Source of the DNA: Porogramme epimiltina
Lineage: Eukaryota > Basidiomycota > Agaricomycetes > Polyporales > Polyporaceae
Reading direction: 5' to 3'
Length of the DNA: 64,000 nucleotides
Assembly: GCA_900155495.1 (NCBI GenBank)
Contig: FTLJ01000237.1
Span: 1-64,000, forward strand
The translations under genes and the position numbers were made by a program. Of this stretch, positions 1 through 64,000 are shown piece after piece. The notes under the pieces were generated by a model that worked only from the letters and a program-made list of their open reading frames with translations, had not been told where the DNA came from and ran no database searches. Position 1 is the first letter of the stretch. The number at the start of each line of letters is the position of its first letter.

Positions 1-208
1 GGTACGCGCGATGGAGGGGCAGTGTCGCTGGGCGTCGTCGTCATCGGCGACGTAGCAACAAGGTCCCGGATGCGAAGGAGTGAATTAACCTCCTCCGCCC
101 AGGCGGGCCGCGCCCCCGACTCTCGACGCGAACGCACCGCCGTAGCCGACCGCGCCGCGGATATATAGCCCAGCGCCGCGCGGGGGGTGTGGGGGTGCCC
201 AGCGAAGC
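1..208. other. 3' flank of the kinase gene, no gene seen
   Basis: This GC-rich stretch lies downstream of the kinase stop codon. I see no convincing reading frame or RNA gene in it. Confidence 0.4.
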
Positions 209-3200
209 TTAGAAGAACCGCCTCTTGTGGTGCTTCTCGTCGACGGCGACCTTGATGTGCACATGCTGGGGCGCGTGCCCCTCGGCCGAACACGGTACGA
301 TGCTCTTCAGCCACTCGTCGCCCTCGTCCTCCTCCTCCGGGTCGCAGCAGTGGTCCTGGCAGCGCGGGCTGTCCTTGTCGTGCGAGTTGCACCCGCAGAG
401 GAGGTCGTTTGACTTGCCCTTGCCCCGCAGCAGGTCCGTGAGCGTGCACCGCGCGTCCGGCTCGACGAACAGCATCCGCCGGATCGCCGGCCGCGACTCG
501 CGGGGCAGCAGGCGGAAGATCGACTCCGCGCCCCCCGTGCTGAACGTGGCGACGGAGGTGATGCTGCTCGTCCGGGCACGCCGGCGCACGGTCGAGCTGG
601 AGTCCTTGGCCTCCGCCTTCGGGCGCGACGACGCCGTCGACGCCGTCTCAGATGACTTCGCGTCCTCGACGGACTTGACGTCCCCGTTGGCCTTCTCCGG
701 ACCGGCGACGCCATTGGGCTTGGCGGCTTCCAGCGCGAAGTCCCGGGTCTTGATGGGGCTGCTCGACAGCACGTCGACGTCGGCCGCGGTCTGGGGCGCG
801 GACTTGACGGTGTCTATTGTCGGGGAGAGCGGGTGGACGGTGTTCGCGCGGTGCGGCTGCCCAAGGTGAGGACGCTTCAGCTCTGCAGGGCCAATTCTGG
901 GCGACACGGGGAGCGACTCCGTCGAGGAGCCCGGGCGGGGGTAGGTGAGCACGGACGGGTCCATGTCGTGCGGGCTGTCGACGTGCACGATCGGCGCCAT
1001 CTCGCTGAACAGCGCGGGGAGCGTCTGCGTCGACTGCGAGATCGCGCTGGCCTGGAGGGACGCGCGCACGCGGTTTCGGCGCAGGGCGCGCTCGTACTCG
1101 TCCGGCGACTGCCTGTCGTTCATGGATGGCGCCGTGAGTTCCGTCGAGTCTGAGCTGGACGACTCCGCGACGGACGCCCGCTCCGAGTTCTCGTACAGGG
1201 ACGGGGCGATCGAGCTTTCAGGGGGCGTGGTCGAAGTCAGCGTCGACTCCGTCGCCGAGAGCTCGCTATCCTGGCGCTGGGGGCTCCTGGGCTTCTCCAT
1301 GGCCTCCTGCTGGCCGTTCTCCAACTTCTCTTCCGGCTTAGGCTCCTGCTCCTTTGGCGGGGGCGGCTTGACCGAGAGGTCAGGGTGCGCGTTTACGAAC
1401 GCACGGAAGCTGGGATCGGTCTTGGGGTCGGGGATCTTCCAGGGGAAGCGGCGAAGTACCATGCACATGAAGATGATGGCCACGCTCCACACGTCCGTCT
1501 TGCGCGGGTCGTAGCTGTCCTGCGAGAGGACTTCTGGCGCCAGGTAAGGGTCACTCCCGACGACGCCCGTCGCAGGGGTCATCTTCTTGCCCGGATAGTG
1601 GAACACCGTCGCGGTGCCAAAGTCGATGAGCTTCACGACGTTGTCCTTGGTCATCACGCAGTTGTCGAGCTTCAGATCGCGGTGGGCAAGACCCAGCGAA
1701 TGGAGGTATTCGACGCCGTCGCAGATCTGGCGGAAGACGCAGTAGATCTCAGGGCGCGACATGCTCCCGGACATAACGACGCTGAACAGGTCGTACGGCG
1801 CGTATTCCATAACCTGCGAGGCAATGCAGGAAAAGGAAGGACGTCATAATCCCTGATCAGCGTTCATTCCAGGAGATAAAAATGTGCGGCTCCCGACGGA
1901 CCTCATAATAGTGCCCATGATCCGTGACGATATCCACAGTCTCGATAATGTTGGGGTGCTTGAGCGTGCTGCCGACGCAGAACTCCGCGGTGACCTTCTT
2001 CTGGTATTCCCGCTCGGACTCGCCCTGCCGCTTCGGCCTGAACTCCTTGACGGCGAACGTCAGGCCGCCGTTCTTGGTCGACGCCTTGATGAGGCGGACG
2101 GTCCCGCCCGCGCCGGAGCCGAGCACGCGGCCCCACTTGCCGTACTTCTTCGACATCTGCACCTGCGTCGCCTGCGAGAGCGACACCGTGCCGACCGCGG
2201 TCGACACCGACGCCTGCCGCTTCCGCCCGCCGCTGCCGCCGCCGCCGCCCGCCTTCGTGCTGCCGGACACGACCGAGCTCGCGGCGACGCTCTGCGCGTT
2301 GCTCGTCTTGCTCGTCTGCGAGCGCAGCGAGTTCGGCGGCGAGCCCGAGCTGCCCTTGCTCTTCGCGGACGAGCCCCCGGGCGACGGCGTCTTCGCGACG
2401 GCCCCGCTGCTTCCGCCGTTCGCTTGCACCTCCTCGGGCCTCGCCCTCAGCGTGTCCTTCGGATGGTGCCCGCGCAGGAGGGCGGAGAGGCGGCCCTCCT
2501 TGTGCTTGACCTCGCCGACGATGCTCAAAAAGTCCGTCGACTGGCTCGCCGAGGGCGGGACGGAGCTCCCGTTGGGCGTGGGGGGCACGAGGGAGGACGG
2601 GGTCGGGGGCACGTCGCCGACGGCGTTGCGCAGGTCGACGGTGCTGAGGTCGGCGGGGGTCGAGCCGGCGGACCCCGCGGGCGTGCCGTGGTGCGAGTGG
2701 GGTATATGGTTGTTGAGGAATCGCTTCAGGTCATGCAGAGGGCCGTGTGCATGCTTGGCGCCCTTGGGGGTGGGCGTCGCGGGGGTCGTTGGCGGGTGGG
2801 GCGGGACGGCCGCGGCGGGGGGCACCGTTGGTGGGACGTCGCGCTCGGGGGAGCCACGTGATGGGGTATCTGCTGGGCTGGCAGCAGAGGATGGCAAGGG
2901 TGTACTCGCCTTCCTGTTGACGACGCGGGGCCTCGACGAGGAGAGCGGCATGTCGGGCTGCTCCTTGGTCGGGCTGGTGGCAGTGGGAGAACCGTGGGGA
3001 GATGGGGATCTCCGGCGGGTGAAGGAGGTCGAGAGGAAGCGGGAACGCCGCTTCGTTGGGACCGGAGCCTGAAGGAGTAGAGGGAGGCAACACATGGGGG
3101 AGTAAGAAATGCGAAAGAGTCAGAACGGAAGGATAGTGCATATATAGAAGCGGGTGGAGCGGGGTAATGAAAGGGATGTGGTGCGGTGGGCGATACGAAC

Positions 3201-3443
3201 CTGCTCCTTGTGCTGTTGCTGCGCGGACGGGTTAGGATTGGCGGGGGGGGGGGTTGTGGGGAAAGCGTGGTCGTCGACGTCGGGCGACGGGGACTGGTGC
3301 GCGATGGCGGGGGATGGAGGGATTAGCGAGGACGATGAAGAAGCGTTGGATTGCGGGGATAGCGTAGCGGGGGAGTGCCGGGAGGGGGGATGGGAGCCGG
3401 GGATGGAGAGGTCGAGGGGCTGCATGGGCTTTGCAGAGAGCAT
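209..3443 (-). CDS. Ser/Thr protein kinase of the fungal HAL4/HAL5 (NPR/HAL) family
   Basis: Predicted 1,004-aa kinase in three exons (3201-3443, 1902-3068, 1814 intron end giving 209-1813), with introns of 132 and 88 nt and both joins in frame. Residues 1-385 are Ser/Pro-rich and disordered. The kinase domain starts near residue 388 with a Gly-rich loop (GSGAGGT), the VAIK-type lysine in [14 protein letters not shown] in the catalytic loop, LIDFGTA, and YLAPEVL. A Ser/Thr/Pro-rich insert of about 270 residues separates the RFPWKIP segment from the last helices ([12 protein letters not shown]). The C-terminus is Cys-rich ([16 protein letters not shown]). The wording around HRDLKLDN and DFGTA fits yeast Hal4/Sat4, Hal5 and Hrk1, which control potassium and pH homeostasis and nutrient-transporter stability at the plasma membrane. 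The specific substrate cannot be inferred. The ATG at 3443 is the first that keeps exon 1 open. Confidence 0.88.
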
Positions 3444-5959
3444 GGCGGGGACGTGGCCTGCAAGCGGGCTGGCGGGCAGGTGATGGAGGCGGAGGAGGAG
3501 GAGAAGGAGGAGGAGAGGCGAGAGGGCAGCGAGGAGCCAGGGACGATTACGCGAAGGAGGCCCAAGGCAGCGACGGGGCAGTCCGACCTGTTATGCGGCG
3601 CGCATCATTTCGGCTCCATCTCAGATCTGCTCCCGGTCCGGTCCCTTGCCTCTCTTGGCCATGCCGAACCCCCCCGCCCGCGTCCGCCCCCGACGCCTTC
3701 CGCCCGGCTCTCCCGGCCGTCCTCCGAGCGAGCCCATCCCCGTGCGCTGCCCGTGTCGGTGCGCCCGCCGTGGGCGCACGCGGGCGCAGGGCCCGACGAG
3801 GACCGACGAGGGCGGTCTGACGGGCGAAAACAGACGTCATGGCCCCGGATCTGTCGCTCCCCAAGATGTCGTATATTCGGCATCGCGAGCCGACCGCGTC
3901 GGGCCAGTCACGCGTCTCTCGCATTTATCGCCCGTCCCGCCTGGCGCCCGCCGCTGCGCCCGCGAGTGGTGCCGCCGCGTCCACGACGTGTTTGGGCGGT
4001 CGGCCTCTCGCCGTGCACCTCCAACGCTCAATTCGACGATATTTCGATCTCCTTCGCAATCTGGCTCAACCGCCCCTCAAGCCACGATCTGCGCAGGGAA
4101 AAACACCGCCGATGGATCTCCCGCTAATCGTTTTGCCCCTTCCAGGACGAGTGATAACTCGTGCCAGGCCTGCCGAGCCTCTACTCCAATCGGCATCCCA
4201 GTCGGCCTCATCGTCCGATCCACTCCTCCAGAGCTAGTCCAACCTAGCCACCGGCGCCTCCACACACTCCCCCCTCCGTCAGCGCACGCCTTGTTCTGTC
4301 TTTTCTTGGACGGCGAGTGCGACCGTTTAGCCACCCGAAGGTTTTTGCCAATCGGACGCACTCAAGCTTTCAGACTCCCGGCAGCCTTTCTCTTGGCTTT
4401 GCCCATCCGCCCGCCACCGCCGCGACTGCGATCCTTCCATGGCGAACATCAACTTCTCGCCGCCTTCCCAACTGCACAGATCCCTTTAAACATCTTCTCA
4501 GCCGTCCCATCCGCCTCCAGCTGCCTCCTGCAACCCCGCAGCCCCCTCGCCACCTCTCCCAGCGCGCCCGTGTGACCCCTCCGATCTCCTTCGCACCCGA
4601 TTCGACCCGCCCTTCCCATCCGTCCTCTCCGCTCCCAAGCCAAGCGTCCCTCCCCCCACCGTCCGACGTCGCAGCCCGCATGTACCGTCTGTCATCCCTC
4701 CGCCGTCGCACGCGCCTGTTCGTCCGGACGCGCCAGCCGCGCCCCGCTTCTCGCCCAATCGCACGCCCGCGTTTGTCCCTCACGGCCTCTGCTGCGGGCT
4801 TTGTGCGGGCAGCCGTGCACCCATGTACCACCGCAGGGCCCGCGCGCCGCTTCCTTTTTCTCTTTTTACGGTTTCGCGTTCGCGTTCGACGCTTCGCGCG
4901 CGCGAGCCCTGCGTCCTGTGCACATCCCGGCCTGGAAGCCGTCGACCCAAGACGGTCCACCGCAGCGCGCCTCGCCGCCCCAGCACCGCGACCCCGCGCG
5001 CGCGCAGGCGCCGCGCGATGCCCCACATTCGCACTCTAACACTCCGCGCCGGTTCGGAAGGTCGATTGCCCCTCCCCTCTTGCGCCGGCGGAAGCTAATG
5101 GTGTGTGTGGCCTGACGGCTCCCCCTGTTGGTGGAGCGAGGCCAGACACAGGGACGGTGCCTCGCCTCGCCACGCTCTCTCGTAAGGCTGTCAGCGACAT
5201 CACAATCACAACTCTCGAGCTGCGCACGAGGGGCCCCGAGGACGCGACGCCTGCGTCATCGCCCCCTCATTTGTTGTCCGAGTGCCCACTACGCCTCGCG
5301 CTCTCGTCCTCGGAATCTCGTCCGCTCCACCTCCCTCGTCCGCTCGTCCCACAGCGGTCGGGGGCTTACACATGCGATGCGAGCTTGGCCCCGTTTCTTG
5401 CGCTCGCGCAGAATTAATGTTGCGCATCGCAGCAGCGTCACGCACAGCGTCCGCAACGGATGGGGAGGCTCGGGTGCGCGCGACGGCCAGTGGGAGCGTG
5501 CAGCGCCGAGTATAATTAACACTCTCTGGCGCGGCGCGCGACCGCGCGCCGGCGGGCTGCCCCCAGTGCCCTGGGGTTGGGGCTGGGGCTGGGCGTACGC
5601 CCCCCCCCCCCCCAGTCCCGGAGAGACGGACGAGCGGCGTCGCTCCGAGTCCGCGTCCTTCCTACGGATCTCGCGCGCGATCTCCCCCCTCCCGCCCGCC
5701 CGCCTTCGCTCGCCCTTCCGCGCCGGCCACTCACACCGTCCCCGGCTGCTACGCCCGCTGAACCTTCGAGCCCCACCCCCCCTCCCCCGCCAAGACGGGC
5801 ATCGTGCATGCTCGTCTTGCGCTAGCTCCCCGCGCGCGTCGCCCGCCCCGCGCCCCTCCATCGCCGCGCTCGCGCTCGCGCCCGGCCGAGCTGCTAGCGG
5901 CGCGCGGCCCCGCCCCCGCGCTACCAAACGCCGTCGGGAACCAGCGCTCGACCCTTCTC

Positions 5960-5960
<1 letters not shown>

Positions 5961-6000
<40 letters not shown>

Positions 6001-6002
6001 NN
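5961..6002. other. Assembly gap: C40 homopolymer followed by NN
   Basis: Forty consecutive C residues (5961-6000) run into two undetermined bases (6001-6002). The 12-mer cccttctcaccc occurs on both sides, at 5952-5963 and 6003-6014. This suggests that two contig ends carrying the same sequence were abutted, so the flank may be present twice or the true tract length is unknown. Confidence 0.85.
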
Positions 6003-7603
6003 CCCTTCTCACCCACCCCCCCCCTCCCATACACGTCGCCCGCTGCTCCCCCGCGGGGAAAACCCAGACGCGCACGCACGGTCGCCCGTCCCGAGCCCCC
6101 GCGTCCTTCTCCTCTTCTCTCCTCTTCCCCCATCCTTCCGCTGCATAAACACAGAAACACGCGCACGCCCGGTGCTTCGCGGGACGTCATGTGCTCCCCC
6201 CCCCACCCTACCCCTTCCCCTTCCTCTTCCTCTTCTCTCTCTTCGTCTTCCCCAGTCTATCCCCCGCCCTTCCGACGCGGCCCTGCGCGTGCGGGGGCCC
6301 GTTCTAGTCCCAGGCCCTTAGTCCCGAATATCCCATCCCTGTCCACGGCAGCACGCTCACGCCCACAACGGCAGCACGCCCCCCCTCCCCCGCACGCGCG
6401 AAGCGTGCTGGCGTCCAGACGCCCAGACGCCCAGCCCTGGGTGACCATGATAACACTCGAGGCTCGAGGGTGTTGTTCACTGCATCCCGCGACGGCGACA
6501 AGCGCTGGCGTGATGGGCGACGCGTTGACAGCGGCTTCCCGTCGAGGGATTTCGATTCTCGAGGGCCGGGCGCGATGGACCTCCCCCTTGGCGCTTCCCG
6601 CGCCGTCACTGTTAGGCTCGCGGCCCGCACCGCCGCCCCGATCTTTGAAGTTGACCTGTCTTCGAGGAGGTGGGGCCGGTGCGACCCACGCGCTGGGGCT
6701 GCGCGCGATCTCGAGGGCCCCGAAGGCCAAGCAAGTCGCTGATTCAATTGCAAGGGTGTTCGTCTGGAGACGTGGAGGCATCGCGCCCAAGACGCGTGCT
6801 CGTTGCGCTGCTCGACCCCTCCCGCCGTTTCAGCGCCGCACGCGTCGTTCAATGTCATCATTTGTGTGGCCCGCGTTTCGCTGATTGACGCAGGGTGCGC
6901 GGGTACACAGATGCAACAACCCAAGCACCGCGCAGGGATGGCGCGGTCTGCGGGGTGGGTGGCACCACGCGAGCCGCGCCCAGCCCATATGCACGTCTCC
7001 CGCGCGCGGGGCTTAGCCATATGCGTGCGACTCGCAGGATTCGCGGGGTGGGGGGGGGCACCGCCCCCCGCGCGCGTGGACGTGGTTCGGTATCACCCAA
7101 ACGCCCGCCGAGGCCACGGCCCAGCGTTGAAGGGGCCGACGACCTCGCTATGCCATGCTTGGCAAAACGCACCATACGCACCATCCGACACCATACGCAC
7201 GAATGCACGCACGCCGTTGAGCTGCGGGGGACGGTGTCTGGTCGGTCGACAGACAAGACGGGCGGCGAAACATAGGGGACGACGTCGCGTCTTGCGCGGC
7301 GTTCGATACACGGCACCAATATTCGTCTCGCGTGCGGACATGAACGCGACTAGCAGCTCACCCGTCTTCGGTCGAGGCTCCTCCGCTCCGCGCGGGCACG
7401 GCAGCCTTCACACCACTTGACCTGTTAGCCGCGCGCCGCACCTGCGCTAGCAGGGTGCACCAGAGGCAGGCGTCGCAGCACCACCGCCCGAGCAGCCCCA
7501 GTAAGTACGTCGCGCGAACGCGAGCGCAAACGTGAACGTGGCGTCGGTGGAGCCGGCAAGAAAAAGCAGACGCAGAGCGCACCCGCGCCGCCGCCCCGCA
7601 ACG

Positions 7604-7633
7604 CTTCGCCTTCGCCTTCGCCTTCGCCTTCGC
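7604..7633 (+). repeat. CTTCGC hexanucleotide microsatellite, five units
   Basis: Five perfect tandem copies of CTTCGC inside the gene-free GC-rich region. The period is a multiple of three, but I see no supported coding frame here. Confidence 0.9.
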
Positions 7634-10600
7634 GCGTTCTGATCCTCGCGGCCGGCGCGCACGCACGCGCCCTCCCCACCTCCGCTGCGGCATCCGCATC
7701 CTGGGACCGACGCCCTCCCGCGCGAATCGAGAAGCCGGGACCTCTCCTCGAGCGGGGGAGCGGACGGGTGCTTGAGAGCCCGAGGGCCTCGAAGGAGGTG
7801 TGATCGCGAGAAGCGCGAGCCGGAACGGCGGGCAGAGCTCTCAGAGACCCACCTCCCTCCCGCGCCGCACGTCTTCTCCGAGCCCGCCGCCCCGCGCACC
7901 CGCACCCGCGCCTTCTCGGCCGTCCTCCGAGGCGCATCTCGGGGCGTTCGCGCCGGAGACGCCCCACCCCCCCACCCCTCCCCGCTTCTCCTGATCCTGG
8001 GCCTCCGCCGCCGGCGGGCCCTTCGGAAGGCGGAAGGCGGAAGGCTGAGGCGGACGCACGCCTATCGCGCGCACGTACGGGCACGGACCGGGCGCGGGGG
8101 GCGACTAAAGGCTAAGTGACTCGTCGGGCTGCGGGATGCAAGGGATGCAAGGGACGTCTGAATGCCTGGGCCCCGCGGGCGTCCTTCCTCGACCCTGCTG
8201 CTTCCGCAACGTGCGCGTCCGACGTCCGACCGTCCGACATCGAAGTCGCTCCCCGGTTTGTACCAAGCACGCTACCGCGTCTTCGCCCGGAATTGGGGCG
8301 CGATACGGCGCGCAGTGCGCACTGCGAGCCTGGTGGGCCGGCCCCCCCTACCCTTCCCCTTCGGCCGCGTTTCCCCAGCGACGACCCACCGCGGGGCGGA
8401 AGGCGTCAGAGCGTTCGACGAAGATGCTGTGCATTTCGGGTTGGCGTTGGATAAGCGGCCTCGCCCCCTGCGCATGCCGCGAGCCCTGCGGTAGATAGCA
8501 GGTCACTAGTGTACACCCGACCAGCTCGACGTTTCCGCCCTAGAACATCGACACTGCGCAGGCGCTCCGTATGCCCTTCTGTCCGCTCGAGGTCGTGCGC
8601 GCGGCCGGTGGGTGGGGCCTGTGGGGCCCAATGGGAGCGTCGCGCGCGGAGGGCACGCCTGGCGCGTCGCTCGTAGGATGTCTGATTGAGGTTCTGGCGT
8701 AAGTAGGGATCGAATTCGGCCGCGCGCGCGGGCGCTAGCGATCGAAGGTTCGTCGAATCGTCGCCTCCTCTCCTCTCGTGAGCGCGCGCTTGGCCGACGG
8801 CCGCCTCCTGTATTAGCAAAAAAAAAAAAAGGAACATGGATCGTTTGTCAGAGCTCCTCTGACCCGACAGCGTCCGAAAATTTGTGTGGGTCAATGATAC
8901 GTACGAAACCTCGGCGATCGACCCCTGCTGGAGCGGTCCTCGTTTATTACAGTACTTTTTGAACGTGCGCACGTCGATGCTACTCGCGCTGATCGCTGAT
9001 CGCGCCCGCCGCCTTACACATACGCCCCACACGCACGAAGAGCTGCAAAGCAACTTTTACGTCGCCCCCTCCTCACCCACTCCGCAGGCGCCCCCTGCCA
9101 TCGGATGCGACGCCGTCGCGTGCTAAAAACAGCGCAGGGGGGCACAAAAAGGACCCACAGACGCCCGTGCCCGTGCCCGCGCCCGCGCGGGTCGGCACCG
9201 CGCCTCGCGCGCGATCGCCTCCATTCCGCGCGCTCGTAAACATTGGCCAGTCGGAGTATAATAGCGGTAAGCAAATGCGCCGGGTGCTGGGGAGGGGAGG
9301 TCTCAGGCCCCCGCCCGCGCACACGTACGCGCGTGCGTCATCCGCCATGCCTCCTTCGGCGTAGGACGCCACCAGGGCCCCCTCGGCGCGCCGCCCGCTC
9401 CCATCTCCCCCCCGAATGCCGACACCGATACCAATACCGATGCCGATGGGCCGGGCGGCGGCGCGGCGCAGCGAACACAAGCGTACATACGAGACAACAC
9501 GCACGGGGGTCCTAGCCTCCAGGAACCCCTGGACGGAGGGTTGTCGGGCCGTCGGGGGGCCCTCCGAGCCCTTGTGGCAGGTCGTAAGTGGGGCGTTTGT
9601 CAGGTCGGCGCCGACGTCCATGATGAAGCTAGAGGGATTTGAAGCCTGCGCCCCCCCGCGCCCGGGGACTCTAGGGCCGTCTGGCCTCTCTCTGGTCGCT
9701 GGTGGCAGTGGGCACCTCCCCCGGACTGCTCCTCGCTGCCGGCATGCACCCCAGGGTCCTGTAGCTAAGAGCTGTTCCGAGCCTCGACGACATGCAGCTT
9801 AGTGCGCGCGCGAGAACGGGGGCCGTCGGGGGGCGTCGGGTGCGCAGACGGTAATCCTCCGTCGGCGAGTGGCCATGGGCGGCGCGGCCACCGCGCTGGG
9901 GCACGCAGCGGCACAAGGCTGGGAAACTTTTTGGGAACCCGGACGTGCGCGCGCGCGGGTGGTGGCACGGAGACGAGAGGGAGAGAGAAGGTTCGAGTGC
10001 TTTCCCCCCTCAGCCACACCCCCAACCCCGCTGCCGGCGCGGTGCTCACGATTGCGCGATCGTTTACTGGCGCGGCGCGGCGGCTGCCGTTCGCGCGTGC
10101 CTGGGGCGCACCCCGTCCCGCCGCGCCGCGCGACGCTCGTGCGTGCGGCGCCGCCGCCGCTGCCGCGAAGCTTGGCCAGGGCGCATGGAGGACCGGAGGA
10201 CCCCAACGAGGCACGCCGGGGAGGCTGAAAGTACGCCGCTGCCCAGCACCCCGGCAGAGCAATGGCACGAAGTAACTTGGGTAACTTGGGATGCTAGCGT
10301 CGTGGGGAGGACGCATGTGGGGCCTCGGCACCGCGGGCGGCGGGCAGGCCCCCGCTTCCCCGAGCTTTCGGTCGGCCGCTCTGATGGTGGCGGGCGGGTC
10401 GCGGGCCGGGCTACGTCCCGCCCCTCGAGTTTTTCTCAGGATGGTTAAAGTGGGGGTACTGCGCGGTGCGTTATCGGGGGCGGCGTGTTCTGGAGGGCGA
10501 GCGTTAGCGCAAGGCGTGCGTGTGTGCGCTGCGAGGTCCGTCGTGTGGTGAACGGGGTCGCGCGCTGGCCGAGTACTCGCCGTTAGGAGCTATGAAACGT

Positions 10601-11048
10601 TGTTACTTAGGTAGAGCGGGCGTAAACGGGGCCCGGAAGAAGACCAGACGATCGAGAAGCACGAGGCTACTGGACCATCGGTGACGAGATCAGCGGGCGC
10701 GTACATGGGAAGAACTTCGGGGACTGAGCGACGGAGGCCTTGCGGTAGTTGTGCGTTAACGCTGTTGGTCTTTACGTCGTCGAGCATGTTCAAAAATACG
10801 GCGTGTGCCGCGGAAGACTTCTCGTCTCTGGCAAAGGGATATGGCCTGCCCAATATATATGTACACAGCTTCGTACAGGCGTTGTACAGCTGGTCTGCTG
10901 AGGATCTGCGGGAACGTCGTATCTCTGCTTGCACGTTCGTGTGCCCAGGCGATACGAGCTCCACCAACGTTGGGGATAAGACGTACCAAGGGTCCTCCTC
11001 GAATGTCCGGCCTGTGGTGATCCTCCCGTCCTATCCACGGAAGGGAAA

Positions 11049-13947
11049 TTAGCCCTGGTCCTCGGCGTCTCGCTTCCTCTTCATCTCTTTCGACACCTTG
11101 TGCTGCGCGGCCTCGTGCTTCGCCAGCTCTACAGGCACCTTGGACACCGGGCTCTTGGAGATCTCTGGTAGTGACGAAAAAGGAAAGGTCGTTCATCAGC
11201 CGGTCATATCTCGAGGGAATACTATTGAAATGAGACGTGCCTTGTTTGAGATCGTACCTGCGACGGAAGAAAGGCATGGGTCAGCTCAAGCCCGTGATAA
11301 CAAGACCGCACTAAGCGTGCGAAAGCGTACATGACTTCGTCGTCGTCGTTCGTGAGGAACGTGATGGCAGTTCCCTGCTTCCCGGCACGTCCAGTACGAC
11401 CTGATAGGGACGTCAGCGCCCATGCGGATGATGAAAGAATTCAGGCACTGACCAATACGATGGACGTAGGCTTCGATGGTGTTCGCCATCTGGTAGTTGA
11501 TAACCAGGCTGACGTCCTGGACATCAATACCACGACCGGCAAGATCTGTTGCGACCAGGATATCCGAATCGCCTGTCCGCAAGGACTGTAGCGCGGCTTC
11601 TCGCTGTTCCTGGTTCTTGCCTGAGTGTAGGGTCGCCGCGCTCCACTTAAAATAGAGCTATATTAGCGTCATCGACATGAGGGTAAATGATCAAGATACA
11701 CACCCCGGCACGTTGCAAGTCTTTCGCAACCATGTCTGCCGTCTTCTTCTGGTTGACGAACACGATGATGGGTGGGGTGTACTGGTTGCTGTTGAGGATC
11801 TCCAACATGCGTTGCCTGTGACGAAAAGGTCAGTACATCCACCGAAGAGAAGAGAAGGCGTGATTTCTTGTGCGTACTTTTTCTTCTCATCTCCACCGAC
11901 GAACTCGACGCGCTGTTCGACGGTATCAACCGCCCTACCGGCCTCACCAATCGTGATGATGGCGGGCCTCTTCAGATACTTCTTGGCAAGGCGCTCAACA
12001 GGCGGCGGCATCGTAGCCGAGAAGAGTGTGGTCACACGCGTGCGTCCCTTCTTGATCATCGTCTCTCCGTCGACATCCATTTGTTCACCCTGGTCCTCGC
12101 CAACCATCGTATCCGAGGGCAGTTTGTCGAGAATGAAGGTTAGGTCGGCTTCGAAACCAAGATTGACCATTCGGTCGGCTTCGTCCATGACGATGTAACG
12201 GCATTGGGAGAGGACGATGACGTGGCGCTCGATGACATCCTTGAGACGACCCGGGGTAGCGATGATTATTTCGGCGCCTGAGCGCAGGTTGAATTGCTGC
12301 TCTTCGACCGAACGCTGAGGGAACGGGCATCAGACGGAATGTACGCCCGGCGAAACTGGGGGGGATACGTACACCTCCGACAATTGACACACAGGTGAAG
12401 CCCAGCTGACTCGCAAACTTCTTCGTCTCTGACTCAATCTGCTGCGCCAATTCACGCGTAGGCGCGAGGATGAGTGAATACGGGCCGAGATGTCTGTTGT
12501 CGTCGGTGAACGGCGGGAGCTTGGAGATGAATGCCAACATTGGGATGACGAAGGCAGCCGTCTTACCGGAACCTGGGCGCGAAAGTCAAATTTCCACACA
12601 GACAACGTCCCAAGGAAACCACTGACCTGTTTCTGCGATACCAATAATATCCCTAGTCTGCAGACCGATAGGGATGGCTTGCCGCTGGATAGGCGAGGGC
12701 TCCTTGTAACCGATCTTGTCAATGACTTCAAGGATCTCCACCGGGATGGCTGATTCTCTCCAAGACCGTAGAGGATGAGGAATGAGTCCTCCTGTAATGT
12801 CGTGAATGTTAGTAGCTGTCCACTTCGAGGTCGTCTAGAAACTTGCCTCTCGCAGCAATGCTGAAGTCTTCACGGAAGATACGCCAGTCACGCTCCTTCA
12901 TCTCATCCAATGACTTCTCCGACCAGTGCCTCTCGTCGAGACCCGTCCTCGCCGCACGCCGTCTCTCCAAGGGGTCAGCCAGTACCATCCCCTCTCCAGG
13001 TTTCCGTCCGGGCACTATAACACCTCCTGCATCGTCCATGCCGGCGATGTGTCCGCGTCCAAAGCCGACCTGCGCGCCCTGGCGTTGGCTGCCAATGGCG
13101 CCGGGTGTCTCGGCGTTGTACGTGTCGTCCTGCTCATCCCAGTCGAATACGAACTTGCGGTCGTTCATCTTACGGATCTTGCGCTTCTTCTTGTCTACAC
13201 CGAGGTAACGCGAGCGGATTGCGCTCAAGTCGTTTTCGGTCATGGGTGGTACGTAGGGCTTGGACGCCTCAGCCATGATAGTGTCTGGGTCCGCGCCGTT
13301 TGATGAGCTGGAAGGAACGGGCGGTGGAGGCATGGAAGAGGATGGAGTCGCTGACGAGGACCCTGGTCCTGGTGGACCTCTTCCACGATCCGCACGAGGG
13401 CCTGTTGGGACATTGTGATAGTTTCCGCCTCCGCCTCCGCCCCCGCCACCACCCCCTCCTCCTCCTCTGCGGTCATCATGCGGACGTCCACGATCCCGCC
13501 TGCCGTGTCGGTCACGGTCGCGATCGCGGTCACGACCACCGTCGCCTCTTCCGTAGCGGTCGTCGTCTACCGATATCAATGTGAGTAATGTGAAGTAGCA
13601 ACAGAACAAGTGGAACGCACCGCGTCCTCCCCCGCCCCCGTATCTAGAGGAACGTTCTCGCTCCCTTTCGCGTTGCCTGATCTCCTCTGCTTCCTTCTCA
13701 AGTGCCTCTCGGTCCTTCTTTGTACGGTCCTCTTTCTCCCGTTGATCCTTAATCTCCTGTTGGCGTTTCTGTATAGCCAACTGGGCGCGTTGTTCCTTCG
13801 TCAAGAACTTGGGCTGTGACGTAGTAGAGTGAGTACTAGCAACAACCAAAGCGCATGAACGACGCGTACCTTCGCTGCCGCCTCCTTCTCTTCGCGTTGC
13901 TTTTGCAGCAGAGACTCGATTGACAACGGCTCGGCTCTTCCTGCCAT
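11049..13947 (-). CDS. PRP28: Pre-mRNA-splicing DEAD-box RNA helicase Prp28 (U5 snRNP, DDX23 type)
   Basis: Eleven exons give 766 aa: 13870-13947, 13621-13813, 12847-13566, 12627-12791, 12373-12572, 11878-12314, 11704-11815, 11453-11645, 11331-11400, 11241-11257 and 11049-11164. The N-terminus (about residues 1-330) is rich in Arg/Glu/Asp and Gly, as in this family. A KFVFDWD block precedes the Q-motif region ([10 protein letters not shown]), then [24 protein letters not shown] (near residue 497), [12 protein letters not shown] and HRIGRTGRAG. Prp28 exchanges U1 for U6 snRNA at the 5' splice site during spliceosome activation in the nucleus. Two introns (12792-12846 and 11165-11240) have GC-AG ends, and exon 10 is only 17 nt. 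The alternative GT donors near both GC sites break the conserved frame. It is divergent from an EF-hand-like gene across a 311-bp promoter region. Confidence 0.96.
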
Positions 13948-14258
13948 TGCGTACAGACGGTGCGGTAGCAAATAGCGATGTGGCGAGACAAACCAGAGGA
14001 GGAGCAGGACTCGGCGCGGTCCAAAGAGCCTCGGCTCGAGACTCGGGGCCGTCGCGCCTCAGCCACGTGCTATAGCCGTGACCGCCTACCGCATCGGGCA
14101 GGTCGTCGTTCGTTTGCAGACAGCGTCTTCGCCACTGAGCACACCTGCACTCGATTAATCGCCGCCCCCGCCACCGTCGCACCCTCCTGCCGCTCGCCGC
14201 CGCCCGCTCGCACGTCCGCTACAGCGCCAAGGATACCCCCGCGCGCACGCCACGCACG
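13948..14258. promoter_or_regulatory. Shared divergent promoter region, PRP28 / EF-hand-like gene
   Basis: 311 bp separate the two start codons, which point away from each other, so both promoters must lie here or overlap the first exons. I see no clear TATA box. Confidence 0.5.
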
Positions 14259-14971
14259 ATGCACAAGATGCACCGCGACATTGAGGAGCTCCGCACCGGC
14301 ACCCAGTCCCCGCGCCCCGAGACGCCTGAGCCGGACTCGCGCCAGGGCAGGCGGAACTCGCCCGCGGCGGGCGTGCAGCTGCTTGATGACGACGGCGCGA
14401 TCTCCGTCCAGGTGCGTGTTTTTCGTGTGCGTGGCGCGTCGCGTGGAGCTCATCGAGATCGTTTGCGGGTTGGACGCGCAGTTGGAGGCGTGTTTGAAGC
14501 AGATTTTTGCAAAGTACTGCACGCCGAGGCCGCCCCCGGAGAGTGCGGTTGAGCCACCCGAGGGCGCGTTCCTCTCGCAGGACGGCTTGGATGAGTGGGC
14601 ACGCGATACGAATGGCGCGCCTTTCGACGAGGCGACGAAAGAGGAGCTGCTGGAATTCATGGACGTCACAGAAGATGGTGGCTTGACGTCAGTAAATTCT
14701 GTCTTAGCTATCGTGGCGTGTGTTGACTGATCCACGTGCTACTTCCAGGTTGAAAGGATTTATGCAGGTGTACCAGCTGCAGACCGAAAATGATGAAGAA
14801 GAGACATGGCGAGATCTTGTGAGCCATCTCGCATCTATTATTCTTCAAGTATGCGGTCGTTAACCTGCATGCGCAAAGTCTACACACGGGTTTGATAGGA
14901 CACTACGGCTCGTAGCCACGAGACGAGAGGATATTGACACCGAACCCCGTTCCACTCCCGAACCTTCGTAA
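14259..14971 (+). CDS. Small EF-hand-like protein of unknown function
   Basis: Four exons (14259-14411, 14482-14687, 14749-14818, 14879-14971) encode 173 aa. Residues 1-50 are polar and likely disordered. A helical segment (LEACLKQIFAKYC) is followed by GAFLSQDGLDEWARDTNG and then an EF-hand-like loop, DVTEDGGLTLKGF, with Asp, Thr, Asp, Gly at loop positions 1, 3, 5 and 6 but Gly instead of Glu at position 12. The EETWRDL and THGFDRTLRLV segments close the protein. I recognise the overall look from uncharacterised fungal proteins but cannot name a function; calcium binding is doubtful because of the position-12 change. The last two introns were chosen because they restore the C-terminal helix and a stop; lengths sum to 174 codons. 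Confidence 0.72.
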
Positions 14972-15289
14972 GTTGGCATTCGTTTATACATTGCGCCTTC
15001 AGTGCTCTCGCTCACCAAGAAATAGGTCATAGCACCGGGCGAGGTCACGCTCAAACCTGCACTGCTGCGGTGCAAGTTTGTTGCTTGTATAGACGCAATC
15101 CCGACACGACCTTCCCCTGAATTTCCTTCCCTCCGTTAGCAGGTTGTCGCTTCGACCCGACGACTGCGAAGGGAGGTATCACGAACAGAGATGATGAGAT
15201 ATATGATCATGTACCCGTAATGCCCTTTTGGTCGCCCCAACTACCCAAGTAAGCCAAGCCCTATACCCTGCCGTGTAGATGCTTTCTCC
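14972..15289. other. Convergent 3' intergenic region
   Basis: About 318 bp between the ends of the EF-hand-like gene and the methyltransferase gene. No feature seen beyond presumed 3' UTRs. Confidence 0.4.
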
Positions 15290-16194
15290 TCATGTTTGAA
15301 GATTTAACTTCCATATCTCCACGTCGTCCCATTGCCCCTTCTCCCAACGAGCTCCCCCTCTCTCCATGGCCTTCGCGACTTTCTTATGTGGCACTCGCTC
15401 AACCTTGAACCCCCAGGAATCCCGAGCTTCGGATAAGGCCCGCTGTACGAGGGCCGGGTCCCGTCGCTCAAGACATAGATAAACTTGCGGCGACTTGGCT
15501 TCTAGTGAAGACTGAATGGAACTTTTGCAGAGCCCGTGGAGGGTCCGGAGGAGGGGTGTGACCAGCTCCGACGAATAGAGTGTATCGGATGTGATGACGA
15601 GATCGAACGGGGGCGCCAGGGTGGGTGGCTGCGGCTCTAGAAGAGCTACATTCTCGACGGTCTGGGTGGCAATCTTATGGGGATCATCCCACACCCACCG
15701 GTCAGGCGGTACGGTCCAGTCAAAGGTGCGGACGTCGACGGCGCCTGCGGCTGGAGGGAGATACGCGCGGTTGCGGGACACATTGGGTGCGAGGACGGTG
15801 CGTATGACGTCTTCGAGGTCGGTGGCGATCACATCCCAGCCCATAGACGCGAGAGCGAGGCTGTGTGGAGAGAAACGGGGCGACAAAAGGAGCAGAGCCG
15901 TCTGTGGATAGTTGACCGGAGAGCGGCGATCAAGACGCACGCGGAGAGACCAATTCCGCTTCCCAGTTCAATGGCCCTCGGGCGGCACGCGCCGGCGAGT
16001 GCGGTCGGGGTGCATTTGGATTTGAGCGCATCGGAGAGGAACAAGGAGAGGCACTGAGCGCCGAGCCAGAGGCCGGTGCCGTTTGTCGCGCCGTTGTCAA
16101 GCTGGGTGAGGTGGAAGACACGGTCTCTGAAGGGGTGGTCCAGCAGCGGGACGTGCTTTGTTTCGTGGGCAGGGCGGAGGGCGACGCCGGCCAT
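15290..16194 (-). CDS. Family 16 methyltransferase, probable protein-lysine methyltransferase (METTL21/EFM type)
   Basis: Two exons (15941-16194, 15290-15860; 80-nt intron) encode 274 aa. SAM-binding motif I is IELGSGIGL near residue 79, followed by GWDVIATDLED with the acidic residue that contacts the ribose. FDLVITSDTLY carries the DxxY motif (DTLY) typical of seven-beta-strand lysine methyltransferases of the Methyltransf_16 family. The N-terminal segment with LDHPFRDRVFHL and GLWLGAQ also fits this family, which in yeast modifies translation elongation factors. Which protein and which lysine it methylates cannot be read from the sequence. It is divergent from the RhoGEF gene with 234 bp between start codons. 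Confidence 0.82.
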
Positions 16195-16428
16195 GGTTAG
16201 GGGAGAGATTGAGGAGACACGGACCGTCGCGGCGGGTGATGGCACGCGGTTGCAATGCGGTAACGCGTGACAGCAGACCGTGTCACGTGTGACGCGCGGG
16301 TCGCCAGTGGGCGTTGAGGTCGAGCGCGGGCGGTCTCCACGCACCTCCTCCCGAGTCCCCGCAGCCGCCGCCGATTGCGCTCTCGTCGTGCTGTCTCGAC
16401 AGAGCGGCAGGCCGTTGTACATCTCCTC
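16195..16428. promoter_or_regulatory. Shared divergent promoter region, methyltransferase / RhoGEF
   Basis: 234 bp between two outward-facing start codons. It contains CACGTG-like sequence (cacgtgtgac near 16283) but no clear TATA box. Confidence 0.45.
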
Positions 16429-19400
16429 ATGAAGGCCTTTCTCACCCGTCTCAACCGCGGCCTTGCTGGCGCAAGCAAGGACAAGCTCGACAAAGAGAAG
16501 GACTTGCCCAAGGAAAAGATACCCCAACTTCCTCCCCTCCCAGAATGGCCGCCCCAACGCGTAACGTCGACGGCCAACTCTGTCCACTCCTACAAGCCCC
16601 TTCCAGAGCTATCAGTCCGCCCATTGCCCCCCATCGGCGAACCCTCGTCCTCTTCTACCGAATCGTCACTTACTACCACGCCCGTCGCTCCGAATCACAC
16701 TCTCCCGGCTGTCGACACCAAGGAGAATCTTCCTATCACTGCCGAGCCTGCGCAGATTTCAGAAGAACCATCTTCACGACGTCCGGAAGGCTCTTCAGAC
16801 TCTACCGGTCGCAGCTCGCGCAAAACCACTAATGGGACGACTGGCACCGATGCCCAAAAGAAAGTTGCTTTCTTATCTCCTCCGCCCACACCAGGACCCC
16901 TGCAAGACCGCGACCTTCCTGACGCGAGCACGCCCACGCCGGCCAATGCCACGGTTAAGTCCACAGTATCACGTTTCCATGCCGCGCACGGCAAGGAAAC
17001 GCGTGGATCGACTTCCACTGCGGCGTCCTCCAAGACAGATGTTGCGTCCACCCTGAAGTCCAACAAGGCCGCTTCCACGCGGACGGCCACCTCACCCTAC
17101 CCCACCAAGGGATACGAGGCGTCGCTGCACCAGTCGCTCCGCTCTGGCACCCCCTACTCGCAGATGAGCAACGCTAGCAGCCGTATTCTAGCAGCGCAAA
17201 GCTGGAGCGAGGGCGCGGAGGAGGATCTCGTGTCCAACCTCGGTCAACGGGAACGGACACGACAAGAGGTTCTGTGGGAGATTGTGGCCAGCGAAGAACG
17301 GTGCGTGTTATGTTCAAACTTCAGTCCACCCACCAAATTCTAAGCTATGATGGGTCTTCAGTTATGTGACCGAGCTGTTGAAGATGAAGGAGACCTTCAT
17401 CGAGCCCCTCCTCCATCCATACATCGTATCTCCGGTATCGTCACCAACGCCATTGGATTACTTCGAAGACGTACAGCGAGCTGAGACCCCTCGCGAGTCT
17501 CTTGAACATCTTCCTATAGCCGCCCGCTTCCTAGCATCGCCAACCGGCGAGCGCTCCGATTCTCCTGTCCAACGAGCCAACTCGCCTCGAAAGGAGGATA
17601 ACCATCCCAACATCGACGGCGAGTCAATGGACTCGGCCGAAGAGGACGAGGCAGAGGATCGCATGGGTGCCACCTTCCACTCATCTAAGAAGAAGACGGT
17701 TACCATGTCGCTGGCGGCCAAGCACAATCACCCTCGGTCGCCTTACGGCAGTACTGCGGTGAGGTCGGGGTCGAGCAAGTTTGGAACTACTGTGCCATTC
17801 CCGTCACGTTCACACCAGTCCCTCCCTCCGCCTCCCCGAGCCAACCAGATGACGTCGTCGACCCAATCCCTCGGCCGGCAGTCATTCGTCACCGACCGAG
17901 ATCGAGATTATGACCACCAGTCTCAGAGAACCACCGGCACGGGCACTAGCCGTGTCCTCCGCAAATTCAAGAAGAGCAGTACCGGCCCGGAGGGCTTAAT
18001 TCCTGGAGCCGTTCCCCCGACACAAATCCCAGAAGATCTCCGGAAGTGCTTGGAAGTGATCGAGGGCGCACTCCTGGATGGGCACATACGTCTCAGCGAG
18101 GGACTGCGGAAGAGGTACGAGGATCAGTATCCACTGGTTCGTTCACTAGCGGACGTATTCGTGACGAATGTACGTGATTCATATCTGGGTTCGACTCGTG
18201 CTAACATGGAGCAGTCCCATATTCTTCACGGATATGCCACGTACGTCTTGCATCTCGAGCGTGCCTTAGAGCAAGTAGACAATGCATTGTCGAACGCTGC
18301 AAACAAGAAGCCCAAGAAGCAAGACGCGGAGCAGTGGGTTAAGGTCTGCCAGTACCTGCACAGACTGGAGGTCACTGCGTCAGAAAAGGGCGAGACCGGC
18401 CTCGCTATCTCGCTCTCCAAGCCTTTCCAGCGGCTGCTCAAGTATCCCCTTCTCTTCCAAAACCTCCTCTACCACACCGACCCGAGCACTTTCGAGTACG
18501 AAAGTACGCTGCAGATGGTCGCCGAGGTCGAGACGATCGTCCGTAGCATCGAGGACGAGAAGATCCAGAAAGAAGAGCGTGACAAGACGCGCGACGTGTT
18601 CGCGCGCATCGACAACCTCGGTGGCGTGAAGCAGCTCATGGTGCCCAAGCCTTCACGCGTGCTCGTAGAAGAGCGGCCGCTCATGGGTGTCAACCCACTC
18701 ACGGACCCGATGTCGAAATCATCGTCTTCTCCGCCCGTGTCGTCGCAGAACCCGAAGAACGTCAAGGGCAAAACGTCGTTCAAGCGTCTGAGTGACGTGC
18801 TTCAGGTCGGGAGCAACGGCATCGGGGGTAAGAAGGATTTGTGGCTTGTCGTGTTTAATGACGTCGTGCTGCGGTGTCAACGCACGGGCACGACGTCGCT
18901 GCCACTGGTGGCGGGAACGAATTCACGAACGAACTCGCTGCCCGAGCTCCAGGGCAAGGCAAAGTACGCGTCAACGGGCCGGAGAGGGTCACATACCAAA
19001 CCTCGAAACTTGTACAAATTCCTCAAGGTTCGTAGATCGATCTTTCCTCCTTCTATTTCGCCGTACTTAAAAGCTTCCGCTCGGATAGATCGAGACTTGG
19101 GACATCGGTGACGTCGTGCAGCCTCGAGAAGGAGTGGTCATGATGGAAGAGTGAGTCGCCGCGTTCATTAATACTGTGCTTGTCATACTCAACAACCCTT
19201 CATAGCGTTGTCAAATCAAGACAACAGGCACATGCCAGCGTCCAGCCTCGCATCGTACCCATGCCGGAGGACGACGAAGAGGCGGCGAACGACTCTGACG
19301 ATTCCGACCGCAAGAGTAAGATGAGTTTCTCGTACTGGGGCGCAGATAAGGTTACACTGCAGAAGCCTGTGCCTGTCAAGACCAAGCCCACGGGAGCCAC

Positions 19401-19827
19401 CGGTCCTCCCCGTCGCACAACGACGCCCACAACAGCGTACGCTCGCGAGTCCTCTGCTAATGCAAAATTCGGAACGCGCCTTGTAACGAACGATCCTTTG
19501 CACGCTCCTCGGCCCGCTAGTCGGCGCGCGGCGCCCACGCCAACCAACAGGAAGGTGACGCCGCATTCAGAGGACGGCCATGCCTCCGCTGTCAGGGTCA
19601 CCGTCACCCGCGACAGGCCCACATGGGACAGCAGCACCCGTGCAACGTCGACCCCTGTACCCAAACGTGCGCGCAACGTCTCCCAGACGAGCGCCGCCAC
19701 ACGCGTTACCACCACGCCCAACGCTCCCAAGACCCTCGCATCTCCTGCTCCCTCAGAGGACTCCGGCGTCGGTTTCATTCGGAACATCGTGAACCAGGAC
19801 CCTTCCTTGAATCGACTCATTCCATAG
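16429..19827 (+). CDS. Rho guanine-nucleotide exchange factor (DH-PH type)
   Basis: Five exons (16429-17300, 17362-18169, 18215-19027, 19089-19150, 19206-19827) encode 1,058 aa. The N-terminal 280 residues are Ser/Thr/Pro-rich. The DH domain begins with LWEIVASEERYVTELL (about residue 282). It is then interrupted by roughly 200 low-complexity residues and resumes with EDLRKCLEVIEGALLDG; its signature KPFQRLLKYPLLF is at about 629-641. A PH-like strand (DLWLVVFNDVVLRC) starts near residue 766, and KVTLQ-containing sequence follows after more disordered linker. DH domains catalyse GDP/GTP exchange on Rho-family GTPases that control polarity, actin and wall synthesis; the GTPase partner is unknown. 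Intron 2 is only 45 nt, a multiple of three without a stop. Confidence 0.88.
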
Positions 19828-20707
19828 ACTATGCCGCTATGGGTCCTTAGCCCCGCCCCACACCACCACATCGCGTCTCTTCATCTCTCTTGTTCATGAT
19901 GCACTTTCACGCTTCTTCGACGCTTTTACGGATCATTTCACGACCAACTCTGTTCCATCTCTATGATCGCGCACGTCTCCGCTTCCGCCGTGCTGATATG
20001 CTGTTACACACATCTCTCTGCCTGTTCGCGCACTGTCCATGGCCCCTCCGTTGTCATTACCATTGCCCATTGTCCATTACCCCTTGTCACCGAGTACCCA
20101 TAGTCGACGATACCGTATCACTCCTTATTCTTTTTATTCAGGCATGCATTCTCCGCTAATTATCGCCCGCACCACGGCCCATCCGCTCACTCTCGCCATG
20201 CTGTCCACCGTCGTTGTTCATCTCAGACTCACGTACCCACGTGTGGGCGCCCCGTCGCTTCTCGGCGCGCCCGCCCCACCCCACAGAGATCCTCCCCATG
20301 CTTCCTTTAATTGCCTCGCACACCCCCCTGCAGAAGATGCACACTCACCCCCTCACACGCCACCGCCCCCACCGGCCCGATACCGCTGAACATATACGCA
20401 TACACACGCCGCTCCCGCCGCGTCACACTTTTCTCGCCGCCGCCGCCGCCGCGAGCACGCTCGTTTTATCTTCGTTTGTCCGATTATAATACGGTCTAGA
20501 TTCGCCCATGTAGCAGTGTTACAGTTCCCGTCGTTGGCAACGGTCCTTCTTCTCTCTCTAACGGCCCCTCTTTCCTCTACCCCGACGGCCCCGAGCCTGA
20601 TCCGGCCGCACCCTGCAAGCTTCCGCCCCTGCACGGAACATGTGAAAAGCTTGCCCGGCGCCGCTGAAAGTTCCGAGGTGTGTGTCGACGCGGCCCCATC
20701 GCCGCAC
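19828..20707. other. Convergent intergenic region, pyrimidine-rich
   Basis: Between the ends of the RhoGEF and asparagine synthetase genes. It is C/T-rich with a short CCG-type repeat near 20437-20452. No gene seen; the outer parts should be 3' UTRs. Confidence 0.4.
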
Positions 20708-23131
20708 TTAGCTTGAGGTGTCCTCGACGTCGTACGCGGCGTTGTGGATGCTGACGCTGCGGCCACTCGGGTCGGACGAGCAACCCCAGTCGCCCCGGGG
20801 TATCCACCTGGGGACGGGCGTCCGTAAGTTCCGAGAGCGACAAACGTGAAGGGAGGGAATGCGGGAGCGTACCTGACGGCGGTCTCCGCAGCGGCAGGCG
20901 GGAACATGCCTATAGTGACATGCTCGGTCAGTCATCGGTGCGCGGAGGGAGAGCGCGGGAGCAATGGGGAGGGATACGGACCGTCGAAGGTTTCGCGGAT
21001 GAAGTACGCCTCCTTGGTGTCGGGCGTGTCGGTCGGCCAACGCTCGGCGCGCTTCTCGAACGCCTCGTCCGAGACGACCGCCGCGGCATGGTCCTTGATT
21101 CTAGGGGCGGCATATGCGTGAGCGGTATGGGCGGGGCGGAGGCGGAGAGAGGTGAGGGGGCGTGACGAAGTGGGGGGTACGTACCCGTCGATCCACGAAT
21201 AGCCCACACCGTCGGAGAATTGCTCCTTCTGTCGCCAGAGAATCGACCGGGGGAGATACGGCTGGGCGGGAGGCAACGGAAGATGAGTTGACGGAAGTAG
21301 GGCACGTGCTGCTGTAGTACGTACCTTGCCATCTGGTGAACAGTCGAAGGCTTTCCGGAGGATGTACTAATTCAGGAATGTGAGTCGCGGGTATACGCAT
21401 GTTTTATAGAGTCCATTGCACCTTCTCCATCTTGGGGCAACCGTCCTCGTCGACCTCTTGTTGTGAGCCTTTGCTGAACATCTTGTCTTTGGGGTCGATG
21501 TTCATCGCGACCTCAAGGAACGCCTTATCAAGGAAAGGTACACGGGCCTCGAGACCCCAGGCCATCGTCGACTTGTTCGCGCGCAAGCAGTCTGCCGTGT
21601 GCAGGTTCTTGACACGCTGAACGCACTCGACGTGGAATGACTCCGGGTCAGGAGCCGCGTGGAAGTAGAGATAACCTTAAACCAGAGATTCGTCAACATG
21701 CCAAGAGTTCGCACAGGTCGAATATGCTCACCACCAAAGATCTCGTCGCTTCCCTCACCGGAGAGCACCATCTTCACACCCATGGCCTTGATTTTCCGGG
21801 AGAGCAAGTACATCGGCGTACTGGCGCGCACCGTCGTCACGTCGTAGGTCTCGAGGTGGTAGATCACATCTGGGATCGCATCGAGACCCTCCTGCACAGT
21901 GAAGGTGTACTCGTGGTGCACCGTGCCCAGGAAGTGCGCCGCCTTCCTCGCCGCCAACAAGTCGGGTGAGTTCTCGAGACCAATCGAGAACGAGTGCAGT
22001 TGCGGCCACGCCATGATCGTTGCTACATAAGGGTTATATCAGCACAAAGAAGGCACGGGGAACACAGACGACAAGTACGCACTCGCTTCGTCGATATCCT
22101 CCTCGCCCGGCGTCGGTGGGCCACTACGTTGCTCCTGCAATTTCCTCCTCCGCACCTCAGCCTGCGCGAGTGCAATTTTCTCCGTCTCGCGCGCGGCAAT
22201 GGAAGCGATGAGACTGCTGTCGAGCCCTCCACTGAGGAGGACACCATAGGGCACTTCGGACATGAGCCGCTTGCGCACGGCAGTCTCAAGGGTCTCGCGG
22301 AGGAGCTTCAGGTCCGCCTTGGTGGACGGGACCGTCGCGCCGCCCGCGTCGGTGCCCCACCACGTCGGGTGAAAGTAGCGCGTGGTCGACGCGTCGCGCG
22401 AGTCGTAGACGTGGCCCGGGGGGAAGGAGATGATCTTGTCGCAGAGGTCGGTGAGCGCCTTGAGCTCAGACGCGAAGAAAGTCGCGCCGGGGCGCGCGGA
22501 GCTCCAGCCCTGGTAGAGCGTCGTGATGCCGATGGGATCGCGCGCGGCGATGACGCGCGGGGGCGTGACGGACTCGTCGAGGAGGACGAAGGAGAACATG
22601 CCGTCGAGGAGGCCGCATAGCTCCTTGTCGAGCTCTTGGTACTGGATGCGCGGGGGGATTGCGGGGAAACTGGCTCAGCGTGTGCACGCGACAAGCAGTC
22701 AAGCGGAGTCATATGGGGAAGACGTACGAGGGGGATGATGACTTCACAATCTGAGTGGGTCTTGAACTTGTAAGGCTGCTTGAGCGTCGAGCGCAGCTTG
22801 ATGTGGTTGTAGATCTCGCCGTTGACCGCGAGGATGAGCTTGCCGTCGGCGCTCACGAGAGGCTGCGCGCCGGTGTCTGGTTCCGCATAGAGTTGCGCGA
22901 ATTTGAGTGCAAATGGTGTCAGCACGGGGAGCGCTTTCGGAGCACATGGACAGTCCACCACGCACCGACACCAACAACGGCGAGACGTTCATGCGCGAGG
23001 ATAGTCTGCTTGCCGCTGTAGCACCCAGACCAGTCAGGCCCGCGGTGGCGGATTTTCTTGGAGCATGCGATGAGCTTGGGCCGCTCTGCAGAGGGGTTGT
23101 CGATGCCGTGGGCGATGACGATTCCGCACAT
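20708..23131 (-). CDS. ASN1: Asparagine synthetase, glutamine-hydrolysing
   Basis: Ten exons (22966-23131, 22728-22876, 22083-22641, 21732-22022, 21422-21675, 21325-21366, 21185-21261, 20982-21100, 20873-20909, 20708-20807) encode 597 aa, close to the usual fungal length. It starts MCGI, so after Met removal Cys is the N-terminal nucleophile of the class-II glutamine amidotransferase domain; RHRGPDWSG and NGEIYNH follow. The synthetase half has the ATP-pyrophosphatase loop SGGLDSS, then [11 protein letters not shown] and EARVPFLD. The cytosolic enzyme converts aspartate, glutamine and ATP to asparagine, glutamate, AMP and PPi. Exons 6 (42 nt) and 9 (37 nt) are very short. A Gcn4/Cpc1-type TGACTC site lies about 97 bp upstream of the ATG. 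The 3' end faces the RhoGEF gene. Confidence 0.97.
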
Positions 23132-23227
23132 CGCGAGTCGCGCGGGTTATTGGGGTAGAGCGGAGTGTGGTGTTGGGTGTACGGAAGGGCGTGGCGGGTT
23201 TGAAAAAGAGGGATGGAGAGAGGGTAA

Positions 23228-23233
23228 TGACTC
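23228..23233 (+). promoter_or_regulatory. TGACTC, possible Gcn4/Cpc1 site upstream of ASN1
   Basis: TGACTC is the core of the TGACTCA site bound by the general amino-acid-control bZIP factor. It lies about 97 bp 5' of the asparagine synthetase start codon, and asparagine synthetase genes are classical targets. Such a hexamer also occurs by chance, so this is only suggestive. Confidence 0.35.
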
Positions 23234-23633
23234 GGAACGGGCAAGTCAGAGAGTGGGTTATCATATCCTCCCTAGATTAGATACAGCAGATCTGCCACAT
23301 CTCCGTAGATCTCGGCTGTCGTCCCCATCCTCCGTCTCCGAGCCATGCCGAGCCGCTCTGCAGGCTTCCTCTTTCTCCGACGGTCCAACCACCACCAGAC
23401 AAGTGTGCAAGGCTGACATCTTTGCACTGGTGACATACGGAACAGAGGCCACAAGACGTGTTATCGCCCGCGGCCGATTCGACGACGGCGTTCTTTCGTA
23501 AAATTGACAAAACGCTGGGCCTAGGCAGGGGATACAGCCACGAGATGAGATTACCCGATCCACAAGTTTACATACAATGCTTCAGCACACATGTTTAGCC
23601 TCGGACAACACCGACCGATCCCTCCCAACTACC
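23234..23633. other. ASN1 upstream / aldo-keto reductase 3' flank
   Basis: About 400 bp with no gene. The left part should carry the ASN1 promoter and the right part the 3' UTR of the aldo/keto reductase. Confidence 0.4.
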
Positions 23634-25192
23634 TCAGGCCCAGAGGTGCAGTATCTTCTGGTCCACAGTGTCGTTGTAACGACCACCCATGATTGGGGTG
23701 CTCGCGAGGACTTTATCGATTTCGGCGAGCTCAGCCTCCGTGAGGGGAATGTCGCCAGCGGCGATGTTCTCCAGGTTGCGCTTCTTGTTCCTGGAAATTA
23801 CAAACCGGTGAACACCGTACAAAATCTCACACTCGACTGGAACTTACGAAGAACCAGGAATGGGGATGACGTGTGGCCCGCGGGAGATGACCCAGGCGAT
23901 GGCGAGCTGAGCGGGAGCGACACCCTTCTTCTCAGCGATCCCCTTAGTCGCTTCAACGAGAGCCATGTTATGGTTGAATGCCTCCTCCTGGAAGCGGGAG
24001 AACCGGTGGCGCATGTCGCCGGCTGTGATACAGTCAACTTCCAACCATCTGCCCTTGCTGCGACGATGCTCACCGTGGAGATCCTTCGGGCTCTTGATAG
24101 TCCCGGTCAAGAATCCTCGCCCGAGGGGACTAGAATAATACGCGTCCCATCAGCGCACATAATTCACGAGGCAACGCTAATTCCACGCACGAATAAGCGG
24201 CCACAACCACACCAAGCTCTTGGGCCGTCGCGATGACTGATAACCCCTCAAACGTCAGCTTATATGCGTGCTTCTATATTGCTCACTCACCCTTCTTAGT
24301 CTCATCTTCATACGACCACAAGTTAACCTCGATCTCAACGACCGAAACAGGGGAGACCTGGGAGTTTGCGAGAATGTCAGTTACGGGCCTGAGGAGCCTG
24401 TGTCTGACACATACTCACCGAGTGGGCCTTTCTAAGGGTAGCTGCGCTGCACTCGGAGATGCCAATGTGCGAGAAGTGGCCTTCATCCTTCAGCGCGGCG
24501 ATCGAAGCTATCGCCTCCTCGATTGTGACATTGTCTGCTACGCGGGCCATCTCGAAAAGGTCCATCTTCTTGATCCCGCCAAGTGTCTCGTTGATCAACT
24601 CAACGCTGCGGCGCAGGTTCTCTGGCCTGTGCTAGATGCGTTAGACGGTGAAATCTCACCTGCAAGCAAATGGCTAGCACTCACGAGCCGTCAGGGGAGA
24701 GTGAGTTGGGCTTCAAGCCACCCTTGACTGAGAGGAACGTCTTTTCAGCATACTCGGGATACTTCTTGTAGAACCGAGAAAGCATCTGGAGGTTCGCGAG
24801 AGAGCAGTCGGGCCCGTAAAACTCCCCTGGGTGATATCGAGTGAGCGGCGGAGGCAGAAGGGGATCGCACACGATGGACACTGACCGCTGTTCAGCATCA
24901 TCTTCGCGCCGGCGGGCATCGCGTCGGCGCCGGCCTTGATGGCTTCAAAGGCCTCCTCGTCGGGGAGGGGGTGGTTTGTGTCCCTCCACCTATGATCTTT
25001 CGGTCAGTAAACGGTGAGATCGTGGCCGATAGCGACACGAACGTCATCAGCATCAGGCCATGCTACGATAAGACGAAGTCAGCCCAAAAGTTCATTCATT
25101 ACAATGCAGAAGGGGATGTTACTTACACCGACTCTGCCTACAGTAACGGCAGACTCGCCGAACCCAATCTTGACGGTGCTAACGATAGTCAT
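23634..25192 (-). CDS. Aldo/keto reductase, pyridoxal-reductase-like
   Basis: Ten exons (25127-25192, 25043-25062, 24886-24989, 24685-24826, 24419-24626, 24291-24357, 24191-24236, 24074-24129, 23848-24022, 23634-23790) encode 346 aa. The AKR landmarks are in order: GRVGHGLMLMTWRD after the first strand, a Tyr-containing NSGEFYGP segment, the lysine in FLSVKGG, EIEVNLWSYE, VAAYSPLGRGFLTG, and VIPIPGSSNKKR for the NADP phosphate. HGLMxMTW and SVKGGL resemble fungal pyridoxal reductase (Plr1), which reduces pyridoxal to pyridoxine with NADPH in the cytosol. Other AKR substrates remain possible. Exon 2 is only 20 nt. The acceptor of intron 4 was placed at 24627 because it is the only one restoring the frame and gives SPENLRRSVE. 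Confidence 0.85.
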
Positions 25193-26722
25193 ATTGACGT
25201 GTGCGGTGTGTTAGAGTTGAGAATAAGAGCCTAGCTGAGAGGTGGAACGCTGGGTGGGGAATGCAGTGACCGTGGTGACGTCGATATATATATACCCGTG
25301 GCTCCCTTTCTCCTAGGAGGCCTCTGGCCTTAGGCGCTAGACCAAAGGAAGGCGAGATGTCAGGCCAGACATCATCGAGTGAAACTGCCATGAACACGTA
25401 GTCGACGCAGCCATTACAGTCAGTGGCGGATATCGTAAGCACACGCTACACTGGCAAATTCGATATGACAGCCTAACCGGGTCGCGGGGGGGTGGACGCG
25501 GACTGTCGGCAGCGGGAACGGGCCTCTCCAACACCCACGAGGGCGTCACGGGGGGCGCTTCAGTCTCGAAATGGTGTCGCGCTGCCGATCGGTGTATCCG
25601 ATTCGTGACGTTTTTGGTAGCCGCACAGGTTCGCGGGGAGTGTGGTTACGATTCTCTCCCGAGCGGCCGTTCACTCTCACTCGGAGTTCAATGTGGGTCA
25701 CCCTCAGTCCCCCCTCGGAGTTTATGTGGGTCAGGCCTAACCCTAAGACCACAGCGTTGTTGGTCGCGCGATGCGGGATATCGAGGCTGGCAATCGCTGG
25801 CTGACGCGTCATATATAAGACGCAACCGTAGGAGATGCGAGCCCCCGACGAACCCTCCTCCGTCGAGCCCTCGTTGATAGGCCAGTATGTCGTCGTGTGG
25901 AGTCGCTGCAACTGTTTGTATATCTGCACGTTATATTGAGAACGAGAATAAGACAGCGGGTATACATGATGCCTATAGGACAGGGTATTCATTCGATCCA
26001 CACCCGTGTCTGATACTCTAATGTTAATTTGAACTCTTCAATAATACGCCCAACTCGCTTTGACATAGACTGAGATGGTGCCTTTTAACGGTTGCAGATC
26101 ATACAGCAACTGTCCTCGAGTGAGGCTAGCAGAATGTCAGCTGTGTTATCGCAACGTGTGTAGTTCAGTGCCGTTGACGAGCTCAATATGCCCAAGGAGC
26201 ACTTCGAAAAGAGCTCGGACACATCAAGTCAAGCAGGGCCCAGTACCTGAGGGAAGTAAATGTGACTGAACACTATGAACCCACCCACATGGTGGACGCT
26301 CAGAAGCGCATCGCTGGATGTGATCCACCTATCGTGTGCGGACGGTCAGCCTCCTGGTGGGCCGTGCTAGTGGAGGGCAGCCTTCGAAGAAGCATATGGA
26401 GGCGGTGGGGGTCCACAGACATCCGCAGAGGGTGCTGTGCGGCCAAGGAGAGGGTGAGAACGCCGTGGGCGACGGGGCGGAGCGGGTTCAATGTGGTGGT
26501 CGGGGACAAGCACTACACAGCAGCGGGCGAGGGGCTGCGCGTGGCAAAGGCTATGACGCTCGACGCACGTGCTCCCCGAGAATATCACCGGCTCTGCTAT
26601 GCCCGCGCTCTTCAGGCAGCTTGCTCGGTCCCTCCCTGTCTCTGCTCTCGACGTGCACTTTGCCCCTAGCGCAACCCTCTTCTCATTTCACTTTTCACTA
26701 TCTTGCTTTACTATTGTTCACG
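25193..26722. other. Divergent intergenic region, 1.5 kb
   Basis: This lies between the outward-facing aldo/keto reductase and syntaxin genes. It is less GC-rich than the genes, with a TATATATATA run near 25284-25293. The short CCTAACCCTAAG at about 25736-25747 is not a telomere array. No gene is supported. Confidence 0.4.
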
Positions 26723-28136
26723 ATGCAGAACGACAGGCTTGCGGCGTACAGGGTGTGTGCTGCTGCGCTCTCAACCTGAGCCCCTTGGCTAACCTCCGTT
26801 CTCATCGCTCGATTTTGCAGGCTGGCCAGCAGCAACAGCAACAGTCCTTCGAGATGACTGGTATTCAGAACGGTGCCTTCTCCCCGCCGCCAGCAGCAGG
26901 CAATGGTAACGGGGGCGCAGGCGTAATGGAGAACTTCTACTCTCAGGTACGCTGCACTTCTCTGTTCCCGCGCCCTCGCACTCGCGCATAATCTCCCCTT
27001 CCCCGCCCCCGACATGGCGTCATGCTGGTCATTGATGTGGGCAAACCATTCAACTTCCAGGTGACGCAAATACAAGACGACATCTCCCAGTTCAGCAGCA
27101 ACGTGCAGCGCATTCAGGAGCTTCACGGCCGCACCCTCAATGCTGCTGACGAGGGCACGCGCCAGCGCGACGGCGCGGTGCTCGACGACCTCGTCGCACA
27201 GACGAGGCAGATCAGCAACAGCCTCAAAGAGAAAATCCAGTCGCTGGCCTCTTACCCTGTCTCTCGCCCCCAGGATCAGGCCGTTCGAAGGGACCAGGTA
27301 CGCGCCCTCTTCCTGGGACCGCACGCACATGTAGGCGCTAGCGCTGACGCCGGGGGTGCTTTTCTCTATCAGGCCAACCGCCTCCGGACGCGGTTTGTGG
27401 AGGTGCTGCAGACCTACCAGAATGTAGAGCGCGACTACAGGCAGCGCTACAAGCAGAGGATCGAGCGGCAGTTCAGGATTGGTGAGCGGTGTTTTTTCAC
27501 AGCGGTTGGCAGGGAGATCCTGACGCGACTACCACCACAGTCAAGCCCGATGCCACGCCGGAGGAGGTACAGGCAGTCGTCGAGGACCCGGAAGGTGGCT
27601 CTCAGATTTTCTCACAAGCGGTAAGTGACATGGTAACGTGAATGCTTCCTGTCTAACCTCAACTTTGCAACCGCAGCTGTCGAGGTCTCAAGAGTATGGC
27701 GCTGCACGCATGGCTTACCGGGAGACCCAAGATCGCCATAATGACATCCGGAAAATTGAGAACACCTTGGCAGAGCTTGCTCAGCTGTTCAACGACGTTG
27801 GTGGTTTCCTAAACGACGTCGCAAAGTAACTAACGACACGTTTAGATGTCTGTGATGATCGCTCAACAAGATGAGGCCATCGACCAAATCCATACTGTTG
27901 CCGGCAAAGTCGAGCAGGATACCGCTGCGGGGTAGGCTATCTCGGACTCGTCACATATGTGAATGCCTCCTAACGCCCACGCTCTTAGTGATAAAGAAAC
28001 TGGTATCGCGGTCAAACACGCGCGTGCCGCACGTCGCAAGCGTTGGATCTGTTTTGGCATCTTCGTCTTCGTCATCGTCGTTGTCGCGCTTATTCTCGCT
28101 CTCTACTTCACCGTTGGTCCCGGAGGGAAGAAGTAG
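26723..28136 (+). CDS. Plasma-membrane t-SNARE, syntaxin of the SSO1 type
   Basis: Eight exons (26723-26752, 26821-26946, 27061-27297, 27373-27481, 27541-27620, 27677-27796, 27846-27931, 27989-28136) encode 311 aa. A Gln-rich N-terminus precedes the Habc helical bundle (ISQFSSNVQRIQELHGR onward). The SNARE motif covers roughly residues 205-270, with the expected zero-layer glutamine at Q242 (IAQQDEAID). A basic patch (KHARAARRKR) leads into a single C-terminal membrane anchor of about 22 hydrophobic residues and GPGGKK. Such syntaxins pair with Sec9/SNAP-25 and synaptobrevin proteins to fuse secretory vesicles with the plasma membrane. The donor of intron 6 (GTTGGT at 27797) is weak but gives the canonical LFNDMSVMI register. 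Confidence 0.93.
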
Positions 28137-28765
28137 TAGGGATGATCTCTCCGCTGCCCAGCACGGCCTCTCACTACGCTCGCTCCGGTCCCGAATAATT
28201 TATATTCAGACCTTTCTTACGAGACACCCTATGATCGCAGCCCTGCGCCGCCTGGATGCGCAGGAGGGACGCTTTTTGACGACCGTACTATGACCCCTTC
28301 TTGTATCACTTGTTACAGGTACCCCTACAGCTACGCGATTATCTAGTTATACCCAGTGCTCGTCACATTTAATGCTTACCAATTACAATGCCCAACTTTG
28401 CCCCCGAGAAGGCTTTTCATACCCCCTCTACGTCTGCTCCCGTCAAATCGGGGCGCCGGTATACGCTACATGTAAATGGTGCCTCACACGCACACGTCAA
28501 CGGTCTCCCACTTCGACTCCTAGCGCGGACGCCGGGACAGCTTCTCCACTCCGGGAGCGTTTTTCTCAGCATTACGAGCCCCAGCATTTTGGTTAGGAAC
28601 CTTCATGGACACCTATATCCCCATCGATGTCCTATGTGGGTTCCGTAGCACGATGCCGGCCGGATCATCTATGCAGGTAGTCGTCGCACTAAAGGCGCGG
28701 CGCAATGACTTCGTTGCTCTGCAAGCATCGCATCCCGGAGTCGCTCTCATCGTCCAACCCCCACC
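28137..28765. other. Intergenic region upstream of kynureninase
   Basis: About 630 bp holding the syntaxin 3' UTR and presumably the kynureninase promoter. No reading frame with support. Confidence 0.4.
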
Positions 28766-30777
28766 ATGACCAGCCCCGCAGAGACTTTCAAGCTTGCGCC
28801 GGGGGATGACCCATTGCGCGTATTTCGCGACGAGTTCGTCGTGCCGACGTTCCGTCAGATGAAGGCCGCGAATGTGTCCGCGGAAATGGGTGCGTCTCTC
28901 TCCCTTTCCTCCTCTCTATCCCCTGTCCCCTTGAACCCTTGTCCCTCGACCCTGATGCTCACGACCCCCACCGCTCTCTTATCCCCGAATGGCCACTGGC
29001 GGCTCCAGCGGACGAACCGTGCACTTACCTCTGCGGAAACTCGCTCGGGCTGCTCCCCAAGCGCGCGAAGAAGCTCGTGCAGGAGGAGCTCGACGTCTGG
29101 GCGACGAGGTACGCCGCTCACTTCCCTCCGCGCGCCTCTCGGCGCGTCCAGAAACGCGGCGGCAGCAGCGGCGGCCGTCTGGGCCAGGGCCAGGGGGGCG
29201 GGGGCGCCGACCGATAGGCTCACGCGCGCGCACCGACAGGGCCGTCGAGGGGCACTTCGACCACCCCCACGGGCGCGACTGGATGTACATCGCGGACAAG
29301 GTGCACCCGCACTTCGCGAAGCTCGTAGGTGCGCACACGCCTGTTCCCTGCTGTTCCTCCTAGTCGCCCCGTTCCTGAGGCGGGATCCCGCCTCCGCGCG
29401 GGCCAGGCGCGAGCGAGTCCGAGGTCGCGTGCATGGGCACGCTCACCGCGAACCTGCACCTGATGCTCAACGCGTTCTACAAGCCCAAGGAGGGCAGGCA
29501 CAAGATCCTCTGCGAGGCGCGCGCGTTCCCGTCCGACCAGGTTCGTCGTTTCCCCGGGCCTCGCGGGCATGGAAGCTCGTCCTGACGGCCCCCGCGCAGT
29601 ACGCGTTCGCGACCCAGGTCGCGTCGCGCGGGTACGACCCTGACGAGGCCATCATCGCGCTCGCGCCGCGCGCGGGGGAGCACACGCTCCGCACGGAAGA
29701 CATCCTCGCGGCCATCGAGGAGCACGGGAAGTCGATCGCGCTCGTCATCTTCGCGGGCGTGCAGTACTACACCGGCCAGTGGTTCGAGATGCAGAAGATC
29801 ACCGCCGCGGCGCGGGCTCAGGTGCGCGCACTCTCCCCACCCCACCCCACAACTTCTCCACCGGACATCTTGACAATCTGAGCGGTCGCGTTTTCTTTAG
29901 GGCTGCACGTGCGGCTGGGACCTGGCGCACGCGGTGGGGAACGTCCCCCTCGCGCTGCACGACTGGGACGTCGACTTCGCGGTGTGGTGCACGTACAAGT
30001 ACCTCAACTCAGGCCCGGGCGGCATCGCCGGCCTGTTCGTGCACGAGCGGTGGGCGGACCTTCCCATCCAGTGCGCATCCCCGTTCCCTTCGATGCCACC
30101 GCAAAAAAGACGCTAACGCCCCCCGCTCTTCCCCGCTCTCTTTCCTCCCTTTCACCGCGCCTACTTCCGCTTCTCCCTCCCCTCTCGCGCCTCTCCGCGC
30201 GCGCAGGGAAGCGGGGTGGTGGGGCCACAACCCCGCGACGCGGTTCGACATGCCCCCGCGCTTCCACGCGATCCGCGGCGCGCAGGGCTTCCAGCAGTCG
30301 AACCCGTCCGTGCTCGCGGCCGTCGCGCTCCTCGGCTCGCTCGAGGTCTTCGCCGCCGCGGGCGGCCTCCCCGCGCTCCGCGCGCGCTCGCTCCGCCTCA
30401 CGGGCCACCTCGAGGCGCTCCTCCGCCGGAGCCGCTTCTTCGTCCCCATCGAGCGGGCCGGCGCGGGAGAGAGCGCTGGCCCGGGGGCGACGGTGGGCGT
30501 GACAGTGATCACGCCCGCGGACCCCGCGCAGCGCGGCGCGCAGCTCTCGCTCGTGTTCCTCCCGACCGGGCGCGGAGTCATGCCGCGCGTGCTTAAGGGG
30601 CTCGAGGCGCACGGTGTGGTGGGCGACTCGCGCAAGCCGGACGTGATTCGGCTCGCGCCCGCGCCGCTGTACAACTCGTGGGAGGACGTCGAGCGCGCGG
30701 TGCGGGTGCTCGATGAGGTGCTCGCGGAGGTCGAGAAGGAGGGCGTGCCGCCGCTTGCCGAGGAGCCGGGGAAGTAG
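28766..30777 (+). CDS. BNA5: Kynureninase (L-kynurenine hydrolase)
   Basis: Seven exons (28766-28889, 29009-29108, 29240-29328, 29407-29540, 29600-29821, 29901-30070, 30207-30777) encode 469 aa, the normal family size. Conserved blocks are [56 protein letters not shown] with the PLP-binding lysine at residue 256, [10 protein letters not shown] and [12 protein letters not shown]. The cytosolic PLP enzyme cleaves kynurenine to anthranilate plus alanine, or 3-hydroxykynurenine to 3-hydroxyanthranilate plus alanine, on the route to NAD. It is convergent with kynurenine formamidase, 373 bp away. Intron 1 is long for this window (119 nt): no AG occurs between 28890 and 29006, so the acceptor at 29007-29008 is the first possible one. 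Confidence 0.95.
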
Positions 30778-31150
30778 GGCGCGGTCGAGGCTTGAGGCTT
30801 GAGGGCGGAGAGGAGAATAGAAATAACATTTGGAAGTTGTATCTAGGGGACGATGTACGTTCACTGCTGTCGGAGGTTATAGGAAACACGGCGTTCTACA
30901 TTGATAGTCGTACAATCGAGGGTACACACGTTTATTGGGATGCTTCGTTCAACTCTGACTGCTGTATTCTTGAGCCCGCATGAATAGCACTAGCGTGTAT
31001 CATCGGGAGAGCGAGCTAGCTCTTAACATCCGTTCATTTCGGCACGCTAAATACGCACCTCGGTCAGTACTCTTCGCTCCGCACTGGAACGGGACGTTCG
31101 ACGCACCAATTTGATGATCGCGGACCACATCCACCAGATCGCCGGCAGAC
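30778..31150. other. Convergent 3' region of the two kynurenine-pathway genes
   Basis: 373 bp between the stop codons of kynureninase and kynurenine formamidase. Presumed 3' UTRs; no other feature seen. Confidence 0.45.
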
Positions 31151-32072
31151 CTAGACATCCGCCTCCTGGGGGGCGGCGGCATCCGCTAGGATGAACTCGG
31201 CGACAATGCGGGGGTAGACGTCGCCCATGAGGATGTCGTTGTGTCCTTCATCCAGCTCGTCGAAGTTCTTGAGCACCTTCGGGCTGCGCGCCAAGGCCTT
31301 CTCCGCGCCCTCCCCGTCGCCCGGCTCCCCGGCGAGCTCGCGCAGGTGGGCGTGCATGGCCTCGCTCTGGGGCCGATCGACGAGGGTGTCGCCGGCGGAG
31401 TGGAGGACGAGCCAGCGGATGTGGGCGGCCCCCGGGCGGGCGGGGTGCACGGCGACGTTGAACTCGGCGTAGGACTCGGCGTCGCCGAACGCGTCGGCGA
31501 CGAACCAGTCCTTGTAGGTGGGGAAGGCGCGGCAGAGGGCGTCGAGGTCGTAGATGCCCTCGGAGAAGACGGCGGCACGGACGGCGCGGAGCAGCTGCGG
31601 CGCGGGCGCGAGGCGGGGCTCACCGGAGTCGAGGAGGATGGAGGCGAGCATGTGCGCGGAGCAGCTATGGCCGAGGAGGTAGAGCCGCTGCGGCGGGGGC
31701 TGGGGCGAGCTGGGGTGCGGGCCGGGCCATGTGGAGAGGAAGTGGAGAAAGAGGAGGATGTCGGCGGCGTGGGCCGGGTGGCGGATGGGCTCCTGAGGCC
31801 TGGTGAGGCGGTAGTTGGGGACGGCGACGGGGAAGGAGGTGAGCCGTGCGAGGGTCTGCGCGAGCTGGGCGTACTCGGTCTTGTCCTCGCTGGGGGCTGC
31901 GGATGAGCGGGGGCAGTGGGGGAGAGAGATGAGATACGCACGACCGCCAGGCACCGCCGTGGACGAAGACGACAAGCGAGGAGGGGCTCGGTGGGGCCTG
32001 TGCTGGGAGCGGTGCGGGAGCGTAGTAGTCGAAGCAGTGCGCTGCAGCTGGCCCGTACGCGAATTCTGACAT
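31151..32072 (-). CDS. BNA7: Kynurenine formamidase (alpha/beta hydrolase)
   Basis: Two exons (31942-32072, 31151-31889; 52-nt intron) encode 289 aa. The oxyanion-hole motif HGGAW is near residues 38-42, and the nucleophile elbow reads GHSCSAH with Ser119, a variant of GxSxG ending in Ser. A late aspartate (HSAGDTLVD) and histidine (DEGHND) complete the expected triad. The enzyme hydrolyses N-formylkynurenine to kynurenine and formate, the step before or beside kynureninase in tryptophan breakdown and NAD synthesis. The family assignment rests on HGGAW, on the segment order and on the neighbour; another small esterase is possible. The acceptor at 31890 was chosen because the upstream alternative breaks the frame. 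Confidence 0.85.
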
Positions 32073-32189
32073 CGTCGTCGGTGCCGATCCCGGGTGAATG
32101 ACGTCACTCCCGACATCCGACGCTTATATAGCCTGCGCGCCCGCAGCTCCAGCCCCCATCCCATCTTCCGCATACTCCCGTCTCTCATC
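32073..32189. promoter_or_regulatory. 117-bp divergent promoter, formamidase / PMP3
   Basis: The two start codons are only 117 bp apart. The region holds a perfect palindrome TGACGTCA (32099-32106), the CRE/ATF-CREB site bound by fungal bZIP factors of the stress-response type, and TATATA at 32125-32130, about 60 bp before the PMP3 ATG. Stress control of PMP3 would fit, but this is inference. Confidence 0.5.
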
Positions 32190-32601
32190 ATGCCTTTCAC
32201 CGGCTCTGACATCTGCAAGGTGTGTCCTCCTCTCTCGCTATGTTTTTTGCTCAACGCTGACCCTTCTGTAGATTATGTACGTGCAACCCCTCGCCGCCCC
32301 GCCACATTTCACATTCCTGACACGCCCTCTAGCTTTGCGATCCTCCTACCCCCGCTCGGTGTCTTCCTCGAGCGTGGATGTGGCGCCGACTTTGCCATTA
32401 ACATTCTCCTGGTGAGCCTCTCGGGTCTATTATCTAGGAGTTGCTGCTCACCGTCGCCACTGTATAGACAATCCTGGGATACATGTATGTCTCAGTTTCG
32501 TTCGGGGCTTTTACCCCCTCCCCTCGCCACGACGCCGAGTTGACCCCCCTTCTCTCAGCCCTGGTATCATCCACGCGCTCTACATCATACTCAAATATTA
32601 G
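32190..32601 (+). CDS. PMP3: Plasma-membrane proteolipid 3 (Pmp3/UPF0057 family)
   Basis: Five exons encode a 57-aa protein: 32190-32219 (30 nt), 32272-32276 (5 nt), 32333-32411 (79 nt), 32468-32484 (17 nt) and 32559-32601 (43 nt). The product begins MPFTGSDICKIIFAILLPP, continues GVFLERGCGADFAINILL and ends GIIHALYIILKY, matching the whole length of the conserved Pmp3 family with two membrane helices. Pmp3 is a small hydrophobic plasma-membrane protein that affects membrane potential and salt tolerance in yeast. The 5-nt exon (ATTAT) supplies the two Ile codons with one base from exon 3; without it the conserved KIIxAIxLPP cannot be built. All four introns have GT-AG ends. Confidence 0.95.
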
Positions 32602-33162
32602 GGCGGGGTCGTGTACACCCCGCCCCTGTCACGACCAAACACGGCTTCACGATTCCATGACCGTTCGGAACTTCTTCTGTCCGCAATCTACAATTCTACA
32701 TTCACCACGTACTTTCGGGCGGCCCGTACTTACGTTTCCGTGTAATTGATACCCCCTGTACCACCAATACACGCGGTTATCGAGCATTTTCCTCGCACGA
32801 CGTCGTGCCCTCTACCGAACATGTGGGTCGTGCCGAGCGGCGTGCATCTCACAAAACGGCACAGGAATGCACGGTGACCGCTACATGAATGACCCAAGCA
32901 TAAACGAAGCTCTTGGCGGTCTATATGCGTGTATTACTTGTACATGATGGTTTTGACTCACTTCTCGATGATCTACACGTGCATACAGGAACTAACCTAC
33001 AGGCGCACTCCCCCCTCGTGGACCCGGCATTTAAGGCTCTCCGGCTGCCTTCTCGCAGGGCCCTCTACGAAATACCACCAGCGTGAACGCTTCCGCAGCC
33101 CACGCGAGCGCACCGACCGCCACAAGAAGGCAGGCCGGCAGCTTAGGCGGTCAAGAAGACCT
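32602..33162. other. Intergenic region, PMP3 3' end to eIF2B epsilon 3' end
   Basis: About 560 bp between two convergent genes. No reading frame or repeat with support. Confidence 0.4.
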
Positions 33163-36100
33163 CTATGAGCGCGAGCCAGCGTCCTTGGCCGGCGGCTCGC
33201 TCGCTGCGTCGCTCCCAGTCTCGTATGCTTCGCTATCATCTTCGTCACTGTCGGATTCCGAGTGTGCTTGGGCTGCCGGTTTGGACGGCTGAGAGGGCGT
33301 GGCAACTGCGGGTGCTGTTGCGGGCGAAGGAGTGGGCTGGACGGCCGGCTTTGCGGGCGCGGGGTCCTCATCCTCGCTCTCCTCCTCTGTGTCCTCGGAT
33401 TCCTCGCTCTCCTCTTCGTCGTCGTCGGTGGCGGTAGGCTTCGTAGGGGCCGGTCGTGAAGGAGCCGGGGCGTCCTCCTCATCCTCCTCCTCTTCGCTGC
33501 TCTCTTCCTCGCTCTCACTCGCCTCGTCGAACTGCTCGATCATCTTCGAGCCGACCGCCCAGCACTTCATGAGGCCCTCGAGGAACGCAGAGCCCGGCTT
33601 CGCCCCGAGCACGCCCTCGCCGCGGGCCACGGGCGACGCGTGCCACGCGCGGATGTGCTCCTCGTCGACGAGGTCGAGCTGGTAGAGCGCCGCGAGCGTC
33701 TGCCCGAAGATCGCCTGGCGCGCGGGCGGGGCGGCCGCGCAGTGCTGCTGGAGCGCCTCGACGGTCTCGACGGGGTCCACGCCGCCGATCTTGTCGATGA
33801 GCGCGCCCCAGCGGCGCACGGTGCGCGCGATCTCCGCGCGCTGCTGCGCGGGGTCCGCGGGCGCGAGCGCGACGCGGTCGATGATCGCGCCGACGACCGC
33901 CTCGCGCACGCGCCGCAGGGGCACGTTGGACGCCATCCGGAGCGTCTTGAGCTCGACGGCCGCGTTCTCGACCGAGTGGCCCTCGGCGAACGCGCGCTCG
34001 AGCGACTGCGCGACCTCGGACCGGAACTCGGTCTCGGCCGCGGCGTAGGAGAGGGTGTGGATGGCGGAGGCGTGGGAGGCCGCGTCGGCGACAGAGAGGC
34101 TCGTTGCGGAGGTGGCGGAGGAGGTGCGCGAGAGCGGGTGCATTGAGGAGAACTCGGACTCTGTCTCCGTGTCGGACTCGTCCGTTGTTGACCCGGCGTC
34201 GGAAAGCTCGAGGTCGGAGGCGGCATCGCCTGCGGATAGGTCAGCATATGTGTTTTAGTTGGTCGGGGAGGAGGAAATCCTCAAACCTATTCGCATGAGC
34301 CGCTGGTTGTTGTAAGACTCGCGCTCGTCGAGCTCGTCTTCGTCATCTGGTGAGCCATGGGGCCAAAGGAGCCCATTTGATTCTGCTCCCAGGATCTTAG
34401 CAGCATCTTCTTGGTCTGTAATGACGACATAGCCTGAGTATGAGCAGGAGTCACACGTGCGCCACACGAACGGAAACACGTACGAGCTTCGACCTCCTCG
34501 AGGTCAGAATCGTCATCCTCCTCGTCATCCCCATCGGAGCCGTCGTCCGCCGCCTCCGGGGCGGGTGACGTGACGGCGGCAGCGGCGGCGCGCCGCTTCG
34601 ACACGCGCTCAAAGCGGCGGAGCTTCGCGCCCGCGCCGATGGTGACGCCGTCCGCGATGAGGCAGCCGCGGGGCACGGCGCAGCCGTCGCCGAGGCGGAC
34701 GTGCGTGCCGACGATGCTGCCCTCGACGACGCAGCCCGCGCCGACGTGCGTGTCGTCGAAGATGTACGCGTCGCGGAGGACCGCGCCGGGCCCGATCGTG
34801 CACCGCTGGCCGACGACGGACGCGTGCACGGACGCGTTCGCGGCGATCGTCGTGTGCGCGCCGATGAGCGTGTTGTTCCCGATCTTGCAAGTCCTGTTCT
34901 CGGCCGGGCGGGGATCAGCGGGGGCCGCGGGACGGGGCTGGGGGAGTGCGGGGCTTCCCCGCGCGGGATTAGCACGCACCGTGAGAGGACGACCGAGTTG
35001 TCCTTTGCGATGTACTTGTTGCCGCGGAGGTGTTCGTAAGGGTGGCCGCTAGGGTGGTTGTCGTCGGGCACAAGCGGGAACGTCCATCGTGACAGGATAT
35101 CCTTGCTGCGCGGGGATCAGGGTAATGCGAGGAGGATAGAGCGGCCGCGCGCACCTGACTGCGTCGTAACTGCGTGTGTCTGCGACGCGGGCCGCATAAC
35201 CGTCTTTGACGACGTAACAATAAATATTTTTCATCAATAGATCGGACGTGAGGACGCCGTATACGAAGTCTCTTCGAAGGTCGGCGTAGTCGAAATTGTC
35301 TTGGAATAATGACGGTACCTAGAAGAAATTCGTAGGCCTTAGTGGAGCGCTCTAGAGGCGGAGGAAAGTTTACTCGCCTCGACGGAACAGACGTCGATCG
35401 AGCAGTCTATGAAGTCGTTGCGGATCTCGACTTCGGTGTGCTCCGCGAGGACTTCTCGGGGTATGCTGACGTGGGATTTTGGAGGATACCCGACTACGGG
35501 CTCATAGTGGAGGCACTCAGACGTACTCGGGTCGAGGACGTACACGCCAGATTCTCCCCTCGACCTATAGAGCGGGACAGGACTGTCAGTACGCAGTACA
35601 ACCCTGCAGCGCCCCCACACCAACGCAACCCCCGCGTCGCAAGCCCCCAACACAGCGAGAAAAACTCAAACTCAAACTCACCTCGTCCTGTGCGCCGCAC
35701 CGCTCTCCTTGACCACCATAGTCATGATCGCATCCTTGTTCGTCCGGCGGCGCTCCTTGTGCGCGCGCACGACGTCGCCGATCCGCACGTTGCTCACGAG
35801 GTCGCCCGTGACGAGCACAAAGTCGGACGTGATGATTTGATGCGTGTAGATATCGCGCATCGCGTCGCCCGGCGAGAACGTCTCCTTCGCGGTCACGATC
35901 GGCACGATCTTGAGCCCTGTGCTTGGCCGTGACCATTTTGAGTCCCTGCGGCGGCACGCACGGCGGGAGCGCGGCGAGAGGGCGGTTTGGAGGGAGGTTG
36001 GGTGGGTGGGGAAAGAGAGGCAGGGAGTCAGGACGGCCGAGGAGGGGGAGAAGGGGGGAGGAAGAGTGCGCACCGGATAGCAGCCTTCACCTGGTCGGCG

Positions 36101-36384
36101 TACGACCGACATATCACAAAAATCTCCTGTACGCCTGCGAGCGCGAGGCTCTCGAATGTCCAGTCCAGTAGGGTAGCGTTACATATGGGCAGCAGGCACT
36201 GTGCGCAGGAAGAGTGTGGTGAGTTTTGAGGATGCAGCATACAGCCGGAGTAACGCACCCTAGGCTTGCCGACAGTGAGCGGTTTGAATCGTTTGTTGAA
36301 GCTGTCTGCAAGAATGACGGCCTGCAGAACCTCGTCCTCCTCTGCGATGGCCTTCTCCTTGCCCGACGATGATTTTGGAGGCAT
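33163..36384 (-). CDS. GCD6: Translation initiation factor eIF2B, epsilon subunit
   Basis: Nine exons (36259-36384, 36074-36198, 35682-35945, 35378-35564, 35155-35318, 34980-35105, 34484-34893, 34287-34415, 33163-34229) encode 865 aa. The nucleotidyltransferase-like domain starts QAVILADSFNKRFKPL and includes PICNATLLDWTFESLA. The left-handed beta-helix hexapeptides run from TCKIGNNTLIGAHT to VTIGAGAKL. The C-terminal W2/HEAT domain is followed by an unusually long acidic and Pro/Ala-rich tail of about 120 residues. The epsilon subunit is the catalytic part of the exchange factor that recharges eIF2 with GTP, the target of general amino-acid control. Intron 4 (35319-35377) needs a GC donor (GAG|GCGAGT): only that join gives CSVEVPSLFQDNFDY, which matches the family. 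Confidence 0.95.
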
Positions 36385-37010
36385 GATGGGGTGGATGTGA
36401 TGTATTGAAGGAGAGCTGGGGATTATTGTGGCCGGCCCGGGGCACTCAACACAAGGAATGTGACTCGATCGGGGCGATCACATGATCGGCCAGAAAATGC
36501 TCGATCTGCGCTGCTCGGTTCGGGCTCTTGCACACAATGACGTCCGACGGCACACATTGGGATGAAAGTAAAACAACATGTGTATTCAAGGAAAGACGAG
36601 AGGCTCAGGATAGTGTGCGAAGCTTATGGTGTCGTGTGATCGTCTGCCGCCACGAATGACGAGAAGAAGTGATGATTACACGAAGCCATAGAGACACACG
36701 CGAGCACGATCCGATGAGACAATGAAAGTGGGTATGAGGATATCGGCTATCCAGTCGACATTAGGCTGAGTAACAGCGGATGGGGAGCGATGTAGGTATG
36801 GGCGTAACTCATGAGAGGAAAGCAAAGCAAGACCACATCCGTGTCATAGACTACCTGAGAGAAGAACGCGAGTAAGATGATCGGGGACGAAATCCACTAT
36901 CATGGATGCGAAATGCGGAGGGAATAGGGGGCGCAGGAGAGGGAGACATTAGAGAATGAAGAGCTCGTCACGGTCGTAATAAGGTAAAAGGAGACGTTTT
37001 CAGACCACGC
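36385..37010. other. Intergenic region, eIF2B epsilon promoter side
   Basis: About 625 bp, less GC-rich than its surroundings, holding the eIF2B epsilon promoter and the 3' UTR of the next gene. No gene seen. Confidence 0.4.
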
Positions 37011-38188
37011 TTACGCAGCAGCAGCGACGACGGGAGCCGCTGGCGGAGCCTCGACCTTGGGCTCTTCTGAGGGAGCCGCGGTCTCAGCAGCGGGAGCCTC
37101 CGCCGCGGTCTCGGCGGCGGGGTTCTCGAGGGGCTCAACGGGGGCGGGCTCCTCAATCTTCGGGGGGTTCTCCTCAACCTTGGGGGGCGTGTTGTGCTCA
37201 GCCTTGGGCTTGGACTTGAAGAAGTCACCAACACGCGCCGACAGGCGACGGCCGACCTTAGCCTTCTTCTCTTCCTTCTTCTCCTCCTTCTACGTGACAG
37301 TTAATATCACGAGACTACCTTTTCATATTGGCCTGAACTCTCACCTTCTCCTCCTTGGGGGCCTCGGCCTCCGCAGCAGGGGTCTCAGCCGCGGCCTCGG
37401 CGGGGGCCTCAGCGGCCGGCGCCTCAGCAGGAGCGGCGGTCTCACTGATAGATGCTGTCAGTTATGCTCGGAATTGCTGTGATAGACAAAGCCACATACG
37501 TCTCCTTCACGGGCTCAGCGGGCGTCTCCTCCGTCTTGGGGGCCTCAGCGGTCTCAGCAGCGGGCTCCTTGGGAGCCTCCTCGGCCGCAGGAGCGGCGGC
37601 AGTCTATGAACACATGTCGGTATCGTCGCATGTGCACGTCATGACAATCAATCGCACCTCTTCCTTCTTCTCAGTCTTCTTGGAGGCCTTCTCCTTGGGC
37701 TTCTTCTCAGCCTTCTCCTTCTTCTCACCCTTGAAGGGAGCGAGGAGCTTGGCGAGGAGAGAGGGGCTCTTGGGGCGCTCCTCCTTCTTAGCCTCAGCAG
37801 CGGGCTCAGCCTGGTCACGTCCATTTAGATCAAACACTTATGAGGATGTTATGGTGAAGACTTACAGGCTTAGCCTCCTCGGTGGCGGCAGGGGCCTCCT
37901 CGGTCTTGGGAGCCTCAGCAGCCTCAGCGGCGGGAGCAGCCTAATCAGGAATCAGTGACACGTCCAACAGCAATCAATCAATCAACCGACCTCCTCCTTA
38001 GCCTCCTCCTTGGGAGCCTCCTAGGAACGGACTGAATACATTGAGCGGCAAACAAAGACGCCGGAACGACGTACGGTGGCAGGCGCCTCAGCGGCGACCT
38101 CGGGAGCAGGGGTGGCCTCGGGGGCGGGGGTCTCGACGGGCTTGGTCTCCTCGACGGGGACGGCGGGGGCAGCGACGGTCTCAGACAT
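37011..38188 (-). CDS. Ala/Glu/Pro/Lys-rich low-complexity protein of unknown function
   Basis: Seven exons (38075-38188, 37991-38020, 37866-37940, 37658-37810, 37500-37603, 37345-37444, 37011-37289) encode 284 aa. Almost the whole chain is Ala/Glu/Pro/Thr in short repeats such as AEAPK and EETPA, and is likely disordered. Two blocks break this: SPSLLAKLLAPFKGEKKEK near residues 95-113, and VGRRLSARVGDFFKSKPK near residue 205, which look like short amphipathic or phosphorylatable elements. All six introns are 50-60 nt with GT-AG ends, and every exon except one pair is in phase 0, so exon repetition or skipping would leave the frame open. I do not recognise a family; abundant acidic stress-related or scaffold proteins of this look occur in mushrooms. 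Confidence 0.8.
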
Positions 38189-39558
38189 TATTGAAGACTT
38201 AGGGGGTCGTGAGCTGGAAGGTGAAGGTCAGACGATGCGGCTTAAAAGGGCCGAGAAAGACGACGGAGCGCGTTGGGGCGCAACCGTTGACGAGAAGAGG
38301 AAATAAAGAAGAGAGAACTGTTTAGAGACGCACAATAGTGGTATATGGGAAGAGAGCGAGGGCTCTGTGGCCTTGCTGGCGCAGGGAAGAGGAGAGAGCG
38401 AGAGAGAAAGAGAGATAGGGAGGAGAATAAACCTGGCGGGCGGCGCCCTTCTTATCCTTAAACAGTGCGAACAAACAAGGCTAAACTAAATTTGGCGGGA
38501 CCATGTTCTGCTGTTCCCAATTGAGACACGCGTCCGTTCTGTTGCGACATCTCGATCACACAGATGACCGTTTTTCCGGATGTCCCTCCCGCTCGCGCCC
38601 CCGTCACCGCGTCTGCATCGCTGGGTGGCCCGCGCCGCCGCTGAGGGTGTGCTCGTCGGGCGCGGGGACGTGCTCGACGGCGGGGCGGGCGGGACTGGCC
38701 CCAGCGCAGGGTGGGAAAGCGGTTCACAAGGTGACAAGAGAGCGTTGATTTGGGACGAGCCGAAAGAAGGAGACGTCCCGCTCGCGCGTTCCGGTGGTCT
38801 AGCGACGATCGGGAATCATGTCGTTCTGCGACGTGCTCCAGTCTCCCAAAGGCCGCACGCGTCTTATTTCCTCTGCTGCCCCCTGCGCGCCCTGCTGCCT
38901 GCGCCCGTCGAGGAGGCGCAGGGGCCGCGCGCTGCCCCCGGTGGAGGCGTGGGCGGGCGGGGGGTGGAGGGGAAGGGCGGGCGCACTTGCTTGGCTCGGG
39001 TGATGTAGTGGTTCTATTCTTTTGCGGGCAAGCGTCGGAAGGCTGGCCGGTGTGACTCGGCGTGAAGGGGGCGTTTCACATTCGCAGACTTCCGCGTGGG
39101 AGACGCCGGACCCCGCCGCCCACGTAAAGCCTGGAGCCTGCCCCGATATGGCAGGCGAGCGTGGCTCTCCTCCTTCGCGTCCGAACGTAAAAGACTTGTC
39201 CGAGGCCCGCCACACCGCGCCCCCGACGCCGTCCCCGCCGCACAACGCCTCCGTCTCGCCTAGGCGCCCGCTCGGCTCCGCCTCTCCCTCCGACCATACG
39301 CGCCCCTCCTCGTGTTGCCGTCTGCACCCCCGCCTCCTCCTTTGGTCTCGTTTCGAAAACAACGCCTCCGCCTGCTATTGTGGCTCATGCTTGCACGCCC
39401 CACTGCGCGACGTACGCCACTCCACTTGGCCCAAGGCACAGCACGCAACGTGCCCCCCGGCCCCACTCCTCTGCACGCCTTAAACCTCCTCGCGCGCACG
39501 CCATGGCCCTCGCAATCCTCTCTCTCAGCTCGCCTTTATGACCCTCTGACGACTCGCC
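38189..39558. other. Divergent intergenic region, 1.4 kb
   Basis: This separates the Ala/Glu/Pro-rich gene and the PalI/SUR7-like gene. The left part has GA-rich tracts (near 38345-38430, agagagcgagagagaaag type) on the plus strand upstream of the first gene. Reading frames here are low-complexity and overlapping, and I call none. Confidence 0.4.
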
Positions 39559-40483
39559 ATGCTCGCTAAGCTCGCGTCTCTCCTCTTCTTTGTCGCCTTC
39601 CTTCTCCTGCTTCTCGTCTCACTCTCTGTCCCCATCACCAAGAGCCTCTACCTCTTCCAGCTAACAGCCGACGCCTCGTCTTCTCTCCTCGACTCCCATG
39701 CAAGTGCTTCGGTCCGCTTCGGTGTCTGGGGCTATTGCGCCTCCGGCGCGGATGTAGAGTAAGTCTGACCCGCCCCTCGCGCGCCCTCCGTCCGCGTGAG
39801 CCGCGTCTCACGTCCCGTGTCCCGCCAGAGCCGTCGGTGTAGACCACACCACTGCCGCCCAGTGCTCCAAACCCAAACTGGGCTACAACCTCGACTCCAC
39901 CGTGGCCGAGGACCTTCACGTGGACGGCATCACCGACGCCATCTCACACAGTCTCTCCGCCGCCCTGGTTCTTCACGTCATAGGTATGGCACTCCCTTGA
40001 TAGCGCACCGTCAGGCTCTCACCGCGCTATCGCCCCTCCATTCAGACTGCGTCCTCGTCTTCCTCGCCCTGGTCGCGTCCGCGTTCGTCAGGAGGTGGCG
40101 TGGGTCCTCGGCCAGGTTCGAGCCGTACTCGCGCCCGTGGTCCCTCTTCATCACCCTCGGCGTCGCGCTCCTCGCCGCGGTTCTGACGACCGTCAGCTTC
40201 ATCATCGATCTCGCCTTCGTCGCGCTCGCCCGCAACAAGATCAATGATGAGGCGCACGGCGTCGTGCACCTCTCCCGCGGCAATGCGGTACGTCCGATCT
40301 TCTTGCGCGCGCCGCGTCGAGGATTGTCGCCCCTCGGATCTTGACGCCCGCATCTCCCCTCATATATGTTATGAACAGGTGTGGATGACCGTGGCCGCCG
40401 CCGTCCTGCTGTGGGCCGGCATCAGCTTCTTCTGTCTGGACATGTGCCGCGGCCGCAGGGCCAAGTCCGCGTACGTCGTCTGA
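39559..40483 (+). CDS. PalI/SUR7-like four-TM plasma-membrane protein
   Basis: Four exons (39559-39758, 39829-39983, 40046-40287, 40379-40483) encode 233 aa. A first hydrophobic helix (LLFFVAFLLLLLVSLSVPI) is followed by an extracellular loop with FGVWGYC and a later Cys (AAQCSKP), then three more membrane helices: LSAALVLHVIDCVLVFLAL, the segment around ITLGVALLAAVLTT, and TVAAAVLLWAGISFF. The GxWGYC-type loop and four-helix layout are those of the SUR7/PalI (Rim9) claudin-like family, which includes eisosome-associated proteins and a pH-sensing component. Which branch this belongs to cannot be decided here. All joins keep the frame and total 234 codons. Confidence 0.83.
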
Positions 40484-42571
40484 ATCCTGTCCAGCGCCAA
40501 CGGCGCGCGTTCGCTCACGCCTTCCGTGTTTCGACGTTTCCAGCGGGACGTACTAGGTGCCGCTTTCCATTCGAAGCCTCCCCCCGCCCGCCAGCCCGAG
40601 CCCGCGCCCGCGCGCAAGGTTCCAAACTCCATTTCGCTGATATTCGCGCGCCCGATTCCCAGGCGGTGGGTGATACCCGACTGATGTGGACCACATGGAC
40701 CGCTCTTTTTCTGCTCGTTCCTGCTCAGTGCTCGCCCTTCTCTCCAATGCTCCCTCGGCCCTGTGCCCGCCCCTATGGCAGAGCCTGGACGCCTTTCGGC
40801 GCGGCGGAGGGGTTTCTTGGTGCCGCGCTGGGGCCTCGGGGCGCCTGGCGCGATTTAACCTTCGCGCCACCGCCGCCGCCCCTCGCCTCAGCTCCGGCCG
40901 TTTAGCCAATACGCCCAATACGCAGACCGCGGACAGACCGCACGGACCCATTCTCGGCCTGACGTTCGGAGCCTTCTTCCGTGTATCGCTAGTTCTTATC
41001 ACGTTCCTTTGCTGTAATCCTCGGCTCGCGAGGGGGCGCAACCCGCCCTTCCCCCTCCCTCCCCTCTGCTGTACCCATAGTACGATTCCCGCCATTGAAT
41101 GCCATTCATTGTGCACCCGGAGACCCCCACCGCAGCGACCGAACCGGAGAACGTTCGAGTAGCGCACGCCGTCGCACGGGGTGAGCACGCGATAAGCGTG
41201 GACCGCGTGATTTCAACCTTTCCCCATCCCCCCCCCTTCTTCTCCCCTTGCTCCCCGAGAGCACTCTACTCCTGGTTCTGGTCTGTCAGGACGGCGGACG
41301 CGGGCCTTCGGCGGCAGCTCCGTCCCCACCGGGCGGCGCGGCGGACGCGGGCCGCAGCGCGCGCGGTGGCGCTCCCGGACCCGTTCCCCCGTCTCGCCCG
41401 GACGGAAGACAGAAAACAGAAGACGGAAGACGGAAAACAGATTGCGGGGTCAATGGAAGGGCGACGGACATTCGACCGGCCGCGCGGGGCAGGCGGGTGG
41501 GGGGCGTCACAGATCTCCCGAGGCTCGCACAGGGAGCGGGGCGTGGAAGGATATCCCCGTCGAGCACGCACGCGCGCACGCGACGCGATGGGCGCCGTTG
41601 CAGGTCTGGCTTCCGAGCTCAGTGGCGAGCGCCGCGGTGCCGGTCTTCCAGTCCACTGTCCACCCGCCGGCGCGTACGGCGCTTTTGAGACAGAGTTCGT
41701 GCATTCCAGCGTTCGGGACGCGCTCTCGGGACTCGGGACACCTGGTGGGGCTTTGGAGTCTGGAGGCTTCGCGAGCGCGCACGGGGTCCGCCCCTCTAGA
41801 TAGTCCCTGCTGCGAGCGCAGCACGGGGCTGGCCAAGCACCGCTACTGGACCACTGGACCACTGGGGCACTGGGGCACCTGGGTTCGCGGCGGGATTCGC
41901 ACACGGCCTTGCGCCAATGTTAGCAATCCGAGTACATGCACCACTACCCCCGGGCGCGCCCTCCTGGGCCGCCGCCCCGGGCCCGTCTATGTATTAGTGT
42001 TAGAGTTCAGCGCGAAAGTGGACAGCGCGCGCTGCCGGACGCCCGTGTGCCCAGTGGGCTGGCTATGTATATGGATTGTGGACTGTGGATGGCCGGCCAC
42101 TGCCAGCGGCTCGCGGGGTCTGCCCAGCCGGAGACGTCATAGTTGCTGAGAGAGGGGCGACAACCTGCGCGGTGCGGAGCTTCGTGCGCGCTCCGCAGGG
42201 CACTAGTACTAGCACCGTCCGCCGAATGATCGACGGTGCTGGCTGGCACTCGCGCCGGGCCCAGGCGTGCGGGGACGACGTCCCGCGACGTGCGCAGACA
42301 CTGCACCCGACCCCACCTGCACGCCAAAGGTAACTTGGGATCCGTGGCGCTCGCACACAGGGGGGCGATGGGCCGGCGGCTCGATGTTCTTGTGCACTCG
42401 CGACCGAGTGCCACTGAAAGCACACACGTACTTATCTGCAGATGGCGCGAGACTCGAGTGCTTGTGTGTGTCGGCCGTGTGATCACGCCCCTCGCACGCC
42501 CAGCTGCACGGATGTGATAGCAGGGATGTTTAGAACCCGCCCGGGCCGCGCGCCCCTCCCCCGTCCACAAG
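40484..42571. other. Gene-free GC-rich region
   Basis: About 2.1 kb between the PalI/SUR7-like gene and a transposable element. Its last 8 bp (42564-42571) are the left target-site copy. It is GC-rich and low-complexity with overlapping frames on both strands. I support no gene here. Confidence 0.4.
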
Positions 42572-42585
42572 CAGTGTTGGCGGAA

Positions 42586-42673
42586 CTGGTCAGACCGGTC
42601 AGAATTTGACTGACCAGCTTGACCCTGACCACCTGGTCAGACCGGTCTGACCAGCTCTGGTCAAAATGGTCAG
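42586..42673. repeat. Left subterminal GGTCA/TGACC repeat cluster
   Basis: At least nine GGTCA or TGACC pentamers in about 88 bp, including the palindromic ggtcagaccggtctgacc. Inverted counterparts are found at the other end of the element. In hAT elements such arrays are transposase binding sites; that role is inferred here. Confidence 0.8.
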
Positions 42674-43672
42674 GCGCCCAAAAGTCACGGGACTTGGAGA
42701 TGAGCGCACATCGCGCAAGTTCGCAACTGTCTCGACTCTCTAGCGTGTATGACATTCCTCTTGGACTCGGCTCTCCTGAGCTCGTCAAACATAGTAACTC
42801 CTCCCCCTTTTCCACCTCCCCTGCTCTCCCATATACGCCTTCAGTCAGCGTCTCAGGACCCCAACCGCTCCCTAGCTCACACGACGCGTTAGAAGAAACA
42901 ACGGACTCGGCAGAGCATGATCTCCCCATCACTCAGGCAGACGCATTCAAACGGACGGCGTGGGGGATTGTGTGCAACGCAGGGGCTACGTGGGGCAGGT
43001 TGGGTTCCGCGGGCGGGGCCGGCGTTGGGGTGGGGGGCTAGACGGCAGGCAGGGCCCCCGGGGGGTGCTCTCGTCTTACTACAGGTCCATAGCTAGTGAG
43101 TCTTTGCAGTTATCCGGACATTCCATGCCTACTGGCAGACAAGTCACGCACACAAAACACTCCTACCCCTCCCCTGTCTCTTTGTTTACACTGGCACCCC
43201 CTTGTCTCATTTCTGTCGCCCTAACACCCCTCTACTTGGCTTCTCGCCTGCCAAGGGGAAGACTATCTACTACGATACCATTCAGTATGTCTCGTGTAAC
43301 CGTCAAATGGGTTTGCAGTGTTGTTATTGTATATACTATGTCCACATTCTTCTCGCCCAGAAACATCCTTACTGCCATGTATCTCACCTTCGCAAGGTCG
43401 GTCGTAGAAGAGAAAGTTTGAGCTCAGTCGCCAGCCTGCATACACCAAGCTTGGCCCCGAGCGTGTGCAGTCTCAACGGCAGTCTCAAGTACCGTGCGCT
43501 CCGTCTTGACTTGGATGACTCTACCTAGTACAACGAGCCTGTCACCCGTGAAATGAAGATTCCGCCGTCGCAGCTACTCGCTCCCTTTCACCATCTACTC
43601 CGTAGCAGCACTACTATCGTTCCGAGTCGCCCAGGCTTGTTATCTATGCGCCCTCACGTGATAGATCGAGCG

Positions 43673-43755
43673 ACTGACCGGTCTGACCAGGTGGTCAGTC
43701 ACTGACCGCTTCGACCAGGTCAAACCGGTCTGACCGGTCTGACCACCTGGTCAGT
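43673..43755. repeat. Right subterminal GGTCA/TGACC repeat cluster
   Basis: Dense GGTCA/TGACC pentamers in imperfect inverted relation to 42586-42673, ending at the terminal repeat. Confidence 0.8.
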
Positions 43756-43885
43756 GACAACACTGTCCACAAGTACATATGCTGCTGCACCGGCATCGCC
43801 CATTGCTCAAGCCTCGACACGGATGGCGCGCATGGCGCGCCGCTCGCGCCTTGCGCCGCGTGGGTGGTGGCGCTCGCCCGCGCCT

Positions 43886-46511
43886 TCACGCGCCCTCCTC
43901 CTCCGCCTCCCCCTCGGCTGCGCTGGCGCCCTGGCCCTCCCCCTTCGCCTTCGCTTTTGCGCTCGCCTTCGCCTGCACCTGCGAGCGCGGCGGGACGCGG
44001 AGCCCCTTCGCCTTCATCCGTCTCCGCTTCTGCTCTAGAAGATGATAAGGCGCGCGCGCAAATCAGCGTGCCGTTCCTCGATCGCCAATCACGCGAACGC
44101 CTCCCGCCTTCCGCCCCCTGGAGGTGCGAGAGTCGGAATAGAAGACGAGGCGGAACCGGGTGCTCACCTTCGAGGTACGGCTGGTCCTCCGCGTCGTCGA
44201 ACGCGACCGCGCCCGCCGCCGCGTCCACGTCCTCCCCCTCGCCAGCGTCCCCGCCAGCCTCGGCCTCCTTGGGCTGCACTTTCGCGCGCCGCTCGACCTT
44301 GAACTTGGCGACGTAGAAGCCGTCCATGTTGTGCACGTGCGGGTAGAAGCGGCGCGTGAGCGAGAGCTTGTCCGAGAACGCCTTGCCGCGGTAGCGCGTG
44401 AAGCCGGGCACGCCGAACTCGAGCCCCGTGTCGACGAGGCGCACGTTCGGCCGCTTGCGGAGCGCGTAGTCGACGACGGCCTCGTTCTCGTCGACGGTGA
44501 CGGAGCAGGTCGAGTAGACGAGGAAGCCGCCCGTCTTGGAGTCTGCCTGGACGCTGTCGATCGCGCAGAGGATGAGCTGCTTCTGGAGATGCGAGAGGAG
44601 CGCGAAGTCGCGCTCAGACTGGACGTGGGGTGTGCGTGTGAACAATAGGAGCCTTCATATTGCAGAAATATAGAGGTGGAAGGCGTACCTTGTTTGTCTT
44701 AACGCTCGCATCCTTACTGATGACGCCCGTACCACTGCATGGGGCGTCGAGTAGCACCCGGTCAAAGCCACCGATGACCTTGGGGAACTCGCGACCATCG
44801 TATGAGCATACGACTACGTTTTTGCAGCCCAAGCGATGCACGTTCGCCGTAAGGCTTTTCGTGCGCGCTTTGTTCGCGTCGTTGGCGAACACCACGCCGG
44901 TGTTCTGCATGAGGGCAGCCATATGTGTTGTCTTGCCGCCTGGCGCCGAGGCCATGTCCAACACGCGCTCTCCGGGCTGGGGCGACAGAGCAATCACCGG
45001 CAGGAACGAGGAGGCCGCTTGGAGCATGTAGTGACCAGCGAGGTATTCCGGGGTCGCGCCGATCGGCACGCTACTGTCGAACACCTGCAGCCCGACGTTT
45101 GTCCACTTGCCGATGGCTTCGAGGTTGACGCCGCGGTTGATGAGGGCTTGCACGAGGTCACGCCGCCGAGTACGCAACGTGTTTGTCCGAATGGTGACGG
45201 GTCGGGGCACTTCGTTCGCGTCGAAAAACTCGATGGCCTAAAGAAACGCAGGAGTGAGCGACGCCCAAGGATTGTTCGCGCGCAGGTTGTGCGCACCTCT
45301 GCAACAGGGAAGAGTTGGAAGAGCTTCTCCGCAAGGAACTCGTTGTAGCCGTAGTAGTTCGCGAGGTCAGCTATCAGCTGCTGGATATACTCCGACCTTG
45401 CTCTGGGAGCAAGGGGGTGTCAGCGAGCGTCGCGGGGTGATCTTCGTCTACATACCTGCCCTTCGCAGCCCGCTTCGCGAAGTTTCCGAGAACTCGGACA
45501 CACTCTCGCATTCGACGCTGCACGGTGTGGACGTCCGGTCCACCCGTCTTCTTCTCTTCCTCGCGCTCCTCAGCCGTCGGCAGGACGAACCCCTCGCTCT
45601 CCTCCCCACCCTCGCCATCCTCATCCATGTCCACGTCGTCCGCGTCCGCGAGGTCATCGCCGCTCTCCTCTCCTGCGAGAGCAGCCTGTCGCATCTCCTC
45701 TGCATCAAGCTCAGCCTCGCGCGCTGCCTTAGCATCCATTGCGCGAGACCGCGCTTCCATGTTCTTCATCGTAATAGGACCGTCCTCGTCCTCTTCTTCA
45801 TCCTCATCGTCGGAAGACGCGTCCGAACCAGTTGGAATGATCTTAGAGGGTCGTTCTTGTTGTTTTGATTTCCGCCCTTTAAGCTTCATAGGAAGTTGGG
45901 GCTCATCCTCCTCATCGGAGTCTAGGTCGAGTTCCTGGACCGGTCCTGTAAGGGGATCGTCGCTGTAAGTAATATGTGAGCTTCGGGTGGAAATATTCAA
46001 ATGAACTACAACGTACTCTTCATCCACCCCCTCCATATCAAATTCGTCGAGGTCGCCGACGAATTCCTCTTCGTCGCTGCCATGGAATAATGACCTAGAT
46101 AAACACGGGCATGTTAAGCCTTCTGTGCGAGATACGTGGATATGTGACGTACTTGGCATGCGCTTTGAGGTCACCGTCATCCTCTACGTCCTCCCAGCCC
46201 TCGCTGCTCCCCGCCCCCTCGTCCTCGTCGTCAAACTCCACCCGCTTCTTCTTCCCCTGCGCCCCACTAGCCTTCGTTTTAGCATCACCCTTCACCGCAA
46301 TTTTGTCCTTCCCCTTGAACGCGGTAGGCTTGATAGGCTTAGCAGGACGTCCCTCCGCGTCCTTAGCCTTTTTCGCAGGCCGCTTAGTTGGTGCGTCGAC
46401 CTCTTCTGCTTTCCGCTTGCCGAGCTTCTTTTGGGAGGGGCGCTCAGCATTTTCTTGTACCTGAGCAAAAGGTTGGGGATCTCCCTGCTTGTTCTTTGCG
46501 CGTCTTCCCAT
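43886..46511 (-). CDS. NOP2: 25S rRNA cytosine-C5 methyltransferase Nop2 (NSUN1)
   Basis: Seven exons (46153-46511, 46017-46094, 45456-45962, 45297-45402, 44689-45237, 44168-44618, 43886-44034) encode 732 aa. The first 260 residues are Lys/Glu/Asp-rich, with nuclear-localisation-like KKLGKRK and KRPAKKAK. The catalytic domain has [12 protein letters not shown], the SAM loop [20 protein letters not shown] with one catalytic Cys, YSTCSV with the second, and [12 protein letters not shown]. Nop2 methylates a cytosine of large-subunit rRNA in the nucleolus and is needed for 60S assembly. The last intron (44035-44167, 133 nt) was accepted because its removal gives a basic [11 protein letters not shown] tail and a stop. 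Reading through instead would run into the neighbouring transposon. Divergent from the FUN14 gene. Confidence 0.95.
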
Positions 46512-46846
46512 TATGGGCTAGGCCGAAGCAGGAGAGAGGGAGAGGATGGAAGGGGGGACTGGGCCGACACAGACCGTGAAGCAGAGCCGGAGGGGAAATT
46601 TCAAGCGCCCAAGAGAAGAATTCCAGGAATGGCAAGTGCACCGGAGGTATTTGCACGTGTTGACACCCCGACTGGAACGGACGGGCGCTTGGACTTTGTC
46701 AAGGTATGACGTTACTGGATCCCCCGGCCCGCTGCTACTGACAGTGTTGGGGGCATGCGCCAACGGGACAACTCCCTTCCAACTTCGCGTCGTTCTTTCC
46801 TCTGTGTCTCCTATCACTCTCTTTTCGTCCGCTCTCGCATGTAGCC
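46512..46846. promoter_or_regulatory. Shared divergent promoter region, NOP2 / FUN14
   Basis: 335 bp between two outward-facing start codons; both promoters must lie here. No obvious TATA box. Confidence 0.45.
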
Positions 46847-47717
46847 ATGCCCCCTCCTATGCTCTGCCGGCCTGTTTTCAGCGCAGGGATCCGCAAGGCT
46901 CCCTGCAGCCTCAACAAGTCATTCTTCACCCCGACCCACCACTTGGGGCTGCGCCTCAACAGAGGACCTGCCCAGCGTCCCTTCGCCCAGTTCGCCCGCG
47001 CGAACCGCGCCCTCGGCCACCCCTACCATCCACCTTCTCGTTATGCTCCAGTCTTACTGAGAGAAGTCGCCGGATGGTATCTCAAGGTTGCCGCTTCAGG
47101 TTTCGGGCTGGCCCTCGTTTTCCTGGCGGCGCCCGTCATGTACTGCGACTGTATGCGTCGTTTTTTGACCGTTGGGTATCGCGCAGGTCAGCTAACACCA
47201 ATCATGCGTGGTCTTTCTTCAGCTCCACCATCGAAAACCGCGACGCCTATCGCGCCAACGTCGCAGTCCGTGGACAGTCAAACGCCAGACATCTCCGCGC
47301 CTCTTCCCCCGCCTCCCCAGTCGATCGTCAATCTCTACGAGTTGACATTCGGGACCGTGTGCGGTGTCTGCGCAGGCGTGTTCGTGAAAAAGGGCGCGCG
47401 GGCTGTCGCCTTCGCGCTCGGCGGGGTCTTCGTGCTCTTGCAGGTGAGTGATACGCCCCACGTGCACCTGACTAGAATGACTGACGAGGTCCCCATGATG
47501 ACTACAGTACTTGGGCTCCCTGTCACTCGTGCGCGTGGACTGGGGTCGCGCAGCGAGCCGATTTGAGAATCTCTTCTACACCAAAGACGTCTCCGGCGTG
47601 AGGAAGCCCCCCAGCGTCGCCTCGCTCTTCCGGTGGATCATCGACTTCTTGACGGCTGACTTCCAGCCGAGGGCGACGTTCATTGCAGGTTTCGCACTCG
47701 GGCTTAGGATCGGCTGA
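46847..47717 (+). CDS. FUN14-domain mitochondrial protein
   Basis: Three exons (46847-47150, 47223-47443, 47508-47717) encode 244 aa. The N-terminus (residues 1-65) is rich in Arg, Ser and Pro with almost no acidic residues, like a mitochondrial presequence. A hydrophobic segment (about 80-100) is followed by a Pro-rich linker and then the FUN14 core: LTFGTVCGVCAGVFVKKGAR, FALGGVFVLLQYLGS, VDWGRA, and a C-terminal FIAGFALGLRIG helix. FUN14 proteins sit in a mitochondrial membrane; the animal member FUNDC1 is a mitophagy receptor. The fungal function is less clear, and no LC3-interacting motif is evident to me. Confidence 0.87.
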
Positions 47718-47899
47718 TGCGAGTTATGGTAGACAATGATTCCCACAGAGGCGTGTAAGATAAGAATGGGTTCTATTGGGCGAGCTACTACTACAGTTCC
47801 ATTGTACATCCGTGCACGAACAGATCGCGGCCTATACCCTAACGCATGATGAGCTTTCGTTCTGGTATATGAAAGAGAGAGAGACACACACACCTTCGT
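47718..47899. other. Short convergent spacer
   Basis: 182 bp between the FUN14 stop and the stop of the next gene, with a short GAGA/CACA tract at about 47875-47890. Confidence 0.4.
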
Positions 47900-48436
47900 T
47901 CATTGTCCTATGAGAGCCTTTACTTGAGCCAGAAGCTCACTATTCTCTTCCTGTCCGCGTTCGTAGCCCTCTCTCCCCTCCTGGAAATACCCAAAGAGCT
48001 CCTGAAGAACTGGGGGCAGCTCCTGGTAGTCGCCCACCGCCGTTTTCAGCTGCTTCCTCTCCGCATCCCAACCCTGGACGCTCGTCTCCTTCAGCGCGCC
48101 GTCGGCCGTCTTCGCGAACAGCCTGTCAATCTTCTGCGACGTGCGCGGATGCGCCACGCGCCACGCGTTCATGAACGAGCCCGTGTCCGGGAGGCGCGTC
48201 GCCGCGTCCGCGAGCGCCGCGAGGGCGGTGGCGTCCGCGGGCGCGAGCTGCAGGAGGCGGCCGCGGGCGTCGACCGCGACGTCCGGGCGGAAGAGGGCCA
48301 TCGTGAAGCCGTCAGGGTCCGCGGGCGCGTTGAGCAGGACGGCGAAGACGAGCGCGTCGCTCGAGGCGGCGAAGTCGGCGGCGCCGGCGTAGGGCGTGGC
48401 GCGGGCGTGCCAGCCCTGGGCAGATGCGGATGCCAT
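47900..48436 (-). CDS. Hypothetical protein with C-terminal coiled coil
   Basis: A single open frame from the ATG at 48436 gives 178 aa, beginning MASASAQGWHARATPYAG and ending with a charged helical stretch (GREGYERGQEENSELLAQV). The internal sequence is Ala/Asp-rich and consistent with a folded, basidiomycete-biased protein, but I recognise no family. Upstream in the same frame, with no stop back to a TAA near 48580, the DNA encodes a hydrophobic stretch (TLFIALTAFAGAYLLL) without an ATG. A spliced upstream exon could therefore add a membrane anchor, and the start is uncertain. Confidence 0.6.
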   Translation of the reverse strand: MASASAQGWHARATPYAGAADFAASSDALVFAVLLNAPADPDGFTMALFRPDVAVDARGRLLQLAPADATALAALADAATRLPDTGSFMNAWRVAHPRTSQKIDRLFAKTADGALKETSVQGWDAERKQLKTAVGDYQELPPVLQELFGYFQEGREGYERGQEENSELLAQVKALIGQ

Positions 48437-50258
48437 CGTCGTCACTTGAGAGGGTGTTCGGATGTGGAAGGGGATGGGGGCGCTGCGGAGGAGCAGGTAT
48501 GCGCCGGCAAAGGCTGTAAGGGCGATGAAGAGGGTCTTTGTTGCGGGAGCCAGGATGAGGAGCTTCTTGGGGATGGATTAGAGAGGGGGGTGCTAACGAG
48601 GTTATGGAGGTTGCGGAGGAAGAAGAGGAATGGGGCCAGACTTCAGGCCAAGCCTTGGATGCGCAGGATAAGTACAGCTTGCACATGGTGCACCCAAGCG
48701 CGGAGTCACTAGTTTGGGTTTGCTGTCATATGCTCCCGAAAAAACCAAATGCCCACGAGAATTTACGCATTCTATGGTGGGTGGCCTATTGCTGGTGCTT
48801 GGGACAGGGCGCGCACTACCCGGCATTCGTTCCCGGTTCGACGTGGTCGCTATACTCTGCTCGAGGTCGTCGAAATGGAGCGCTGAGGTGTGGACTTGAC
48901 CGTGTGAACATATATACGTCATCATCCTGCTACCTCTCCCAAGACGGCTCGACTTGACTCGACATATTGAACTTCAACCATACAACACCTATCTATCCTC
49001 TCTGAGATCTCGTCACGGCTCCGCATTATCCTGTATCTTAAGGGTTGACTCTACAGTGCTTCTATTGTCTAAAGTGACGCCTATGTGGCCACGTCGTTCA
49101 AGAGCACTGCGCGTAGCTTATAAATCCGGGGATAGACCACCTTTTATGACCCGACCCGACGCCAATTGACAGATGTCAACCCTATCTCAAGATGCGAAAC
49201 CCTTTGTGGAAAATTGGCCTTGGACAGATCGATGCCCAACCACCTTCAGATGCACGCGGATTTGTGCTACAAGGGCTTTTATCATCGCGCGCATTTTAAC
49301 CCGTTACGGGTTCCTCCAAAAGGCGCTACACACATTGAATATATCACCTTGTAATATGTGACTCTGGATTATTCAAGCTTCCAGCTTCCAGATCGCAAAG
49401 GGGGAATACAGATGGGATGCAAGTCAAGAAGGCCTATCACGTGTGTTTCCCACTTGAGAGGAATTGTGATAGTGATGTAGCGTATAACACGCAAGCATTT
49501 CTGAGGGAAACATTCCTGCTGTGTGCCTAGGTTGAACGATGAGTTCAGTTCAATGTCGGAGTAAATTGTGGCCCGTGGGCCTTCCGTACTATGGGCGCCT
49601 ACGGACATAAGCCCTGTCCCAATCAACTCGCTCGGACACATCATCGTCTCACCCAAATTCTTTCGTCAATCCGGGTGATGTTGAAACATTGACACCATGC
49701 ACTGAAGAATAATATTTAGATAGTGGAAGGGCGGGCTCACAGCCTCGCATATGTCGACCCGCCGCACCAGCCACTTCTGGAAACAATCTCTTCGACGTCT
49801 TCGCACAGCCCTTGTTCCATCGAGCCTTGGGTTTTCCGATTACCAACTGCATCATCTCGTTCTCTCACCTGAACAGCAAACCGATACCACAGGGCCCACC
49901 TGTATCGCACGATAGGCGCGAGAAGCTCTTCGCCGATCTTCCAAGACTCGCGACCTCGCGAGACGACCGCGGTTCTGACAGCAGCTTGACAGATGTGACT
50001 GGCTGAGATATCAATCACGTCTGCGCTCCTCGCACGCTCATTCTTGTGGCCACGCGTAAGTCGCGTTCACTTCTCTTACGGGCATTAACTGTACGCCAGA
50101 GCTGTTCGGTCTTACATGTTAGCGCGATCCGTGAGCGCGTTTGACTACTTGCTTGGAATCTTTCTTGCTTCTTTTCCTTACAGCTCAACCTTTTAGCAGG
50201 TACTTAGCACGAGCTCGTCGTCCCAACGACACTCCGTGGGAACAAGGTCAGGCGCAAG
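48437..50258. other. Gene-free region before the DUF6533-like array
   Basis: About 1.8 kb, noticeably less GC-rich than the housekeeping part. Open frames are short and without domains. The first 150 bp may contain the true 5' exon of the hypothetical gene to its left. Confidence 0.4.
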
Positions 50259-50400
50259 CGGCATATGCATATGTCGGCACCCCTTTCATGCGACCAACAC
50301 TGGTCGCCAACTACCCGACAGGTGTCCGTGTGACGGCCTTCCACACGAACGGCGCGCGGTATGTTCTCTCCGCTGCTATGCTATGCACACGGAAGGGCAC
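50259..50400 (+). pseudogene. Possible 5' relic of another DUF6533-like copy
   Basis: This stretch resembles the DNA around the start of paralogue B (53500-53690). Both read AYxYxxTPFM in one frame, then VRVxAxxTxxA, and both continue with a donor-like GTATGTTCTCT (11 identical bases) after the second block. No YYDY-type exon follows, so it would be a truncated relic. The match is short, so chance or a conserved upstream element remains possible. Confidence 0.35.
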
Positions 50401-50618
50401 TCCACCGATCATATCGCCATGATAGCTCCGTTGCCTCAGCTGCGATTGACAGCTTGGTGCGCCGGCATGAGGGTACCGTAAAGGCTATCTACAGCACAGG
50501 TGCGCTCTCTGCCATGTCACTCTTTTCCCACCCCTTCGATCGTCATATACAGGACCCGCCATGGGGATACGCTCTCGCTAGTCCTGCTAGTCCCCCATCA
50601 AGCTAGGCCATTTCTACG

Positions 50619-52346
50619 ATGTCTACAGTAGCCGATCCCGTCAAGACTGCGGCGGAGTATTGGTACGCGTCGTCCGCTACTCGTGTCTCCCTCTTTCTCA
50701 AACGTATACGTATCCACAGGAGCTCATCTGCTCGCGTCGACAGCTACTGGACAATAGCAGCTTTCGGTGTGTATACTCTCACGTCGCGCGTAACCTGCAC
50801 GGGTGATCTCATGTTTCTGGCAGCCATCTTGTACTATGACTTTGGTTTGACCATAGGTGCGGAGGTAGAATATTTCTGGAAGTCAGCAAACCTCTCTTTG
50901 GTATCAACACTCTTCGTCATCAATCGATACTATGGTCTTCTGGGACCTCTTCCAATAATCGCAGAGTACTTTTTGGATATATCAGAGCACGTGAGTACTC
51001 ACGAGCCTCAAAGTAAACATGACTCAGCTAACCCCTCTCTGTAGCGGTATGTCGCACATATAGGCCCCCAGAACTAAGCTTCCTAATAGCAAGATATCGA
51101 TATTCTTTAGGTGCCGTCAGGTTCAAACGTATCACCAAGCATTCGCTATATCATTGGAGATCATCGTGACTAGTATGTTTCATAACTCTCAAACATCTGT
51201 ATGCTCTGACTCTTTCAATGCAGTCATGCTCGCTATTAGAACGTACGCAGTATATGATCGTAGTAAGCGGATCCTCGCGTTACTTCTCGTCGCGCACCTT
51301 GGAGGCGTTGCCGCTTCTCTCGTGAGCAGCCTTCCATTCAGACTTCCTTAATTCGCTCACTATGTCCTCAGGTCACCGTGATAACTACCACAAGCCCCGT
51401 GGATACCGTCACCCCGTTACCATTTCGGTTCACGGGCTGTGACCTGTCTTTAACGAATAGCCAGTAAGTGCTTTTATGGAATTTCATCTTCTAACGCTGA
51501 ACTGAAAATTTCAGGGGCATGCGTAAGTTTTTCCACATCATCCATGGATCCCCAATAATGATTGGCTCAGACCTCGCGCTGGCGTGGGGCGCGATGTTAT
51601 GGTTCGACATCACGATCTTCGCGTTGACGCTAGCAAAGGCGCTCCGGATGCGCCGCCATTTCCCCGGGGGATTGTTAGAAGTAATATTCAGAGATGGTGG
51701 GTAGGACTATTTCGGGGTTATATCGCCACAGGCACCGCTGAAATTTATCACTATGGTATGTTGCAGGCACTCTATATTTCGCGTACGTATAATCTAGTAT
51801 GACTTCAAGCTCGCGAACGCCGCTGACCGTCAGGTGCCTCCACGTAGTATCATGCTGGTATCTACCATTGCGAATATAATCACTTTCATGCCAGTAGGTG
51901 TCTACACTCGGTCCCCGTAAATATATCTAATGAAACATGGCGTACTTAGGTCACCCGGGTATGCTCCAAATATCTGAGTTCTGTCGTAATTCTGACGCGA
52001 AAGTCCTCCAGTCCGGTTCACCTTTGAAAGGACTGGATACGACTCTAACCAACGTGTGAGTTGCAAGGACCACTTAAAGACCATCTCTGACAAAGATTTT
52101 GTTCTTATCAGATTCTCCACAACTTTAACGTCACGCCTTATCCTCAATTTGCGGGACCCCAAGCTCCGCCGGCCAAGGCACCTCGGTGAAACTGGCCAAG
52201 ACTTTACAGCCGAGTCTATATCTATCCCAGGTCCTGCGACAACAACTTCCCATATGATGTCCTTCCGTTGCACTCTGACGCAGATAGAACTCGAACATAC
52301 TGTGGTGAGCGCCACTGATCATCAAGACGCAAGGCTGCGGGCCTAG
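50619..52346 (+). CDS. DUF6533-like multi-pass membrane protein, paralogue A
   Basis: Fourteen exons encode 331 aa: 50619-50662, 50720-50766, 50824-50990, 51045-51046 (2 nt), 51111-51172, 51224-51321, 51372-51463, 51515-51522 (8 nt), 51571-51696, 51767-51782 (16 nt), 51848-51893, 51950-51958 (9 nt), 52012-52055 and 52112-52346. The family block AILYYDFGLTIGAEVEYFW, then LFVINRYYGLLGP, is the N-terminal DUF6533-type signature. About six or seven hydrophobic helices follow, with IRTYAVYDRS, LAWGAMLWFD and VIFRDG conserved among the copies. The C-terminal tail after LTSRLILNLRDP is hydrophilic. Function is unknown; such proteins are abundant in mushroom genomes. The exon-11 donor has moved 3 nt to reach a GT, adding one Pro relative to the other copies. 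Confidence 0.82.
51045..51046 (+). other. 2-nt micro-exon (CG) of paralogue A
   Basis: The preceding exon ends in phase 0 at 50990 (GAG CAC), and the following exon starts with one base before TGC CGT at 51111. Exactly two bases are needed between them, and CG here sits between ...ctgtag and gtatgt. The result is His-Arg-Cys-Arg. The flanking introns are 54 and 64 nt. Confidence 0.75.
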
Positions 52347-53522
52347 AGGCTAGGAGGAAGATTGTCCGAGGAAGAGGTTCCGACTCCCCATCTGTACCAA
52401 TAGAACTGCGCCTGATGTGAGCAGCATTTACATTGGTCGATGTAAGGAGATAAATCCTCCATCTCCTCTAGGTTTACCTTCATGATATCAATGTATACCC
52501 TGGTACGAACGAATCCATCTCTGCTGACGTGATTAACGTGCTGACCGCTCTTCCGTGTCAGGGCCCAACTCAATGATATCTCCGTGACCTAGCTGCTCGC
52601 ACAGCGCACATCTTCGGGAACCGATGATCGAGACTCGATGTGTCATATTGCTCCCTCCATTCTGATCTTGGTAATCCGTTCTCGGCATCTGCGGATGCAG
52701 ATGTCAGGTATGCTCTTCGGTCGACGCCTATGCACACGCCGCCGGCGGTCGCGACCTGGTTTAGCTCACGTTCAGACATGTATAGCCGCAAACCGCCACT
52801 GATAACTCACGAGAGTCCTACGGTCTATATAATGCTCCGACTACTTTCCTCCGCCCGTGTGGGCCGGACCTTTGACCTCTCCGCGAAGATCATGAATGGA
52901 GCAGAACGCAGAACGACCGCTCCCGCACCAGGTACCACTACAAGGTTCAATTGAAGCGCAGTCTGAGCTCCCACATACCCTCGCCTCGATCGGCATATTC
53001 ATCGCCTCTTCCCGGAAACAAATCATTGTCAGTGGGCGCTCCTCTACTGGTCTGCGGCCAGTGGAGGCGGGACGTGTAGGTGCAGTCTGTAGTCTTCCTT
53101 TTACGTTCCCGTGACTGCGGTTTAATTTGCTTCTTAATTTAGGGTTTCACGGGGCGTGAGGTCCTTCCTGCCCACCACCACGTTGACCTGCCAAGCAGTG
53201 ATCTAAATAGCAGCTGTATTTCTCCCGAGTCTCCGCTTGAATAGACGACTACTCCTTCCGAGGGCTGGATGCAGGCCTACTCTCCCGCGGAAAGCGCCCA
53301 CCCGTCAAACGGCGCATTGCGCGAAGACACCGCACGCTTACATACGACAGGAAGAAGAAGACCTTGTCCTCGTTCCAAAGGCCGGTCTTCCCTGTCATCC
53401 CCGTGTCATCAAGGCTGCCAGTCTGTGAAATACCCCCCTTCGAGTTCGCCGTCGAGGTTGACAGCCCCCTCGCCTGCGCCCAAACCACCCCCGGAGCCTA
53501 CGGGTATACGAGTACGCCGTTC
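52347..53522. other. Spacer between paralogues A and B
   Basis: About 1.2 kb with no supported gene. The right end should contain the promoter of paralogue B. A frame without ATG is continuous with the B start codon from about 53364, which leaves the true 5' end of B a little uncertain. Confidence 0.4.
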
Positions 53523-55298
53523 ATGGACACCTTGCAAGCCTCCGCAGAAACATTGTGCGTCGCGTTGGCTTTTCTCGTGACACTACTAGCCCCATCCTCA
53601 CCACTATTGTATCCAGTGTCTCCGGAGTACGCGTTGACGCATCTCTTACTCTTGCCGCATTCTGTATGTTCTCTTGCGGCAGTTGCTACTCTGTATCCTC
53701 TGATCTGAAGCAAAACCCCGCAGCGATTCTCTATTACGACTATGCTCTTACTGTGATGTCTGAGATCCAATACTTTTGGACTCCACCGTCATTTTCCCCT
53801 TCATTTGTGTTGTTTGTGATTAGTCGATATTTTGGTCTCCTTGGCCCTATACCCGTGTTCTTTGAGTATTTTGGGATATTCTCCGAGCATGTGAGTCCAC
53901 GAATTCTCACCGATATCCGTACGTCCCTAATCAAGTGATTCCGCCTAGCGGTACGCATGTCTATCGGTGGTTTAGACATCGATGGTTCATCTGATTCCGT
54001 CGTCATAGGTGCCGGCAATTACAACTGTACCACCAAGTTTACGCAATTGTGAGCCAGGGAGTCGTAGCGAGTAAGTAGATGGGAAGGAGGCCGCGGATGT
54101 GTTTAGCTACTGACCATCTGTTGGGGCAGTTCTTTTGATCCTCCGGACATACGCCCTCTACAATTGTAACAAGCGGGTCCTGGCCATCCTTATCGGCATG
54201 CATCTTGGTGGAGCGATACAATGCCTCGTAAGTCGCCGCTGGTCTGACAGAGCTACCTTCCCAAGAATTTGACCCGCGCGCCGTCATTAGTCGGCCGTGT
54301 TGACCAGCAATAGCCCACTGACGACGGACACTCCATTGGGCTTTAAATACTCTGGTTGCAACCTGTCCCTTACCAGCGACCAGTACGTGCACCGCCTCTC
54401 CCACTCCGCACATCGGCGTTGATTGACCCGTTCCGGGAATAGAGGTGTTCGTGAGTTCATTCACCGGCTCGGCCAACGATGGCCATGATTGATTCACACA
54501 CGGCAGACCTAGCGCTAGCATGGAGCGCCATGTTGTGGTTCGATACGACAATATTCGTCTTGACATTCGTGAAGGCCATACGGATGAGGGCTGAGATATC
54601 TGGAGGATTGCTTGAAACGATGTTCCGAGACGGTTCGTACCTGTGAATGATATCCATCCTCGGGGCATACACTCACCCTGCCCCTCTCAAGGAACCATCT
54701 ACTATGCGTAAGTGACCCTTGCGTAGAGATACATGGCGAGTAGATATTGATGACTCTCTTGTCCACCGAAGTATCCTTGTTGCCGTAAACGTGGTCAACA
54801 TCATCACCTTCCTCGTGCGTATAATATTTAACCTCCCGGGCAGCACAGGATGTAATTGGCGACCATACAGGTGACGCGCGTGAGTGACGTGCCGAAAGTA
54901 CATCCGATCATCAGGCCTGGAGCTCACGGGCCGCTGTAACTCTTAGTCCGTCTCGCCGATGAAGGGCATGGCTACGACACTGACGAATGTGTAAGCCGGC
55001 CATCTTTCGTATTGTAACGGTTCCCGGCTTCCCTGACACCCTTCTGACACCGGCGCGGAGCAGGCTCTCCGTCACGCTCACCTCACGACTGATGCTCAAC
55101 TTGCGAGACCCGAGCATTCAGTTCAGGCGGCGGGTCAGCGGAACGAGTCGACACGAGGGGTGGTCAACAGGGCAGTTCAGCTCCAGGATGATGTCCTTTA
55201 GACGTCCGACATTGGCGAACGGCATCGACAGCGTGTCTATGGACGATCTGGGCGATTCGTCCGCCGGAACGGTCTCGACGTCCACATCAAAAGTATAA
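53523..55298 (+). CDS. DUF6533-like multi-pass membrane protein, paralogue B
   Basis: Fourteen exons encode 326 aa: 53523-53554, 53617-53663, 53724-53890, 53949-53950 (2 nt), 54009-54070, 54130-54227, 54291-54382, 54443-54450 (8 nt), 54507-54632, 54692-54707 (16 nt), 54772-54814, 54871-54879 (9 nt), 54947-54990 and 55064-55298. It has SILYYDYALTVMSEIQYFW and FVISRYFGLLGP as the family block, LRTYALYNCNKR, LAWSAMLWFD and MFRDG. Its closest relative here is paralogue A: ten of the 14 exon lengths including the 235-nt last exon are identical, and both read VTR at the 9-nt exon. The protein is probably in the plasma or an internal membrane; its role is unknown. Confidence 0.82.
53949..53950 (+). 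other. 2-nt micro-exon (CG) of paralogue B
   Basis: It is flanked by ...ccgcctag and gtacgc and joins GAG CAT to G TGC CGG, giving His-Arg-Cys-Arg. The flanking introns are both 58 nt. Confidence 0.75.
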
Positions 55299-56196
55299 AA
55301 TTCTCACAAGCCCGGTGTCTTGCATGTATAGGTGAGTGGGCTGCGTTCACAAGGCAACCGTCTCATTAACATTTGCGCAGTACTTACAGTGTAATTGTGA
55401 CTGTATACAAATGAGCTTCGTTGGGCAGATCCGACTTCGCGCTCTGGACTGCGCCGCAAGAACCCCCTGGAGGCTGGTGGTGGCGTATCGAGGGGCACAT
55501 GGGTGAGGGTGCCGAGATCCCATCACGACGGGAATGAAAGTTACGTGCCCAGCATCTTGGTTTCCGAAGGACGGCCCATGTTGCAACGGGTCCGGGTCCC
55601 GTATTTTTGAATGCCGAAAGGAGGAGATCGTTTCGACCCCGATGGGCGCTACCGTTTGTCTGATCACCTCGATCAGAATCTCTTGCCGGAGAAGCTGGAG
55701 GGCTCTCGGCGGGCTCAGCAGCTACGTCTCAGGTTCACCTCCTGCGGACGGCGGACGGGGCTCAAGCGAGTGTTGCAGGTTCAGCACTCTGTTTCAGCTA
55801 GGCTCCATGGAGACGCAGTAGAAATACTAAAGACTTGGTTATACAGGAACCCGGGGAAAGCGCAGCATATACGTCACCCCCACGGGCCTACTACCATCCG
55901 GACGGGGGATGCCTATTTAGCGAACGCCGCGGCGCCTGGGAAAACGTATTTGCCTGGGCCGAGCGTGAGGACCGCTGCGCGGCACGAGCCCTGCCACCGA
56001 ACTTCTGACCGTCCGACCCGCCTTGATATGATTATCGCCTCTCGAGGAGCACGCACTTGCCCCGTGAGCCTCTGTCTTGGGCCGCACTCAACGTTCAGGC
56101 AACGTCGATGCAGCACATGCTTTAACAAGGCCGACACAGCGCTGGACGCCCGACGAGTATCGCTGTCTTCCCGTTGGCCTTCCCCTCCAGGACGCC
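55299..56196. other. Spacer between paralogues B and C
   Basis: About 0.9 kb; no gene with support. Expected to hold the promoter of paralogue C. Confidence 0.4.
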
Positions 56197-58375
56197 ATGG
56201 CCTCGGAGTTCTCCACCTCAGCCGTGGTGGGGTTGTGCGTTTCCCTGTCCTTTCTTCCATTGCTATACATTGTACTGACTTGTTCATGGTTACAAAGGGC
56301 CGAGTCCATGCGCCTGAACAATAATCTGGCCGCGGCTGCGTTTGGTACGCCACATTATTCCAAGTTCTGGGGATAGTTGCTTACCTCGCGACGTTCTAGC
56401 TTTTCTGTTCTTCGATTACACCCTTACTCTGGGTCGAGAGGTCGAGCACTTTTGGAAAACTGCTAAGTTCAACCTGGTGTCGTCCCTCTTCGTTATCAAT
56501 CGTTACCTCGGATTGTTGGGTCCTATTCCGGTTATTTTCGAGTATTTCGTTCCACTGGAGCCGGAGGTGAGCACACTATTTTCGAGTTGTAGCCCTTGTA
56601 CCCATACAAGCACATTATGTCGACGCTAGACGTACGTTCTATCCTGCTTTCTTACCACGCTTGTGTTGACCCGTCTTCGTTTAGATGCCGACATTTTCAA
56701 CGGTACCATCAGTACTACGCCCTCATAACACAGATGGTCATTGGCCGTAAGATATAATGTCTAGTCTTTCTCTGCATGGTTGCTAACGCGTTACTAGTCC
56801 TCCTCATCCTGCGCACACTGGCTTTGTACCATCGGAATAGGAAGGTGCTTATAGGTCTGGTGAGCTTATCTGCCGTTCTGGTCACCGTACGTCTACCACT
56901 TAGTTTCATGCGCGCCGTTGATTATTGACTATTTTAACGCTTAGGCAACACTCGTGGCAAACTTCAGCGCGAAGAAATCATCGCTAGATTCCGCCTCGTC
57001 GACCCTTAGTCTCGACATCGGGTGCAATCTCTCCTTGACCGCTTCAGAGTGAGTAGTGCCCACCCTTGATGCAAGAACTTCCCTTCTTAACTTCATATCC
57101 TAGGGGCCTTCGTAGGTTGTTTTTATTTGTGCAAACTTGCTGGAATACTGATGTGGGGCACTTCAAGGGGGAGCAGCAGGATGGATTGCCATGTTTGTTC
57201 TGGACACGACGGTGTTCATCCTGACGGTCATTCGGACCATGCAAATGCGACACACCATGCAGACTCAAGCCATATTGGTTATCCTCTTTCGCGATGGTAG
57301 GTTTCGGACACAGCTCTTCGTATGCATGTCTAACCCAAGCTCGCTATCTAGGTACTCTGTATTACTTGTATGTCCTTTTCCGTAGTTCAACTAGATCAAG
57401 TTGCTCACTCCGATTGCAGGGTTCTCGTTGCCGCGCTCGGGGTCAATATCGTGACTTTTATTGTGAGTGCCCCGATACCTTCTCCAGTTTCGCGTCGTCT
57501 GAACCCTTGGGTTTGTAGGCACCTACGGTTAGTCGATATTTGCGTGTGGGCGTACCACCACTCACCCTTTATCTTATGCAGTCACAAGACGGGAAGAGGG
57601 GAATTGCTACAACACTAGCCAATGCGTCAGTTCTAGGACCCAGTTTTACCTAGATTTTCCGTGTCCTGATCCCTATATTCGTTCTAGTTTATCGACCACA
57701 CTGGTCTCGCGGATCATCCTCAACCTTCGTGACCCGAACCTCCAAAATGGTGGCCGCCGGTGGACAATGGGCACATCACACTCAGAGAGCATGTCGGGTG
57801 GAGGCCGCTTGAAGATAGTCTCTATCTGCATAGCTCCTACCGGGCACGACATAGAGATGGACGCCATCCCGATGACTGTCACGAGCCCTCAGTCTGAACA
57901 GGTATCTCAACGACCCGAGGACGAGCTCAAATCTCAGTACTCTTCTCAACAACACGGGTCTCAGCATGGCCACAAGTCATCCATCTCGCGGCACACTTCC
58001 CAGTCGTCGTTGCCTCAATACGCACCTGAGCCACCACCGCCTCTGCCCCAACAAGGTTCCCAACACCCGACCTCGCGGTCGTCTCTGCACCATCACCGCT
58101 CAAGGTCATCCGTCCGTCGCCAAGGATCTCATCCACAGTGGGCGGGCACAAATCCGAGCTCTCCGGCAACCCCTGAGACCCCCCCACCCCCATGGTCGCA
58201 GCACGCTCGCACACCATCTTATTCGTCGCGCAATTCCCAACACAGAGAAGGGCGGCAACACAAACACGATCATCCGTTCTGTGTGAACCCCGAGCACTGC
58301 TCGCACCGGTGGCAGATAGTTGAGGTCGAAAGACAACAAGCCCCTCCTCGCCAGGTATGTGACCTAGAATTATGA
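56197..58375 (+). CDS. DUF6533-like multi-pass membrane protein with long polar tail, paralogue C
   Basis: Fourteen exons encode 481 aa: 56197-56234, 56298-56344, 56400-56566, 56630-56631 (2 nt), 56685-56746, 56798-56886, 56945-57048, 57104-57111 (8 nt), 57168-57296, 57352-57367 (16 nt), 57420-57462, 57519-57527 (9 nt), 57582-57625 and 57688-58375. Family block: AFLFFDYTLTLGREVEHFW, LFVINRYLGLLGPIPV, GWIAMFVLDTT, ILFRDG, STTLVSRIILNLRDP. The last exon is 688 nt instead of 235-274 and adds a tail rich in Ser, His, Gln and Pro (QQHGSQHGHKSS, PPPPLPQQG) ending with HPFCVNPEHCSH, a Cys/His arrangement that might bind metal. Exon lengths of 89, 104 and 129 nt are shared with paralogue D. Confidence 0.82.
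56630..56631 (+). other. 2-nt micro-exon (AC) of paralogue C
   Basis: It is flanked by ...gacgctag and gtacgt and joins CCG GAG to A TGC CGA, giving Glu-Thr-Cys-Arg. The flanking introns are 63 and 53 nt. Confidence 0.72.
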
Positions 58376-59684
58376 CACGGTGCGGGCCGGCGCTGGAAGG
58401 CTGACTGTGATTCCGCAGTGACCGCTTATATTTGGTCGACGTCGTGTACATATGTCCCGACGCGCGCCGGCCGCCTCGAAGTCGCCGGGCTCCTTCTTTG
58501 CTCGGACTCACAGCGGATTGCGCAACCTGCCACTTTCCCTTCCATAGCGTGCTTATCGGACAGACAGACAAATCGCCTGTGTATAATTAGCTAGCTTACC
58601 ACCTTCAGGCCCGATACTAGCGCAGTTCGGATGCCTTAACGCCGCTCTTTACGTTGCCTTTTCCACCTCATATTCTTCGCGATGTCGAGGATGCCGTCGA
58701 GCACTAGCAACGTCTTGGCCGTCGGATCGGAGAATCGGTCCACGGCCCCGACGACGGAACCTAGCCGCTGTGTTTGAAATTCAAGCGCCCGCACTTCAAC
58801 ATGAGGGTGTCGCTTCGCGTGAGGCCAACTTGAACACCTCTCAACAATTAACACTGTACGTATATCCTTCTCCATACCCCGCAATGAACTCGAGGTGGTC
58901 CTGAATTAGACTCCATGCTGCGTAGACTGCGAACTGCGAACTGCGGTGGGTAATCCGTCTGGCGGCTCTCAGTAACGAACTGAAGCCCATTCGTAGCAAT
59001 AGATCTTCAAGTGCGGCTGCACATGACGCAGTAGCTTCCGCCTCTTGCACCGCGGATCGCGCGAAAGCTGTTCGCACGGACGCCAGCGTCGTTCCGGCAG
59101 GGGCGTCGTCCCGGTTGCGAGGACCTCTAGAACGCCGGCTTCTGGCACGGCCGCCGGACGGTGCGTATCAGAAGATCTTTTAGACTCATCGTCCTCGCGC
59201 ACCCCGCCCGCTTCCTAAACTTCGCTCGCCACTCGTGTTACGAAACTGCTCCTTCTCCATGGGATCCCGCGCTGCGGGCAGGAGGATCCTACGGCGCATG
59301 TGAAAGACAATCACATTGTCCCTTGAGAAGGAGAGCGCGAGAAGCTCAGATAACGTAGGCCCTGCATAGATTTGCACCACTGTAGTCACGGATCATGCAC
59401 CCGATACGACGACGGCTCCGGGCAGCCTCCCGTTTTCCAACACCCGTGGAAGTGTCCGTCTCACGGCGTCAGCGAGGGTAGCTGGGGCAAGGCGTTTCTC
59501 CTAACCTTGCTGACGCACGTTGCTAATATCTACTTAAGCGGGGGTTCTTCCTCCCTCGGTGTGGGGAGGCCCGGGTGCGCAAAAGACTTCCCGGCGTTTG
59601 GTACATAAGGACTGGCGGGGTTTGCGGGAATGGAAAGCTAATGCTTGAACTCAGGCACCACTGCGGCTCCCTTTCGAGGCAGCC
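58376..59684. other. Spacer between paralogues C and D
   Basis: About 1.3 kb. Reading frames are short and unsupported. Expected to hold the promoter of paralogue D. Confidence 0.4.
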
Positions 59685-61407
59685 ATGGACTCGGACGCGT
59701 ATGCGACGGTCACACTGTATGTCCTTGCCTTAGTTATCGAAGAAACGTACCCTGATCAACCAATGATGTCGTAGAGCCAAGTCTACGCACCTCAACAACA
59801 ACTTGGCCGTCGTTGCCTTTGGTAGGCACAATTGCCCCTTTCTCATATACCGCACGCTCATATCATCCCCAGCGATGCTATACTACGATTATTCCCTTAC
59901 GATTAGCAGAGAAATAGAGCACTTTTGGAAGGGAGCACGACTATCCTTCGCTTCCGCTCTTTTCGTGCTTAATCGCTATCTCGGGCTCCTGGGACCCATT
60001 CCCATCTTTTTCGAGTATTTTGGTCACCATGTGGGTCCTATCTCTCATTTATCTCTGGCACAGTCCGCGAGTCCTCATATACTACTCTAGAAGTGCGATC
60101 CATTGTACTGCGAATTGATATTCAAAATAACACTTAACAACGTACACAGGTGTCGTCACTTGCAGAGATATCACCAATACTATGCTGTGATCAGTCAAGT
60201 CATTGTCGGAAGTAGGTTCCTCACCTTCCTCTGTTGGGTTGGTACTGATTACCTCTAGTGTTACTCGTAGTCCGAACGTATGCCTTGTATAACCGGAGCA
60301 GGTTGGTCCTACTCGGGCTCATTCTCTTTGCTTTCGCCCTCTTAATTGTAAGTCTCAATTGTTGCAAACGTGCCGACGGCGATGGCGGCAGCTTAATTAA
60401 TGTTTGTTCTCTCGGGAAGGTAACGCTAGTGTCAGGAAATCTGAAGGCAGAGCAGATGGCTACTTCTGACACTCCCTATTATGGAGCAATCGATTCCTGT
60501 GATCTCGCCACGACGTCGGACCAGTGAGTTCTCATACTAGGACAGTCGCTCCGCTTTTCGCTAATATGTTGTGCAGGGGTCTCCGTAGGTGTTCGAACTA
60601 CTTTATGTAGCAATTAATCCTGACATTAACACCCAGGGAGCGCAATCGGATGGCTTGCCATGCTTTGCCTGGATACCACAGTGTTCGCACTCACCTTGGT
60701 CCGCACAATCCAGATGCGTCACAATATCTATCAGCCAGGGCTTCTGATGATACTTTTTCGAGACGGTACGTTTTCACGGTGCCCTCTTCGTGTCTCTACT
60801 GATTGGTTCGTGTAGGGGCCTTCTATTACGCGTGCGTCACGATATGCACCAGTTTCCAACGGGCTAACTCGTAAATTCGCAGAATTCTTGCCTTAGCAAA
60901 CGCCGGAAATGTCTTGACGTTCATGGTTAGTGCCTGTCAACGATTGTTGCTGAACGGATCTCACCATCTCTGCAGGTGCCTACCGTAAGCTTCATTCAAC
61001 ATCACTTGTTCTCGCTCTAAAACGATACAGGGAGGATACTGGAAAAGAGGACTTGTGACTACGTTGGCGAATGCGTAAGTGAATCTACTTTGGTCGTTAT
61101 CTCGTGGTTAGCCTGACTCTGGACTATCAATAGATTGTCAACTACCCTGGTTTCACGTATCTTTCTCAACCTGCGCGACCCTAGTCTACATGGCGGCGCT
61201 CGCGGAGGAGGAAGGTGGTCACTCTCCGGGCTATCCGAGCAGGGAGTGGAGAGCATGAGCCCGCGCATATCATTCTGCCGACCCGCCAACGGGCAACAAA
61301 TATATGCACAGCCCACGAATGCAAGGCAGCTAGCAGCGGTTGCAGAGGTAGAAGAGATACAGATGGTAGAGGTGCCATCAGCGCTGCCCTCTAGGCAAGA
61401 GGTCTGA
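59685..61407 (+). CDS. DUF6533-like multi-pass membrane protein, paralogue D
   Basis: Fourteen exons encode 338 aa: 59685-59716, 59775-59821, 59873-60030, 60091-60092 (2 nt), 60150-60211, 60259-60347, 60420-60523, 60577-60584 (8 nt), 60637-60765, 60816-60831 (16 nt), 60883-60925, 60976-60984 (9 nt), 61031-61074 and 61134-61407. Family block: AMLYYDYSLTISREIEHFW, LFVLNRYLGLLGPIPI, VRTYALYNRSR, GWLAMLCLDTT, ILFRDG, GLVTTLANALSTTLVSR. It groups with paralogue C by exon lengths and by sequence around STHLNNNLA/SMRLNNNLA. Exon 3 is 9 nt shorter than in the other copies. Molecular function is unknown; tandem duplication and sequence divergence suggest lineage-specific roles. Confidence 0.82.
60091..60092 (+). 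other. 2-nt micro-exon (AA) of paralogue D
   Basis: It is flanked by ...ctactctag and gtgcga and joins CAC CAT to G TGT CGT, giving His-Lys-Cys-Arg. The flanking introns are 60 and 57 nt. Confidence 0.72.
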
Positions 61408-61721
61408 GATTACATGGCCTTTGAGGGACGACCGATGGACTTGTATACATAGCGGCACCGGACACTCATCTTGGAGAGTAGACCATGTAGATTTAGTACA
61501 TAGCACTTAGGACCATACCCAGCTTGCCTATATAATGGTAACGACATATAATGTATGTGACGCTCGATATTATTCCGGCCTCGAACTCCACGTCGCAAGT
61601 TGCGACTATGTAGTCGCCGGAAAACGCGATCGTGTCTTGCGACGCGTCGTATCACGTGCTACGCGTCTTCCGCAGCCGAGTTGGCGGCAGGCGAGCGGAA
61701 GGGGCGGCAAGGAGTGCCAAG
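61408..61721. promoter_or_regulatory. Upstream region of the proton channel gene
   Basis: 314 bp between paralogue D and the Hv1 start codon, somewhat AT-richer at its left. It should hold the Hv1 promoter. It contains CACGTG-like sequence (tcacgtgcta near 61652). Confidence 0.35.
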
Positions 61722-62549
61722 ATGTCTGAACAGGACCCCCTCCTCCCTTCTTCCCCCTCTTATTCCCCCGATCCCAGCAATTATCTCGAGGCCCAGTCGT
61801 CACCACCAGAAAGCAAATATGAACGCACTAAAAAACAGACCGCCGAAGTGCTCGAGTCTACCCCGCTGCATTACACCGTCATAACTCTGGTCTGCCCTCT
61901 TTCTTTTCACTGTTCCGCGGCTTCTGTATTGAGGCCCATGCTAGGTCCTCATCGACTCTGCATGTGTGCTCGCGGACCTCGCCTACACCTTCCTCTCCGC
62001 CGAGTGCACGCCCATCGAGGGCCCCGACACGCCCGTGTGGCTGAACGCACTCGCGGAAGTCTCGCTCGTGATCACGACCCTCTTCCTCGTCGAAGTTCCC
62101 GTCACCGTGTGGGCGCTCGGTGCGGGCCACTACAACCCGCTCAGCAAGACCGTGCCACACGCCGCGCTGCACTTCTTCGATGCGGTCGTCGTGTTCACGA
62201 CGTTCGTGCTCGAGGTGGGGCTTCGTGGCCGCGAGCGCGAGCTCGCGTCGCTCCTCATTGTGCTCCGTTTGTGGCGACTCGTGAAGCTTGTGCAAGGTGC
62301 GTCCCTCGACGAGCGTGTTCGCGTGCACCGGAAGGCTGACGACATGGTTGTGCACTAGGCATTGCCGTCAGCGCGGGAGAGCTTGACGAGGAGCAGGCCC
62401 GCGAGCTCGCGGAGACACGAGAGGAACTCAAGAACACACATACAGCATTACAGGCTTCCCGTGAAGAAAACCGGCAACTGCGTTTGCGCCTCTCTAGGAT
62501 TGAGCCAAGTGCGAGCGAAGGTAATGAAGATACCCCCGTTTCTCAATAG
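61722..62549 (+). CDS. Voltage-gated proton channel, Hv1/HVCN1 type
   Basis: Three exons (61722-61889, 61945-62296, 62359-62549) encode 236 aa. A polar cytosolic N-terminus (MSEQDPLLPSSP) leads into S1 with the selectivity-type Asp (VLIDSACVLADL, Asp60), S2 (LFLVEVPVTVWAL with an acidic Glu), S3 (HFFDAVVVFTTFVLEV) and S4 (LLIVLRLWRLVKLVQ). S4 has charges at R164, R167 and K170, where animal Hv1 has three arginines, and RLWR is identical. A C-terminal heptad-type helix (about residues 182-222, many Glu, Leu and Arg) would form the dimer coiled coil, as in animal Hv1. There is no pore domain or phosphatase domain. Expected role: voltage- and pH-gated proton extrusion across the plasma membrane. 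Confidence 0.88.
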
Positions 62550-62783
62550 CATTGTTTGGGTTCCGGAATTCTCGAAGCGCGACGGAAATTTGGATGATGG
62601 GATGGCATCTCACGCCGGGACGTGCATGAATGTATGTGTATTTATTTAGTGAATTTATGCGTCGGAGCACGCTAGCTCCCGCTCCTGCCCCCTCCACACA
62701 CCTTTCTGTTCGCCGTGGGGCCCCGTCGTGTTGTTTCCTTCATAACTCTCCGTCCCCACCGCCGCAGACGGCGTTGTCACAAG

Positions 62784-62993
62784 ATGCCCCCCACGGTGCG
62801 CCCGGACATCTCTACTTCTAAGAAGGGGAGGGCGATTAAGCCCAAAGAAATCCATCTATCGAGGGTGCTAGTACGTAGAGATCGTGGAACCAAGCTTTAC
62901 CGTTTACGCATCAGTTCAATTCGTGGTGAAGGGCATTTTGTAGCAGGCCTGGCGGCAAACGAGAATCTACCGAACAAACTCCACGGCGAGTAA
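62784..62993 (+). CDS. Doubtful small basic protein
   Basis: An uninterrupted 69-codon frame starts MPPTVRPDISTSKKGRA and ends NENLPNKLHGE. It is basic and has no recognised domain, no intron and no neighbour logic. I list it only because it is the one clean frame between the proton channel and the next gene; it may well be non-coding. Confidence 0.18.
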   Translation: MPPTVRPDISTSKKGRAIKPKEIHLSRVLVRRDRGTKLYRLRISSIRGEGHFVAGLAANENLPNKLHGE

Positions 62994-63300
62994 AGACGCC
63001 GTGGTTGTATGGGATACATTAAGGCTAGGTATGCTATGTACATGACGTGTGTGTCGAGTCGTGAGTCGCCGCTGTAGGGCGATGCTAATAGATATATGGA
63101 TGGTCTAATGGATACAGTCCGGATAGTGTGCATGCACTTAATGCTACAAAGGAGGGATGGAAAACGTGAGTGAGTAAAGTTCGACTAGCGATGTGCAGAA
63201 GTCCCTGGGCAACGCAGAGAGAAGGAACGCAAGCGTTCAATGTCCGGTCTAAACGACCAATACGTGAAAGACGTATGAGGAGGGCGGAGCCCCAGCGTCC
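62994..63300. other. Intergenic region before the last gene
   Basis: About 300 bp, relatively AT-rich, with no gene seen; probably the 3' UTR of the partial gene on the minus strand. Confidence 0.4.
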
Positions 63301-64000
63301 TCACCGGGTCACCGATGAAGTGTCGCTGTCCGCGCGCACCCACTGCGAGCGTACGGAGCGCGTGACGGGCTGGTCCGGGTCGACGACGTCCTCGGGGAAC
63401 ATCTCGTACGAGATCGGGCGCACCGCCGGGCCGACGGGCACGACGGCGTCGCGCTCGAGGTCGATGTAGAACGTGCTCGTGGGCGACTGGCTCAGGTCGA
63501 GGCTGAGCTTCGGGTTCGCGCGGGGGGCGCGCCGGGCCTTTGCGGGGACCTTGGGGATCGGCGGCGGAGACGCGGCCGTGGACTGGGACCACGTCGACTT
63601 GAGCTTGAGCGGCCGGAGCGGGCGCACGGGAGGGAGCACGGTGCCGGGCTTGAGCGAGAACGAGAACCGGGGGAGCGCGGCGGCCACGCGCGTGGCGGCG
63701 GGGGCGGCGAAGGGCTGGTCGACGCCGCGGCGCGCGGGAGCGGCACGCTTTGCCCAGGTGGGGCGGATGCTCTCCATGCTCGGCTTGTGCGGAAGGGCGG
63801 CCAGACGGCTTGTCCAGGTCGTGCGGCGCTCCATTGGAGACGGCACAGGCTCCGGTGAGGGTTCAGGCGCGGCGACGGGGGATGGTTGTGGGGAGGCGGG
63901 GGAAGAAGGTGCAGGGGATTCGGCGACAGGAGTGGCTAGGCGGGGGTGCCAAACGGGGGAGGCGGGAGTAGAGGGGAACCTAGGATGCGCGAGGACGGTC
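63301..64000 (-). CDS. Partial Pro/Ala/Arg-rich protein of unknown function, cut by the window edge
   Basis: The minus-strand frame is open from the right edge of the window to a stop at 63301, about 232 codons, with the N-terminal part missing. The visible C-terminal part is Pro/Ser-rich at first (SPQPSPVAAPEPSPEPVPSP), then has regularly spaced TWTSRLAALP, IRPTWAKRAA and LKSTWSQS segments, and a more ordered end (SPTSTFYIDLERDAVV, ISYEMFPEDVVDPD). The repeated TW(S/T/A) pattern is conspicuous. I recognise no family. A Met at 63826-63828 could be internal rather than the start. Confidence 0.6.
   Translation of the reverse strand, partial: TVLAHPRFPSTPASPVWHPRLATPVAESPAPSSPASPQPSPVAAPEPSPEPVPSPMERRTTWTSRLAALPHKPSMESIRPTWAKRAAPARRGVDQPFAAPAATRVAAALPRFSFSLKPGTVLPPVRPLRPLKLKSTWSQSTAASPPPIPKVPAKARRAPRANPKLSLDLSQSPTSTFYIDLERDAVVPVGPAVRPISYEMFPEDVVDPDQPVTRSVRSQWVRADSDTSSVTR

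What the first reader, a model, noticed from the sequence alone, without database searches (positions are those of the whole stretch)
51045..60092. A 2-nt exon conserved in four tandem paralogues
In each of the four DUF6533-like genes, the third exon ends in phase 0 and the next large exon begins with a single base before a conserved TGC/TGT-CGN (Cys-Arg). Only a 2-nt insert restores the frame. Each gene has exactly one suitable ag|NN|gt between them: CG at 51045-51046, CG at 53949-53950, AC at 56630-56631 and AA at 60091-60092. Each is flanked by normal-sized introns (53-64 nt) with good donors and acceptors. The resulting codons are CGG, CGG, ACA and AAG. Exons this short are at or below the smallest reported to my knowledge, and conservation over diverged copies argues that the splicing works.
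Basis: partly seen in the sequence, partly recalled or inferred. Interest (0 to 1): 0.93.

Follow-up and report, generated by a model that had tools for sequence, protein, structure and literature searches.

The report
Two-nucleotide exons across a gene family
Four neighbouring fungal genes, and most of the relatives examined in the same genome, appear to be cut so finely that one exon is only two letters long, yet it must be kept for the protein to be read correctly; exons this tiny were known from single genes, not as a repeated part of a large family.

Summary
I read 97 DUF6533 (PF20151) genes of the window's own genome. In 76 a protein profile fixes the frame of the next exon; 68 of these 76 have a usable ag|NN|gt path, 67 of the 68 after a phase-0 exon, and 2 nt is the best inserted length (1-30, no frame constraint) in 58 of 76. 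Shuffled gaps hold any such site in about 11%. Paralogues with only one of the two introns carry the missing bases on a neighbouring exon. A relative's protein pair, one continuous (P0002) and one reading through introns (P0044), fits none of 6048 single-intron structures and exactly one of 11366 two-intron GT-AG structures: a 2-nt exon; two ordinary junctions of the pair solve as 52-nt introns. A second family microexon is 2 nt in 59 and 8 nt in 21 of 92 genes. No RNA of this organism was available. 'At or below the smallest reported' does not hold: 1-nt exons are published for plants and Fusarium. Verdict: real, frame-restoring 2-nt exons; a known kind at unusual scale.

The parts
51045..51046 (+). 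2-nt exon CG of gene 1 (codon CGG, Arg)
   Evidence: ag|CG|gtatgt between introns of 54 and 64 nt
53949..53950 (+). 2-nt exon CG of gene 2 (codon CGG, Arg)
   Evidence: ag|CG|gtacgc between introns of 58 and 58 nt
56630..56631 (+). 2-nt exon AC of gene 3 (codon ACA, Thr)
   Evidence: ag|AC|gtacgt between introns of 63 and 53 nt
60091..60092 (+). 2-nt exon AA of gene 4 (codon AAG, Lys)
   Evidence: ag|AA|gtgcga between introns of 60 and 57 nt
50824..50990 (+). gene 1 exon 3 (DUF6533 core), ends in phase 0
51111..51172 (+). gene 1 exon 5 (62 nt), starts G-TGC-CGT
53724..53890 (+). gene 2 exon 3, ends in phase 0
54009..54070 (+). gene 2 exon 5 (62 nt), starts G-TGC-CGG
56400..56566 (+). gene 3 exon 3, ends in phase 0
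56685..56746 (+). gene 3 exon 5 (62 nt), starts A-TGC-CGA
59873..60030 (+). gene 4 exon 3, ends in phase 0
60150..60211 (+). gene 4 exon 5 (62 nt), starts G-TGT-CGT
51515..51522 (+). second family microexon of gene 1, 8 nt
   Evidence: splice sites read
54443..54450 (+). second family microexon of gene 2, 8 nt
   Evidence: best length 8; splice sites read
57104..57111 (+). second family microexon of gene 3, 8 nt
   Evidence: splice sites read
60577..60584 (+). second family microexon of gene 4, 8 nt
   Evidence: splice sites read; frame closes
59685..61407 (+). gene 4 as a whole: 14 exons of 32, 47, 158, 2, 62, 89, 104, 8, 129, 16, 43, 9, 44, 274 nt; 338-aa open frame
   Evidence: conceptual splicing by eye, frame closes with a stop; one acceptor is AAG; PF20151 E=1.1e-14

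Best explanation
Each of the four genes carries a true 2-nt internal exon, spliced in between two separate normal-sized introns. It supplies the first two bases of the codon just before a conserved Cys, placed by the model of a relative at the start of the third helix of a seven-helix protein. Most of the DUF6533 genes examined in this genome have the same exon. Because two bases cannot hold both splice-site complexes at once, I infer that the introns are defined individually and removed one after the other: the first splicing fuses the two bases to one neighbour, the second completes the codon. Shown here: the sites, frames, recurrence and length markers. Inferred: the order of removal, its efficiency, and that this organism's own mRNA contains the two bases.
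For: Sites and frames at all four loci. Strict YAG-N2-GTRNG after exon 3 in 69 of 97 paralogues, against 1-26 of 97 for the other spacings 0-14. Exon 5 placed by profile in 76 of 97 (53 of them with the profile of other species' proteins alone, the rest after adding this genome's hits): AG exactly at ag|N-codon in 73 of 76, Cys in 67 of 76, a k=2 path in 68 of 76, phase 0 in 67 of 68, best inserted length 2 in 58 of 76. Shuffles predict any AGNNGT in 8.4 of 76. Intron and gap lengths of 66 genes are spread evenly modulo 3 while the exon stays 2. Length markers: C130:153809 lacks intron 1 and has GT fused to exon 3; five C162 genes, splice sites chosen by eye, lack intron 2 and start exon 5 with a whole codon plus Cys. 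P0002 (continuous) and P0044 (read-through) of a relative: 0 of 6048 single-intron structures with any splice dinucleotides fit, and exactly 1 of 11366 two-intron GT-AG structures (middle exon 1-30 nt, introns of at least 20 nt): exon 2 nt, introns 56 and 53 (widening); two ordinary junctions of the same pair give exactly one GT-AG intron each, of 52 nt. Open frames of 338 and 356 residues result with the microexons included.
Against: No transcript of this organism was seen. That P0002 comes from RNA is inferred: its frame is continuous, the same source tag reads straight through introns in P0044, and its N-terminus runs on in front of the usual start as if through 5'UTR; but its 1770-bp contig is by my estimate just long enough to hold the gene with introns, so the inference rests on that source not splicing. 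Paralogues are related, so the counts are not independent trials. In 8 of 76 genes my thresholds gave no k=2 path (one is the intron-1-less gene; in the others a weaker ag|NN|gt can be seen by eye, and in two of them exon 5 itself seems misplaced); in 18 of 76, those 8 among them or not, 2 nt was not the best-scoring length; 21 of 97 had no confident exon 5, and some of those (C327:80718, C577:33223, C332:56027) show no clear site. In the outside-only test the strict motif placed correctly was found in 30 of 40, with spacing 0 in 9 of 40. Several deposited models of relatives skip the exon in frame.
Confidence: 0.95

Rival explanations
1. A single long intron of about 118 nt is removed and the frame is kept by a shifted acceptor or donor, changing or deleting the Cys-Arg codons.
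For: In-frame AGs lie shortly inside exon 5 in genes 1, 3 and 4, and gene 1 also has an in-frame AAG 18 nt upstream of it (read by eye); deposited models of relatives (P0004, P0005, P0006, P0010) use such a junction.
Against: In gene 2 the first in-frame AG lies 48 nt inside the 62-nt exon; the acceptor lies exactly at ag|N-codon in 73 of 76 genes and the Cys that would be lost is conserved in 67 of 76; P0002 keeps Arg-Cys-Arg where the 95% identical Fomes model P0004 lacks Cys-Arg; no single-intron structure fits the P0002/P0044 pair.
Confidence: 0.02
2. The ag|NN|gt sites are chance matches in intron sequence.
For: AGNNGT is short; a gap of about 120 nt holds a suitable one in 5-11% of shuffles for the four genes.
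Against: Four of four window genes and 68 of 76 frame-anchored paralogues have it, against 8.4 expected; at this place spacing 2 stands far above the others.
Confidence: 0.01
3. The arrangement is a stwintron or a recursive-splicing ratchet point rather than an exon: the two bases are part of a splice signal and leave with the intron.
For: Acceptor and donor lie almost back to back, and in some paralogues (ag|GT|gtgagt) the microexon itself reads GT.
Against: Both introns have complete, non-overlapping GT and AG ends in the four genes, and a phase-0 donor with an ag|N acceptor needs two more bases.
Confidence: 0.02
4. The exon is real but often skipped, so that inclusion versus skipping (frameshift and decay) sets how much of each protein is made.
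For: Skipping would shift the frame; P0043 of Trametes meyenii looks by eye like such a frameshifted join in a deposited model.
Against: No expression data; P0043 may be only a prediction error; donors of the second intron are about as strong as those of the first (mean score 7.02 against 7.34).
Confidence: 0.25

Closest known systems
1-nt exon of plant APC11 (and VPS55)
   Same: Ultra-short exon between two canonical introns, required for frame, conserved, missed by annotation; homologues without one or both introns carry the base in a larger exon (PMC8831610, passages; PMC4674806, passages and discussion)
   Different: One base instead of two; one or a few gene copies, not a large expanded family; transcripts were sequenced there
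1-nt exon of Fusarium cytochrome P450 CYP621A
   Same: Fungal; inferred from frame and an intronless length marker, confirmed by reads; wrong in nearly all deposited models (PMC12940212, parts 1 and 2 of 3 read)
   Different: One base; orthologues of one gene in about 20 species rather than many paralogues in one genome
Microexons of 2-10 codons in Phanerochaete chrysosporium P450 genes
   Same: White-rot basidiomycete, small introns around tiny exons in a large gene family (PMC1184071, passages)
   Different: Shortest exon reported there is 6 bp
Stwintrons
   Same: Two introns so close that they must be removed in sequence (PMC9024468 and PMC12403724, starts of abstracts in the listing)
   Different: There an internal intron splits a splice signal of the external one and no exon remains between them

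Membership tests
Ultra-short (1-3 nt) frame-restoring microexons | Separate internal exon between two complete canonical introns | tested here: met
   GT-AG introns of 53-64 nt on both sides in all four genes
Ultra-short (1-3 nt) frame-restoring microexons | Needed to join flanking exons in frame | tested here: met
   Phase-0 donor in 67 of 68 k=2 paths and ag|N acceptor in 73 of 76 genes; full frames of 338 and 356 residues with it
Ultra-short (1-3 nt) frame-restoring microexons | Conserved across homologues, with intron-loss homologues carrying the bases in a larger exon | tested here: met
   68 of 76; C130:153809 and five C162 genes, the latter by eye
Ultra-short (1-3 nt) frame-restoring microexons | Present in mature RNA | tested here: inconclusive
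   Not for this organism; indirectly for a relative through P0002/P0044
Ultra-short (1-3 nt) frame-restoring microexons | Constitutive rather than alternative inclusion | not testable with these tools
   No reads available
DUF6533 (Pfam PF20151) | Match over the curated cut-off | tested here: met
   Gene 4: 54.7 bits against cut-off 24.1
Stwintron | Internal intron interrupts a splice signal of the external intron | tested here: not met
   In the four genes both donor and both acceptor signals are whole and two bases apart
Zero-length recursive splice site (ag|gt ratchet) | Acceptor directly followed by donor, no exonic base kept | tested here: not met
   Two bases lie between and are required for frame

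The most novel reading that the evidence does not exclude
In this fungus (a polypore by its nearest named relatives), 2-nt exons are a routine, genome-scale part of gene structure: the DUF6533 seven-helix family alone contributes well over a hundred of them, commonly two per gene at two fixed positions, both obligatory for frame, spliced accurately by one-after-the-other intron definition, and in place before the family expanded; inclusion may act as a shared gate on expression of the whole family.
Probability: 0.5. Interest if true: 0.85.

Novelty: new member of a known kind. Interest (0 to 1): 0.7.

Why it matters
Exons of one or two bases have been curiosities of single genes. Here 97 genes show 127 candidate 2-nt exons at two positions (68 first-site paths; 59 second-site best fits), along with copies that lost one of the two introns. 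That is replicated natural material to test how a spliceosome handles an exon too small to hold two complexes. It also means that gene models of this family can be wrong at these junctions, as the disagreeing deposited models show, changing the protein around a conserved cysteine. One DUF6533 protein, SNB1 of Coprinopsis, is needed for fruiting-body patterning (PMC10949477, section 8 and passages).

Tried and rejected
Shifted acceptor or donor with one long intron: rejected by gene 2, by Cys conservation and by the protein-pair computation. Longer alternative middle exons: lengths 1-30 were scored without frame constraint; 2 stands out at the first site, 2 and 8 at the second; at the second site a 6-nt alternative passes in 30 of 90 genes but is best in none. 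My first 'control' region (nt 500-790) was no control: it holds the second microexon (55 of 97 at k=2); the region 800-1090 shows 2 of 97 at k=2. A GC donor four bases inside exon 3 (genes 1 and 2) was considered by eye and dropped because genes 3 and 4 lack it. In one search my string search placed the 2-nt exons of genes 1 and 3 wrongly (first match of the same letters) and the partial gene 1 model was translated out of frame; one search gives the right places. One search tried a limited set of structures; one search repeated it over a wider set with the same answer. Searches for transcripts covering both 2-nt exons gave deposited models and a few short pieces only. Deposited models cannot serve as proof, since they disagree at this junction. 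The tree has few columns and is used only to show that the exon occurs in distant branches; there I labelled C162:87641 as intron-2-less by position, unverified. The fold search gave no match at E<=0.001, only weak ones to seven-helix receptors (best E 2.8e-3, TM 0.45 by query), and supports no more than a seven-helix fold. Paper searches for 2-nt exon wordings found nothing relevant (one unrelated paper; none); the other searches were made; only openly licensed papers are held.

Rows dropped: of 98 profile hits one (C148:147824, score 8.2) was dropped; 21 of the 97 had no confident exon 5, 5 of the 97 no confident exon 9; one search tallied 66 of the 68. The 97 come from the places listed; the other places listed there were not read.
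Full report
What was checked. The four sites are present as described: CG at 51045-51046, CG at 53949-53950, AC at 56630-56631, AA at 60091-60092, each between an AG and a GT, with GT-AG introns of 54/64, 58/58, 63/53 and 60/57 nt. Exon 3 ends in phase 0 in each gene; exon 5 begins with one base followed by TGC or TGT and CGN, so two bases are missing unless the 2-nt exon is used. Gene 4 can be read from start to stop as 14 exons (32, 47, 158, 2, 62, 89, 104, 8, 129, 16, 43, 9, 44, 274 nt) giving 338 residues (boundaries chosen by eye, one acceptor is AAG), with a DUF6533 match of 54.7 bits. In dinucleotide shuffles of the four gaps any AGNNGT leaving two introns of usable size appears in 5-11% of 300 trials each.

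Family-wide recurrence. The window belongs to a 41.9-Mb draft genome with at least 150 places that match PF20151; the nearest named relatives of gene 4 are polypore fungi. I read loci of 97 such genes. In the stretch after exon 3, YAG-N2-GTRNG occurs in 69 of 97 genes; spacings 0, 1 and 3-14 occur in 1 to 26 of 97. Letting a splice-site score choose the length of an inserted exon (1-15 nt) without any frame requirement, 2 nt was best in 65 of 97 genes and no path existed in 16.

Frame anchored by homology. I built a 19-residue profile of exon 5 from proteins of other species, leaving out the Cys and everything before it. With outside proteins only and a strict threshold, 40 genes passed; 40 of 40 had the AG at the expected place, 38 of 40 the Cys, and 30 of 40 the strict motif at spacing 2 with intron 2 of 40-75 nt (spacing 0 in 9, others 0-4). 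With a laxer threshold 53 genes passed on outside proteins alone, and adding this genome's own hits brought it to 76 of 97. In these the acceptor lies exactly one base before the preceding codon in 73 of 76, that codon is Cys in 67 of 76, a 2-nt path exists in 68 of 76, its upstream donor is in phase 0 in 67 of 68, and 2 is the best length among 1-30 in 58 of 76. Shuffling predicts any AGNNGT in 8.4 of 76 genes, and one as strong as observed in 0.7% of shuffles on average over 68 genes. Among 66 genes tallied, intron 1 has a median of 63 nt and intron 2 of 58; the lengths of either intron and of the whole gap are spread evenly modulo 3, while the exon remains 2 nt. The codon it opens is Ser 13, Thr 13, Ile 9, Val 8, Arg 7, Ala 6, others 10, with no stop.

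Length markers inside the genome. C130:153809 has one 62-nt intron here: exon 3 is two bases longer (GT) and exon 5 starts A-TGC. Five C162 genes have one intron in phase 0 and exon 5 starts with a full codon plus Cys (CAA TGC, TCA TGC, ACG TGT). The C162 junctions were picked by eye, since the profile did not place exon 5 in that group. Loss of either intron thus leaves the bases the 2-nt exon would supply, on the side expected. In a rough tree of 97 genes the 2-nt form lies on both sides of the midpoint and the window's four genes form one supported group (98/95).

Evidence from a relative. Protein P0002 (349 residues; source tag lgn, 1770-bp contig) is continuous and reads LPSP-R-CRQLQ. Protein P0044 (same tag, longest contig 3642 bp) is identical to it over 55 residues of exon 3 and 34 residues of exon 7 but reads straight through the introns between. 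I asked by constraint solving which gene structures could give both proteins from one DNA. One search tried 6048 single-intron structures with any splice dinucleotides: none fits. It tried 11366 two-intron GT-AG structures with a middle exon of 1-30 nt and introns of at least 20 nt: exactly one fits, a 2-nt exon between introns of 56 and 53 nt. One search had given the same over a smaller set, and one search showed that AGCGGT can occur in the gap only at that place. The same method on the next two junctions returns exactly one GT-AG intron of 52 nt each. That P0002 stems from RNA is an inference: the same source tag reads introns through in P0044, so it does not seem to splice, and P0002 has an N-terminal run-on that looks like translated 5'UTR. 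By my estimate its contig would be just long enough to hold the gene with introns, so this is not proven; a splicing gene predictor would, however, be unlikely to place a 2-nt exon. Two further lgn proteins whose contigs leave little room for introns (P0017, 330 residues on 1195 bp; P0033, 305 on 1141 bp) keep the Cys motif in frame; without their genomic DNA they show no more. Reading lgn as assembled public reads is recall, from no call.

Deposited models disagree at this point: some carry a residue and the Cys (P0003, P0011, P0012, P0015), some lack them in frame (P0004, P0005, P0006, P0010), one looks frameshifted by eye (P0043), some retain intron (P0025, P0028). Two annotations of Trametes versicolor, P0056 and P0059, differ in just this way.

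A second microexon. With the same approach for a downstream exon (exon 9 of gene 4), 92 of 97 genes could be anchored; 90 of 92 have the acceptor at the same place; the best inserted exon before it, without frame constraint, is 2 nt in 59 and 8 nt in 21 of 92, something else or nothing in 12. A 6-nt alternative passes in 30 genes but is best in none. The window's genes carry the 8-nt form. The lengths 2 and 8 agree modulo 3. One paralogue, C33:114324, was assembled by eye in full with two 2-nt exons and gives an open frame of 356 residues; one of its other introns has a GC donor. I found no transcript for the 2-nt form of the second site.

Mechanism. The introns are short, so pairing of sites across each intron is the natural mode. 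Two bases cannot be bound from both sides at once; one intron must go first. The authors of the APC11 work reached the same view for one base (PMC4674806, discussion read). The two donors score alike (7.34 and 7.02 on average), so the sequence does not tell which goes first. A model of P0002 (pLDDT 77, pTM 0.72) has seven long helices with the microexon residue at the start of the third; an invariant Cys lies further on. Matches to solved structures are weak, none at E<=0.001, and those listed are mostly seven-helix receptors. SNB1, a DUF6533 protein of Coprinopsis, is likewise predicted to have seven helices and is needed for fruiting-body patterning (PMC10949477, section 8 and passages).

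Relation to what is known. One-base exons are in print for APC11 and VPS55 in plants and for CYP621A in Fusarium, the last also citing earlier reports of 2-5-base exons in Arabidopsis, Drosophila and humans, which I did not read (PMC12940212, parts 1-2 of 3). I found no paper on 2-nt exons in fungi or on DUF6533 gene structure in the searches named, which cover only openly licensed papers. So the kind is known; what appears new is the number of copies in one genome and two fixed microexon positions per gene.

Changes made on review: the protein-pair computation was widened, the locus of C130:153809 corrected to L012, the by-eye status of the C162 markers stated, and the claim about P0017 and P0033 lowered.

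Noticed in passing
51515-51522, 54443-54450, 57104-57111, 60577-60584: A second microexon of 8 nt in all four genes; at the same position most other DUF6533 paralogues have a 2-nt exon (59 of 92 anchored genes, against 21 with 8 nt).
   Followed up: yes
60816-60831 and 60976-60984: Further tiny exons of 16 and 9 nt in gene 4; a 16-nt exon recurs in gene 1 (51767-51782) and in the C33:114324 paralogue.
   Followed up: partly
whole genome, e.g. contigs C130, C162, C33, C105, C92, C148: DUF6533 matches are very numerous (at least 150 places) and many sit close together on the same contigs.
   Followed up: partly
proteins P0004, P0005, P0006, P0025, P0028, P0043, P0056, P0059: Deposited gene models of relatives disagree at the microexon: in-frame deletion, intron retention or apparent frameshift.
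   Followed up: partly
C714:15698 (L022) and C714:26436 (L028): Two divergent DUF6533 genes seem to have an additional intron or exon between exon 3 and the Cys exon, with ag|GG|gtgaat and ag|AG|gtacga still visible.
   Followed up: no
C130:153809 (L012); C162:105674, 118319, 128256, 148400, 151376 (L047-L049, L052): Paralogues that have only one of the two introns flanking the microexon.
   Followed up: yes
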